Shown here: piece after piece, positions 1-42,092 of the stretch
How positions within the stretch are numbered: the stretch's first letter is position 1
Layout: every line of letters starts with the position of its first letter
Assembly: GCA_030611805.1 (NCBI GenBank)
Contig: JAUWPB010000007.1
Location: 1 to 42,092 of the forward strand
Length of the DNA stretch: 42,092 bases
Reading direction: 5' to 3'
Source of the DNA: Nanobdellota archaeon
GTDB lineage: Archaea > Nanobdellota > Nanobdellia > Pacearchaeales > GW2011-AR1
The notes under the pieces: model-generated
The model's database searches: none
Told to the model about the DNA's origin: nothing
What the model saw: only the letters and a program-made list of their open reading frames with translations
Translations under genes and position numbers: made by a program

Positions 1-101
1 ATAACATTAGTAATAACAACCCAAACTCCGCCAGTCGCAACCAAGACCAACGCCACAATAATTAGCATTGTTATGATGCCTGATATTCCTCTTTTATTCA
101 T
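1..101 (-). CDS. Type IV pilin-like protein, N-terminus only (runs off window start)
   Basis: The minus strand opens with ATG at 101 and encodes M-N-K-R-G followed by a long hydrophobic stretch (ISGIITMLIIVALVLVATGG) that stays open to the window edge. A short basic head, a Gly before the hydrophobic helix and no classical cleavage site match an archaeal class III (pilin/archaellin) signal peptide, processed by an A24 prepilin peptidase such as the one encoded at 36209. Only 33 codons are visible, so the mature domain is unknown. It is divergent from the surface-protein gene starting at 192 and shares an AT-rich intergenic region with it. It could instead be any small membrane protein with an N-terminal helix. 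Confidence 0.6.
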   Translation of the reverse strand, partial: MNKRGISGIITMLIIVALVLVATGGVWVVITNV

Positions 102-191
102 TAGAAAATAAAAGATTAGGCTTATATAAATTTAATTAAAAAGAAAATTCAATAAAGATAATTTTAAAAAGTAGAATTAATTAATTATTTT

Positions 192-1985
192 ATGAAAAAA
201 GAAGTGTTTTTATTTAGTTTTTTAATTATTGTATTAATACTCTGTGTATCTTTTACAATTGCACAAGAAGATGATGCAGGAGATGCAGATAACGAACAAT
301 CAAAAATAGATAAGGCATATAATTGTCTTGAAGATAAAGTAAAAGACAAGTGTTCTTCTCTTTCTTCAGAAGAAAGAATTTTTTCCTTATTGGCAATTAA
401 AGAATGTAAAGATGAAATTATTTCTGATTCACAAAGTGATGAATGCTGGCCAGATTCTGGCTGCAGGATAAAAACAACTGCTCAGGCAATTTTAGCGTTA
501 GATAAAGCAAATGTTAATACTGATGAGGCAATTGAATGGCTATCCTCTCAAAATGCAACTCCTTTAGATATGGATTGGTATTTGCAAATTGAAAGTTCTG
601 AAGAAACAACCTGCACAGTAACTTATTCTGGCTCATCTTATCAAATAATAATCGGAGAAGATAAAAAAATAAATTCAGGAGCAGGAAGCTGTTTAAGTTT
701 ATCAGAAGGGGGGTGGTGGCTCAAAGTTTCTTCAGGATGTTATGGCAGAGAGTTTGAGATTAAGTGCCACGATAGTTCTTTTTTAACAAATCTTTTATTT
801 AAAAAAACAACATCTTCTACAATTCATGTTTCAGAAAAAACAACATCTGCATCAGCAGAAGCATCTACCTACGAGAAAATTAATTCTTTTTGCTTTGCAC
901 AAGGAGGCTCTTGCGAGTATGAAGGAAGTTTATGGGCTGCATTGGTTTTAAATTATTTGGATAAGGATGTGTCTGCTTACTTGCCTTATTTAGTCACAAT
1001 GGCAGATGAAAATGCAGAATATCTTCCTGAAGCTTTCTTATATTTTTTAACAGATGAATTTAGAATTGATTTATTATCAAAACAGGTGAATGATGAGTAT
1101 TGGGATGTGTCTGGAGATAAGTTTTATGACACTGCTTTGGCATTATATCCATTTTCTGACGAGCCTCAGGAAAAAACAAATTCCAAAAACTGGCTTTTAG
1201 AAGTTCAGGATAATAATGGATGCTGGCAGGGGAATATCCGGAACACTGCATTTATTTTATTTTCTGTTTGGCCAAAACAAATTTCTGAGGATGAAGATGA
1301 CATTGATTGTGAAGATGCAGGATATTCTTGTATGTCTGGTATAAATTGTCAGGAAGTAGGAGGGAATGAATTAGATTATTCTTGTGCAGGAATGTTTGTA
1401 TGTTGTGATAAGGAGCAGGTTTTGGAAAGCTGTGAGGAGCAGGGAGGAGAAATTTGCAATTCTGCTCAAAATTGTATAGGAGGAACAACTGTTGAATCAT
1501 CTGATTTAGATTACGGAGAAACTTGCTGTATTAGAGGTAGGTGTGAAGAACCAAAAGATGAACCAGATTGTGAGGACAATTTTGGAACCTGCAGAGCGTA
1601 TGAATGCGAAGAAGATGAAGAGACATCCATGACTTACACTTGTGATTATGGAGATGTCTGTTGTGTTGAAAAAACAACTGTTGAAAAAAGTTATTTTTGG
1701 ATTTGGATATTATTATTGTTAATTGTTTTAGTTGTATTAGGAATTATTTTTAAAGATAAATTAAGGACATTTTGGTTTAGGGCAAAATCTAAATTTGGGA
1801 AATCTAAAAAACCTCCTGGATGGAAACCAGCTCCCCCGGGATTTCCGCAATCGCAAATGAGAAGACCAATGCAGAGGAGAATATTGCCTCCAACACAGAG
1901 ACCACCGGTAAGAAGGGCTCCGGCAAAAAGACCTAAAGGAGAGATTGATGATGTTCTTAAAAAGTTGAAGGAAATGGGCAAGTGA
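192..1985 (+). CDS. Cys-rich membrane-anchored surface protein with toroid-like repeats
   Basis: The 597-residue protein has a signal peptide (about 1-24, ending near TIAQ), a long extracellular part, one transmembrane helix near 500-520 and a basic Pro/Arg-rich cytoplasmic tail of about 77 residues. Segments near residues 95-115 (TTAQAILALDKA...WL) and 315-355 (TALALYP...NWLLEVQ...GCW) resemble alpha-alpha toroid repeats of terpenoid-cyclase/prenyltransferase-like domains, but no catalytic motif is evident. Residues about 380-500 hold several copies of a Cys module (C-x-GG-x-C ... CC-x-G-x-C) also seen in the proteins at 2030 and 30226. A low-complexity TTSASAEAST segment lies near residue 217. 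The gene at 2030 follows 44 bp downstream. Function unknown; a cell-surface role is inferred from topology. Confidence 0.75.
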   Translation: MKKEVFLFSFLIIVLILCVSFTIAQEDDAGDADNEQSKIDKAYNCLEDKVKDKCSSLSSEERIFSLLAIKECKDEIISDSQSDECWPDSGCRIKTTAQAILALDKANVNTDEAIEWLSSQNATPLDMDWYLQIESSEETTCTVTYSGSSYQIIIGEDKKINSGAGSCLSLSEGGWWLKVSSGCYGREFEIKCHDSSFLTNLLFKKTTSSTIHVSEKTTSASAEASTYEKINSFCFAQGGSCEYEGSLWAALVLNYLDKDVSAYLPYLVTMADENAEYLPEAFLYFLTDEFRIDLLSKQVNDEYWDVSGDKFYDTALALYPFSDEPQEKTNSKNWLLEVQDNNGCWQGNIRNTAFILFSVWPKQISEDEDDIDCEDAGYSCMSGINCQEVGGNELDYSCAGMFVCCDKEQVLESCEEQGGEICNSAQNCIGGTTVESSDLDYGETCCIRGRCEEPKDEPDCEDNFGTCRAYECEEDEETSMTYTCDYGDVCCVEKTTVEKSYFWIWILLLLIVLVVLGIIFKDKLRTFWFRAKSKFGKSKKPPGWKPAPPGFPQSQMRRPMQRRILPPTQRPPVRRAPAKRPKGEIDDVLKKLKEMGK

Positions 1986-2029
1986 TTTAAAAAACAAACT
2001 TTATTAACCTGATTTTCTTTTACTAAATT

Positions 2030-3313
2030 ATGAAAAAAAGTATTATCATTTTATTTATCTTAATATTCCTGCCAATTATTTCAGCAGTTGAATTTGACAT
2101 TAAAACAGAATTTAGCCAGGGGGAAACACTCATGGCAAAAGTTTCAGGAAATTTTCTTGACCCAATTCTTAAAGAAAATATATTTTTTTATCGAGGGCAT
2201 GTGAGGATTTCTATAAATCCTAAAGTCGCAAAGATAGACGACGAATTTTACATTTACGCCCCGCTTTTAGGCAAAAACCCAGATAACTATTCAATCTCTA
2301 TAGAAAATGTGAAGTATATGAAAGGAAGCCAGGTTAGCGAGGAAAATATTGTTCAGAATTTTTCAATAACCTCAGACACCGCAGATTTTTCAATAACTCC
2401 TGGTTTTATTATCACTAAAGAGGATTTTATTATAGAAGCACAAAACTTGCAGGATTATCAAATTACCATTCAAATAAAAACAGATGCCCAAAGCAGTGGA
2501 GGATTTTTTGATTCCTTATTTGAAGACACAACAGAAGAGAATTCAGTAACTTTAAAATCAGGAGAAATAAAAAAAATAAGTTTTGAGGTAGAAGATATAA
2601 CCCTGCCAACATTTAAAAAAATAGAGTTAAGCACCGAGGATTTGAAATACGAAATTCCTGTTTATGTTTATTTGAATGAAACTGTTTCTGGTAAAAAGAA
2701 AAAGGACTTTGAACTTGAGCCGTCAGAATTACATATTTCTATGGCCACTAATTCAAACACTACAAGAATAATTTATCTTTTTAATACTGGCGATAAAACA
2801 TTAAAGAATATTTCATTATCTGTATCTGATTCATTAAAACCTTATCTTTCTTTTTCAATAAGTGAAATTAAAGAATTAGAGGAGAATTCCAGCATTAAAA
2901 TTGAACTGTACTTGTCTTCGGACAATGAAGAGAAAACAATTGAAGGGCAAATAACAGCAAAACAAGAAGATGTTCTTTACACTTACTCTGCAGTATTTTT
3001 GAACTTCATAAAAGATTATATTCCTTTAGATGGCGAAGAGGAAACAATCACAATAACAAAAACTTGTGAGGAAATGAATGGAGCAATTTGTAAAGAAAAT
3101 GAAGAATGTGATAAGGAACCAAAATATGCTAAGGACGGAAAATGTTGTTTAGGAACTTGCGAGGAAATAAAAGAAAGTTCGTCGGGAAAAATAATCGGCT
3201 GGTCAATAGTCATAGCAGTTGTTGTTTTTTTAATCTGGTTTTTTAAGGCAAAATATAGGGGAGCAAAAAGAGAAATTAATTTATTGAAGATTGGGAAAGG
3301 GAAGAAGAAATGA
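2030..3313 (+). CDS. Secreted/anchored beta-rich protein with Cys module and C-terminal TM
   Basis: A signal peptide (about 1-19, ending ISAVEF) is followed by a beta-rich extracellular region with alternating hydrophobic residues, consistent with Ig-like domains. A Cys module lies near residues 345-380 (CEEMNGAIC ... KCCLGTCEE), then one transmembrane helix around 390-407 and a short basic tail. The Cys module matches those in the proteins at 192 and 30226. The stop codon overlaps the start of the CBS-domain gene at 3310 (ATGA), so the two are probably cotranscribed. I do not recognise a named family; it looks like a DPANN surface protein. Confidence 0.7.
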   Translation: MKKSIIILFILIFLPIISAVEFDIKTEFSQGETLMAKVSGNFLDPILKENIFFYRGHVRISINPKVAKIDDEFYIYAPLLGKNPDNYSISIENVKYMKGSQVSEENIVQNFSITSDTADFSITPGFIITKEDFIIEAQNLQDYQITIQIKTDAQSSGGFFDSLFEDTTEENSVTLKSGEIKKISFEVEDITLPTFKKIELSTEDLKYEIPVYVYLNETVSGKKKKDFELEPSELHISMATNSNTTRIIYLFNTGDKTLKNISLSVSDSLKPYLSFSISEIKELEENSSIKIELYLSSDNEEKTIEGQITAKQEDVLYTYSAVFLNFIKDYIPLDGEEETITITKTCEEMNGAICKENEECDKEPKYAKDGKCCLGTCEEIKESSSGKIIGWSIVIAVVVFLIWFFKAKYRGAKREINLLKIGKGKKK

Positions 3314-4323
3314 TCTCCAAAATAATCCTAATAATTTTTTTAGTATCTTTATCAGGGCTTTTCTCAGGTTTAACTCTTGGTTTGCTTGGTTTGGACAAAA
3401 CAGACTTAGAGAGAAAAATTAAGTTAAAAGATAAAAAAGCAAAAAAAATTTATTCTATTCGTAAAAAAGGAAATTTATTGTTATGCACTTTGTTGCTGGG
3501 AAATGTTGCTGTAAATTCTGCCTTGGCAATTTTTCTTAGTAGTATTCTTAGCGGAGTTTTAGCAGGAATTTTTGCCACTGGACTGATTGTTATATTTGGA
3601 GAAATTCTGCCTCAGGCAACTATTTCCCGTTATGCTTTGGTAGTTGGTTCTAAAACAGTCTGGTTAGTGAAAATTTTTATCTTTGTATTATATCCTCTTT
3701 GCTGGCCAATGGCAAAAGTGTTGGATAAGATGCTTGGAGAGGAAATGCCTACAATCTGGACACGAAAGGAATTAGCAGAAATTATAAAACACCATGAAGA
3801 TTCTCCTCAATCTAAATTAGATGCTGATGAAGAAAGAATAATTTTAGGAGCACTTTCTTTTTCAGAAAAAACAGCTCACGATGTTTTAACTCCAAGGTCA
3901 GTTGTTTTTTCCTTAAATGTAAATTCTTTCCTTGACGAAAATCTTTTGAAAAAAATAAAAGAGTCAGGATTTACAAGAATCCCTGTTTATAAAAATAAAA
4001 CAGATAATATTATTGGATTGCTTTATTCTAAAGATTTAATTGGTTTTCACAGGAAGAAAAAAATAAAAGAATTATACAGAAAGAAAAATTTGTTAATAGT
4101 ATCTCCCGAAAAAAAATTAGACACGCTTCTTAATGATTTTATTAAAAAAAGAATTCATCTTGCATTTGTATTTAATCAATATGGGGAATTTATGGGGCTG
4201 GTGACCCTTGAAGATATTGTGGAAGAGGTTCTTAAAACAGAAATTGTAGATGAAGATGATCATGTAGTTGATTTACAAAAACTTGCAAAAACCAAAGCAA
4301 GTAGTAAATCTTTGAAGAGGTAA
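3310..4323 (+). CDS. CNNM/CorC-type DUF21 and CBS-domain membrane transporter
   Basis: The N-terminal half (residues 1-140) is a DUF21 domain with about four membrane segments, the SGLFSGLTLGLLGL start and the GNVAVN motif typical of CNNM/HlyC-CorC proteins. The C-terminal half carries a CBS pair: HDVLTPRSVVFSL near 200 and HLAFVFNQYGEFMGLVTLED near 295-315. Family members transport Mg2+ or other divalent cations, or protect against them. At 337 residues it lacks the CorC_HlyC C-terminal domain of longer bacterial members. The start overlaps the previous stop by 4 bp. Family assignment is strong; the transported ion is not known. Confidence 0.88.
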   Translation: MISKIILIIFLVSLSGLFSGLTLGLLGLDKTDLERKIKLKDKKAKKIYSIRKKGNLLLCTLLLGNVAVNSALAIFLSSILSGVLAGIFATGLIVIFGEILPQATISRYALVVGSKTVWLVKIFIFVLYPLCWPMAKVLDKMLGEEMPTIWTRKELAEIIKHHEDSPQSKLDADEERIILGALSFSEKTAHDVLTPRSVVFSLNVNSFLDENLLKKIKESGFTRIPVYKNKTDNIIGLLYSKDLIGFHRKKKIKELYRKKNLLIVSPEKKLDTLLNDFIKKRIHLAFVFNQYGEFMGLVTLEDIVEEVLKTEIVDEDDHVVDLQKLAKTKASSKSLKR

Positions 4324-4459
4324 TTATTTAATTTTTTTCTCGAGCAACATTTGGGTTATAAGAGGTTAATTTCTTCCGATAGGGATTGGATTTTAGTGCA
4401 ACGATGCAGAAGGCAAGAAATCAAAGTTAAGAAAACGGCGTATCAAGGACGAAGTCCCA
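4324..4459. other. Intergenic stretch, no supported gene
   Basis: This 136-bp gap between convergent genes is less AT-rich than its surroundings from about 4341. It contains a short hairpin with arms GGAC/GTCC near 4449-4459. An open frame crosses it from a TTG codon, but its product is basic, lacks a family signature and mostly overlaps the HEPN gene antisense. I see no tRNA, no box C/D pair and no clear promoter, so any small RNA here is speculation. Confidence 0.3.
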
Positions 4460-4987
4460 TTAGTTTAAAGCATTCTTCACAAACAAATTCATTTCATCAA
4501 ATAATTCCCAAGCTTCAACATATCCAAAAAAAGAAAGTTGTAAATGAGTGTTAGCAAGAGAAATATCTATTGTTCTATTTTTCCAAGAAATTGGTAGTAA
4601 ACTTTTATCATGATTATTAAACTGAAATTTAAAATTATGTGATAAACAATTTCTAATTATTCTTGCAAATTGAAACCACTGTTGTGATTCAAATATCTGC
4701 TTTTGTTGAGTTTCTCTTGAATAATCTTTAATTAATTCAAATGTTTCTTTAATTAAAATTCTTAATCCCATATTAATAAATTCTTTACAAGCAATATTTC
4801 TATCATTTTCTTTTTTCATCATCTCTGCAACTTGTTTAAATTGAATTGAATATGTACCAAATTTACAATTTGATTCTTCTAATATTGGATATATTTTTTC
4901 GTTAGAGAATAAACTTGTTGAAGCTAAAACTAAAATGAAATTATTTTTTGCATTTTCTAATTGAGATAACAATTCACTTTTGTTCAT
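4460..4987 (-). CDS. HEPN-like protein (possible ribonuclease of the RX4H type)
   Basis: The 175-residue, mostly alpha-helical protein contains FARIIRNCLSHNF, an R-N-x-x-x-H pattern (R112, N113, H117) that fits the RX4-6H motif of HEPN domains, usually the catalytic motif of metal-independent RNases in toxin-antitoxin, abortive-infection and Cas systems. Upstream helices (LRILIKETFELIKDYS) suit the four-helix HEPN bundle. No MNT nucleotidyltransferase partner is adjacent; the nearest genes are the RelE/RHH pair at 5113-5663. The downstream third (NHDKSLLPISWKNRTIDI) resembles extensions of HEPN families that carry a small beta hairpin. Catalytic activity is inferred from the motif; it could also be a non-enzymatic HEPN. 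Confidence 0.55.
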   Translation of the reverse strand: MNKSELLSQLENAKNNFILVLASTSLFSNEKIYPILEESNCKFGTYSIQFKQVAEMMKKENDRNIACKEFINMGLRILIKETFELIKDYSRETQQKQIFESQQWFQFARIIRNCLSHNFKFQFNNHDKSLLPISWKNRTIDISLANTHLQLSFFGYVEAWELFDEMNLFVKNALN

Positions 4988-5100
4988 ACGTGAAGAATAC
5001 TTTTTGTTCTATATAAATTTTGTGACCTGCCGAGTAATATTTCACTTAACAACTTTTAATCAAACTTTTTAAAAAAATTTCTTATAAATAATTTTATTTC

Positions 5101-5132
5101 TCTTTCTTTTCTTTAGCCATTAATTCCCGTAA
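5101..5132. repeat. 32-bp direct repeat, copy 1
   Basis: This 32-base stretch is identical to 6259-6290. Here it overlaps the 3' end of the RelE-like toxin gene, supplying its last codons (T-G-I-N-G) and stop. At the other copy it encodes the C-terminus of a different protein (LRELMAKEKKD) in another frame. The match ends abruptly on both sides. Confidence 0.9.
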
Positions 5133-5409
5133 GATATTTTTCCAAATCTTTGTAATCTTTTTTTCTGTCTAAAAGACAAACTAAAACTATATTTGGCTGG
5201 AGCACAACATAAATAAGACGGGTTTCTTTTTTGTTTAAATTAAGTCTGACTCTAAAAACTTTTGAATAAGATTTTGAATGAACTGCTTTATATCTATAAG
5301 GATTTTCTTTTATTAATTGGATTTTATCATAAATTAATTTTCGGGATTTGGAATCCAGTTTACTAATTTGTTTATTAAATTGTTTCAAAGGGATAATGTT
5401 AAAACTCAT
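5113..5409 (-). CDS. RelE/ParE-superfamily toxin
   Basis: The 98-residue basic protein has the family layout: N-terminal helices (LKQFNKQISKLDSKSRKLIYDKI), then a beta sheet with VFRVRL and KETRLIYVV, ending near LLDRKKDYKDLEKYL. RelE-type toxins cleave ribosome-bound mRNA; ParE types act on gyrase, and the sequence alone does not decide. Its ATG overlaps the antitoxin stop by 4 bp (5406-5409), so it is translationally coupled to it. The C-terminal codons lie inside the direct repeat 5101-5132, suggesting the end of the gene was fixed by whatever event created the repeat. Confidence 0.75.
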   Translation of the reverse strand: MSFNIIPLKQFNKQISKLDSKSRKLIYDKIQLIKENPYRYKAVHSKSYSKVFRVRLNLNKKETRLIYVVLQPNIVLVCLLDRKKDYKDLEKYLTGING

Positions 5410-5663
5410 CTTAGAAGAATTTTATTTAATTCTTCTTCTGTTGAAAAATCTTTTTCTTTTACTGCTTTTGTTATTACAGCATCTATTAATTCAATTTCTT
5501 TGTTAGTAAATGTTTCATCAAATTCGTTTTGATTAAATACTTTTTCTCTCATGCTTTCAGTAGCCAATTCTTGAATATTTCTATACCCAAAATTCTCAGC
5601 ATAGCTTTGAGCAGCCTTAAGAAGATTTTCAGGAATCTTGAGATTTATTTGTTTTGTTTCCAT
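5406..5663 (-). CDS. RHH-type antitoxin of the RelE-like module
   Basis: This 85-residue protein begins METKQINLKIPENLLKAAQS, a beta strand followed by an amphipathic helix, typical of ribbon-helix-helix antitoxins, and ends with an acidic toxin-binding tail (KEKDFSTEEELNKILLR). It precedes the toxin with a 4-bp overlap. A perfect 12-bp palindrome just upstream (5666-5677) is the likely operator for autoregulation. Confidence 0.72.
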   Translation of the reverse strand: METKQINLKIPENLLKAAQSYAENFGYRNIQELATESMREKVFNQNEFDETFTNKEIELIDAVITKAVKEKDFSTEEELNKILLR

Positions 5664-5697
5664 GATATCTATAGATACCTATAAGTATTTAAACTTT
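5664..5697 (-). promoter_or_regulatory. Promoter and palindromic operator of the toxin-antitoxin module
   Basis: A perfect palindrome TATCTATAGATA at 5666-5677, extended imperfectly to 5664-5679, sits directly in front of the antitoxin ATG. A TATA-like TTTAAATACTT lies just upstream of it (about 5684-5694). This arrangement fits repression by the RHH antitoxin; binding is inferred. Confidence 0.5.
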
Positions 5698-5742
5698 TTG
5701 ATTACTTTTTGTTTCATATTTTTTAGAAAGCGAAGGAGAAGT

Positions 5743-6219
5743 TCAAGAATACTCTTTGTTTTTATTTTTAAAATCTAATTCAATACTTAATTTGTGTAAT
5801 ATAATTCCAATTTTATTTACTTTATTACGAACAATATCTGATTTTAAATTATCTTTATGTTCCAAGAGAAAATTATTGAAATCAAGCAACATATTATCAA
5901 TCTCTTTTGGTGTTGAAATTTCCCAAACTTGTCTGTAAATAATTCCATTGATAATATCATCTTTACTCTTGTCAATCCATTTTTCATGAATTATTTTATC
6001 AAATTTGCCGTCAATAAACGAATAAATATCCCATTCTTCAGTAACTGGAGCATTATTTTTATACTCTCCAATATTAACTTGTTTTAATATTCTATGACCT
6101 TTTAATGTATTATCAAAAGAAATCCCATCTCCCTTATCATTTAATTCAACAGTAATAAAGTATTTATCTGCTGAATTCTCTGGCATTATCCCACATAATA
6201 GTTTAATTTTTTCTGACAT
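5743..6219 (-). CDS. Hypothetical protein between the two direct-repeat copies
   Basis: I chose ATG at 6219 (MSEKIKLLCGIMPENSADKY) over an upstream TTG at 6231, because a TATA-like ATTTGTTAAATATC lies directly in front. The 158-residue soluble protein has an N-terminal beta-rich half (YFITVELNDKGDGISFDNTL, HRILKQVNIGEY) and a C-terminal helical half (IDNMLLDFNNFLLEHKDNL). I recognise no family. It lies with the RelE/RHH pair inside the region bracketed by the 32-bp repeat, so it probably arrived as part of the same cassette. Confidence 0.6.
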   Translation of the reverse strand: MSEKIKLLCGIMPENSADKYFITVELNDKGDGISFDNTLKGHRILKQVNIGEYKNNAPVTEEWDIYSFIDGKFDKIIHEKWIDKSKDDIINGIIYRQVWEISTPKEIDNMLLDFNNFLLEHKDNLKSDIVRNKVNKIGIILHKLSIELDFKNKNKEYS

Positions 6220-6254
6220 GATATTTAACAAATTACAATATTTTTGATTATTTT

Positions 6255-6704
6255 TTAATCTTTCTTTTCTTTAGCCATTAATTCCCGTAACTTCTTTTCC
6301 AGAATATTTTTTTCAACCTGAATAATTCTTGCAACCTCATCATAACCATGAAGCCGTCTTGTAAGCTCGCTAAAAATATCGCTCCATCCATTATTTGTCA
6401 ATGCAATTAATTCCGGCGACAAAATCTCAACATTAGCAGGCATATATTTAAACATTAATATCGCAAGATTCAAAATCTCTTCAACTTCTACTTCCACCTC
6501 TGCAAATGTTGTGTAAAAATCCTTGTTGTCTTTCATCAAGACTGGCTCATGCAATTTTTTCTCAATAACACCGACCCCTTTTTCTTCATCAATTTTACCA
6601 ATTATATTATTCAATGTCTCAGTCAGATGCTCCGGAGGTTTTCCAATTACTTCTATTATCAAAATTGCCTTGATGTTTCGCGTTTCTCTTTCATCTAAAC
6701 TCAT
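6255..6704 (-). CDS. Conserved archaeal-type hypothetical protein
   Basis: The 149-residue acidic protein begins MSLDERETRNIKAILIIEVI and has an alternating beta/alpha pattern suggestive of a ferredoxin-like or ACT-like domain (ILIIEVIGKPPEHLTETL; VEVEVEEILNLAILMFKYM), then a long C-terminal helix rich in charge (VARIIQVEKNILEKKLREL). There is no signal peptide or Cys motif. Its final codons coincide with copy 2 of the 32-bp repeat. It is the probable insertion target of the neighbouring cassette. It overlaps the start-distal end of the ComEA-like gene by 14 bp. Function unknown. Confidence 0.6.
   Translation of the reverse strand: MSLDERETRNIKAILIIEVIGKPPEHLTETLNNIIGKIDEEKGVGVIEKKLHEPVLMKDNKDFYTTFAEVEVEVEEILNLAILMFKYMPANVEILSPELIALTNNGWSDIFSELTRRLHGYDEVARIIQVEKNILEKKLRELMAKEKKD
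6259..6290. repeat. 32-bp direct repeat, copy 2
   Basis: Identical to 5101-5132 in the same orientation and 1158 bp away. It encodes the C-terminus of the gene at 6255-6704. The two copies flank the RelE/RHH module and one hypothetical gene. Confidence 0.9.
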
Positions 6705-7251
6705 TTTTATTAAATCTATTTTTTTTAATTATAAATAAAAACCCAAGCAAAAAACAAAAAATCACAAAACCATATGCTGGATAATTTGCTTTGCCTAAAA
6801 TCTTTTCATTATCTAAATTTTCTTTATTGCTTGTGCCCTTTAGGGTATCTTCGCTTTTTATAACTTGTGGATGTAATCTTATTTCTTCTAACTCAGTATT
6901 TGTGATATCAGTTTCTTTTTCTTGCTCATTTAGAGGTACGCCTGTGGTGTTAATTATTTCTTCAACTAATTCTTCTATTTCTTGCGTGTTTTCTTCATCT
7001 TCAACACAAGCCAATCCTTGCTCTTTAATTTGAGAAAGATAAATAGGACCAATACCTTTTATATCAATTAAATCCTACACACTTTCAAAAGGCCTTGCTT
7101 TGATAATTAGATCTGCTCTTGTAAGGCCAATATTTATAATTTCATCCAATTCACTTAATGAAGCAGAATTAATATCAATCTGTCCCTCTTCGCAATTTGC
7201 ATGTACATTTGTAATCATTAAGACAAGGAAAATTATCAACATATATTTCAT
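6691..7251 (-). pseudogene. ComEA-like HhH membrane protein interrupted by an in-frame TAG
   Basis: Reading from ATG at 7251 gives a signal peptide (MKYMLIIFLVLMITNVHA), then a helix-hairpin-helix DNA-binding domain (GQIDINSASLSELDEI ... DLIDIKGIGPIYLSQI), an acidic linker and a C-terminal transmembrane helix (YGFVIFCFLLGFLFIIKK). The reading frame is intact for 187 codons except codon 59, a TAG at 7075-7077, where ComEA-like domains commonly have Glu or Asp (FESV-x-DLIDIKGIG). Family members bind DNA at the cell surface. Unusually, the HhH comes first and the anchor last. Other genes here end in TAG (24800, 25696, 36121), so readthrough is unlikely. A point mutation or sequencing error is the best explanation. 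Confidence 0.65.
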
Positions 7252-7275
7252 AAAATTAATAAGAAATTAATGATT

Positions 7276-7899
7276 TTAAGTTTTGTTGTGTTTATTCCCA
7301 TATCTCTCCACAAAATTAACATACTCTATTTGCCCTCTTTTGCTCTTAGTAGACATTTCTTTAGAAATGTTTCGGGGGACACTCTTGGGTGTCGCGCTTT
7401 TCTTAGCAATCCAAATCTTTGAAAAAATCCCATTCTTCAAATACCATGCACATTTTTGTTTTTCTATTTTTGAAAGAATTCCATTCATCTTAACTTCAAC
7501 TCCAATAACACTATATGTACCTTTGTGAATTTGTTTAATTGAAATAAAGTCAGGAAAACCAGTTCCAATTGTCATAACTTTTGACCAAGGATTATATTTT
7601 CTTTTCGCAATAATTAATTTCCCTGTCTGTGGGAGTATTTGGTTATCTGCATCTTTTTCAAACTCAACATTGTTATTCCATTTATCAACAACTCTCCCTT
7701 TCTCTTCCAAATCTCTGCGTACTTTTAATTCAAACCTCGCACCACGCGCCCGGGAATTCTTTCCTTTTTTTATCTCAGACTTTTTTTTAGAAGTAGAAAA
7801 CACCCCTGCTTTATTCCAGGAAGTTTCATACTTTTCACTCCCTGCTTTCCGAATCATCTCCATGATTTTCTCTTTATTTTCTTTTTTTACCTTTTTCAT
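7276..7899 (-). CDS. PD-(D/E)XK-fold nuclease (VRR-NUC/Holliday-resolvase-like)
   Basis: The 207-residue basic protein carries the restriction-endonuclease-like core: GARFELKVRRDLEEKG (E57), a GTGFPDFI strand (D117), VIGVEVK (E135, K137) and a following helix with EKQKC (Q148). This layout fits VRR-NUC and archaeal Holliday-junction-resolvase-like nucleases, which cut branched or flapped DNA. The N-terminal 50 residues are a basic tail. Residues about 167-187 are encoded by a hairpin-rich insert (7339-7395) related to one in the cbf5 gene. It lies near the accessory cluster rather than a replication gene, so host repair and defence are both possible roles. Confidence 0.6.
   Translation of the reverse strand: MKKVKKENKEKIMEMIRKAGSEKYETSWNKAGVFSTSKKKSEIKKGKNSRARGARFELKVRRDLEEKGRVVDKWNNNVEFEKDADNQILPQTGKLIIAKRKYNPWSKVMTIGTGFPDFISIKQIHKGTYSVIGVEVKMNGILSKIEKQKCAWYLKNGIFSKIWIAKKSATPKSVPRNISKEMSTKSKRGQIEYVNFVERYGNKHNKT
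7339..7395 (-). repeat. Hairpin-bearing coding insert, copy in nuclease gene
   Basis: The segment contains one hairpin with arms ACATTTC/GAAATGT (7353-7370) and another with arms GACAC/GTGTC (7378-7393). The 20 bases at 7339-7358 match 18423-18442 in the cbf5 gene at 18 positions, and both copies keep the M-x-T-K-x-K frame. It resembles Rickettsia palindromic elements in concept. Confidence 0.55.
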
Positions 7900-8063
7900 A
7901 GAAAAACTAATGATTCAGATTATTTAAAATTTTATTAATATAATAATTTATTTATTAAGTAATTTTTTGTGTAGCTATCTTCTTCAACATTAAAAACCTC
8001 CTCTTACAATTTTTATATTTCTATCATATAAAAATTTAAATACCCCTTTAAAATTATAATTTA

Positions 8064-8651
8064 ATGATTTTGAATTCCATTAAAAAAGAACCTTTTTTAG
8101 AATATTTTCAAATAATTGATGATTGTGCCAAAAATGAAGAAAAGTCAGTTATTTATAACAGCTCTCCATTCAATATAGTTTATCTTTTACAGACCTTTTT
8201 CTTAAATGCCAAATCTAATGTGGACATTTTTACAAAAGATTTTCCTGATTTTTTTCAGAGTGAAGATTTAGCCGATGCAGCAGAAGTATTTTTATCAGAG
8301 GGTCTTCTCCCAGATGCATTAAATGAACATAAAATAAGAATCGCATATCAATCTGATTTATCTGAAAAAAGGGTTTTATTGGAAAATAAATTTTTAGAGA
8401 GATTAGTTTTTAATCCAAGACATAGTTCTCAAATAGAAATTTATAATGCAAATAACTTGGATATTTCTGGAGGAGGCGTACTTAATTTTCAAATAGCTGA
8501 TTCTAAATTTTTTAGGTATGATTTTTGCCATCCTCTGGGACCAACAGCAGATTTTGGTGATAAAAAAAATGTAAGAAAATTACAAGGTTTCTTTAATTGG
8601 ATTGTTTCTTCATCAAAACAATTGGATCTTAGTTCTTATTGCACTAATTAA
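8064..8651 (+). CDS. Hypothetical protein, possibly inactive PLD-like C-terminal domain
   Basis: A TATA-like TTTAAATA about 25 nt upstream of ATG 8064 supports this start and a nearly leaderless transcript. The 195-residue soluble protein lacks a signal peptide. Its C-terminal third (FQIADSKFFRYDF ... ADFGDKKNVRKLQGFFNWIV) resembles the effector-sensing tail of some PLD-like or TrmB-associated domains, where a D-x-x-x-x-R strand is followed by F-(N/G)-D and a helix. The catalytic HxK motif is absent. I cannot assign a function; the resemblance is weak and from memory of the pattern only. Confidence 0.5.
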   Translation: MILNSIKKEPFLEYFQIIDDCAKNEEKSVIYNSSPFNIVYLLQTFFLNAKSNVDIFTKDFPDFFQSEDLADAAEVFLSEGLLPDALNEHKIRIAYQSDLSEKRVLLENKFLERLVFNPRHSSQIEIYNANNLDISGGGVLNFQIADSKFFRYDFCHPLGPTADFGDKKNVRKLQGFFNWIVSSSKQLDLSSYCTN

Positions 8652-8652
8652 T

Positions 8653-8937
8653 TTAATCTGTATTTCTGTTAAAATCATCTTGGTCTATAGTCTGCTTTCC
8701 AATTTCTTTGTTACAACTTCTGCAATACAGACTTATTCCATTAATAATTCCAGAGGATTTTTCTTTAGGTTCTCCTAGAATATATGTCTGTTCATGAAAA
8801 CAGAGGTAAGCCTTTTCATCACATTTCTCACATTCATAAAAAGGTGTTCCCATAATCTGGTTTCCATTTACTTTCACAAATTTATGTTTATGCCCATCTT
8901 CAGAAGGAATTGCTTCAAGACTTCTGTACTTTTTCAT
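8653..8937 (-). CDS. Small double zinc-ribbon protein
   Basis: The 94-residue protein has two CxxC knuckles: YECEKCDE near 34-41 and LYCRSCNKE near 70-78, with an extra Cys and His in LCFHEQTY. This suggests one or two zinc ribbons, often found in small nucleic-acid-binding or adaptor proteins. It is convergent with the gene at 8064 (one base between stops). No named family is recognised. Confidence 0.6.
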   Translation of the reverse strand: MKKYRSLEAIPSEDGHKHKFVKVNGNQIMGTPFYECEKCDEKAYLCFHEQTYILGEPKEKSSGIINGISLYCRSCNKEIGKQTIDQDDFNRNTD

Positions 8938-8982
8938 TATTCTCTATAGAAAATCAATTTTTAAATTTTTATGTCCAAAAGT

Positions 8983-9168
8983 CTATAGGTCTCTCGCCTG
9001 TAAAGTTCTCCGCTTATTTGCCTTGGCTCTTTCAATCGCATCTTGCAATATCTCTTCAACTTTTCTTTCCATTGCCATGCCAACTTCTTCAGCAACACTT
9101 GAAACAGCATCCTCTTTATCTAATTCCTTCACAACTTTTTTGATATTTGATTTCACAATTAATGTCAT
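8983..9168 (-). CDS. DUF1931-type histone-fold protein
   Basis: The 61-residue protein matches the short archaeal histone-fold family: a start MTLIVKSNIKKVVKE, a central helix (MERKVEEILQDAIERAKANK) and a closing R-x-T-L-Q-A-R-D-L. The motif RAKANxRxT...(A/P)xDL is the family hallmark. Such proteins pair as histone-fold dimers and probably bind DNA. It lies 61 bp from the divergent toxin-antitoxin start region. Identification is by pattern; a role in chromatin is inferred. Confidence 0.75.
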   Translation of the reverse strand: MTLIVKSNIKKVVKELDKEDAVSSVAEEVGMAMERKVEEILQDAIERAKANKRRTLQARDL

Positions 9169-9212
9169 TTTAATTTAAACCAATACCTATTTATTAAAGT
9201 TTTGAAAAGGAA

Positions 9213-9239
9213 AAATTTAAATAGTATACTCTTGTATAC
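9213..9239 (+). promoter_or_regulatory. Promoter and inverted-repeat operator of a toxin-antitoxin module
   Basis: TTTAAATA (9217-9223 region) is followed by two copies of GTATAC (9224-9229 and 9234-9239) separated by TCTT. Together they form a dyad immediately after the TATA box and 13 bases before the antitoxin ATG at 9253. The position suits autorepression by the antitoxin. Confidence 0.5.
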
Positions 9240-9252
9240 ATTAGTAAACAAA

Positions 9253-9489
9253 ATGGAAACAACAATTCGTTTGAATGTCCAAACAAAACAAGATTTGGAT
9301 GGGTTCAAACAATACAAAAATGAAAGTTATAATGAATTAATTAGAAAATTAATTTACATTGTAAAGCTTTGCGAGAATGAGCCACAATTATCCCAGAAAA
9401 CAATCAACGAAATTAAAGAAGCTAGAGAAAGAATTAAGAAAGGCAAGTTCTATACAGAAGCAGAGGCAAAAAAAATCCTCGGTTTATAG
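9253..9489 (+). CDS. Antitoxin of RelE-type module
   Basis: ATG at 9253 is preferred over a TTG at 9202, because the promoter and dyad lie between them. The 78-residue product starts METTIRLNVQTKQDLDGFKQ, a ribbon followed by helices as in RHH antitoxins, and ends in a charged helix (EARERIKKGKFYTEAEAKKILGL) typical of toxin-binding segments in archaeal RelB-like antitoxins. The stop at 9487-9489 is one base before the toxin ATG. Confidence 0.72.
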   Translation: METTIRLNVQTKQDLDGFKQYKNESYNELIRKLIYIVKLCENEPQLSQKTINEIKEARERIKKGKFYTEAEAKKILGL

Positions 9490-9490
9490 A

Positions 9491-9739
9491 ATGTATGAAA
9501 TTCAATTTGATAAAAGAGCATTAGATTTTCTGAATAAATTAGATTATAAAACCAAAAAAAGAATTTGGGATAAATTACAGGAATGCAAACAAAACCCTTT
9601 TCATTATCTAAAACATTTAACGCAAATTACAGGATATAAATTACGAGTTGGAAATTATAGAATTATAGTGGATGTTCAGGAGAAAATAAAAGTTTTGTTG
9701 GTTTTAAAAATTGGGCACAGAAAAAATATTTATGATTAA
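9491..9739 (+). CDS. RelE-type mRNA interferase toxin
   Basis: Starting at ATG 9491, the 82-residue protein begins MYEIQFDKRALDFLNKLDYK and includes YKLRVGNYRIIVDV and KIGHRKNIYD, the classic RelE pattern (K/R-LRxGxYRxxxxV ... xHRxxxY). RelE toxins bind the ribosomal A site and cut mRNA. Codon positions and the one-base gap to the antitoxin fix this start over the longer open frame from 9377, which would overlap the antitoxin by over 100 bases. Confidence 0.85.
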   Translation: MYEIQFDKRALDFLNKLDYKTKKRIWDKLQECKQNPFHYLKHLTQITGYKLRVGNYRIIVDVQEKIKVLLVLKIGHRKNIYD

Positions 9740-9746
9740 TTGCCTT

Positions 9747-9926
9747 TTAAAAATATGTTTTAATTACAATATACCCATCAACAATTAATCCAAGAATTGC
9801 TATTAATAAAATAATAAATCCAACCCAATCTGGAAGTTTTTGTTTTCTTATCATCAAAACTCCCACAACAAATAAAAATGCAAAAACAATCAATCCAAAA
9901 ATATCAAAAAATTCAGCTGACACCAT
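9747..9926 (-). CDS. Small two-helix membrane protein
   Basis: ATG at 9926 immediately follows the stop of the upstream gene (TAA at 9927-9929). The 59-residue product has two hydrophobic helices (IFGLIVFAFLFVVGVLMI and WVGFIILLIAILGLIVDGYI) split by a basic KQKLPDW turn. Similar tiny proteins with a L-P-D-W turn are common in archaea, but their function is unknown. Position suggests it is the last gene of the lysS operon. Confidence 0.6.
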   Translation of the reverse strand: MVSAEFFDIFGLIVFAFLFVVGVLMIRKQKLPDWVGFIILLIAILGLIVDGYIVIKTYF

Positions 9927-10169
9927 TTAATCTAAAATATAGGTCTGCGATTCAATATGTGCACGTCTGCTTCTTTCATCGCATTTTTTTAATTCATTTT
10001 CTGTTGTTTCTTCAAGATTTTTTCTAAAATTCCTGACAACCTCTTCAGAAACTTTTACAGGTTTCATTTGAAGCGAAATAAAAGAAATCATCCCTGTTCC
10101 TTCCACTACTCTTCTTTTAGATTCTTCAAGACCTTTTTCTAAACTATAAATAAATTTTTCATCATCCAT
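9927..10169 (-). CDS. Conserved small hypothetical protein after lysS
   Basis: The 80-residue, charged, helical protein (MDDEKFIYSLEKGLEESKRR...) has no membrane segment and no Cys. The start overlaps the end of lysS by 8 bp, and the next membrane gene abuts its stop, so the three are likely cotranslated. No family recognised. Confidence 0.55.
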   Translation of the reverse strand: MDDEKFIYSLEKGLEESKRRVVEGTGMISFISLQMKPVKVSEEVVRNFRKNLEETTENELKKCDERSRRAHIESQTYILD

Positions 10170-11619
10170 TTTTCTTCTCTTCTGGTTTCATAAATGGAAA
10201 TATAACACACTCTCGAATTGTTTTGTCCATTAAACAGGAAAATAATCTTTCAGAAACTCCAAACCCGCAAGTAGGAGGCATTCCGTATTTTAATGCTTCA
10301 ACAAATTCTTTATCGTGTTCTTGTGCTTCTGTATCTCCGGCTTTTTTCAATTCTGTTTGTCTTTCAAATCTTTTTTCCTGGTCAAGAGGATCATTTAATT
10401 CACTATAACCATTACCAATTTCAGAACCTGCTAAAATTACCTGAAATTGTTCAACTTTTTTGCTGTCTTCCAGCTTTCTTTTTGCTAAAGGGGATATTTC
10501 TACAGGTTGCCCGACTAAAAATCCAGGACCTGAAAGTTTTTTTCTGCAATATTTCCATAAAACATCAATAAGTCTCCATTTATCCACTTTAGAATCATAT
10601 TTTATTTTTAATTCATCTAATTTTTTCTTTAGGTCTTTTTCACTTGCAGAATAAATTTTAATTCCGGTGTATTTTTTAATCATTTTTTCATAATCATAAA
10701 TTTCCCATTTTTTATTTAAATCAATTTGATACCCTGCACTCTTAAATTTTAAAGTTCCTAAAGTTTCTTTTACAATCTTTTTATACATTTCTTCAACAAG
10801 TTTCATTCCATCCTTATAATTTGCGTATGCCCAATAAAATTCCATTTGTGTATAATCCTGCAGGTGTTCTGCATCCATGCCTTCGTTCCTAAATTGCCTC
10901 CCTATTTCAAATGTTTTTTCATAACCTGCAATCATTAATTTTTTTTGCCATAATTCTCCCATGGAAATTCTTAGATAAACATCTGTGTTCAATGCATTGT
11001 GATGCGTGCTAAAAGGAGTTGCAGAAGCCCCTCCTGCAGAATTTTCAAGAACAGGAGTCTCAACTTCTAAGAATCCTTTTTTTAATAAAAAATTTCTAAT
11101 GGTATTCCAGAATTTTGCCTTTTTAATAAACATCTCTTTCACTTCATTATTCATTAAAATATCCAGATATCTTTTTCTTAATTTTTCTTCTTCATTTTGC
11201 AAACCATGCCATTTTTCAGGAAGAGGCAAAATTGATTTTGTTAATAATATAATTTCTTTAACTAAAATTGAAGTTTCTTTTGTTTTTGTTTTAAATATTT
11301 CTCCTTTAACTTCTACAAAATCCCCGGAATCAATATATTTTTTAAAAAAGTCTTTTTTATCCTTCGGGGTTTTACCTTCTTGAAAAACTATTTGGATTTC
11401 CCCTGTTTCATCTTTTAATTTAGCAAAGATAATTTTTCCAATATCTCTTTTTGTCATTAATCTTCCAGCGGTTTTAACATTTTTTCCTATCTTTGTTTTC
11501 AAACATTCAATGCAGGTATTTTTTTTGTTTGATTCAGAAGGATAAGGATTAATTCCTAATTTCTCCAATTCTTTAAGTTTCCTAATTCTCTCATTTATTA
11601 TTTGCTGTTCACGACCCAT
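10162..11619 (-). CDS. lysS: Class II lysyl-tRNA synthetase
   Basis: The 485-residue protein charges tRNA-Lys. The N-terminus has the LysRS signature LGINPYP, an OB-fold anticodon domain follows (about 45-145), then the class II catalytic core: motif 2 in FRNEGMDAEHLQDYTQMEF and motif 3 in GFGVSERLF near the end. An R-x-R-Y-L-D segment (LRKRYLDIL) links the two, as in bacterial LysRS. Most archaea use a class I LysRS, so a class II enzyme suggests past transfer, as seen in several DPANN lineages. The gene ends 8 bp inside the next gene. Length is typical of the family. Confidence 0.9.
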   Translation of the reverse strand: MGREQQIINERIRKLKELEKLGINPYPSESNKKNTCIECLKTKIGKNVKTAGRLMTKRDIGKIIFAKLKDETGEIQIVFQEGKTPKDKKDFFKKYIDSGDFVEVKGEIFKTKTKETSILVKEIILLTKSILPLPEKWHGLQNEEEKLRKRYLDILMNNEVKEMFIKKAKFWNTIRNFLLKKGFLEVETPVLENSAGGASATPFSTHHNALNTDVYLRISMGELWQKKLMIAGYEKTFEIGRQFRNEGMDAEHLQDYTQMEFYWAYANYKDGMKLVEEMYKKIVKETLGTLKFKSAGYQIDLNKKWEIYDYEKMIKKYTGIKIYSASEKDLKKKLDELKIKYDSKVDKWRLIDVLWKYCRKKLSGPGFLVGQPVEISPLAKRKLEDSKKVEQFQVILAGSEIGNGYSELNDPLDQEKRFERQTELKKAGDTEAQEHDKEFVEALKYGMPPTCGFGVSERLFSCLMDKTIRECVIFPFMKPEEKKNG

Positions 11620-11649
11620 TTTAATATTAATAAAACTAGTTTTATATAT

Positions 11650-12075
11650 TTAATCTTTTGCTCCATCAAAATTCTTTTTATATGAAATATATTGATTGAT
11701 TAAACTTCTTGTTGTGTCCAGCAGATGAAGATTCAATGCCTTTTCAATCGTGAACCAACCATGCTCTGAAATTTCTTCGTTGGGAGTAATCTCTGTTTGT
11801 AATGCTTTTGCAAAAAAATCTATGAAAATAAATTTAACTTTTTCGTCTTTAAAATCAGAACTTGGAAGTTTTATTTTTTCTCCAACTCTTTTGATTTCAT
11901 CAAGTTCAATTCCAAGCTCTTCTCTAATCTCTCTTCTTAATGCTTCTTCCTCTGTTTCACCTTTTTTTATTTCTCCTCCAGGAACAATCCAACTATTCCA
12001 TTTAGGAGATTTCATAAGAAATATTTTATCATCTTCATTATAAATTATTGCACCAACACATTTTTTTATCTTCAT
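11650..12075 (-). CDS. Nudix hydrolase
   Basis: The 141-residue protein has a complete Nudix box, GGEIKKGETEEEALRREI followed by REELGI (GX5EX7REUXEEXGU), near residues 33-55. These enzymes hydrolyse nucleoside diphosphate linkages using a metal held by the box Glu residues. The preceding PKWNSWIVPGGE strand is typical of the MutT-like/ADP-ribose group, but the substrate is not predictable. Its start overlaps the stop of the DedA-like gene by 4 bp, so it belongs to the rnhA-dedA-nudix operon. Confidence 0.85.
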   Translation of the reverse strand: MKIKKCVGAIIYNEDDKIFLMKSPKWNSWIVPGGEIKKGETEEEALRREIREELGIELDEIKRVGEKIKLPSSDFKDEKVKFIFIDFFAKALQTEITPNEEISEHGWFTIEKALNLHLLDTTRSLINQYISYKKNFDGAKD

Positions 12076-12728
12076 TTTCTATACTCCCTCTTTATATTAA
12101 AAACAACTGCAACAATCATCCAAAGGATTATAAGACTCATTAAAAATAAAGGACTTTCAAGTTTTTGTTTTGCAACGGTTGAGAAAATTGAAAGCATATA
12201 AGCGAATGCTAATCCATAAGGAATCATAATTATTGGGACATAAATAATCTTTTTTATATTTCCTTTTTCCAAACCTTCGTTAAAAAAATAAAATGCCAAT
12301 AAATTAGGATGTAACATTGAAACAAATAAACCTTTTGTTGCCTTTTTATATTTCATAATTTTTTCTTTATTTTTGAAAGAGATATGTCTTCCCAACCAAT
12401 AATTAATAAAAGCTGTTAAAGTTAAAGTTAGTGCAACAATCATACTGATGTTAAGAAGCGAGATAAACTTTCCATCTGAAAAGAATACTGCAAGAGCTAT
12501 GATAAATGAGCCTGGAAAGTAAAGCCCAAGATAAATAATGCCTTCAAGAAATGTTGCGATAAACAATCCAAAAAACCCAAACTTATTATACAAGTTTTCT
12601 AGAACCATAACAATCTCTGTTGGAGAAGGAATAAAACCCAAGTTCCAAAGAACAAATGCTGTTAAGTAAAATATTAAAGCTGTTAATGGAAGTTTCGGGA
12701 TTCTTTTTATTATTTCTTTTATCTTCAT
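12072..12728 (-). CDS. DedA/VTT-family membrane protein
   Basis: The 218-residue protein has about five hydrophobic segments. It contains FEGIIYLGLYFPGSFII-like DedA features (FLEGIIYLGLYFPGSF near 62-77) with a charged LGRHISFKNKEKIMKY loop after a helix, as in the VTT/SNARE-associated domain. DedA proteins act as proton-dependent transporters or lipid scramblases. The start overlaps the RNase H stop and the end overlaps the Nudix start. Family call is moderately confident; it lacks some of the usual arginines. Confidence 0.65.
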   Translation of the reverse strand: MKIKEIIKRIPKLPLTALIFYLTAFVLWNLGFIPSPTEIVMVLENLYNKFGFFGLFIATFLEGIIYLGLYFPGSFIIALAVFFSDGKFISLLNISMIVALTLTLTAFINYWLGRHISFKNKEKIMKYKKATKGLFVSMLHPNLLAFYFFNEGLEKGNIKKIIYVPIIMIPYGLAFAYMLSIFSTVAKQKLESPLFLMSLIILWMIVAVVFNIKREYRK

Positions 12729-13147
12729 TTTCTATACCTTTTATAACCTGCATTATCCAACTCTTTGTTTAATAATTCGTCGGCAATCTGTTGGAACTTA
12801 TCCCATCTGCTTGTATGCAAATATTTTATCTTCTTAAAATTCTCCTGAAGTTTTTGCACTTTTAAAAAAAGCTCAAGCAACTTCTGATTTTTAACCCTAT
12901 ATTCTCCCAAAAGTTGCTTGACTATTAATTCAGAATCTAAAATACATGTTATTTCGTCTTTAGTATAATTTGAAGCCAGCTCCATTGCTTTTATCAGGGC
13001 TTCGTATTCTGCAATATTGTTTGTGACAAGTTTTCCAATCCTTGCACTATATTTCGTAAGAATCTCTCCGTCCTTTCTCACTATCACTCCAATTGCTCCT
13101 GGTCCAGGATTACCTCTGGCACCTCCATCAGAATTTGTGTATATCAT
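12725..13147 (-). CDS. rnhA: Ribonuclease HI
   Basis: This 140-residue enzyme degrades the RNA strand of RNA-DNA hybrids. All four acidic catalytic positions are visible: D in YTNSDGGARGNPGPG, E in NNIAEYEAL, D in ILDSELIVKQL and a C-terminal D in QIADELLNK. The TSRWDKF segment replaces the usual H-x-x-R/H-x-N strand region. Length fits the short archaeal/bacterial type without the N-terminal hybrid-binding domain. It is the first gene of a minus-strand operon with dedA-like and nudix genes, joined by 4-bp overlaps. Confidence 0.88.
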   Translation of the reverse strand: MIYTNSDGGARGNPGPGAIGVIVRKDGEILTKYSARIGKLVTNNIAEYEALIKAMELASNYTKDEITCILDSELIVKQLLGEYRVKNQKLLELFLKVQKLQENFKKIKYLHTSRWDKFQQIADELLNKELDNAGYKRYRK

Positions 13148-13241
13148 TTAATAAATTATCCCAAAAGGACTTTTTATATTTTTATTGATACTTATTTTTT
13201 ACCCCATATAACTTTTTATACTTAAGAATTGTTTTTTATTT

Positions 13242-13778
13242 ATGAAGAAAATAAAATTTGATATGAATCAATTTCTAATAGAAGCAGAAGAAAAAAGACA
13301 ACAGGAATTAAAAGATTTAAAATCTCGCTCAAAGCCACTTTATGATTTAGTTGTGTCTGAGGATTTTACTGTTCACGACATTATAGGAGAGTCTTATGTG
13401 ACTTCATCTTATCTTACTTTATTTACTCCACTTTCTGAAACAATTCCTGGAGGAATCCCGCCTGTTTGTTCTGGAGGTTTTACCTCAAAATTAGTTCTAA
13501 AAGTCACACCAAATAACCGAGATATTCCTGTTAGAACCCTCAACTTTGACGGTAATTCAGCTGTGAGACCAGGAGATTATATTATTGCAAAAATACCTAA
13601 ATACAAAGAAAAAAAAGTAAGTCTGGGATATTTTGGCAGTTGTTTTAGCCAAGACCGTATTTTTTATTTTGACAGAGATTTTAATCCTGAAGAATTTGCT
13701 ATTGAATTAATTATCCCTTCTGAAAAAGGAAAAAGAACTGATAGGGCGGTTAATTATGAGAATTTTATTAAAAAATAA
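13242..13778 (+). CDS. Hypothetical soluble protein
   Basis: The 178-residue protein begins MKKIKFDMNQFLIEAEEKRQ, with a helical N-terminus followed by a beta-rich region (LTLFTPLSETIPGGIPPVCS; LVLKVTPNNRDIPVRTLNFD; VRPGDYIIAKIPKY). The V-R-P-G-D-Y-I-x-A strand resembles an OB- or SH3-like barrel. No signal peptide. TATA-like TTTTTATACTT lies about 25 nt upstream, suggesting its own promoter. No family recognised. Convergent with acyP. Confidence 0.6.
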   Translation: MKKIKFDMNQFLIEAEEKRQQELKDLKSRSKPLYDLVVSEDFTVHDIIGESYVTSSYLTLFTPLSETIPGGIPPVCSGGFTSKLVLKVTPNNRDIPVRTLNFDGNSAVRPGDYIIAKIPKYKEKKVSLGYFGSCFSQDRIFYFDRDFNPEEFAIELIIPSEKGKRTDRAVNYENFIKK

Positions 13779-13793
13779 ATTTTTCTACCTTTT

Positions 13794-14069
13794 CTATATA
13801 TGTAAAATCTTAAACACTCTAAAATCCTGAAATCTTTCTGGCTTAATCTCAACATTTCTTATCTGCGAGTGTTTTGGTCCCTTTTTACAAAGTTCAATTA
13901 TTTTATTTACATCATCAACATTTCCTTCGGCAAACACCTCAATTCTTCCATCTTCCAGATTCCTGACAAAACCCTTCACATTATAACGCTCAGCATTTTC
14001 TTTAACAAACATTCTAAAAAAAATTCCCTGCACAGTTCCAGTAATATAGAGCCTAACTGATTTTTTCAT
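13794..14069 (-). CDS. acyP: Acylphosphatase
   Basis: The 91-residue protein has the family signatures GTVQGIFFRMF (catalytic Arg in FFR) and GFVRNLEDGRIEVFAEG (catalytic Asn in RN), in the standard beta-alpha-beta order. It hydrolyses acyl phosphates such as 1,3-bisphosphoglycerate or carbamoyl phosphate. Length is typical. It is a single gene, convergent with 13242-13778. Confidence 0.93.
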   Translation of the reverse strand: MKKSVRLYITGTVQGIFFRMFVKENAERYNVKGFVRNLEDGRIEVFAEGNVDDVNKIIELCKKGPKHSQIRNVEIKPERFQDFRVFKILHI

Positions 14070-14159
14070 ATAAGAACTAACAGATAAGGATTATTAAACA
14101 TTTCTTTAGTTTGAAAAGTATTTAAGCAACCAAATTAAATTAAAATTAATTGTTTCTAA

Positions 14160-14948
14160 TCAAAAATCAATTGAGATAGATGAACCAATGACGTTTTCGT
14201 CTTCATAATGTTTTGAATAAAAATCAAATCCTATTCCAAAAAAAGATTTTATATTTCCTGTCCTTAAATTAATTCCCAACATTTTTTTTACAAAGTTATA
14301 AGATGCATTCATTTTTATCTTCTTATAATTGCCTTTTAATCCTGCAGAAAAATCTTCTTTTAATGAATTAGGTTTTGGATATAATGAAGCAGTCAATGCT
14401 ATTTTTAAATCTTTTTCTTTTTTCATCTCCTCAACACTTAATTCTCCTGGACCATAAAAATGCCCTTTATTCTCAGAATTAATCTTGCTATATTCAACAA
14501 CAAAATATCTTGCAACATTTTCCTCAAGGCGTTTTATTCTTTCACCAAAAGGAGTTTGATGAAATGTATCTTTAATAGAACTTGTCAAACTACGCAACAT
14601 TATATCGGCTCTTACAAATTCAATGTCTTCCATCTGATTTTTATAAATAACAGAATCGGTTCTTTCTGATTCTTCAAAATCCGTGAAATAATCATTGCTA
14701 TCTATTAAGACATGTTTATTCTCCAACAATTTTTCAGTGAATGATGTAATTAAAATACTTTTAAGATCCTTTTCTTTATTATTTATTTGGTATATTCCAT
14801 TTCCAAAATTAGAAACAAAAACTTCTTTTGCAATTTGATTATTAGACCGGGAAAAATTCCGAGAATCAGCAGACAATTGACCATTTAGAAAAAACAACAT
14901 AAAAGATGTCAACACAATAAAAACCTTTTTTCTTAATGCTTTTTTCAT
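14160..14948 (-). CDS. Secreted protein with beta-hairpin-rich C-terminus
   Basis: An ATG at 14948 (MKKALRKKVFIVLTSFMLFF) gives a better signal peptide than the ATG at 14957. Cleavage is likely near LSADS. The middle is helical (ADIMLRSLTSSIKDTF; RIKRLEENVARYFVVEY). The last 70 residues alternate polar and hydrophobic residues in short strands (KIKMNASYNF, LGINLRTGN, SFFGIGFDFYSKHYED), ending in ISIDF with a terminal Phe. That pattern recalls bacterial outer-membrane barrels, which is unexpected in a one-membrane archaeon. It may be a transferred gene or an unrelated beta-rich domain. No family recognised. Confidence 0.55.
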   Translation of the reverse strand: MKKALRKKVFIVLTSFMLFFLNGQLSADSRNFSRSNNQIAKEVFVSNFGNGIYQINNKEKDLKSILITSFTEKLLENKHVLIDSNDYFTDFEESERTDSVIYKNQMEDIEFVRADIMLRSLTSSIKDTFHQTPFGERIKRLEENVARYFVVEYSKINSENKGHFYGPGELSVEEMKKEKDLKIALTASLYPKPNSLKEDFSAGLKGNYKKIKMNASYNFVKKMLGINLRTGNIKSFFGIGFDFYSKHYEDENVIGSSISIDF

Positions 14949-15118
14949 TTTTAGCACTTGTTTATTTCAAAGAAATCTTTTTCATTTTTAAAGAAATTGG
15001 TAATAGAAAATATATTTTTATTTCGCCACAATAACCTTGAAAATTCTTCCTTCCCTTTTACCCAGTAGAAAACATAAATTATTTATACTCTTGCTTGTTT
15101 TTATTCCAATATAGTTAT

Positions 15119-15126
15119 AAGGAGGT
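15119..15126 (+). promoter_or_regulatory. Strong Shine-Dalgarno of the subtilisin gene
   Basis: AAGGAGGT lies 7 bases before ATG 15134 and fixes that start. Most other genes here lack such a site, so this gene stands out. A TATA-like TTATTTATA lies near 15077-15085. Confidence 0.7.
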
Positions 15127-15133
15127 AAATGAT

Positions 15134-16873
15134 ATGAAAAAAATAATAGCAGTTAGTTTGATTTTAGGAATTATGTTAGCAATCACAGGTTTTGTGATTG
15201 CAGCGCAAGATTCTTCTTCAGCAAGCAAAAGAGTAATTGTTCCAACAACTTCCATTATGGATAAATTTATTTTCAAGATGAAAGGTTGTAAAATTATTCA
15301 TAAGTTAAATGATGCAACAGCATTAAAATGTCCATCAGGAGTTCAAATAAAAGGAGCATTTGAAGACAAAGTCTATCATACTATGGATATGGGTGCTAAT
15401 GTTCAGATAAATGCTGATGATGTCTGGGCACAGGGTATTGACGGAACCGGTATAATTGTGGCAGTTTTAGACACAGGAATAGATACAGACCATCCTGAAT
15501 TAATTGGAAGTATTGCAGGAGGTCAAGGATTTGGGTATGCTACATATGAAGATGATAACGGACATGGAACGCATGTTTCAGGAATAATAGCCTCAAATGG
15601 TGTAGTTGATTATGCAAAAGGAGTGGCACCTGGTACGAAAATCTGGGCAGGAAAGGTTTTAGATTCATCTGGTTCTGGTTGGGCAAGTGACATAGCATTA
15701 GCAATTGAGTATGTTGTGGATAACAATAAAGCAGATGTAATAAGCATGAGTTTGGGCGGTGGAAATTTTGCAGGAACAGATTGTGATACTGACTACTTGG
15801 CTAGTAAAGTTAACTGGGCTGTAGATAATGGTGTGGCAGTAGTTGTAGCGTCGGGAAATGACAGATATTATGTTAGCAGTCCGGCATGTGCATCAGGAGC
15901 AATAGCAGTTGGAGCAGTTGACAAAAGTGGTTTGATGGCATGGTGGAGTAATTTCGGACCAGCATTAGATATAGTGGCTCCGGGTGTAAGGATTTATTCA
16001 TCAGTAATAGATGGATATGCTTCGTGGGATGGAACTTCAATGTCAACACCACATATTTCAGGAGTAGTGGCATTAATTTTAGATGCTAATCCAAGTTTAA
16101 CAGTTGATGAAATAAAAACAGCACTTTATGAAACAGCAAATCCAATTAACCCAGACTCTGTATGCTATGGTGTAGTCAAACAAGCAGGGTTAAATTATTG
16201 GATAGGTGTAGTTGATTGTAGTTCTAATAATTATGGAGCAGGAATAGTTGATGCGTTTGGAGCGGTTAATTATTTTATTCCACAAGAACCAGAATGTGCA
16301 ATAAATGAAGATTGTGATGATAGTTTATTTTGTAATGGAGATGAAACATGTGTGTTAGGATTTTGCCAATCAGGAACACCAATAGATTGTTCATCTTTAA
16401 ATGACCAATGTAATTATGGGGTTTGTGATGAATCTACAAAAAGTTGTGTAATCCAGCCAAAGGCAGAGAATACACCATGTGAAGATGAATTATTCTGTAC
16501 AGAAAATGATTATTGTTCAATTGGAATATGTTCAAGTGGTACTTCAAAGACTTGCGATGATAGTGAAATTTGCACAACAGATTCATGTAATGAAGACTTA
16601 AAGATTTGCGAAAATACATGGCCAGTTTGTGGATTAGTTGATGAGTGTTGTGGACCAGAATGTGATAGTGATACTGATGCGGATTGCATAGTGCCAGTAG
16701 TTTGTGGCGATGGTTATTGTGATGGAATAAATTTGGGAGAAGATTGTAATTCTTGTTCTGAAGATTGTCCAAGTTATAATAGAGGGAGACCTAGTGGAAG
16801 ATATTGTTGTGGAAATGGTATTTGTGAATCCACCGAATTAACTTTAGGAAATTGTCCAGTAGATTGCCAATAA
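15134..16873 (+). CDS. Secreted subtilisin-like serine protease (S8) with Cys-rich tail
   Basis: Starting at ATG 15134, chosen for its Shine-Dalgarno, the 579-residue protein has a signal peptide (about 1-24, ...FVIAAQ), a propeptide and an S8 protease domain. The catalytic triad is visible as D113 (AVLDTGID), H144 (GHGTHVSG) and S302 (GTSMSTPH), with the oxyanion N242 (ASGND). Residues about 395-579 form a Cys-rich tail of repeats such as CGDGYC...NCxxC and CCGNGIC...NCPVDC. These are the same C-G-D/N-G-x-C module found at 30100-30240 and 39821. There is no C-terminal anchor, so it is probably released or held by the tail. Likely functions are processing of surface proteins or peptide degradation. 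Confidence 0.88.
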   Translation: MKKIIAVSLILGIMLAITGFVIAAQDSSSASKRVIVPTTSIMDKFIFKMKGCKIIHKLNDATALKCPSGVQIKGAFEDKVYHTMDMGANVQINADDVWAQGIDGTGIIVAVLDTGIDTDHPELIGSIAGGQGFGYATYEDDNGHGTHVSGIIASNGVVDYAKGVAPGTKIWAGKVLDSSGSGWASDIALAIEYVVDNNKADVISMSLGGGNFAGTDCDTDYLASKVNWAVDNGVAVVVASGNDRYYVSSPACASGAIAVGAVDKSGLMAWWSNFGPALDIVAPGVRIYSSVIDGYASWDGTSMSTPHISGVVALILDANPSLTVDEIKTALYETANPINPDSVCYGVVKQAGLNYWIGVVDCSSNNYGAGIVDAFGAVNYFIPQEPECAINEDCDDSLFCNGDETCVLGFCQSGTPIDCSSLNDQCNYGVCDESTKSCVIQPKAENTPCEDELFCTENDYCSIGICSSGTSKTCDDSEICTTDSCNEDLKICENTWPVCGLVDECCGPECDSDTDADCIVPVVCGDGYCDGINLGEDCNSCSEDCPSYNRGRPSGRYCCGNGICESTELTLGNCPVDCQ

Positions 16874-16950
16874 CAATATAAAAACAATTTATTTTTTATT
16901 TTTTTTATGTTTTTATTTCCAACAAAATTTCTCTAACTAGAACTAATTTC

Positions 16951-17499
16951 TTATTCTTCCTCAGATTCACTCGCTAAAAAAGCCCACCAAGGTTTTTGAA
17001 CTCTTATAATTTCACCTGTTTCAGCATCTACTTGTGCCCGAACATTCATTCTTGCTTTAAACAAACCAAAAACTTTTGATTGTCTTTGAGTTTTTAATTC
17101 ATAAGCAAGTTTTGTTTGTTCACCTTGACCAACTTCTTTTAATTCAAGAGAACATCCTTGCGCTTCATCGCAAACCTTTAATCTTAATCTATTTAATGCA
17201 GTTTCAGAAGCAGTGTCTGGCATAACTTTTATTTCTGCATTTCTTCCATTGCTTAACTGGGCTTTTAATTTTGTTCTGTTTTGAACTTGCTCTTGCGTTA
17301 AATTAAAAGGGCAATCCACACCAACCCCTCCAACTTCTAATCTCATTTGATTATTTGCTTGTTGTTGGATTTTCATCTGCTGTCCACCTTCCCCAATGTA
17401 ATTGCCTGCCATAACTTCTTGTCTCATTCCTTGCTCTTGCGCAACTACAAAACCAATAATTAAAACTCCTAACAATAAACTAAATAATAACTTTTTCAT
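16951..17499 (-). CDS. Secreted hypothetical protein
   Basis: The 182-residue protein starts with a clear signal peptide (MKKLLFSLLLGVLIIGFVVA then Q). The mature part is Gln-rich (GGQQMKIQQQANNQMRLEV), with a beta-rich region holding three Cys (VDCPFNL; VCDEAQGCSL), and closes with an amphipathic IIRVQKPWWAFLASESEEE. The W-W-A-F-L-A-S-E-S-E-E ending is acidic and has no anchor. No family recognised. It is convergent with the subtilisin gene, a potential but unproven partner. Confidence 0.65.
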   Translation of the reverse strand: MKKLLFSLLLGVLIIGFVVAQEQGMRQEVMAGNYIGEGGQQMKIQQQANNQMRLEVGGVGVDCPFNLTQEQVQNRTKLKAQLSNGRNAEIKVMPDTASETALNRLRLKVCDEAQGCSLELKEVGQGEQTKLAYELKTQRQSKVFGLFKARMNVRAQVDAETGEIIRVQKPWWAFLASESEEE

Positions 17500-17558
17500 A
17501 TTCTCCTAAAAGAATTGCACTTTAAAAAACCTTTGTGTTTATTTTATCCAACAAATTT

Positions 17559-18524
17559 TTATTCCTTTATAGGTTGCATAACAAAAAGAGCCTTAGCAAG
17601 AATATTTCCTTCATTCACAACTTTATACATTCCGATAAATCTCTCCCCACAAAAAACAGAAATAATTTCTCCTTGTTTTTTTGAGGATTTTATTTTTAAA
17701 TCCGTTTCATGAATCGGCTTCCCGGTAAATATCTGTTTTAAATTATCTTTTTTTATCTCAACCACAGAATGTAATTCAGAAATAATCTCCCCGGGAATAA
17801 TTATCTTTTTTAGTAACTCTTCGTTTCCATTTTTATATTCCTCAACTGCCTTCTCAAAATCATAGAGATTAACACAAGGATAATTCTTATCATTTTCTTT
17901 AAAGATTCCAGCTCTTTCTCTCCTTAATTCTAACATATGTGCACCAACCCCCAACTCCTTTCCTAAATCATCAAGCAACTTCCGAATATAGGTTCCTCCC
18001 TGAACTTCTGCTCTAAACAAAATATTTTTTCCATCTCTTTCCAACAATTCAAATTTGTAAATTGTTCTTGGTCTTAATTGTCTTTTAACTCGCGACTTAA
18101 CAGGAGGCATCTGAATTATTTCTCCAAGAAATTTTTCATTAATTTTCTTTTTTATTTTTTCTAATTCAATTTCTTTATGAATCCTCATAACCCCAACATA
18201 CTCTTTATCTTCCCCTAAAAAATATCCTGTAAGTTTGCAGGCACGATTTAATGCAATCGGCAAAACTCCTGTGACTTTGGGGTCAAGAGTTCCGAAGTGA
18301 GAAGTTTTACGCAACCCTAATTTTTTTCTAACAAAATCTGAAATATCAAATGATGTTGGTCCGCTTGGTTTGTCAATATTTATAATTCCAAATTCCAGAA
18401 GTTCTTGTATTGTTTTTTTTGATTTGCCCTTAGTAAACATTTTTGAAAAAAATGTTTCTGGGCCTCGAAGAGGTTCTCGCACCTCCTTGGTGTACACCCT
18501 TGGGTGTTTTTTTTGAATATCCAT
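17559..18524 (-). CDS. truB: tRNA/rRNA pseudouridine synthase, TruB/Cbf5 type with PUA domain
   Basis: The core IINIDKPSGPTSFDISDF and SHFGTLDPKVTGVLPIAL (catalytic Asp in TLDP) identify the TruB/Cbf5 family. The C-terminal 80 residues (ISELHSVVEIKKDNLKQIF ... GEIISVFCGERFIGMYK) form a PUA RNA-binding domain. In archaea Cbf5 works alone on tRNA U55 and with box H/ACA RNPs on rRNA. The N-terminus holds an unusual insert, residues about 6-35, encoded by a hairpin-rich segment (18423-18507) related to one in the nuclease gene at 7276. The rest aligns with normal family length. It precedes a toxin-antitoxin pair on the same strand. Confidence 0.9.
   Translation of the reverse strand: MDIQKKHPRVYTKEVREPLRGPETFFSKMFTKGKSKKTIQELLEFGIINIDKPSGPTSFDISDFVRKKLGLRKTSHFGTLDPKVTGVLPIALNRACKLTGYFLGEDKEYVGVMRIHKEIELEKIKKKINEKFLGEIIQMPPVKSRVKRQLRPRTIYKFELLERDGKNILFRAEVQGGTYIRKLLDDLGKELGVGAHMLELRRERAGIFKENDKNYPCVNLYDFEKAVEEYKNGNEELLKKIIIPGEIISELHSVVEIKKDNLKQIFTGKPIHETDLKIKSSKKQGEIISVFCGERFIGMYKVVNEGNILAKALFVMQPIKE
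18423..18507 (-). repeat. Hairpin-bearing coding insert, copy in truB/cbf5
   Basis: A 10-bp stem AAACATTTTT/AAAAATGTTT with a 3-base loop sits at 18435-18457, and a perfect 6-bp stem ACACCC/GGGTGT with loop TT at 18494-18507. Smaller dyads lie between them. The first 20 bases match the nuclease copy at 18 positions, and stem arms differ by paired changes while staying foldable. The insert adds about 30 residues to the protein N-terminus. Confidence 0.55.
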
Positions 18525-18675
18525 ACTATTTAAGAAATAAGTTTGTATTTAAAATTGTTGGGATGGGGGGATTTTGTTTTTTAAAAGGCTATAAAATAAA
18601 AATAATTTAGATAATTAGGTATATTCCACATTAAACACACTTCTAAAAATTATATTAAAACAAACCTCTCCCTCA

Positions 18676-19014
18676 TCAAAACCCTCCAGCCCCAATCTTG
18701 ATTAAAATATTTTTTATCTCATTTATTGTTTTTTGCTGGGATTTTTTGTCAGACATCCTGACGAATTTTATTAAATAATTTTTTAGTTCATCTCTTGAAA
18801 GAAACTTTATCTCTTTTCCTTCAATAAGAAAATAAAATCTAAAATTTTTGTATTTAAGTTCTTTAACAATCGTTCCAGCAAATATCCCGATTCTTTTTCC
18901 TTTTGTTGGAATTTCTTCTAAAGATTTTAAATGTTTAAAAATTATTATTGATTCTTTCTTGAACTTTTTCCTTATTTCTTTTTCTAAAGAATCTATTATT
19001 TTTACTCTGGCCAT
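18676..19014 (-). CDS. RelE-like toxin (third module)
   Basis: The 112-residue basic protein has an N-terminal helix (DSLEKEIRKKFKKESIIIF) and a sheet with GIFAGTIVKELKYKNFRFYF and LIEGKEIKFL, consistent with RelE-superfamily folds. An unusually long C-terminal helix (KKSQQKTINEIKNILIKIG) follows. Its start overlaps the upstream antitoxin-like gene by 13 bp. Toxin identity rests on the paired arrangement and fold pattern; confidence is moderate. Confidence 0.6.
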   Translation of the reverse strand: MARVKIIDSLEKEIRKKFKKESIIIFKHLKSLEEIPTKGKRIGIFAGTIVKELKYKNFRFYFLIEGKEIKFLSRDELKNYLIKFVRMSDKKSQQKTINEIKNILIKIGAGGF

Positions 19015-19205
19015 TCTTCTTCAGCCCTCTTAATAGCGTCTTCAATTGGAATAAATCTTTCAGAAGGCATTAAAAATTCTTTTAATCTTTGAGCAACAGC
19101 AATTTCATAAAGTCTTTTTATTATTATTTCAAATGTTTCTCCCTTCATACCAAAAGAACTAATTAAATTTTTTGTTTCATGAGTTAGTTGAATTGTTGTT
19201 TTCAT
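19002..19205 (-). CDS. Antitoxin-like protein of third module
   Basis: The 67-residue acidic protein starts MKTTIQLTHETKNLISSFGM, a ribbon strand plus helix of the RHH/archaeal antitoxin type seen also at 9253. It ends with an acidic Trp-containing tail (DAIKRAEEEWPE). Three 9-bp repeats directly upstream (19206-19230) are likely binding sites. It overlaps the toxin gene. Confidence 0.62.
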   Translation of the reverse strand: MKTTIQLTHETKNLISSFGMKGETFEIIIKRLYEIAVAQRLKEFLMPSERFIPIEDAIKRAEEEWPE

Positions 19206-19238
19206 TATAGTTGTTATAGTTGTTATAGTTTATAAATT
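19206..19238 (-). promoter_or_regulatory. Tandem 9-bp iterons and TATA box of third toxin-antitoxin module
   Basis: On the plus strand the unit TATAGTTGT occurs at 19206-19214 and 19215-19223, with a partial third (19224-19230). It sits between the antitoxin ATG and a TATA-like TTTATAAA at 19231-19238. Tandem rather than inverted sites suggest cooperative antitoxin binding; this is inferred from position. Confidence 0.5.
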
Positions 19239-19243
19239 TATCT

Positions 19244-19993
19244 TCAAATCTTCCCCTTCAAATATTTCTTCCTCTTCACTTCATCAAACTTTTCAATTGC
19301 ATATCTCAACATTGTCCTCGGCATTTTTTTATAATGCTCTTTCAAAAAACCCTCTAAAATAGGTTTGTTTCTTTCGTTCGACGACGCTTCGGCGGACGAG
19401 GTAGAAGAATTTTCTTCTGCCTTTCCAACTTCTCTTAACATCCATCCAACTGCCTTGTGAATTAAATCATGCTCATCTTTAAGCAACAACTCAGAAATCG
19501 CAAGTGTCTCTTTAAATTCCTCTTTTTTTATAAAAGCATAAGTAGAAACAATTGCAATTCTTTTGTCCCAAAGATTTTCTGATTGCACCAATTCATACAA
19601 AATATCTTTTTTCTTGTCTAATAAAAAATTTCCTACAATATGCGGAGCACTCAAATCAACCAAGTCCCAGTTGTTTATATTCCTTGTATTTTCCAGATAA
19701 AAATTAAAAATATTTCCTTTATTTTCTTCATCAGTTTTTTTATATTTGTCAATTAATATAAATAAAGCAACAGACCGATGGTCATGCACTTTGCTGTCTA
19801 ACAATTCCTGAAGTTTGTACAAATTTAAGCCAGAATATTTTTTCGCGATCTTCCTCTGCACAGGAACCTTTATCCCCAGAAAAATATCTCCTTCTCCATA
19901 CTCTCCTTCCCCTGTCTTGAAAAATCTTTGAAGAACTTCAGCTTGTTCAGGATTTGCAAGCGATTGTAACTCTTGTTTAAGTTTGGTTAACAT
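19244..19993 (-). CDS. AlkD-like DNA alkylation repair protein (HEAT-like)
   Basis: The start MLTKLKQELQSLANPEQAEV at 19993 directly follows the upstream gene. The protein matches the AlkD family: GIKVPVQRKIAKKY, HDHRSVALFILIDKY, NNWDLVDLSAPHIVG, KRIAIVSTYAFIK, HKAVGWMLREVGK and MPRTMLRYAIEKF are standard motifs. AlkD removes N3/N7-alkylated bases without flipping them. It is 249 residues, slightly longer than usual, because an ENSSTSSAEASSNERN segment of high GC (around 19375-19415) interrupts the family consensus after REVGK. Its start lies 1 bp after the stop of the kinase-like gene. Confidence 0.88.
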   Translation of the reverse strand: MLTKLKQELQSLANPEQAEVLQRFFKTGEGEYGEGDIFLGIKVPVQRKIAKKYSGLNLYKLQELLDSKVHDHRSVALFILIDKYKKTDEENKGNIFNFYLENTRNINNWDLVDLSAPHIVGNFLLDKKKDILYELVQSENLWDKRIAIVSTYAFIKKEEFKETLAISELLLKDEHDLIHKAVGWMLREVGKAEENSSTSSAEASSNERNKPILEGFLKEHYKKMPRTMLRYAIEKFDEVKRKKYLKGKI

Positions 19994-19994
19994 A

Positions 19995-20441
19995 TTATAC
20001 TCCAATAATTTTCACCTTTGAGTAATTTTTAAATATTTCTTCTTTACTTTTTATTCTTTTTTTTAATGTAAAAACATGGATTTCATCAAAGCCCAAGTAA
20101 TATGTTTTAACTAATTTGTCTGCATTAATATTGCATTCTATAGAATCAATTTTAATTAAAGGAGTCTTGACATATATTTTATTGTTCAGTTTTTTCTTTA
20201 ATTTCTTTTTTTCTTCTTCTAAAATTTTTTGAGTAATCTCATTTTCTTTTAATGACTTAATAATTCTTCCCTGTTTCCCAAAATTTATTTTATAACCCTC
20301 TTTTATCAAAGCTTTATTTATCTGAGTTCCTGCCCCGCAAATAATAACAATTTTATCCTTTTTGGATTTTTCATCAACAAAATCTAAAAATACTTTATTA
20401 TCATTCACATTTCCTGAAACTTTGATTAATATTTTTTTCAT
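19995..20441 (-). CDS. Short amino-acid-kinase-fold protein
   Basis: The N-terminus MKKILIKVSGNVNDNKVFLD and IVIICGAGTQINKALIKEG resemble the phosphate-binding start of the amino-acid kinase family (UMP kinase, acetylglutamate kinase). The protein has only 148 residues, against about 220-290 for active enzymes, and stops after a Rossmann-like half with no clear nucleotide-binding C-terminus. It may be a truncated kinase or a small domain with a new role. It is cotranscribed with the AlkD-like gene. Confidence 0.55.
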   Translation of the reverse strand: MKKILIKVSGNVNDNKVFLDFVDEKSKKDKIVIICGAGTQINKALIKEGYKINFGKQGRIIKSLKENEITQKILEEEKKKLKKKLNNKIYVKTPLIKIDSIECNINADKLVKTYYLGFDEIHVFTLKKRIKSKEEIFKNYSKVKIIGV

Positions 20442-20477
20442 AATTATTCAAGAAATCTTTAATATAAAAAACTTTTA

Positions 20478-21116
20478 TTAAACCAAATATTTTAACATAA
20501 ACCAAAAATGCAAAAAACTTCCGATTAAAACAAAAATATGAAAAATTTCATGCATTCCAAACCACCTTGTTCTTGGGGCAATTTTGTCTAATGCAAAAAA
20601 CACAGTTCCAAGTGAATATGCAATTCCTCCTGAAAGCAAAAATAAAAATCCTTTATAAGTTACTGAATTTAACAAGGGAAAAAGTGCAATTAAGATAATC
20701 CATCCCATAAAAAGATAGATAATTGTAGAAAGTTTTTCACTGATTTTAATATTGCTGGATTTTAACACAACCCCGAAAACTGCCAGCCCCCAGATAATTC
20801 CGAAAATACTCCAGCCTAAACTTCCCCTGAGAACTGTAAGGCATATTGGAGTATATGTTCCTGCAATAAGAACATAAATAAAAGAATGGTCTATTTTTTT
20901 GAAAATTTTTTTTGCCTTGCTGTCTAAAGGAAAAAAATGATACAGCGTGCTTGAAAGATAAAGTAAAATTAAACTTGCTCCAAAAATAGAAAACCCCACA
21001 ATGTGCCAGTTTGTTCTGTGCAAAGAAGCAAAAACAATTAACAAAACAAGCCCTGCAATAGAAAGTAAAAATCCGATAAAATGCGTTAAACTGCTTAAGG
21101 GTTCATTGTTTTTCAT
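20478..21116 (-). CDS. Hemolysin III / PAQR-family membrane protein
   Basis: The 212-residue protein has seven hydrophobic segments and the family's conserved polar residues: SSTLYHFFP, DHSFIYVLIAGTYTP and the C-terminal HEIFHIFVLIGSFLHFW. In adiponectin-receptor relatives these His and Asp residues hold a zinc ion, and the proteins are likely ceramidase-type hydrolases. A start at MKNNEPLSSLTHFIGFLLS fits. The bacterial hemolysin III name is historical; a membrane-lipid hydrolase role is inferred. Confidence 0.85.
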   Translation of the reverse strand: MKNNEPLSSLTHFIGFLLSIAGLVLLIVFASLHRTNWHIVGFSIFGASLILLYLSSTLYHFFPLDSKAKKIFKKIDHSFIYVLIAGTYTPICLTVLRGSLGWSIFGIIWGLAVFGVVLKSSNIKISEKLSTIIYLFMGWIILIALFPLLNSVTYKGFLFLLSGGIAYSLGTVFFALDKIAPRTRWFGMHEIFHIFVLIGSFLHFWFMLKYLV

Positions 21117-21144
21117 CCTTAGAAAAATATCCTTAACTATAAAA

Positions 21145-21705
21145 TCATTTCTCTAAAGCTTTTCTAACCGGTCTCTTTGGTTGCTTTACCTTGCTAACAG
21201 TTTGATGCTTCATTTGTTTTGCAGCGTCCTTTCCTCTTTTTTGCCCTGCCTCAACAACGGCGGATTTTTTCTCTTTTTCTTCTTTCTTTTTTTCTGCAAC
21301 CTGTTCTGTTGGTTTTTCTTCTACTTTTTCAACTTTCTTTTTACTAACTCCCTCAACAGCTTTTTGCTCTCTTTTTTCTTCCCTTAACTTCTTAAACTTC
21401 AACTTATCAGGCATTTCAGCAAGTTCTGCTCTTACAATATCTCCTTCCTTAACAACCTTGACTTTAATCTTTATCGGCGGCTTTCTAATTCCTCTAAACC
21501 AAACAGCCTCGTTCAGGTATTTATCAAGTTTAATCTTATTCAAATCTCTATCTCTTACCTTCATGTGCCTTGCCAAAAACTCTTTTATTGTTTTTATTGC
21601 TTTGTTGGATTTCTTATACCTCGGCACAACCCTGCATTTCTCTCTAAGAGGGATTACATATTCTCTTTCAATTTTATCTGTTTTTGGTTCTGGTTTTTTT
21701 GCCAT
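21145..21705 (-). CDS. rpl31e: Ribosomal protein L31e with Lys/Glu-rich C-terminal extension
   Basis: The first 90 residues match L31e (EREYVIPLREKCRVVPRYKK ... WFRGIRKPPIKIKVKVVKEG). L31e lies near the exit tunnel of the large subunit. The remaining 90 residues are a low-complexity tail of Lys, Glu and Val (KKVEKVEEKPTEQVAEKKKE), nearly doubling the usual length of about 85-95. It follows the Cys-rich 95-residue gene by 1 bp in the S19e-L39e-L31e operon. Confidence 0.88.
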   Translation of the reverse strand: MAKKPEPKTDKIEREYVIPLREKCRVVPRYKKSNKAIKTIKEFLARHMKVRDRDLNKIKLDKYLNEAVWFRGIRKPPIKIKVKVVKEGDIVRAELAEMPDKLKFKKLREEKREQKAVEGVSKKKVEKVEEKPTEQVAEKKKEEKEKKSAVVEAGQKRGKDAAKQMKHQTVSKVKQPKRPVRKALEK

Positions 21706-21706
21706 T

Positions 21707-21994
21707 TTATTTTTCTTTTATTGATGAATTTAATAAAGTTATGTGAGAACATTTTGTTTCTCTAACTCCAATATTTTTTTCAACAGCCTTTTCTTTTATT
21801 CTTCTTCTTAATTCGTCATTAAATAATATTCCTCCTTCTGAAACAGGGTCTTCTAAAGCTCCTAGTGCTGTGCAACTATACCCAATTCCATCACTGTAAA
21901 TGATTATTCCCAGTCTATCATCTTTAGTTTGCTCTACCCAATTTTCATAAATTGGACATGTTTCTGAGTGAGGACATAGTTCATAGTGCATCAT
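21707..21994 (-). CDS. Small Cys-cluster protein in ribosomal operon
   Basis: The 95-residue protein begins MMHYELCPHSETCPIYENWV, with further Cys in GYSCTALGAL and TKCSHITLL. Four spaced Cys plus His could hold a metal or iron-sulfur site. It sits between L39e and L31e with 1-bp gaps. In other archaea this region holds L31e and eIF6 but not, to my knowledge, this gene. Function unknown. Confidence 0.55.
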   Translation of the reverse strand: MMHYELCPHSETCPIYENWVEQTKDDRLGIIIYSDGIGYSCTALGALEDPVSEGGILFNDELRRRIKEKAVEKNIGVRETKCSHITLLNSSIKEK

Positions 21995-21995
21995 T

Positions 21996-22199
21996 TTATC
22001 CGAAGTGTGATTTCCTTTGTTTTCTTGGTTTAATATGTAATTTAGTTCTTCTCCACGACCTTCTATGCTTTGTCATAACAGAAGGATGAACTCTTTTTCC
22101 CATTCCATATTTTTTCAAAACTGCCCAAATAGGAGCCCACTTAGTCTGTCTTGCTTTTTTCGCTAATGTTGTTTTTTTCTTTGGATTTTTTATTCCCAT
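21996..22199 (-). CDS. rpl39e: Ribosomal protein L39e
   Basis: The 67-residue, very basic protein contains the L39e core KKTTLAKKARQTKWAPIWAV and HRRSWRRTKLHIKPRKQRK. L39e lines the exit tunnel. The usual length is about 51; here the middle (KKYGMGKRVHPSVMTK) and C-terminus are extended. The start overlaps a 53-codon ORF from upstream. Confidence 0.85.
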   Translation of the reverse strand: MGIKNPKKKTTLAKKARQTKWAPIWAVLKKYGMGKRVHPSVMTKHRRSWRRTKLHIKPRKQRKSHFG

Positions 22200-22351
22200 G
22201 CGAGGACACCTGCGGTTTCCTTCGCGTAACCTTCCCTCTCGACGCGGATGGGCGATTTTTTAAATTGCCTCCGCTGAAAATCGCGAGCAGAAGAACTGAG
22301 ATTAGTTTCTCTTGCTGTTACACGAGTTAATTTATTTAGTTGAATTTTCAT
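22190..22351 (-). CDS. 53-residue ORF between S19e and L39e
   Basis: ATG at 22351 overlaps the S19e stop by 4 bp, and the TAA at 22190-22192 lies inside the start of L39e, so the frame is tightly fitted into the operon. The product is basic and Arg-rich (TRVTARETNLSSSARDFQRR ... REGYAKETAGVLAWE). Its DNA is clearly more GC-rich than the neighbours and includes an 8-bp inverted repeat GCGATTTT/AAAATCGC. In many archaea the PDCD5-like gene lies here, but this sequence does not resemble PDCD5. It may be a new small protein or an insert that happens to be open. Confidence 0.4.
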   Translation of the reverse strand: MKIQLNKLTRVTARETNLSSSARDFQRRQFKKSPIRVEREGYAKETAGVLAWE

Positions 22352-22770
22352 TTCACTTCCTCCATAAATTCTTTTCCTTTAACAGTTAATTGTCTTCCTG
22401 GTATTCTTTTTCTTACTCCTCTAACAGTTTTTGCAATTTCAGTAAAACCCGCGTTATCAGATTGCTGGAGAATTGTCCTGATTATTTTCCCCCCAGCTTT
22501 CTTAAATTTTTCTGGTTGCATACCTCTGTTTTTTTTACTTCCATATTTTGTCCTTAATCTATTGACCCCGACAATTTTTTTCTTATAAATTTGTTTTAAA
22601 ATACTTGCAGCTCTTTTATGCCAAAAATCAGGGTCCTCAATCGGTCTTTCCTTTGCCGGACCTGACTTAACAAATTCCACCCATTCAGGTTTCTCAAACT
22701 CAGGAACTTGCTTCAAAGCCTCAGCTAATTTCAAATTATACTCTTGGGCATCAATATCATACACTGTCAT
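22348..22770 (-). CDS. rps19e: Ribosomal protein S19e
   Basis: The 140-residue protein matches S19e throughout: MTVYDIDAQEYNLKLAEALK, KPEWVEFVKSG, DPDFWHKRAASILKQIY, GVNRLRTKYGSKKNRG and LTVKGKEFMEEV. S19e binds the head of the small subunit and is needed for its maturation. It is the first gene of the minus-strand ribosomal operon; a dyad-rich promoter region lies upstream at 22775-22824. Confidence 0.95.
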   Translation of the reverse strand: MTVYDIDAQEYNLKLAEALKQVPEFEKPEWVEFVKSGPAKERPIEDPDFWHKRAASILKQIYKKKIVGVNRLRTKYGSKKNRGMQPEKFKKAGGKIIRTILQQSDNAGFTEIAKTVRGVRKRIPGRQLTVKGKEFMEEVK

Positions 22771-22774
22771 TTTA

Positions 22775-22824
22775 TTTTAGCCACTCTTTGCAGAGTTAGA
22801 TAGTTCTAAACTATTTAGCTAAAA
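22775..22824 (-). promoter_or_regulatory. Promoter/leader of the S19e operon with nested inverted repeats
   Basis: A 7-bp outer dyad (TTTTAGC at 22775-22781, GCTAAAA at 22818-22824) encloses two smaller hairpins: ACTCT/AGAGT with a 4-base loop (22783-22796) and ATAGTT/AACTAT with a 3-base loop (22800-22814). Together they could form a three-way junction just before the S19e ATG. A TATA-like CTAAATAGTTT overlaps the upstream half, so part of the dyad may be promoter DNA rather than transcribed leader. Confidence 0.4.
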
Positions 22825-22842
22825 ATTAAGGAGAAAGAGAGT

Positions 22843-23253
22843 TTATAAATTTTGTCTTCTTGTTTCTTCAGAAATATAAGCCTTACATATTGTAGCATTT
22901 AAAGAATCAAGAGTCAAGTTAGTTCCATTAAAAAAACTTTCAGCATTCATTACTATTCCCAATAAATTTTGAATTATTTGATTGCCTTCTGATCTGCGGG
23001 ATAATGCAATCTCTTTCAAACTATCTCTTGGAAAAAACACTAATTGTTCATTTTTTTTATTTTGTAATCCATAATCTTCAGGAGATTGAGAATCTCTCCT
23101 TATATCTACTTCAGAATCTTCATAAACAATTGGCCATTTATCATACTGCTGGGTTGCACGCCAAGTTTCCATGTCTTTAATTAGTAAAAATAGTTTATAA
23201 TGATTTATGTCTTTGAATTCTATATATGAGCCTACTCGGATTTGAGATGTCAA
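22843..23253 (-). CDS. Hypothetical protein whose start lies in a copy of a tRNA 3' end
   Basis: The 136-residue soluble protein (MTSQIRVGSYIEFKDINHYK...) has a beta-rich start, a central charged segment (YEDSEVDIRRDSQSPEDYG) and a helical end. Its first codons are encoded by the 28-bp stretch 23218-23245, which duplicates the 3' end of the tRNA gene at 23300-23422. So either the duplication supplied the start, or the true start is the internal ATG at 23172 (METWRATQQYDKWPIV). No family recognised. Confidence 0.5.
   Translation of the reverse strand: MTSQIRVGSYIEFKDINHYKLFLLIKDMETWRATQQYDKWPIVYEDSEVDIRRDSQSPEDYGLQNKKNEQLVFFPRDSLKEIALSRRSEGNQIIQNLLGIVMNAESFFNGTNLTLDSLNATICKAYISEETRRQNL
23218..23245. 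repeat. 28-bp copy of the tRNA 3' end
   Basis: Identical to 23291-23318, which holds the last 18 bases of the tRNA gene, the discriminator base and 9 following bases. The copies are 73 bp apart in the same orientation. This is the pattern of an attachment-site core left by an integrative element, though the spacer is too short to be such an element. Confidence 0.8.
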
Positions 23254-23290
23254 TTTTTTGAATTCTCCAAAGAGTAATAGAATCTAAAGA

Positions 23291-23318
23291 TTCTATATAT
23301 GAGCCTACTCGGATTTGA
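23291..23318. repeat. 28-bp repeat, copy within tRNA 3' end
   Basis: Partner of 23218-23245. It covers the 3' strand of the acceptor and T stems and the flanking bases of the tRNA-Ile gene. Confidence 0.8.
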
Positions 23319-23422
23319 ACCGAGGACCTCTGGCTCTCTTAGATTTCTCCATGAGATAAAATAATTCTAGCGAATTAAGTTCTTATAAGACCAGCGCTCT
23401 GACCAGACTGAGCTATAGGCTC
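23300..23422 (-). tRNA. tRNA-Ile(UAU) with a 48-nt anticodon-loop intron
   Basis: The acceptor stem is GAGCCTA/TAGGCTC with discriminator A; CCA is not encoded. The D-stem is GCTC/GAGC, the T arm is CTCGG-TTCAAAT-CCGAG. The anticodon stem CTGGT/GCCAG (one G-T pair) encloses loop C-T-TAT-A...A. Reading T-A-T at 23385-23387 gives anticodon UAU (isoleucine AUA codons). The intron (about 23336-23383) follows position 37, and TCTTA/TAAGA pairing across the junctions gives a bulge-helix-bulge for archaeal splicing endonuclease. Most archaea read AUA with a modified CAU anticodon (TiaS); a UAU tRNA is uncommon. Exact intron ends could shift by a base. Confidence 0.8.
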
Positions 23423-23423
23423 T

Positions 23424-23556
23424 TTAGTATCTGAGCCTGAGAAGATACTCTTACTTTATAACTCAGGATGGTCGACCAGACCGAGGTGTTACGCGAGCAT
23501 TTATCTGTTTACGTAACTTCCCGCGAACGTGGCGCCGAGTTAAGCTATAGGCTCGT
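23424..23556. other. Structured, GC-richer region with partial tRNA-like sequence
   Basis: This 133-bp stretch repeats 12 bases of the tRNA 5' end (AGCTATAGGCTC at 23411-23422 and 23543-23554). On the minus strand it holds a TCTGGTC...TTATAA block resembling the D and anticodon arms of the adjacent tRNA. Dyads include AGTATCT/AGATACT, GTTACG/CGTAAC and the palindrome TGGTCGACCA. No T arm can be found, so it is not a standard tRNA. It may be a tRNA relic, a small RNA or an intron-split or permuted tRNA I failed to assemble. Confidence 0.4.
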
Positions 23557-23594
23557 ACAAATCTTAAATTAATAATCTATTTAAAGGTTTTTCC

Positions 23595-24800
23595 ATGACT
23601 AATATTATGTTAATCGGACTTGTTGGAAAGCCCTCAGTAGGAAAATCCACTTTTTTCAAAGCAGCGACTCTGGCAGAAGTAGAGATAGCTTCTTATCCTT
23701 TTACAACAATTAAAGCAAACCATGGTGTGGGCTATGTCAAGGTTGAATGCATAGATAAAGAATTCAACACTCAATGCAATCCTAATCATGGGTTTTGTAT
23801 TAATCACAAGAGATTTGTTCCCGTGGATATAATGGATGTTGCGGGTTTGGTCCCCGGGGCTTCAGAAGGAAAAGGTTTGGGAAATAAATTTTTAGATGAT
23901 TTAAGACAGGCAGATCTTTTTATACATATTATCGATGTTTCCGGAGAAACAGATGAAAAAGGAAAGCCAATGCCTGAAGGAAAAATTCATGACCCCGCAA
24001 AAGATATTGAATTTCTTGAAAAAGAACTTGATATGTGGTATTATAATATTTTTATGAAAGTTTGGAGAAGTTTTGCAAGAAAAGCCGAGATGGAAGATGC
24101 AAATTTTTCAGAAGCTGTTGCAAAGCAGTTTTCTGGTTTAAAAGTTAAAGAGGATAGTGTAAAAAAAGTTTTGCTTAATTTGAATCTTTCTGATAAACCA
24201 AGCCAGTGGAATGAAAAAAATATTTTGAAATTTGCTTCACATTTAAGAAAGGAAACAAAGCCAATGATTATTGCTGCAAATAAAATTGATTTAAAAAATG
24301 GAAAGAAGAATTACGAAAGATTAAGAGAGGATTTGCCTAATTTGAATATTATTCCTTGTTCTGCAGATTCTGAACTTGCTTTAAGACAGGCAGCAAAAGC
24401 AGAATTAATTGAATATATTCCCGGAGAAAAAGATTTTAAGATTCTAAAAGAATTAAATGAAAAACAAGAACAAGCTTTGAATAAAATTAAAAAAAATGTG
24501 TTGGATGTTTATGTTGAGGGAACCGGTGTTCAGTCTATTCTAAATAATGCGGTTTTTGGGTTGCTAAGTTATGTAGCTGTTTTTCCTGCTTCTGCAAATA
24601 AGCTTGGAGATAGTAAAGGAAATATACTTCCTGATTGTTTTTTACTTCCAAAAGGTTCTACTGCACTGGACTTTGCCTTTTTTTTGCACACTGATTTTGG
24701 AAAAAATTTTATCAAGGCAATTGACGCAAAAACAAAAAGAGCATTAGGAAAAAGTTATTTATTAAAGCACAGAGACGCGTTGGAAATTATAACTCGTTAG
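23595..24800 (+). CDS. YchF/OLA1-like GTP/ATP-binding protein of the Obg superfamily
   Basis: The P-loop GLVGKPSVGKSTFF, the switch region ASYPFTTIKANHG, G3 DVAGLVPGASEGKG and G4 NKID (AANKIDLKNG) identify the archaeal COG0012 group. The C-terminus (LPDCFLLPKGSTALDFAFFL) is a TGS domain. Members associate with ribosomes and may prefer ATP. Between the switches a Cys/His segment (FNTQCNPNHGFCINHKRF) is typical of archaeal/eukaryotic DRG-YchF forms. Length 401 matches. The start may be the second Met (MLIGLVGKP). TATA-like CTATTTAAAGG is 15-20 nt upstream. Confidence 0.9.
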   Translation: MTNIMLIGLVGKPSVGKSTFFKAATLAEVEIASYPFTTIKANHGVGYVKVECIDKEFNTQCNPNHGFCINHKRFVPVDIMDVAGLVPGASEGKGLGNKFLDDLRQADLFIHIIDVSGETDEKGKPMPEGKIHDPAKDIEFLEKELDMWYYNIFMKVWRSFARKAEMEDANFSEAVAKQFSGLKVKEDSVKKVLLNLNLSDKPSQWNEKNILKFASHLRKETKPMIIAANKIDLKNGKKNYERLREDLPNLNIIPCSADSELALRQAAKAELIEYIPGEKDFKILKELNEKQEQALNKIKKNVLDVYVEGTGVQSILNNAVFGLLSYVAVFPASANKLGDSKGNILPDCFLLPKGSTALDFAFFLHTDFGKNFIKAIDAKTKRALGKSYLLKHRDALEIITR

Positions 24801-24889
24801 ATTTTCTGTTTTGTTTTCAAAATTATGGAAATGATGAATAGATATTTTATTACCCTAATTTTTATAAACTCTTTTTGACAAAGGTTTTT

Positions 24890-25108
24890 ATGGCTAAGAG
24901 ATTATCTTTAGAATCAATGAAAGAAGGTTTACCCAAAGGAGCTAAGCCTCTAAGAGGATTTGGAGGATATTATTATTTTGATAATAAGAAAAAAGGGGAA
25001 AGGGAAATTTATGAACCCCTAATTAAAGAGAAAGATGTATTTGCTTTAAGAAGCAAAATTCCAATTCCTACTGAAGGCTCAAAAGATTATGTTTGCCTAA
25101 AAAGTTGA
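24890..25108 (+). CDS. Small hypothetical protein
   Basis: ATG 24890 is preferred to a TTG at 24875. A TATA-like TTTTTATAAA lies about 30 nt upstream. The 72-residue basic protein (MAKRLSLESMKEGLPKGAKP) has a Gly/Tyr-rich centre (FGGYYYFDNKKKG) and a Cys near the end. It may pair with the next gene, which starts 23 bp later on the same strand. No family recognised. Confidence 0.45.
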   Translation: MAKRLSLESMKEGLPKGAKPLRGFGGYYYFDNKKKGEREIYEPLIKEKDVFALRSKIPIPTEGSKDYVCLKS

Positions 25109-25131
25109 ATGTAAATTTGTTTAATCAAAAA

Positions 25132-25440
25132 ATGGAATCTACTTATGAAAGACCAATTACTCTTGAAGAAGAACTTCGCATGAAATATGAAGCTGTAAAA
25201 AGATTAGGGAGTTTAGGTTATACTCCAATGAAGAAAGGCAAAGATATATTAATTTTTGCTGGAGAAGATAATCTTGGGAAATTGACTCATGATGAGATAG
25301 AAAATGTTCCTATCGCTGTTGTTGAAAGACCAAAGTTTAATACAAATAATTTAATAAAAATTTTAATCAAGAAACGAAACAGGGAAGTATTTAAAGAAAC
25401 TTTATTGGAATTAGATTGGCAAGTTAGCACGCCTAACTAA
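25132..25440 (+). CDS. Small hypothetical protein
   Basis: I choose ATG 25132 over an upstream TTG at 25093 that would overlap the previous gene. The 102-residue soluble protein (MESTYERPITLEEELRMKYE) has a DUF-like mixed pattern: helix, then ILIFAGEDNLGKLTHDEIEN, then a C-terminal helix (VFKETLLELDWQV). No family recognised. Confidence 0.5.
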   Translation: MESTYERPITLEEELRMKYEAVKRLGSLGYTPMKKGKDILIFAGEDNLGKLTHDEIENVPIAVVERPKFNTNNLIKILIKKRNREVFKETLLELDWQVSTPN

Positions 25441-25486
25441 AATATTTTTAAATAATTATATAAAATTCTTTTTAGATTTTATTTAT

Positions 25487-25696
25487 ATGAAAATAAAAAT
25501 TAAAGTAAAACCAAATTCTAAAGAACAGAGTATTGAAAAGAAAGAAGATTTTTACATTGTCAGACTAAAATCTTCTCCTGAAAACAATAAAGCAAATCTT
25601 GAATTAATTAAATTCTTAAAAAAGCATTTCAAAAAAGATGTTAAAATAAAATCTGGTTTTACATCAAGAAAAAAGATTGTTGAACTAGAAGACTAG
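25487..25696 (+). CDS. DUF167/YggU-family protein
   Basis: The 69-residue protein fits the UPF0235/YggU family: a start MKIKIKVKPNSKEQSIEK, SSPENNKANLELIKFLKKHF (the conserved KANxxLIxxL helix) and KIKSGFTSRKKIVEL. The family is small, widespread and of unknown molecular function. It lacks only the C-terminal few residues of longer relatives. The stop overlaps the 3' end of a possible minus-strand gene at 25685. Confidence 0.85.
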   Translation: MKIKIKVKPNSKEQSIEKKEDFYIVRLKSSPENNKANLELIKFLKKHFKKDVKIKSGFTSRKKIVELED

Positions 25697-25858
25697 GCAA
25701 TAATTAGAAGGTTTATAAGGCTGGCAAGGAGGAGTTGACCCTCTTTTTTTAAGAGGATATTGTTCTATTAATTTAATTATTTCATTAAATTTTTCCAAAT
25801 TTTTGCATGCTTTCTTCCATTTTTCGCTGTTTTTAATTTTAGTTTCAATATTAGTCAT
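25685..25858 (-). CDS. Small basic hypothetical protein (uncertain)
   Basis: From ATG 25858 the frame gives 57 residues (MTNIETKIKNSEKWKKACKN) with a Lys-rich helix and a Pro/Cys-containing tail. It lies between convergent genes and overlaps the DUF167 gene's end by 12 bp. A TATA-like TATATAGTA precedes the start. No family recognised, so it could be a chance open frame. Confidence 0.3.
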   Translation of the reverse strand: MTNIETKIKNSEKWKKACKNLEKFNEIIKLIEQYPLKKRGSTPPCQPYKPSNYCLVF

Positions 25859-25905
25859 ATTATTGTGTAATCGTATTACTATATAAAACTTATTGGCATT
25901 ATTAA

Positions 25906-26424
25906 TTAAACTAAATGTCCAGGACATAAAATTTCATAATTAATTTTCTTTAACTTTTCTAAACTTTCCTGCATTTTTTCTGGTTCGCTTTCTGGAAAGT
26001 CAGTTCTTCCAATGTAACCCCCTCCAAAGATTGTATCCCCTGAAAATAAAATATCTTCATAAAGAAAACAAACACCTCCTTTTGTATGTCCGGGTGTTTT
26101 TATTATTTCAATTTCTTTCATCTTTAAATCATCTAAATCCAAAATTTCCTCACCTTTAAAATCAATTTTATCTCCATAAATTTTTGCGTTTTCAAAAACA
26201 TCAATATTCCCTGTATGGTCCCAGTGATTATGTGTCAAAAGAATTATATCAACTTGCCCGGGTTTTATATTTAATTCTTCTAAATCTTCTGTTAATTCTT
26301 GTCTGGTTTCTTTGCTTGAAGTATCAATAACAATTATTTTATTTTCTATTTTTAAAACATAGACACAAGAGCCAAATGACTTGAAACATAACTGCCAGAC
26401 ATTTTCTTTTATTCTCTTTATCAT
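25906..26424 (-). CDS. Metallo-beta-lactamase-fold hydrolase (glyoxalase II-like)
   Basis: The HxHxDH motif appears as THNHWDHTGN (about 65-74). Further metal ligands are PGHTKGG and FSGDTIFGGGYIGRTDF, and the end CPGHLV is the last metal His. This is the glyoxalase II/sulfur dioxygenase-like subgroup with short length (172). It probably hydrolyses a thioester or related metabolite; the substrate is unknown. Single gene. Confidence 0.87.
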   Translation of the reverse strand: MIKRIKENVWQLCFKSFGSCVYVLKIENKIIVIDTSSKETRQELTEDLEELNIKPGQVDIILLTHNHWDHTGNIDVFENAKIYGDKIDFKGEEILDLDDLKMKEIEIIKTPGHTKGGVCFLYEDILFSGDTIFGGGYIGRTDFPESEPEKMQESLEKLKKINYEILCPGHLV

Positions 26425-26543
26425 GTAAATTTTAACAAAAGAGGATTTATAAATTTTAAAATCTTTTCTAATATAGAAAATAAGGGATTCTTATAAAATG
26501 AGATAATCAAAATATTTAATAACATAAATTCTTTCTTTTAATC

Positions 26544-26708
26544 ATGAAAAAAAGTGATATGCCTTTTCTTAATCAATTAGTTAAAGCCCTTGAAGAAACT
26601 GGATTAAAGTTAGAGGAATTTTATGAACAAAAAGATTACGAAAATTTCATCAAAGCAAAAAAATTTATCCTTAAGATTCAGAAAAAAATTTCAGAGGTGG
26701 TGAAATGA
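26544..26708 (+). CDS. Small protein at the head of the pilus operon
   Basis: The 54-residue helical protein (MKKSDMPFLNQLVKALEETG ...) ends in KKISEVVK, and its TGA overlaps the start of the pilus gene (ATGA at 26705-26708), so the two are translationally coupled. It is charged and has no membrane segment. Comparable tiny proteins in DPANN pilus operons are, to my knowledge, uncharacterised. Confidence 0.6.
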   Translation: MKKSDMPFLNQLVKALEETGLKLEEFYEQKDYENFIKAKKFILKIQKKISEVVK

Positions 26709-28012
26709 ATAAAGATTTTTTAAAGAAATTAAAAGAGATTACTTTGCAGGAGAAAAAAATAGTCAGAGAGATGAGTTCTTTTTCAGGGAGTTTGGAAAAA
26801 GTGAATACAGAAGAAAGGAAGATGATTATTTCCCAGATAATATCTTTAAAACATTCTCTCAAAAAAACAAATGAAGATATTCCAAAAATATTAGGAAGAA
26901 TATCTTTGGTAAAACCATTGCTTCTTACAGTTCAAAAAAAGACAAGTTCTCCAGCCCCCATAAAAATAAAGAAAAAACTCCTAACTTTTCCTGGAAGAAC
27001 TAAAATAAAACAAACAAAAGAGTTAACATTTTCAGAACTTGAAAAAGAAACTATAAAGAGAATGAGAAAAAAAGAAAAAAAGATTACTAAAGAAAAAGAA
27101 AAAAAACCAAGCAAATATGTTAAAATATCAAACAAAATTTTTTCAAATTTTTCAAAAACCCTTCTTAATAAAGATATGTTCAGACTGCTAAAAAGAAATC
27201 TGATAAAAGCAAATCTGCAATTTATTCCCATAAGTTATATATCCTTAATTTTGTTTACAACTTTATTATCCTCAATTGTTGGAATATTTGTTTTCTTGTT
27301 TTTTTTATTTTTTAATTTCGGATCTGCATGGCCAATTATAACAATAGTTACTGAAGATATCCAGACAAGGTTTTTGAAAGTTTTTTGGGTTTTATTTGTC
27401 ATTCCAATAGGGGCTTTTTTAATTGCGTATTTCTATCCCTCATTAGAAAAAAAGTCCGCTGAAAATAAAATAAATCATGAATTGCCTTTTGCAACAATAC
27501 ACATGTCTGCTATTTCCAGTTCTATGATTGAACCAAGTAAAATATTTAGCATAATTATTTCTACAAAAGAATATCCTGCTATTGAAAAAGAATTCACAAA
27601 ACTGATAAATGAAATAAATATTTATGGGTATAATTTAGTTAGTGCATTGAGAAATAGCGCATCCAATAGCCCTAGTGCAAAACTTGCAGAGTTACTCAAT
27701 GGTCTGGCAACAACAATAACTTCTGGAGGAGACCTTTCAGTATTTTTTGAAAAAAGAGCTCAGAGTCTGCTTTTTGAACACAGGCTTGAAAGAGAAAAAT
27801 ATACCAGATCTGCCGAAACATTTATGGACATTTACATTAGTGTTGTTATTGCTGCCCCAATGATTTTAATGCTTTTATTAATGATGATGAAGATAGGAGG
27901 ACTAGGGATTTCACTCAGTACGTCTATGATTAGTTTGATAATGGTGTTGGGGGTTTTTATGGTAAATATTCTCTTCCTCACATTTTTACACTTAAAACAA
28001 CCGAACGAATAA
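26705..28012 (+). CDS. TadC/FlaJ-like type IV pilus platform membrane protein 1
   Basis: The 435-residue protein has a cytoplasmic Lys/Ser-rich N-terminus, two membrane helices near 178-200 and 220-245, a T2SF domain (ELPFATIHMSAISSSMIEPS ... ALRNSASNSPSAKLAELLNG) and two C-terminal helices (IYISVVIAAPMILMLLLMMM; ISLIMVLGVFMVNILFLTFL). T2SF platform proteins anchor the ATPase and pilin filament in type IV pili. The matching second platform gene follows 6 bp later. No PilT-like ATPase is in view. Confidence 0.82.
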   Translation: MNKDFLKKLKEITLQEKKIVREMSSFSGSLEKVNTEERKMIISQIISLKHSLKKTNEDIPKILGRISLVKPLLLTVQKKTSSPAPIKIKKKLLTFPGRTKIKQTKELTFSELEKETIKRMRKKEKKITKEKEKKPSKYVKISNKIFSNFSKTLLNKDMFRLLKRNLIKANLQFIPISYISLILFTTLLSSIVGIFVFLFFLFFNFGSAWPIITIVTEDIQTRFLKVFWVLFVIPIGAFLIAYFYPSLEKKSAENKINHELPFATIHMSAISSSMIEPSKIFSIIISTKEYPAIEKEFTKLINEINIYGYNLVSALRNSASNSPSAKLAELLNGLATTITSGGDLSVFFEKRAQSLLFEHRLEREKYTRSAETFMDIYISVVIAAPMILMLLLMMMKIGGLGISLSTSMISLIMVLGVFMVNILFLTFLHLKQPNE

Positions 28013-28018
28013 AACAAA

Positions 28019-28849
28019 ATGGAAATAAAAAAAACTCATTGGATTGGGCTTGGTTTAGCAATAGTAATTATAATATCATCTCTGTTTTTCATTGGAACTA
28101 ATTTTGCTTTTTTCATGATTGGAATAGGATTTTTGGTGGGGGCCCTTCCATTTGTATTGTCCATGATTTCTGAAACAAAAGTGGCTACTGAAAAGGAAGA
28201 GATGTTTTTAGAGTTTGCCAGAAATTTAGTGGAAAGTGTAAAAACAGGAACTCCTATAAGCAAGAGCATAGTTAATGCAAGAAATAAATCCTATGGGGTT
28301 TTGAGTAAACATGTTAAAAAATTAGCCAATCAAATTTCTTTAGGAATTCCTTTAAATCCAGCTCTCCAGATATTTGCAAAAGATGTAAATAATAAAACAA
28401 TTTCAAGAGCCTTGACATTAATTGGGCAGGCAGAAAGAGCAGGAGGAGATATCGGAGAAATACTTGAATCAGTTGCCGAGGCCGTAACGATTTCAGACAA
28501 ATTAAAAAAAGAAAGAAAAGCCGCAATATCCACATTAACTGTTCAGGGTTATATTATTTTCTTTGTGTTTATACTGATTATTTTAATCATGCAATTTAAA
28601 ATACTCCCGATGATTTCAGGAATTACGGACGTAGGAGGAGTTGTAGATATTGGGTTATCAAAAGGAGAAGCAATCAGTCAGGAGGAAATATCTGGAGCAT
28701 TTTTATATTTACTTTTAATACAAGGGTTTTTCAGCGGGCTAATAATTGGAAAACTTGCAGAAGGAAATATTAAAGCAGGAATAAAACATTCTTTTGTTTT
28801 AGTGCTCTCATCATTCTTAATTTCTGCAGGAGCAAACCTTTTCTTTTAA
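28019..28849 (+). CDS. TadC/FlaJ-like type IV pilus platform membrane protein 2
   Basis: The 276-residue protein starts with a membrane helix pair (WIGLGLAIVIIISSLFFIGT...), followed by a T2SF domain (EMFLEFARNLVESVKTGTPI ... GDIGEILESVAEAVTISDKL) and three C-terminal helices. Archaeal Tad-like platforms often come as two paralogous halves; this is the shorter partner of the gene at 26705. Both probably assemble as a heterodimeric membrane base. Confidence 0.82.
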   Translation: MEIKKTHWIGLGLAIVIIISSLFFIGTNFAFFMIGIGFLVGALPFVLSMISETKVATEKEEMFLEFARNLVESVKTGTPISKSIVNARNKSYGVLSKHVKKLANQISLGIPLNPALQIFAKDVNNKTISRALTLIGQAERAGGDIGEILESVAEAVTISDKLKKERKAAISTLTVQGYIIFFVFILIILIMQFKILPMISGITDVGGVVDIGLSKGEAISQEEISGAFLYLLLIQGFFSGLIIGKLAEGNIKAGIKHSFVLVLSSFLISAGANLFF

Positions 28850-28907
28850 TAGTAAGTTTATAAAACCTTAAACATATATTTAATAAACTCTTTTTATTTG
28901 TATTGGC

Positions 28908-29621
28908 ATGGATAAAAGAGGGACACACGTTGGGATGGTTATATCCTTTGCGGTATTTGTGATTTTCTTGGTTTTTTTATACTCCGCCATAGAACCAGCC
29001 GTAAAAATACAAAAAGACAAGCAGTCTCTTTTGGATTATTTGGAAAGTGCATTAATAGAACAGACTTATGCAGAGATAACAACTTTTACAATTATGATTG
29101 ATGAAACAATAAATCCTAATAAAGATTGCCTTAAAGTGCAAAACATTATTGGAGAGATTACAAATGAAACAGATTTAATAATTAAAGATGAATTTGATAA
29201 TGTGCTTAATTACTTAGTTCAGGGTCAGGCTTTAATTATTGGAACAGGATATTTTTTCAGCGGATTTTTAAAATTTTATTATTCAGAAGACCTTCCGTCA
29301 TCTCCTTCATTTGAGGGAGTTGGTTGTGAACCTATAACCGGAATTTCAGTAGGATTAGTAAGAACCGAAACAAATATTTTTGAAACAAAAATAATTGATT
29401 TAATTAATGAATATGAAAATAACTATGAATCTCTTAAAGAAGAGTTAAACATTCCCGCTGGAAGTGAATTTGGTTTTAGTTTTACATATAGTAATGGCAC
29501 AATAATAGAAACACAAAAAGAGGAATTATCAACAAGTGTTTATGCTAAGGAAATCCCAATCCAATATGTTGATGAAGAAGCAAGCATCAATTTTGGATTT
29601 ATGAATATTTGGGTGTGGTAA
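28908..29621 (+). CDS. Pilin-like protein of the pilus operon
   Basis: A class III signal (MDKRGTHVGMVISFAVFVIF) with basic head and hydrophobic helix suggests processing by prepilin peptidase. The 200-residue ectodomain is beta-rich and contains few Cys (KDCLKVQ, VGCEPI). It follows the platform genes. A TATA-like TTTATAAAACC (28857-28867) may give it a separate promoter. Role as major or minor pilin is inferred. Confidence 0.65.
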   Translation: MDKRGTHVGMVISFAVFVIFLVFLYSAIEPAVKIQKDKQSLLDYLESALIEQTYAEITTFTIMIDETINPNKDCLKVQNIIGEITNETDLIIKDEFDNVLNYLVQGQALIIGTGYFFSGFLKFYYSEDLPSSPSFEGVGCEPITGISVGLVRTETNIFETKIIDLINEYENNYESLKEELNIPAGSEFGFSFTYSNGTIIETQKEELSTSVYAKEIPIQYVDEEASINFGFMNIWVW

Positions 29622-29648
29622 AAATAAATTTGAATTCATAATTAAAAA

Positions 29649-30098
29649 ATGATAAAAAACAAAAAAGCATGGATAAGAATTATTGAAGCATTTGTCGCGA
29701 TATTATTAATAATGGCTGTTTTGTTAATAGTTTTTAATAAAGGATATATTGGGAAAAAAGACATGTCTGCAGAAATTTACAAAGTAGAAATTTCAATTTT
29801 AAGAGAAGTTCAGTTAAATAATGCTTTGAGAAATGATATTTTGAGTATAGAGAATCCCCCGATTAAATGGGAGGATTTTGAAGCTGAAGGTTTAAATGAC
29901 CTCAAAAATAAAATCATCTCCAGACTTCCAAATTATTTAGATTGTGAAGCAAAAATATGTGCAATTAATGAAACTTGTGTTTTAGATAAAGTTTTTGACA
30001 AGGATGTTTATGCTCAGTCAGTTTCTATAACCGCAGGATTAACAGAATACAATCCAAGACAATTAAAATTATTCTGCTGGATAGGAACTTCCTCCTGA
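29649..30098 (+). CDS. Pilin-like protein, 5' part of a frameshifted gene
   Basis: The protein starts MIKNKKAWIRIIEAFVAILL, a class III pilin-type signal, and continues for 149 residues with two Cys in CEAKICAINETC. The frame ends at TGA 30096-30098 just after CWIGTSS. Removing one T at 30089-30090 joins it to the downstream frame: WIGT-PPEAEEIEEPEIFCG. The join restores a Pro/Glu linker and Cys-rich tail (see 30099). It is either one broken gene or one read by +1 frameshifting. Confidence 0.6.
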   Translation: MIKNKKAWIRIIEAFVAILLIMAVLLIVFNKGYIGKKDMSAEIYKVEISILREVQLNNALRNDILSIENPPIKWEDFEAEGLNDLKNKIISRLPNYLDCEAKICAINETCVLDKVFDKDVYAQSVSITAGLTEYNPRQLKLFCWIGTSS

Positions 30099-30747
30099 AG
30101 CAGAAGAAATAGAAGAACCTGAAATATTCTGTGGTGATGGAGTTTGTGAAGAAGATGAAACAAATGAAAACTGTCCTTTAGACTGCTACTGCGGTGATGG
30201 GATTTGCTGGAATGATGAAATATGGGTGACCTGCCCAGAAGATTGTGAAGAACCAATAATAACTTGTGCAGAAGCAGGCGGAACAATTTGCACAGAAACA
30301 CAATACTGTTCAGGAATAATATTAGATGCTTCAGATACAATAAGGTGTTGCTCAGGAACTTGTGAGGAAATATTACCTCAGGCAAATTTAATCTTATTAT
30401 TTAGCAATACAGATTATGAATTAAAGTTTAATGTAAATATAGACGGAACAGTTTATCCAGAAGTTCATTATTATTATCACACAAGAACATTTACAGAGAA
30501 TAATGGTGTTGGAGTTACATTGACATCCGGGCAATTGTGTGTTCAATCAGTTGGTTGTAATCCCCAAGTAAGTGTTAATTACAGAATAGAACCAAATAAT
30601 AAATTTATATTTGATAATCAATTTTATACAACATTTGATTCAGATATATTTACTTTAAAATATTGGGGAACTGATGACAACGGTTATGATGTTTATGTAG
30701 AGCAGAATATGTGTGTGCAAAAATCACAGTTTACTGAGAATTGTTGA
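30099..30747 (+). CDS. Cys-rich C-terminal part of the frameshifted pilin-like gene
   Basis: Read in the +1 frame from about 30091, this region encodes CGDGVCEEDETNENCPLDC, CGDGICWNDEIWVTCPEDC and then CAEAGGTICTETQYC...CCSGTC. These are the same two Cys modules seen in the subtilisin tail and surface proteins. A beta-rich stretch follows, ending YWGTDDNGYDVYVEQN. A GTG at 30226 could serve as a start but would cut through the repeat, so fusion with the upstream frame is more likely. A related C-terminal fragment lies at 33203-33250. Confidence 0.55.
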
Positions 30748-30791
30748 TTTTTTGAGGAGAAAGAAATTATTAATTTCATTGTAATTTGTTT

Positions 30792-31802
30792 TTAAAACTC
30801 TCTCCAATCAATACTCAAGTCCATAAAATCAATCTCTGCAAATCTATTAAGATTTATTTTCCCTTTATTTGTTAAATATTTGAAAATTTCCATCACCTGA
30901 ATATTTGCTACTGCTCCAGCAATAGGTCCTAAATTCCCTGTTTGTTTTATATCCCTTATTTTTTCCAATTTTTTTAAAGGATCCATTCTTTTTTGGTAAT
31001 TAATAAAATCATCAAAAGTTCTTGTTACGCCCGGGATGATAATTGGTCCAACCATTCCTAAATGTAAATTATATCCTCCTGCAACACAATAAGGGATTTC
31101 CTTTTTAGATGCATAGCCATCAATAATTTTTGTTGTTTCTACAACCGAAGGTGAATCAGCACAATTTACTAAAAAATTACAACCAGAAACAATTTCTTCA
31201 AGATCTTCCTTAGGCGATACTATTTTTTTAAAAGGTATAATATTGGCATCTTTTATCTTTTCTTTTATAACATCTACCTTATATCTCCCAATATCTCTTG
31301 AATCAAAAAATAGTTGTCTATTAAAATTAGTTTCCTCTACAACATCTGGATCAGTTATTCTTATTTCTCCAACTCCAATTTGGTATAAACCGTTTACAAT
31401 CCATGTGCCTATTCCCCCTACTCCAAAAACTGCAATTTTAGAGTTTTCTATTTGTTTTTGAAGTTTTAATGTTTCTTCTTGAGAGTCAGTTAGTTCATCT
31501 AAAAACAACAATTGTTTAGAATACCTCCTTTGTTCTGAATACTCATTATATCTTCTAATGATCCCTTCTTTTTCTAAAGCTTGTAGACATAAATTTATGT
31601 CTTGTGTTTTATACTTAGAAGATAATCTATTTATTAAATCAGACTCTAAAGTTTCTGATACAAGAGAATTAATTATCTCTTTAACTAATGAATCAACTTG
31701 AAATTTCTTTATTCTTCTTGTTGCGGTTGAAACAAAAGTATAATTGTCGTCGACATCTTTTAATATATAAAGTGAGTCTTTAATTTTTAGTTTATGAGTC
31801 AT
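30792..31802 (-). CDS. E1/ThiF-family adenylating enzyme with N-terminal PqqD-like domain
   Basis: Residues 1-90 form a winged-helix-like PqqD/RRE domain (LKIKDSLYILKDVDDNYTFV ... ALEKEGIIRR), which in RiPP systems binds the precursor leader. The rest is an E1 fold: GVGGIG (127-132) for ATP, ITDPDVVEETNFNRQLFF with the conserved Asp and Arg, a Lys at 175 and a C-terminal crossover. No zinc CxxC pairs or catalytic Cys loop are obvious. The layout matches MccB-like or cyclodehydratase-partner E1 enzymes, which activate a peptide carboxylate or backbone. Its start overlaps the TraB-like gene by 11 bp. It belongs to the minus-strand island 30792-33135. Confidence 0.78.
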   Translation of the reverse strand: MTHKLKIKDSLYILKDVDDNYTFVSTATRRIKKFQVDSLVKEIINSLVSETLESDLINRLSSKYKTQDINLCLQALEKEGIIRRYNEYSEQRRYSKQLLFLDELTDSQEETLKLQKQIENSKIAVFGVGGIGTWIVNGLYQIGVGEIRITDPDVVEETNFNRQLFFDSRDIGRYKVDVIKEKIKDANIIPFKKIVSPKEDLEEIVSGCNFLVNCADSPSVVETTKIIDGYASKKEIPYCVAGGYNLHLGMVGPIIIPGVTRTFDDFINYQKRMDPLKKLEKIRDIKQTGNLGPIAGAVANIQVMEIFKYLTNKGKINLNRFAEIDFMDLSIDWREF

Positions 31803-32373
31803 TTGAAATTATCTCCTTGTATTTAATGTCCTTATCATTGGTTGGTTCAAATAAAGGTTTATTATTTTTATCGTAAGGGAGAATTAGCTTATAATTTTTT
31901 AATTTTTTTCTTAAAAATGACTTTTCTCTTAAATGCCAACTGCCCAAAATAATAATTATTGGACGAGAAGTTTTTTTATTGTATTCTAGAATTTTATTGA
32001 GATGAAGTCTTTCTCTTGATTTAATTATCTTATTGAGTTCTTCATCCTCTGACTTGGTAAGCTCTTCCTGATTTTTAATCTTTTTTCTTAAAATATTATT
32101 AAATCCAAAATTTTTAATATCAATTCCAATTAACTTGATGCCTTTGTTAAAACATAATTTAACTAACTTCTCTATTTCTTCAAAAGAAGTCATATCAGAA
32201 ATCTTTTTACTTTGAAATAGTCCATTAAATTTTTCTTTAGAATCCAGCTTTAAATCTTCTAATTTTTCACAGAGTATAAATTCTGGTTTTATTAGTTCTA
32301 TTATTTCTTTTTGTTTTAAGAAATCATCTATAAAACCATGAGTGCTACCTATAAGAATAGAAGAAAATTTCAT
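31792..32373 (-). CDS. TraB/Tiki-superfamily protein (GX2H motifs)
   Basis: The 193-residue protein has the two GX2H motifs of the TraB/Tiki group, GSTH near 9-12 and GSWH near 146, with an intervening Glu (FILCEKLEDL) and Arg (KSRERLHLNK). Bacterial TraB/PrgY proteins block self-sensing of peptide pheromones, and Tiki proteins are metalloproteases. No signal peptide. It overlaps the E1-like gene by 11 bp and lies next to the candidate peptide at 32393. A role in peptide processing or immunity is inferred. Confidence 0.68.
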   Translation of the reverse strand: MKFSSILIGSTHGFIDDFLKQKEIIELIKPEFILCEKLEDLKLDSKEKFNGLFQSKKISDMTSFEEIEKLVKLCFNKGIKLIGIDIKNFGFNNILRKKIKNQEELTKSEDEELNKIIKSRERLHLNKILEYNKKTSRPIIIILGSWHLREKSFLRKKLKNYKLILPYDKNNKPLFEPTNDKDIKYKEIISNDS

Positions 32374-32392
32374 TTTTGTTTTTGAAAAAAGG

Positions 32393-32536
32393 TTACATCC
32401 AATATTTAATACTTGTTCCTGCTGAGTAAACTTTTTCTTCTACCAACTTAAATCCTTGGTAAATTGGTTTTTCCACAGGGGTCTTTTCTTCTTTAAGTTC
32501 AACCTTTTCTAAAGTTTTTTCTAATTTTGCCATCAT
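32393..32536 (-). CDS. Candidate RiPP precursor peptide (47 residues)
   Basis: The two-Met start (MMAKLEKTLEKVELKEEK) leads into a Lys/Glu-rich leader, then PVEKPIYQGFKLVEEK and a C-terminal segment KVYSAGTSIKYWM before TAA at 32393-32395. Short length, charged leader and distinct aromatic C-terminus fit a RiPP precursor. It lies 19 bp upstream of the TraB-like gene, with the E1/PqqD-like enzyme next. A TATA box TTTAAATA about 25 nt before the ATG gives a leaderless transcript, and an AGGTG Shine-Dalgarno-like site also precedes it. No Cys is present, so ring closure by Cys or lanthionine is excluded. The final Met or a backbone amide is a possible target. Confidence 0.5.
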   Translation of the reverse strand: MMAKLEKTLEKVELKEEKTPVEKPIYQGFKLVEEKVYSAGTSIKYWM

Positions 32537-32551
32537 AAATTAACACCTTTA

Positions 32552-32563
32552 AACTATTTAAAT
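32552..32563 (-). promoter_or_regulatory. Promoter core of the peptide gene
   Basis: ATTTAAATAGTT (minus strand) lies 16-27 nt before the peptide ATG and is identical to 33154-33165 before the lipoprotein gene. Equal spacing to both starts suggests co-regulation. Confidence 0.6.
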
Positions 32564-32582
32564 TTTATTATGCTTGGGGTTT

Positions 32583-33135
32583 CTAAACACCCCCTCCTGC
32601 AGCTCCTCCTCCAGAACTACTTCCAGCAGAACTAGGTGAACTTGGACCAATGCTTCCGCCTTCACTTTTCATTCCAGGAGTTTGAATAGAAAATTTATTC
32701 CCCTCTTTTAACCATATTATTGGATTGCTCTTTAAGTAAGAATCACTGCCATAAATTTTCCCAATTTTATTTCCTTTGTCATCTAAAATATATGCCCCTC
32801 CAACATAATCATTACCCTGACTTGCATTTTCTTTTATTTTTGAAGTTCTTTTTTTAAGTTCCTCACTATCTGAAATAGGACAATTCCATAAACTAGAATC
32901 TAATGAACCTTTTGGAAAACTTATAATTGCCTCTGGATTGCTGCCACAAGGAGTTTGACGATATTCATTGCCTTGAACCATAGCCCCCGGTTTCAAAATA
33001 AGGTATTAAAGCATCATTGTCCCTCTTGATTTTTCCATAACTTGCACAGCCCATAAGAGTACTGCCTAAAAATACGCCCGCACAAGTTATCCCGACCAAA
33101 CCTTTTGCAATTTTTTTTAATAATGTTTTTTTCAT
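32583..33135 (-). pseudogene. Lipoprotein with Gly/Ser-rich tail, frameshifted
   Basis: ATG 33135 starts a lipoprotein signal (MKKTLLKKIAKGLVGITCAG ... STLMGC, lipobox Cys at residue 30). The frame then fails at a run of four A (32995-32998, plus strand). Removing one base gives DNDALIPY-LKPGAMVQGNEY and continues to a beta-rich domain and a C-terminal low-complexity tail (SIGPSSPSSAGSSSGGGAAG). Without the correction the products are a 56-residue peptide and a 137-residue ORF from a TTG. The same type of single-base shift occurs at 30090. It belongs to the RiPP-like island and shares its promoter core. Confidence 0.6.
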
Positions 33136-33153
33136 GTTTTCTTAAAGCAGTTT

Positions 33154-33165
33154 AACTATTTAAAT
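33154..33165 (-). promoter_or_regulatory. Promoter core of the lipoprotein gene
   Basis: ATTTAAATAGTT at 19-30 nt before ATG 33135, identical to the core at 32552-32563 of the peptide gene. Confidence 0.6.
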
Positions 33166-33202
33166 GTTTCGGCTGTTGTATCTATCGCGGAGTAACGGAA
33201 AC

Positions 33203-33250
33203 TGGGGTGTTAATAACAATAGTTATCCTGCTTATGTAGAACAAAATGTT
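33203..33250 (+). pseudogene. Remnant of a pilin-like C-terminus
   Basis: In frame with the TAA at 33251 the sequence reads WGVNNNSYPAYVEQNV, parallel to WGTDDNGYDVYVEQNM at 30664-30711. The two 48-base stretches agree at 34 positions with codons aligned. The frame opens only at 33164 with 29 codons, so it is a fragment. Its location just beyond the minus-strand island suggests the island separated it from a related gene. Confidence 0.45.
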
Positions 33251-33292
33251 TAATCATAAAAAATTAATAAACTCTTATTTCTTTAAGTTATT

Positions 33293-33703
33293 ATGAAACA
33301 AAGATTCATTTTTCTGGAACATACTGCAGATGTAAAATTTCAGGCATTTGGAAAAAATATAGAAGAGGTTTTTGAAAGTTCTGCTTTGGCTTTGAAAGAA
33401 ACAATATATAAAAAACCAATACAAGAAAAAGAGGAAAAAGAAATTGAGGTAAAGGGACAGGATTTTGAATCATTGCTTTATAATTTTCTGGAAGAATTTT
33501 TGTATTTACTTGACGCAGAAAATTTTTTATTAAGTAAAATCAAAAAAATTAAAATAGATAAATTTAAAATAAAAGCAATTGTAATAGGAGATAAAGCAAC
33601 AAATTATGAGTTTGCAAATGATGTCAAGGCAATTACATATAGTGAAATGTTCGTTAAAAAAATAAAAGACAAATATGTTGCTCAGGTTGTTTTGGATGTG
33701 TAA
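33293..33703 (+). CDS. Archease (RtcB activator)
   Basis: The 136-residue protein matches archease: EHTADVKFQAFGKNIEEVFE, QDFESLLYNFLEEFLYLLD and VKAITYSEMFV. Archease speeds RtcB guanylylation and multiple turnover. It directly precedes an rtcB fragment and the rtcB gene, the usual neighbour. TATA-like AATTAATAAACTC is about 30 nt upstream. Its stop touches the ATG of the rtcB fragment with no gap. Confidence 0.93.
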   Translation: MKQRFIFLEHTADVKFQAFGKNIEEVFESSALALKETIYKKPIQEKEEKEIEVKGQDFESLLYNFLEEFLYLLDAENFLLSKIKKIKIDKFKIKAIVIGDKATNYEFANDVKAITYSEMFVKKIKDKYVAQVVLDV

Positions 33704-33805
33704 ATGGAAATAAAAAAAATTTCAGAATATGAATGGGAAATTCCAAAGACAGGAGAAATGAAAGTTCCAGATAAACATAAGGTATTTAAAGTATTAGTCT
33801 TTTAA
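33704..33805 (+). pseudogene. Duplicated rtcB 5' fragment
   Basis: The 33-codon frame reads MEIKKISEYEWEIPKTGEMK then VP, matching the RtcB N-terminus and the intact gene's KWMYEIPKEGDMNVP, after which it diverges and stops. It starts directly at the archease stop, where rtcB would normally begin. A homing endonuclease gene follows 6 bp later. This is the displaced 5' end of rtcB. Confidence 0.75.
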
Positions 33806-33811
33806 AAATAT

Positions 33812-34699
33812 ATGAAAATTGATAAATATCTTGTTTCTCTTCATGCATATTTATGTGGTGATGGTTATGTCAGTAAAAATCCTAAACTACAAAAGAAAAA
33901 AAATTATAAAATTGGTTTGAGAAATACTAATTTAGTTCTATTAAAAGATTTTCAAGAAAAATTTAACAAAGTTTTTGGAATTCAACCTAATCTAACCGAA
34001 GGAGAAAGATGTGAAAAAGGTTCAAGAGAAATCCATACTATATTAATAAATAAATTTGGATCTTTTCATTCAAATGAATGGCGGGCCCCAACACTAAATA
34101 AAAATTTATCTAAATATTGGTTAAGAACATTTTTTGATTGTGAAGGATGGGTTTTTTGTAAGAGTCATCAGAATAGACATATAGGTTTGGATAGTATAAA
34201 TGAAAAAGGTTTGGACCAAATAATCAAAATGTTAAATTACCTTGGGATAAAAACTATTAAAAAGGTCAATAAGAAAAAAGGAATTTTTAGGATATTTATT
34301 TATGGAAAAGAGAATCTAATAAAATTTAAAGAGGAAATTAACTTTTTTCACCCAAATAAAAAAGAAAAGTTAGATCGTGCCATAAAGGATTTTGTTAATT
34401 ATAAGTGGACTTTCCCAAAAGACAGAATACAATGCAAAAAATTTGTTAGAGAAGTCTTAATTAAGAAGTGTAGAATAAAAAAACCTAAATATATCAGGAT
34501 AATTACAAAGGAAGTTCAAAATTTAATAGAACTTCAAAAGTTATTGAAAAAGTTTTACAATATTAATTCATTAGTAAATAAAAGTAGGAATGGTATAGGA
34601 ACAATTTATTATGAAATGAATATCAATAAAAAAGAAGATGTTCAGAAATTAATTAATTTAAAAGTAATTCCAAATATATTTAATGTTAAAAATATTTGA
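33812..34699 (+). CDS. LAGLIDADG homing endonuclease (free-standing)
   Basis: Two LAGLIDADG-like helices are visible: LHAYLCGDGYV near 9-19 and LRTFFDCEGWV near 107-117, each with an acidic metal ligand. The 295-residue length fits a single-chain two-repeat enzyme. It sits between the rtcB fragment and intact rtcB, 6 bp from each. It is not in frame with rtcB, and no intein splice residues (N-terminal Cys, C-terminal His-Asn) are present. It is therefore a free-standing gene that probably cuts a site in rtcB 5' DNA. Confidence 0.85.
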   Translation: MKIDKYLVSLHAYLCGDGYVSKNPKLQKKKNYKIGLRNTNLVLLKDFQEKFNKVFGIQPNLTEGERCEKGSREIHTILINKFGSFHSNEWRAPTLNKNLSKYWLRTFFDCEGWVFCKSHQNRHIGLDSINEKGLDQIIKMLNYLGIKTIKKVNKKKGIFRIFIYGKENLIKFKEEINFFHPNKKEKLDRAIKDFVNYKWTFPKDRIQCKKFVREVLIKKCRIKKPKYIRIITKEVQNLIELQKLLKKFYNINSLVNKSRNGIGTIYYEMNINKKEDVQKLINLKVIPNIFNVKNI

Positions 34700-34705
34700 T
34701 TTAAA

Positions 34706-36121
34706 ATGTATAAAGAAAAAGCTAAAAAGATTGACAAATGGATGTATGAAATTCCTAAGGAAGGGGATATGAATGTGCCAGTAAGAGTTTTTCTATCTGA
34801 AAAGTTATTTAATGAAGTAGAAGATGAAACATTTGGACAGCTTGTAAATGTTTCAAAACTCCCAGGAATTTTAAAATATTCTGTTGGAATGAGTGATATT
34901 CATCTTGGTTATGGTTTCCCAATAGGAGGGGTTGCAGCATTTGATTTGGAAAAAGGAATAATTTCTCCAGGAGCAACAGGATTTGACATAAATTGCGGAG
35001 TTCGTCTCTTGGCTACAAATATTCCCATTAAAGAATTCATAAAAAAAAGAAAAGAGATTCTTCATGACACAAAACGAACAATTCCGTCTGGGCTTGGAAG
35101 AGGGGGAAAAAGATATTCCAAAGAAATAATTAAAGAAGTTCTTGTTAAAGGTTCAGAATGGGCTTTTGAAAATAAATTTGCCACAAAAGAGGATTTAGAA
35201 CACACAGAAGAAAACGGAAAAATAAATGGGGCAAATCCAGAGGATGTTTCAGACAGGGCTCTCTCAAGAGGTCTCCCTCAATTAGGAACCTTAGGAGCAG
35301 GAAATCATTTTATAGATTTTCAGGTTGTTGATGAAATCTTTGACGAAAAAACTGCAAAAGTCTTTGGGCTGGAAAAAGGTACACTATGTGTTATGATTCA
35401 TTGCGGTTCAAGAGGATTAGGACATCAGGTTGCTTCTGATTACATAAGATTAATTGAAGAAAAATATGGTGCAGAAAAGTTTCCTGACAGAGAATTAGGA
35501 TATGCTCCAATAAAAAGTGAACTCGGAAAAAAATACTTTTCTGCCATGAAGTGTGCGGTTAATTTTGCGTTTTGCAACAGGCAAATGATAATGTATGAAA
35601 TAAGAGAATTGTTAAAAAGATATTATCCTAATTCAAAAACAAATTTAGTATATGACCTGGCTCATAATATTTCAAAAATAGAAAAACACACATTTAACAA
35701 AACTGAAAAAGATTTACTTATTATAAGAAAAGGTGCGACAAGATGTTTTGGTCCTGAAAGAAAAGAGATTCCTGTTGTATATAGAAAAGTGGGACAGCCA
35801 GTCATCATTCCCGGAAGCATGTCAACGCCTTCTTTTATTTTAGTTGGGACAAAAAAAGCTGAAGAATTAAGTTTTGCCAGTTCAGCACACGGAGCAGGAA
35901 GAGCTCATTCCAGAACATGGTCACACAAAACATTAGATGTAAAACAAATAAAAGCAATACTTGCAAAAAAAGACATAATTCTTGAAGGAAGTTTCAAGGC
36001 ATCAATTGAAGAATCTGAATTTTCTTATAAAGATGTTGAAGAAGTTATTGATGCAACAGTAAACGCAGGGTTGGGAAAAAAAGTTGCAAAACTTAGACCC
36101 GTGGCAGTTATGATTGGGTAG
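34706..36121 (+). CDS. rtcB: RNA 3'-phosphate/2',3'-cyclic-phosphate ligase RtcB
   Basis: The 471-residue protein has family motifs: MSDIHLGYGFPIGGVAAFD, FDINCGVRL (metal Cys97), GAGNHF (His201), HCGSRGLGHQ (His232) and SAHGAGRAHSR with the guanylylated His395. RtcB joins tRNA halves after intron removal, which matters for the intron-containing tRNA at 23300. Compared with the fragment at 33704 it has its own N-terminus (MYKEKAKKIDKWMYEIPKEG), complete and in frame. It has no intein. Confidence 0.95.
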   Translation: MYKEKAKKIDKWMYEIPKEGDMNVPVRVFLSEKLFNEVEDETFGQLVNVSKLPGILKYSVGMSDIHLGYGFPIGGVAAFDLEKGIISPGATGFDINCGVRLLATNIPIKEFIKKRKEILHDTKRTIPSGLGRGGKRYSKEIIKEVLVKGSEWAFENKFATKEDLEHTEENGKINGANPEDVSDRALSRGLPQLGTLGAGNHFIDFQVVDEIFDEKTAKVFGLEKGTLCVMIHCGSRGLGHQVASDYIRLIEEKYGAEKFPDRELGYAPIKSELGKKYFSAMKCAVNFAFCNRQMIMYEIRELLKRYYPNSKTNLVYDLAHNISKIEKHTFNKTEKDLLIIRKGATRCFGPERKEIPVVYRKVGQPVIIPGSMSTPSFILVGTKKAEELSFASSAHGAGRAHSRTWSHKTLDVKQIKAILAKKDIILEGSFKASIEESEFSYKDVEEVIDATVNAGLGKKVAKLRPVAVMIG

Positions 36122-36208
36122 ACTCCTGATGTTGTTAGATTAAAATCATTGGTTGTTATCAAATGATTAAATAAGCATATTTTTAAATAAATAATTGTTT
36201 TATAAATT

Positions 36209-37348
36209 ATGATTTCATTAGAATTAATTTTTTTACCCGCAATACTCTTATTAGGAATAATAACGTCTTATCAGGATTTTAAGTTTGGAAAAATAAAAAA
36301 TAAATGGATTATTCTTGCTTTATCTTATTTTATTATTGTTTATGCACTTGGAATTTTCTTTTATACTTTTTATGGAGAATTAAATGTTGAGTATATAATA
36401 GAATTAAGCACTAATATTCTTTTTGCAATTTTTATTGGTTTTGGGCTCTGGTATCTAAAAGTATGGACTGCTGGAGACGGAAAACTATTTATTGCTTATT
36501 CTGTTTTAATACCTCTTTCAGTATATTCACTGGGCTATCAAAAATATATTCCTTGTTCCGTTCTTTTAATTAATATTTTTATTTTAGCATTTATGGTGCT
36601 TTTTTTTAGCATGGTTTTTAAAATTAAATTTAAAAATCTTAAAAAAGTATCTTTAAATTCCTTAAAAGAATCTTTTGAGTTAAAACAAGTGCTTTTTTTA
36701 ATCATTAATCTTTTTGCTATTTTTTGGGTAATTGGAATTCTTTTATCCTTAGTAAATCTTAACAACCCTCTTTTAAAAATCAGTTTAACCATGCTTATTT
36801 TTTTATCAATCCCAAAAAAATATAAAAATAAATCAATATATTTTTTATCTGGTTTTGTTATTTTAAGATTAATCATAGATAAGTCTGTATACTCATGGAC
36901 TTTTTTAATAAATTTTATTGTGCTTATTTTTTTAGGATTATTTATTAGAAGTTTTTTATTAAAAGGTGTTAATCAACTTGGTCAAGAAATTTTTAGCAAA
37001 GAAATTAGTGTTAATAAATTAAAACCTGGAATGATTTTAAGTGAGGTTATTATTAAGAAAGACAAAAAAGAATTAAAATCTCTGCAAAAAAATAAGGATA
37101 CGAAAATCATAAAATATAAAGAACATTGTTACATTCAACAACCCAAATCTTTATTAAATTTTGAGGGTTTTATTGATGAAGAATCAGAAGGTTTAACAAA
37201 AGAACAAATAAATTTAATAAAAAAAATAGGTATTAAAACAATAAAAATTAGTCAAACAATTCCTTTTGCTTTATTTATGTTTGCAGGAGTACTCTTAACA
37301 TTTATAATAAAAGGGAATTTTTTATCTTTTTTGAAGGGCATTTTTTGA
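36209..37348 (+). CDS. A24-family prepilin peptidase with C-terminal extension
   Basis: Both Asp motifs of type IV prepilin peptidases are visible: SYQDFKFGKIKNKW near 20-33 and TAGDGKLF near 88-95. About eight membrane helices are spread over 379 residues. The usual archaeal FlaK/PibD is about 230-340. A soluble insert (about 265-350: GQEIFSKEISVNKLKPGMIL ...) precedes a last helix. It should cleave the class III pilin signals seen at 101, 28908 and 29649. It lies directly ahead of the Hxs genes and is 42 bp from hxsD, but whether they share a transcript is not shown. Confidence 0.85.
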   Translation: MISLELIFLPAILLLGIITSYQDFKFGKIKNKWIILALSYFIIVYALGIFFYTFYGELNVEYIIELSTNILFAIFIGFGLWYLKVWTAGDGKLFIAYSVLIPLSVYSLGYQKYIPCSVLLINIFILAFMVLFFSMVFKIKFKNLKKVSLNSLKESFELKQVLFLIINLFAIFWVIGILLSLVNLNNPLLKISLTMLIFLSIPKKYKNKSIYFLSGFVILRLIIDKSVYSWTFLINFIVLIFLGLFIRSFLLKGVNQLGQEIFSKEISVNKLKPGMILSEVIIKKDKKELKSLQKNKDTKIIKYKEHCYIQQPKSLLNFEGFIDEESEGLTKEQINLIKKIGIKTIKISQTIPFALFMFAGVLLTFIIKGNFLSFLKGIF

Positions 37349-37389
37349 AAAATGAATAGATTTAAAAAATAAGAAAATTCTTATAAGGT

Positions 37390-37842
37390 ATGGATAAAAA
37401 TATAAAAATAAATGAAGATGAAAACTGCATTTTAATTTCTGTTAATCCTGAAATTTACCCTCTTGATGTAATATATTCTGCAGCATATGTTTTTTTAGAA
37501 AAGGCTTATCTGTTACTTGAAGGAGACCCAAAAAAAGAGATAATTATTAAATTAACTGCTAAAGAAAGAATAAATAAAGAAGAATTGAAAAAAATAGGAA
37601 AAGAATTTCTCAATGAATTAATTAGTTATGGGTTTTATAAAAAACAATCAGAAAAAAATAATTTAATACGGCAAATAATTTTGCAAAGAGTACTCTTAAC
37701 AGGGGCAGGAGAAAATAATGATGACTGTAATTCCCTAATGGAAGAAACAGAGGAAGAGGATTATTTAGATGATCCAAAAGGCATAGCAATCCCTTGGGAA
37801 GAAAAGTATGGAGACAAAAAAAATGGCAATTCAGATAAATAA
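37390..37842 (+). CDS. hxsD: HxsD-like protein of the His-Xaa-Ser system
   Basis: The 150-residue protein has the HxsD pattern: a start with a beta strand, YPLDVIYSAAYVFLEKAYLL, a strand EIIIKLTAKE, then FLNELISYGFYKKQSEKNNL and RQIILQRVLLTGAG. HxsD is required in the Hxs locus, together with two radical SAM enzymes and the HxsA substrate. The acidic tail (MEETEEEDYLDDPKGIAIPW) is longer than usual. Its end overlaps the next small gene by 35 bp. Confidence 0.72.
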   Translation: MDKNIKINEDENCILISVNPEIYPLDVIYSAAYVFLEKAYLLLEGDPKKEIIIKLTAKERINKEELKKIGKEFLNELISYGFYKKQSEKNNLIRQIILQRVLLTGAGENNDDCNSLMEETEEEDYLDDPKGIAIPWEEKYGDKKNGNSDK

Positions 37843-38071
37843 AGAAAAAAATGAAATTTGCATATTATTGAATAAAGATTTTTATAATATTGAAGAAATA
37901 AAAAGTACCTTAAAAGATTTCAAAGAGGTTTGTAAGGGAGAAGTAAAAGAAAAGAAGGAAAATCAAATTAAGATAATTTTAAAACCAAATGAAAATTCAG
38001 TGATAAATTCATTAGGGCATGAATTTTGTAATTATTCCCTTGGATTAATGAAAAATCACTCAGTAGTATAA
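37808..38071 (+). CDS. Second HxsD-like small protein
   Basis: The 87-residue protein reads METKKMAIQINKEKNEICIL, then IKIILKPNENSVINSLGHEF and CNYSLGLMKN. The strand-helix order and the F-x-N-x-x-L-x-L-M end recall a shortened HxsD. It overlaps the preceding gene in another frame and is followed directly by hxsB (1-bp gap), so it is in the operon. A start at the internal Met (MAIQINKE) is also possible. Confidence 0.6.
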   Translation: METKKMAIQINKEKNEICILLNKDFYNIEEIKSTLKDFKEVCKGEVKEKKENQIKIILKPNENSVINSLGHEFCNYSLGLMKNHSVV

Positions 38072-38072
38072 A

Positions 38073-39503
38073 ATGAATGACAAATCTAAACAAAATCATT
38101 TAATTAATAATTATCGGCATAAAAAATTTGGGAATGAATTTTTAGTCACTACTGACCATGGCTCTTGGATATTTCTATCTGAAAAAGAATTTGAAAAATT
38201 AAAAAAAGATTTAATTGAAAAAGACTCTGAATTTTGCAAAAAATTAGAAGAAACAGGAATAATCATAACAACCAAAAACATAAAGACAATCTTAAGAAAA
38301 TTAGAAAAAAGAAATGACTTTCTTTATCAGGGAACGAGTTTGCATATAGTTATTCCTACATTAAGATGTAATCAAAAATGCATATATTGTCATGCCAGTT
38401 CCAAATCATTAAATGAAAAAAAGGGGGAGATGGATGAGGAAACTGCAAAAAAAGTAATAGATTTTATTTTTCAAAGTCCTTCAGAATATATTGCAATTGA
38501 ATTTCAGGGAGGGGAGCCATTATTAAATTTTAAAATTGTTAGTTATATGATACATTATGCAAAAAAATTAAATAAAAAATATAAAAAAAATTTAATTTTT
38601 AGGATTGTTTCCAATTTTAGTATTTTGGATGAAGAAAAATTAAATTTTTTGATTAAAGAAAATGTTGGGATTTGCACATCACTTGATGGTCCAAATTATC
38701 TTCATAATAAAAATAGGCCTTTCGCAAATAAAAAAGAGTCTCATCATCTTGTTGAAAAAGGCATCCAAAAATTAAATAAAAAATATAAAAAAAATAATAT
38801 AAAACATCAAAGAGCAAATGCGTTAATAACAATAACAAAATATTCTCTTCAATATCCCAAAGAAATAATTGATGAATATGTTGGACTGGGACTTAAAGAC
38901 ATTCATCTTAGATTTCTTAATAATTTAGGGGATGCAAGACAAATATGGGATGAAATAAGTTATTCATGTGAGGAATTTATGGATTTCTGGAAAAAATCTA
39001 TTGATTATATTTTAGAGATGAATAAAAAAGGAGTTTTCTTTAGAGAAAGAGGTTGTTTAATTATCTTGCAAAAAATTTTAACTGAAACAGACCCTAATTT
39101 TGTGGACATAAGAAGTCCTTGTGGTGCTGCAATAGAACAGTTATCTTATACACCTGAAGGAGATATTTTTAGTTGCGATGAAGCAAGAATGGTAGGAGAA
39201 GATTTATTTAAATTGGGAAATGTAAAAAAAGATACCTATCGAAAAATTATTTCCTCTAATCAAACTTGTAGTTTAGTCGCTTCTTCAATTAATGACTGCC
39301 AAATATGTGATTATTGTGTTTACAAACCTTATTGTGGCATATGCCCGGTATGTAATTTTGTTGAGCAAGGGAGCATAATTGCAAAAACTCTGGAAACTCC
39401 CAGATGTAAAATTTATAAAGCCCAGTTTACTTATCTCTTTGAGAAACTTAAAAATTTAGAAAATAAAAAAATTTTTCAGGACTGGATAAACAAAACTAAA
39501 TAA
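38073..39503 (+). CDS. hxsB: HxsB-like radical SAM/SPASM peptide-modifying enzyme
   Basis: The 476-residue protein has the 4Fe-4S site TLRCNQKCIYCHA (C99, C103, C106), the SAM-binding EFQGGEPLLNF and, near the C-terminus, a Cys-rich SPASM-like segment (CQICDYCVYKPYCGICPVC). The order GTSLHI...IVDEYVGLGLKDIHLRFL ... YRKIISSN matches bacterial HxsB throughout. It should modify the H-x-S repeats of HxsA. It begins 1 bp after the small HxsD-like gene, and hxsA follows 4 bp later. Confidence 0.88.
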   Translation: MNDKSKQNHLINNYRHKKFGNEFLVTTDHGSWIFLSEKEFEKLKKDLIEKDSEFCKKLEETGIIITTKNIKTILRKLEKRNDFLYQGTSLHIVIPTLRCNQKCIYCHASSKSLNEKKGEMDEETAKKVIDFIFQSPSEYIAIEFQGGEPLLNFKIVSYMIHYAKKLNKKYKKNLIFRIVSNFSILDEEKLNFLIKENVGICTSLDGPNYLHNKNRPFANKKESHHLVEKGIQKLNKKYKKNNIKHQRANALITITKYSLQYPKEIIDEYVGLGLKDIHLRFLNNLGDARQIWDEISYSCEEFMDFWKKSIDYILEMNKKGVFFRERGCLIILQKILTETDPNFVDIRSPCGAAIEQLSYTPEGDIFSCDEARMVGEDLFKLGNVKKDTYRKIISSNQTCSLVASSINDCQICDYCVYKPYCGICPVCNFVEQGSIIAKTLETPRCKIYKAQFTYLFEKLKNLENKKIFQDWINKTK

Positions 39504-39507
39504 CAAA

Positions 39508-39795
39508 ATGAAAAAAGAGGATAAAAAGTTAAGAATACCCAAGATTAAAAAGAAAATTCATGCTTTTCTTGTAGGAGAAGAAGGAAAAATTTCCAAGCAA
39601 TCTTTGCTTAAATCAGGATTAATTTTAGGAACATTTGGAGCCCTTATTGGAACAGTATCTCCTGCAACCAATACTCTTTCATTGGGAGAATATGAGGGGG
39701 GGTCCGCAACAGCAACTCATAGTTCACACAGTTCTCATGGAAGTCACGGTAGCCATGGAAGTCACGGTAGTCACGGAAGTCATAATAGTTGGTGA
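39508..39795 (+). CDS. hxsA: HxsA-like substrate with eight H-x-S repeats and terminal Trp
   Basis: The 95-residue protein has a basic leader (MKKEDKKLRIPKIKKKIHAF), LVGEEGKISKQSLLKSG and a hydrophobic stretch (LILGTFGALIGTVSPATN) that could target the membrane. A linker (LSLGEYEGGSATAT) leads to residues 71-94, which are eight HxS triplets: two HSS, five HGS and one HNS, then W95. This is the HxsA design: the radical SAM enzymes act on the repeat tail. Only 4 bp separate it from hxsB. Confidence 0.85.
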   Translation: MKKEDKKLRIPKIKKKIHAFLVGEEGKISKQSLLKSGLILGTFGALIGTVSPATNTLSLGEYEGGSATATHSSHSSHGSHGSHGSHGSHGSHNSW

Positions 39796-39820
39796 TTAAA
39801 ATAATAAATTACAATATAGA

Positions 39821-40552
39821 ATGGACAAAATAAATAATGAGGGACAAGGGAAAAGATTTAAAATTAACTTTAAATTTTTATTTTTTATTTCAGTAATATT
39901 CATTATTATTTTCTTCATAAGCTGGGGAAGTATAACTTTTTTAACAAAAGAAGTTGTTTGTGGAGATGGAATTTGCAACAAAGATGAAAATGTAGAAAAT
40001 TGTCCCGAAGATTGCATCATTATCCCTTTGACAAATATAGAAGAAGAGTTTGCTTTGTGTAAAATGGACGCAGAAAAGGCGTGTTTGGCTATTACTAGCA
40101 AGGATATGTCTTATTGCGATTCTATAAATTTTGAGGTTATGAGAGATAATTGTCTAAGAACAACTATTTTTCTGTTTGATATTTTTGAGAATAAAGATAA
40201 AGCATCTTGCGTTAAAATAAAAGAAATGCCCTCTGAAGAGTGTTCAAATATTATTGATTCTATAAAAATAGAAGACATAACTAACTGTGAAAGCGAAGCA
40301 TGTGAATATGCACTTAGTTTATATTTGGCCAATTCACAAAAAAATATTGATTTATGCGAAGAGATAGCTGATGAAAACACCAAAAACAACTGCAAACTTT
40401 ATTTAACTTCTAATATGGATTATTGTGATTATAGTTATTGTAGCGATGTTTATAATATTCATATGAGAGAACAAACTGGCGATTTAAGTTATTGTGATAA
40501 GGTAATTAATCCTTCCGGAAAACAAGCATGTTTAGGGTATAAGAAAACTTAA
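39821..40552 (+). CDS. Membrane-anchored Cys-rich protein of the Hxs locus
   Basis: An uncleaved N-terminal membrane helix (FLFFISVIFIIIFFISWGSI) is followed by CGDGICNKDENVENCPEDC, the same module seen in the subtilisin tail and pilin-like protein. Then comes a Cys-spaced helical domain (ALCKMDAEKACLAI, YCDSINFEV, SYCSDVYNI) of about 14 further Cys. It lies between hxsA and the second radical SAM gene. It could receive or hold the modified HxsA product outside the cell. No named family. Confidence 0.65.
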   Translation: MDKINNEGQGKRFKINFKFLFFISVIFIIIFFISWGSITFLTKEVVCGDGICNKDENVENCPEDCIIIPLTNIEEEFALCKMDAEKACLAITSKDMSYCDSINFEVMRDNCLRTTIFLFDIFENKDKASCVKIKEMPSEECSNIIDSIKIEDITNCESEACEYALSLYLANSQKNIDLCEEIADENTKNNCKLYLTSNMDYCDYSYCSDVYNIHMREQTGDLSYCDKVINPSGKQACLGYKKT

Positions 40553-40576
40553 TAACTTAAAAAAATTCCTTCTTAA

Positions 40577-41998
<1,422 letters not shown>

Positions 41999-42092
41999 AT
42001 GTTTATTTCGAACAACATAAGAAAGCGTAATACAGTCTAATTTAACAATGTGAATGAAAGATATAATAATCTAAGCCGTCAAAAGTACAAAT
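41999..42092. other. Window end without recognised feature
   Basis: This 94-bp stretch follows the stop behind the AAT run. It is less uniformly AT-rich than before, and I see no start codon with a long frame, no tRNA and no promoter. It may belong to an assembly junction. Confidence 0.4.

Follow-up and report, generated by a model that had tools for sequence, protein, structure and literature searches.

What does the minus-strand gene group on this archaeal contig make, which of its genes belong together, and what chemistry would they perform? The window (the whole stretch of 42,092 nucleotides that we analysed) is part of an 855-kb draft genome, and a preliminary description had seen in it a RiPP-like island of four genes: an E1 enzyme with a PqqD-like N-terminus, a TraB-like protein with two GxxH motifs, a short peptide with an aromatic end and a lipoprotein. 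The positions of these open reading frames are borne out, including the start of the lipoprotein at 33135 (Table 1). We consider it likely that the first three genes form a minimal archaeal cassette for a RiPP of the ThiF-like adenylyltransferase type, in which a leader-bound E1 would adenylate the peptide's C-terminal Met and, most likely, close a macrocycle.

Table 1. Features of the window and genomes that carry the cassette; an empty cell means that no value applies or is given.
Feature	Position	Strand	Basis or remark
RRE-E1 (ThiF-like adenylyltransferase), 336 aa	30792..31802	-	Pfam ThiF, profile and fold matches, tree
Adenylation domain, residues 108-333	30804..31481	-	Pfam span; invariants over 8 homologues
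RRE-type (PqqD-like winged helix) domain, residues 1-90	31533..31802	-	Predicted fold, hhalign
TIKI/ChaN/TraB-superfamily (GxxH) protein, 193 aa	31792..32373	-	AF2, Foldseek, weak Pfam matches in homologues
Precursor peptide, 47 aa, MMAKLEKTLEKVELKEEKTPVEKPIYQGFKLVEEKVYSAGTSIKYWM	32393..32536	-	ORF and homologues in 10 other genomes
Codons of C-terminal heptapeptide TSIKYWM (proposed core)	32396..32416	-	Codon table over 8 loci
Leader motif Y-x-G-[LF]-x-x-[VI]-E (proposed RRE-binding stretch)	32438..32461	-	Conservation in 11 peptides
TATA-like box TTTAAATA	32555..32562	-	Read by eye upstream of peptide
Lipoprotein, two ORFs	32965-33135 and 32583-32996	-	Lipobox LMGC
rtcB region	33704-36121
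ORF before rtcB	33812-34699		Weak match to RtcB intein part
His-Xaa-Ser locus	37390-41995
HxsD-like	37390-37839
HxsB radical SAM	38073-39500		TIGR03978, 1.5e-142
HxsA-like precursor	39508-39792		End SHGSHGSHNSW
HxsC4-like radical SAM	40577-41995
Cassettes in other genomes			L021/G026, L022/G568, L023/G478, L024/G038, L025/G460, L026/G450, L027/G089, L070/G501, L047+L072/G497
Broken cassette			G363 (L035, L075)

We begin with the enzyme. The E1 matches Pfam ThiF strongly (E = 5.5e-39), and a profile built from four of the E1s has MccB (2e-25) and PaaA (1.4e-23) as its best solved matches, with ubiquitin E1s, ThiF and MoeB ranking behind both. The AF2 model (pLDDT 81, pTM 0.78) aligns over its whole length, RRE included, with MccB (Foldseek, 1.4e-20) and with PaaA (5.1e-20; TM 0.74 for 5ff5). 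The GVGGIG loop is conserved together with N159, N161, R162, Q163, K175 and D216, and the GxGGIG pattern, R162, Q163, K175 and D216 are invariant over eight homologues. By motif, R162, K175 and D216 correspond to Arg167, Lys180 and Asp225 of EnfB (PMC12250964), and by spacing, Q163 and K175 correspond to Q167 and K179 of IndF (PMC12150305). The E1s of the archaeal cassettes form one clade in the tree (support 98/99) and lie outside the clade of ThiF, MoeB/UbaA and ordinary DPANN ThiF proteins (100/100), which rules out a housekeeping ThiF/MoeB/UbaA identity. One of them (L027:1170-2213) keeps four Cys, in CFDC and CKVC, as bacterial relatives do; the other archaeal members do not have them.

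The N-terminus of the E1 is predicted to form strands at residues 4-7, 11-15, 20-25 and 30-35 and helices at 38-46, 53-60 and 66-78. Its first 98 residues align with the N-termini of 13 bacterial RRE-ThiF enzymes (hhalign, 97%, E = 9e-12, 94 of 98 columns), a comparison in which shuffled-sequence controls gave no match; Pfam PqqD is matched weakly, by one member only (0.018). Together with the alignment of the model to MccB and PaaA, these results support the PqqD-like RRE proposed earlier. An RRE-type N-terminus with MccB and PaaA as nearest relatives also argues, from profiles and models, for an E1 of the peptide-modifying, RiPP-like kind, as the preliminary description had suggested.

The putative substrate is encoded at the head of the gene group. 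Every one of the 11 peptides that we compared ends in T-[S/N]-I-[K/M]-Y-W-M followed by the stop codon, and Y(-22), G(-20), Y(-11), T(-7), I(-5), Y(-3), W(-2) and M(-1) are invariant, while one substitution is seen at each of Lys(-4) and Ser(-6); none contains Cys. Both the sequence and the length of the N-terminal half differ between the precursors, which have 44-55 aa; the leader motif, with its Y and G invariant in the 11 peptides and its E present in 10, is probably the stretch bound by the RRE. Across eight loci, the last eight codons show 43 synonymous versus 26 changing differences, and the 14 codons before them show 92 versus 199. Because differences in the tail are mostly synonymous and those in the preceding codons mostly are not, selection acts on the protein. 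The TATA-like box lies about 20-27 bases upstream of the peptide's ATG in the source genome. L023, L024 and L025 have comparable boxes, ribosome-binding-like sites precede the peptide in L022 and L027, and all of these were read by eye. A variable leader, a fixed tail and these upstream boxes are, at the level of sequence, what one would expect of a leader-core precursor at the start of its own operon. The short upstream peptide with an aromatic end can consequently be regarded as precursor-like, its tail being kept in 11 of 11.

Searches with the E1 found the same three genes, peptide, GxxH protein and E1, in a further 10 DPANN genomes, which belong to several families; the nearest cassette-bearing relatives of the source genome are Pace-, Woese- and Nanoarchaeota drafts, which makes the source itself a DPANN archaeon. 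The gene order, read from the peptide through the GxxH gene to the E1, is constant, the surroundings of the cassettes are unrelated, and in the window the start of the E1 overlaps the end of the GxxH gene by 11 bases. The cassette is sparse, occurring in 8 of 200 genomes at the level of the order and in 8 of 378 at that of the class (source genome counted in each). Beyond the three genes, we found only unrelated or pairwise matches and no further gene common to the neighborhoods, so that a radical SAM/SPASM gene near L024 and a nitroreductase gene near L026 were rejected as cassette parts. No common transporter was found at the cassette loci, in which they differ from most bacterial systems; viral contigs were looked for, and there were none. 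For six cassette genomes, a search with the exact tail pattern returned exactly one site with zero mismatches per genome, and it thereby located the peptides of G497 and G363, which had not been seen next to the E1. The peptide frame is conserved in every one of the 11 E1-bearing genomes, of which one retains no more than a remnant of the enzyme, and this recurrence in 11 genomes together with the protein-level conservation of the tail is more than chance.

Several cassettes depart from the common form. The E1 is frameshifted or truncated in three of the 11 genomes, which may reflect decay or assembly error. In the broken cassette of G363 (L035, L075), the TIKI-like gene on contig C28 ceases to match after about residue 155, and the E1 is reduced to its C-terminal half, which lies on contig C18 and is preceded by unrelated genes. 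G497 is the sole genome in which an extra gene separates the peptide from the GxxH gene; it encodes a 311-aa protein (L072:16167-17102) with a DDLIDL-type stretch that recalls prenyl transferases, and it has no Pfam match and no convincing PDB match. L022 belongs to another family and nests in the E1 tree among the close relatives of the source genome, which suggests transfer between lineages.

The lipoprotein, in contrast to the preliminary description, does not belong to the island. It has no counterpart at the other cassettes and is separated from the peptide by the TATA-like box; among 55 relatives we found no clear homologue and one doubtful partial match (E = 0.007). Since its frame changes at a GGGGG run, its two reading frames are probably one gene carrying a frameshift or a sequencing error, and it is probably a separate, frame-split orphan. 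Elsewhere in the window there is a second RiPP-type locus, a His-Xaa-Ser system that includes a 243-aa protein in addition to the genes listed in Table 1. The rtcB region resembles an intein with its host gene re-formed farther downstream: a 33-aa ORF resembles the N-extein start of an intein-bearing RtcB, and the ORF that weakly matches the intein is followed by an rtcB with its own start.

We now turn to the GxxH protein, which carries GSTH at residues 9-12 and GSWH at 144-147. H12, E36, R120 and H147 are invariant in 10 homologues, and this GxxH...E...R...GxxH series has the same order as in canonical TraB. The AF2 model (pLDDT 92) has a single Foldseek match below 1e-3, ChaN (2g5g; E = 4.9e-4, prob 1.00); the next matches are other members of the ChaN/EreA/TIKI-type fold. 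The source protein matches neither Pfam TraB nor Pfam ChaN/Tiki, weak TraB matches appear in 5 of 10 homologues (best E = 6.1e-4) and ChaN/Tiki matches in 3 of 10, and the curated family cut-off of PF01963 (TraB/PrgY/GumN) is not reached. A direct hhalign comparison with canonical TraB gives E = 0.005 and a probability of 7%, with both GxxH motifs in register. The GxxH protein diverges from the canonical TraB of DPANN archaea, which is carried separately in 53 of the 60 genomes of the phylum that were sampled. From the ChaN-type fold and the motif order, together with the missed Pfam cut-off, we place the protein in the TIKI/ChaN/TraB superfamily and not in the TraB family; the missed cut-off rules out canonical TraB identity at the family level. 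The earlier name TraB-like thus holds for the superfamily and fails for the family, and the link to pheromone control that was drawn from it is an analogy, not evidence.

How might the three proteins act together? The cassette appears, from sequences and models, to combine the features of ThiF-like adenylyltransferase RiPPs, namely adenylation residues, an N-terminal RRE and a linked precursor with a conserved core. EnfB and the Ind enzymes act on short aromatic C-terminal motifs that TSIKYWM resembles in kind, and for this reason we propose Met adenylation and ring closure. The peptide would serve as a leader-core precursor, and the RRE of the E1 would bind its leader, probably through the conserved motif; on the model of MccB and IndF, the C-terminus would be threaded into the adenylation site, perhaps that of the partner subunit, and the last, invariant Met would have its carboxylate adenylated in an ATP-dependent step. 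AMP would then be displaced, most likely by an internal nucleophile, with the loss of water and the formation of a small C-terminal macrocycle. The candidate nucleophiles that fit the conservation are the hydroxyl of Thr(-7) or of Tyr(-3), the residue Tyr(-11), or a backbone amide of the sort used in enterofaecin. Since neither Lys(-4) nor Ser(-6) is invariant, both are less likely, which favors Thr(-7), a Tyr hydroxyl or the backbone amide; Trp(-2) is too near the end for an Ind-type ring. Finally, the TIKI-superfamily protein would most likely remove the leader, or else destroy excess product.

The last step invites an alternative, in which the product is still a RiPP, a general protease removes the leader, and the TIKI-like protein provides immunity or shut-off by destroying the mature peptide. 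TraB and PrgY proteins limit pheromone in a shutdown role. A review of RiPP leader proteases makes no mention of TraB or TIKI proteins. The TIKI-like gene also always lies between the precursor and the E1 (with the extra gene inserted there in G497 only), but such strict linkage to the precursor would equally suit a maturation enzyme. In addition, the predicted fold of the TIKI-like protein is short and fully globular, with no membrane segment in the model, and PrgY is unlike such a protein. We therefore regard a shut-off factor as rather unlikely, and a leader protease as its probable role by prediction, with the qualification that the nearest structure, ChaN, is a haem-binding protein. Combining these elements, a new DPANN class of RiPP with both a novel C-terminal linkage on TSIKYWM and a dedicated TIKI-superfamily leader protease is possible, and we propose it tentatively.

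A second alternative concerns the fate of the adenylate. Instead of closing a ring, the E1 could join the adenylated C-terminus to an external partner (an amine, lipid, nucleotide or protein), so that the peptide would end up conjugated or amidated. EnfB is also able to use free amines to amidate its peptide (PMC12250964), MccB makes a nucleotide conjugate, and any single nucleophilic side chain near the tail of our peptides remains a candidate only. However, the chemistry of MccB requires a C-terminal Asn, where these peptides have Met in 11 of 11, and the loci share no separate nucleotide-modifying or lipid-transfer gene; an external partner is accordingly doubtful. Far less plausible still is a role of the peptide as a sulphur carrier or ubiquitin-like protein whose C-terminus becomes a thiocarboxylate or a protein conjugate: an E1-superfamily enzyme does have as its neighbor a small protein whose C-terminus is fixed, but the peptide does not end in Gly-Gly and is too short for a beta-grasp fold, no sulphur-transfer or E2/E3-type gene is common nearby, the E1 lies outside the ThiF/MoeB/UbaA clade, and most of the archaeal E1s, L027 excepted, do not have the Cys pairs of MoeB and ThiF.

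Under the macrocycle reading, the cassette seems to represent a so far undescribed class of enzyme-modified peptides in archaea. Its near-invariant core and the lack of a common transporter argue against a diversifying antibiotic, and they suggest a product with a fixed target, for example a host-cell signal or a cofactor-like molecule. DPANN archaea are mostly uncultured and host-dependent, and little is known of how they deal with other cells; a three-gene cassette for the production of one fixed-core modified peptide would be a small, fully synthesisable test system. If the reading is true, it extends ThiF-type peptide chemistry to archaea, provides a new substrate tail for a group of enzymes in which new linkages have recently come to light, and offers a candidate new type of leader protease from the TIKI superfamily, which is not known in RiPP maturation.

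We finally compare the cassette with known systems. Described archaeal RiPPs, which are ribosomal peptides with maturases as in the cassette, comprise lanthipeptides and YcaO-related, radical-SAM and lasso peptides, with no ThiF-based class in the survey (PMC12144867). In the open-licence literature, papers on ThiF-type RiPPs either scanned bacteria only or make no mention of archaea, and we found no archaeal member there, an absence that is no proof. RRE-ThiF enzymes bind the leader and adenylate a carboxylate, and a nucleophile then displaces AMP; their products include a phosphoramidate (microcin C), a bicycle (pantocin), a thiolactone (GRC), a macrocyclic imide (enterofaecin) and an indolylamide (Ind).

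Within this family, MccB of microcin C (3h5n, 3h9j, 6om4) is the best profile and fold match to the E1, with the fold matched over its full length, and the same search found a bacterial relative in Sorangium at a microcin C-like locus; nevertheless, a Trojan-horse antibiotic of this type in archaea is highly improbable, as the precursor has 44-55 aa with a leader and ends in Met instead of the required Asn, its fixed core is unlike that of a diversifying antibiotic, and no exporter or S66-type (MccF) immunity gene is common to the loci. The Sorangium locus itself (L028:4369-7792) encodes an MccB-like enzyme, a methyltransferase, an S66 peptidase of the MccF type and a 64-aa ORF ending in EVPN, and is a candidate myxobacterial microcin C-like cluster. 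Acinetobacter and Moraxella plasmids (L107:2298-4771, L110:1245-3706) carry paired ThiF genes and a Cys-containing precursor of 63-66 aa with the common end AWDxYLExNAGVLQY, which is likely another ThiF-type RiPP.

PaaA of pantocin A (5ff5) is the second-best match to the E1, and pantocin A itself is excluded by the absence of its Glu-Glu-Asn core with follower from all 11 peptides. The GRC thiolactone RiPPs are excluded in the same way, by the absence of a C-terminal Cys from the 11 peptides and of a radical SAM gene common to the loci. Enterofaecin and Ind, bacterial RRE-ThiF RiPPs with C-terminal macrocycles, carry conserved aromatic motifs at the C-terminus that are likewise short, WWIVI and NWYFI (PMC12150305, PMC12250964), neither of which occurs here, where the tail is TSIKYWM. 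On the side of the GxxH protein, the ChaN-type fold and the order of its invariant residues are shared with TIKI/TraB/PrgY and ChaN proteins, at a similarity below the Pfam TraB cut-off. Taken as a whole, the cassette resembles IndF/IndA, EnfB/EnfA, GrcB, PaaA and MccB in fusing an RRE to an E1 adenylation domain that keeps its adenylation residues, and it resembles the ThiF-type RiPPs in its adjoining short precursor gene and its conserved, short aromatic C-terminus. It differs from the bacterial systems in being archaeal, in its new tail, in the separate clade of its E1, and in having a TIKI-superfamily protein in place of a transporter or M16 protease common to the loci.
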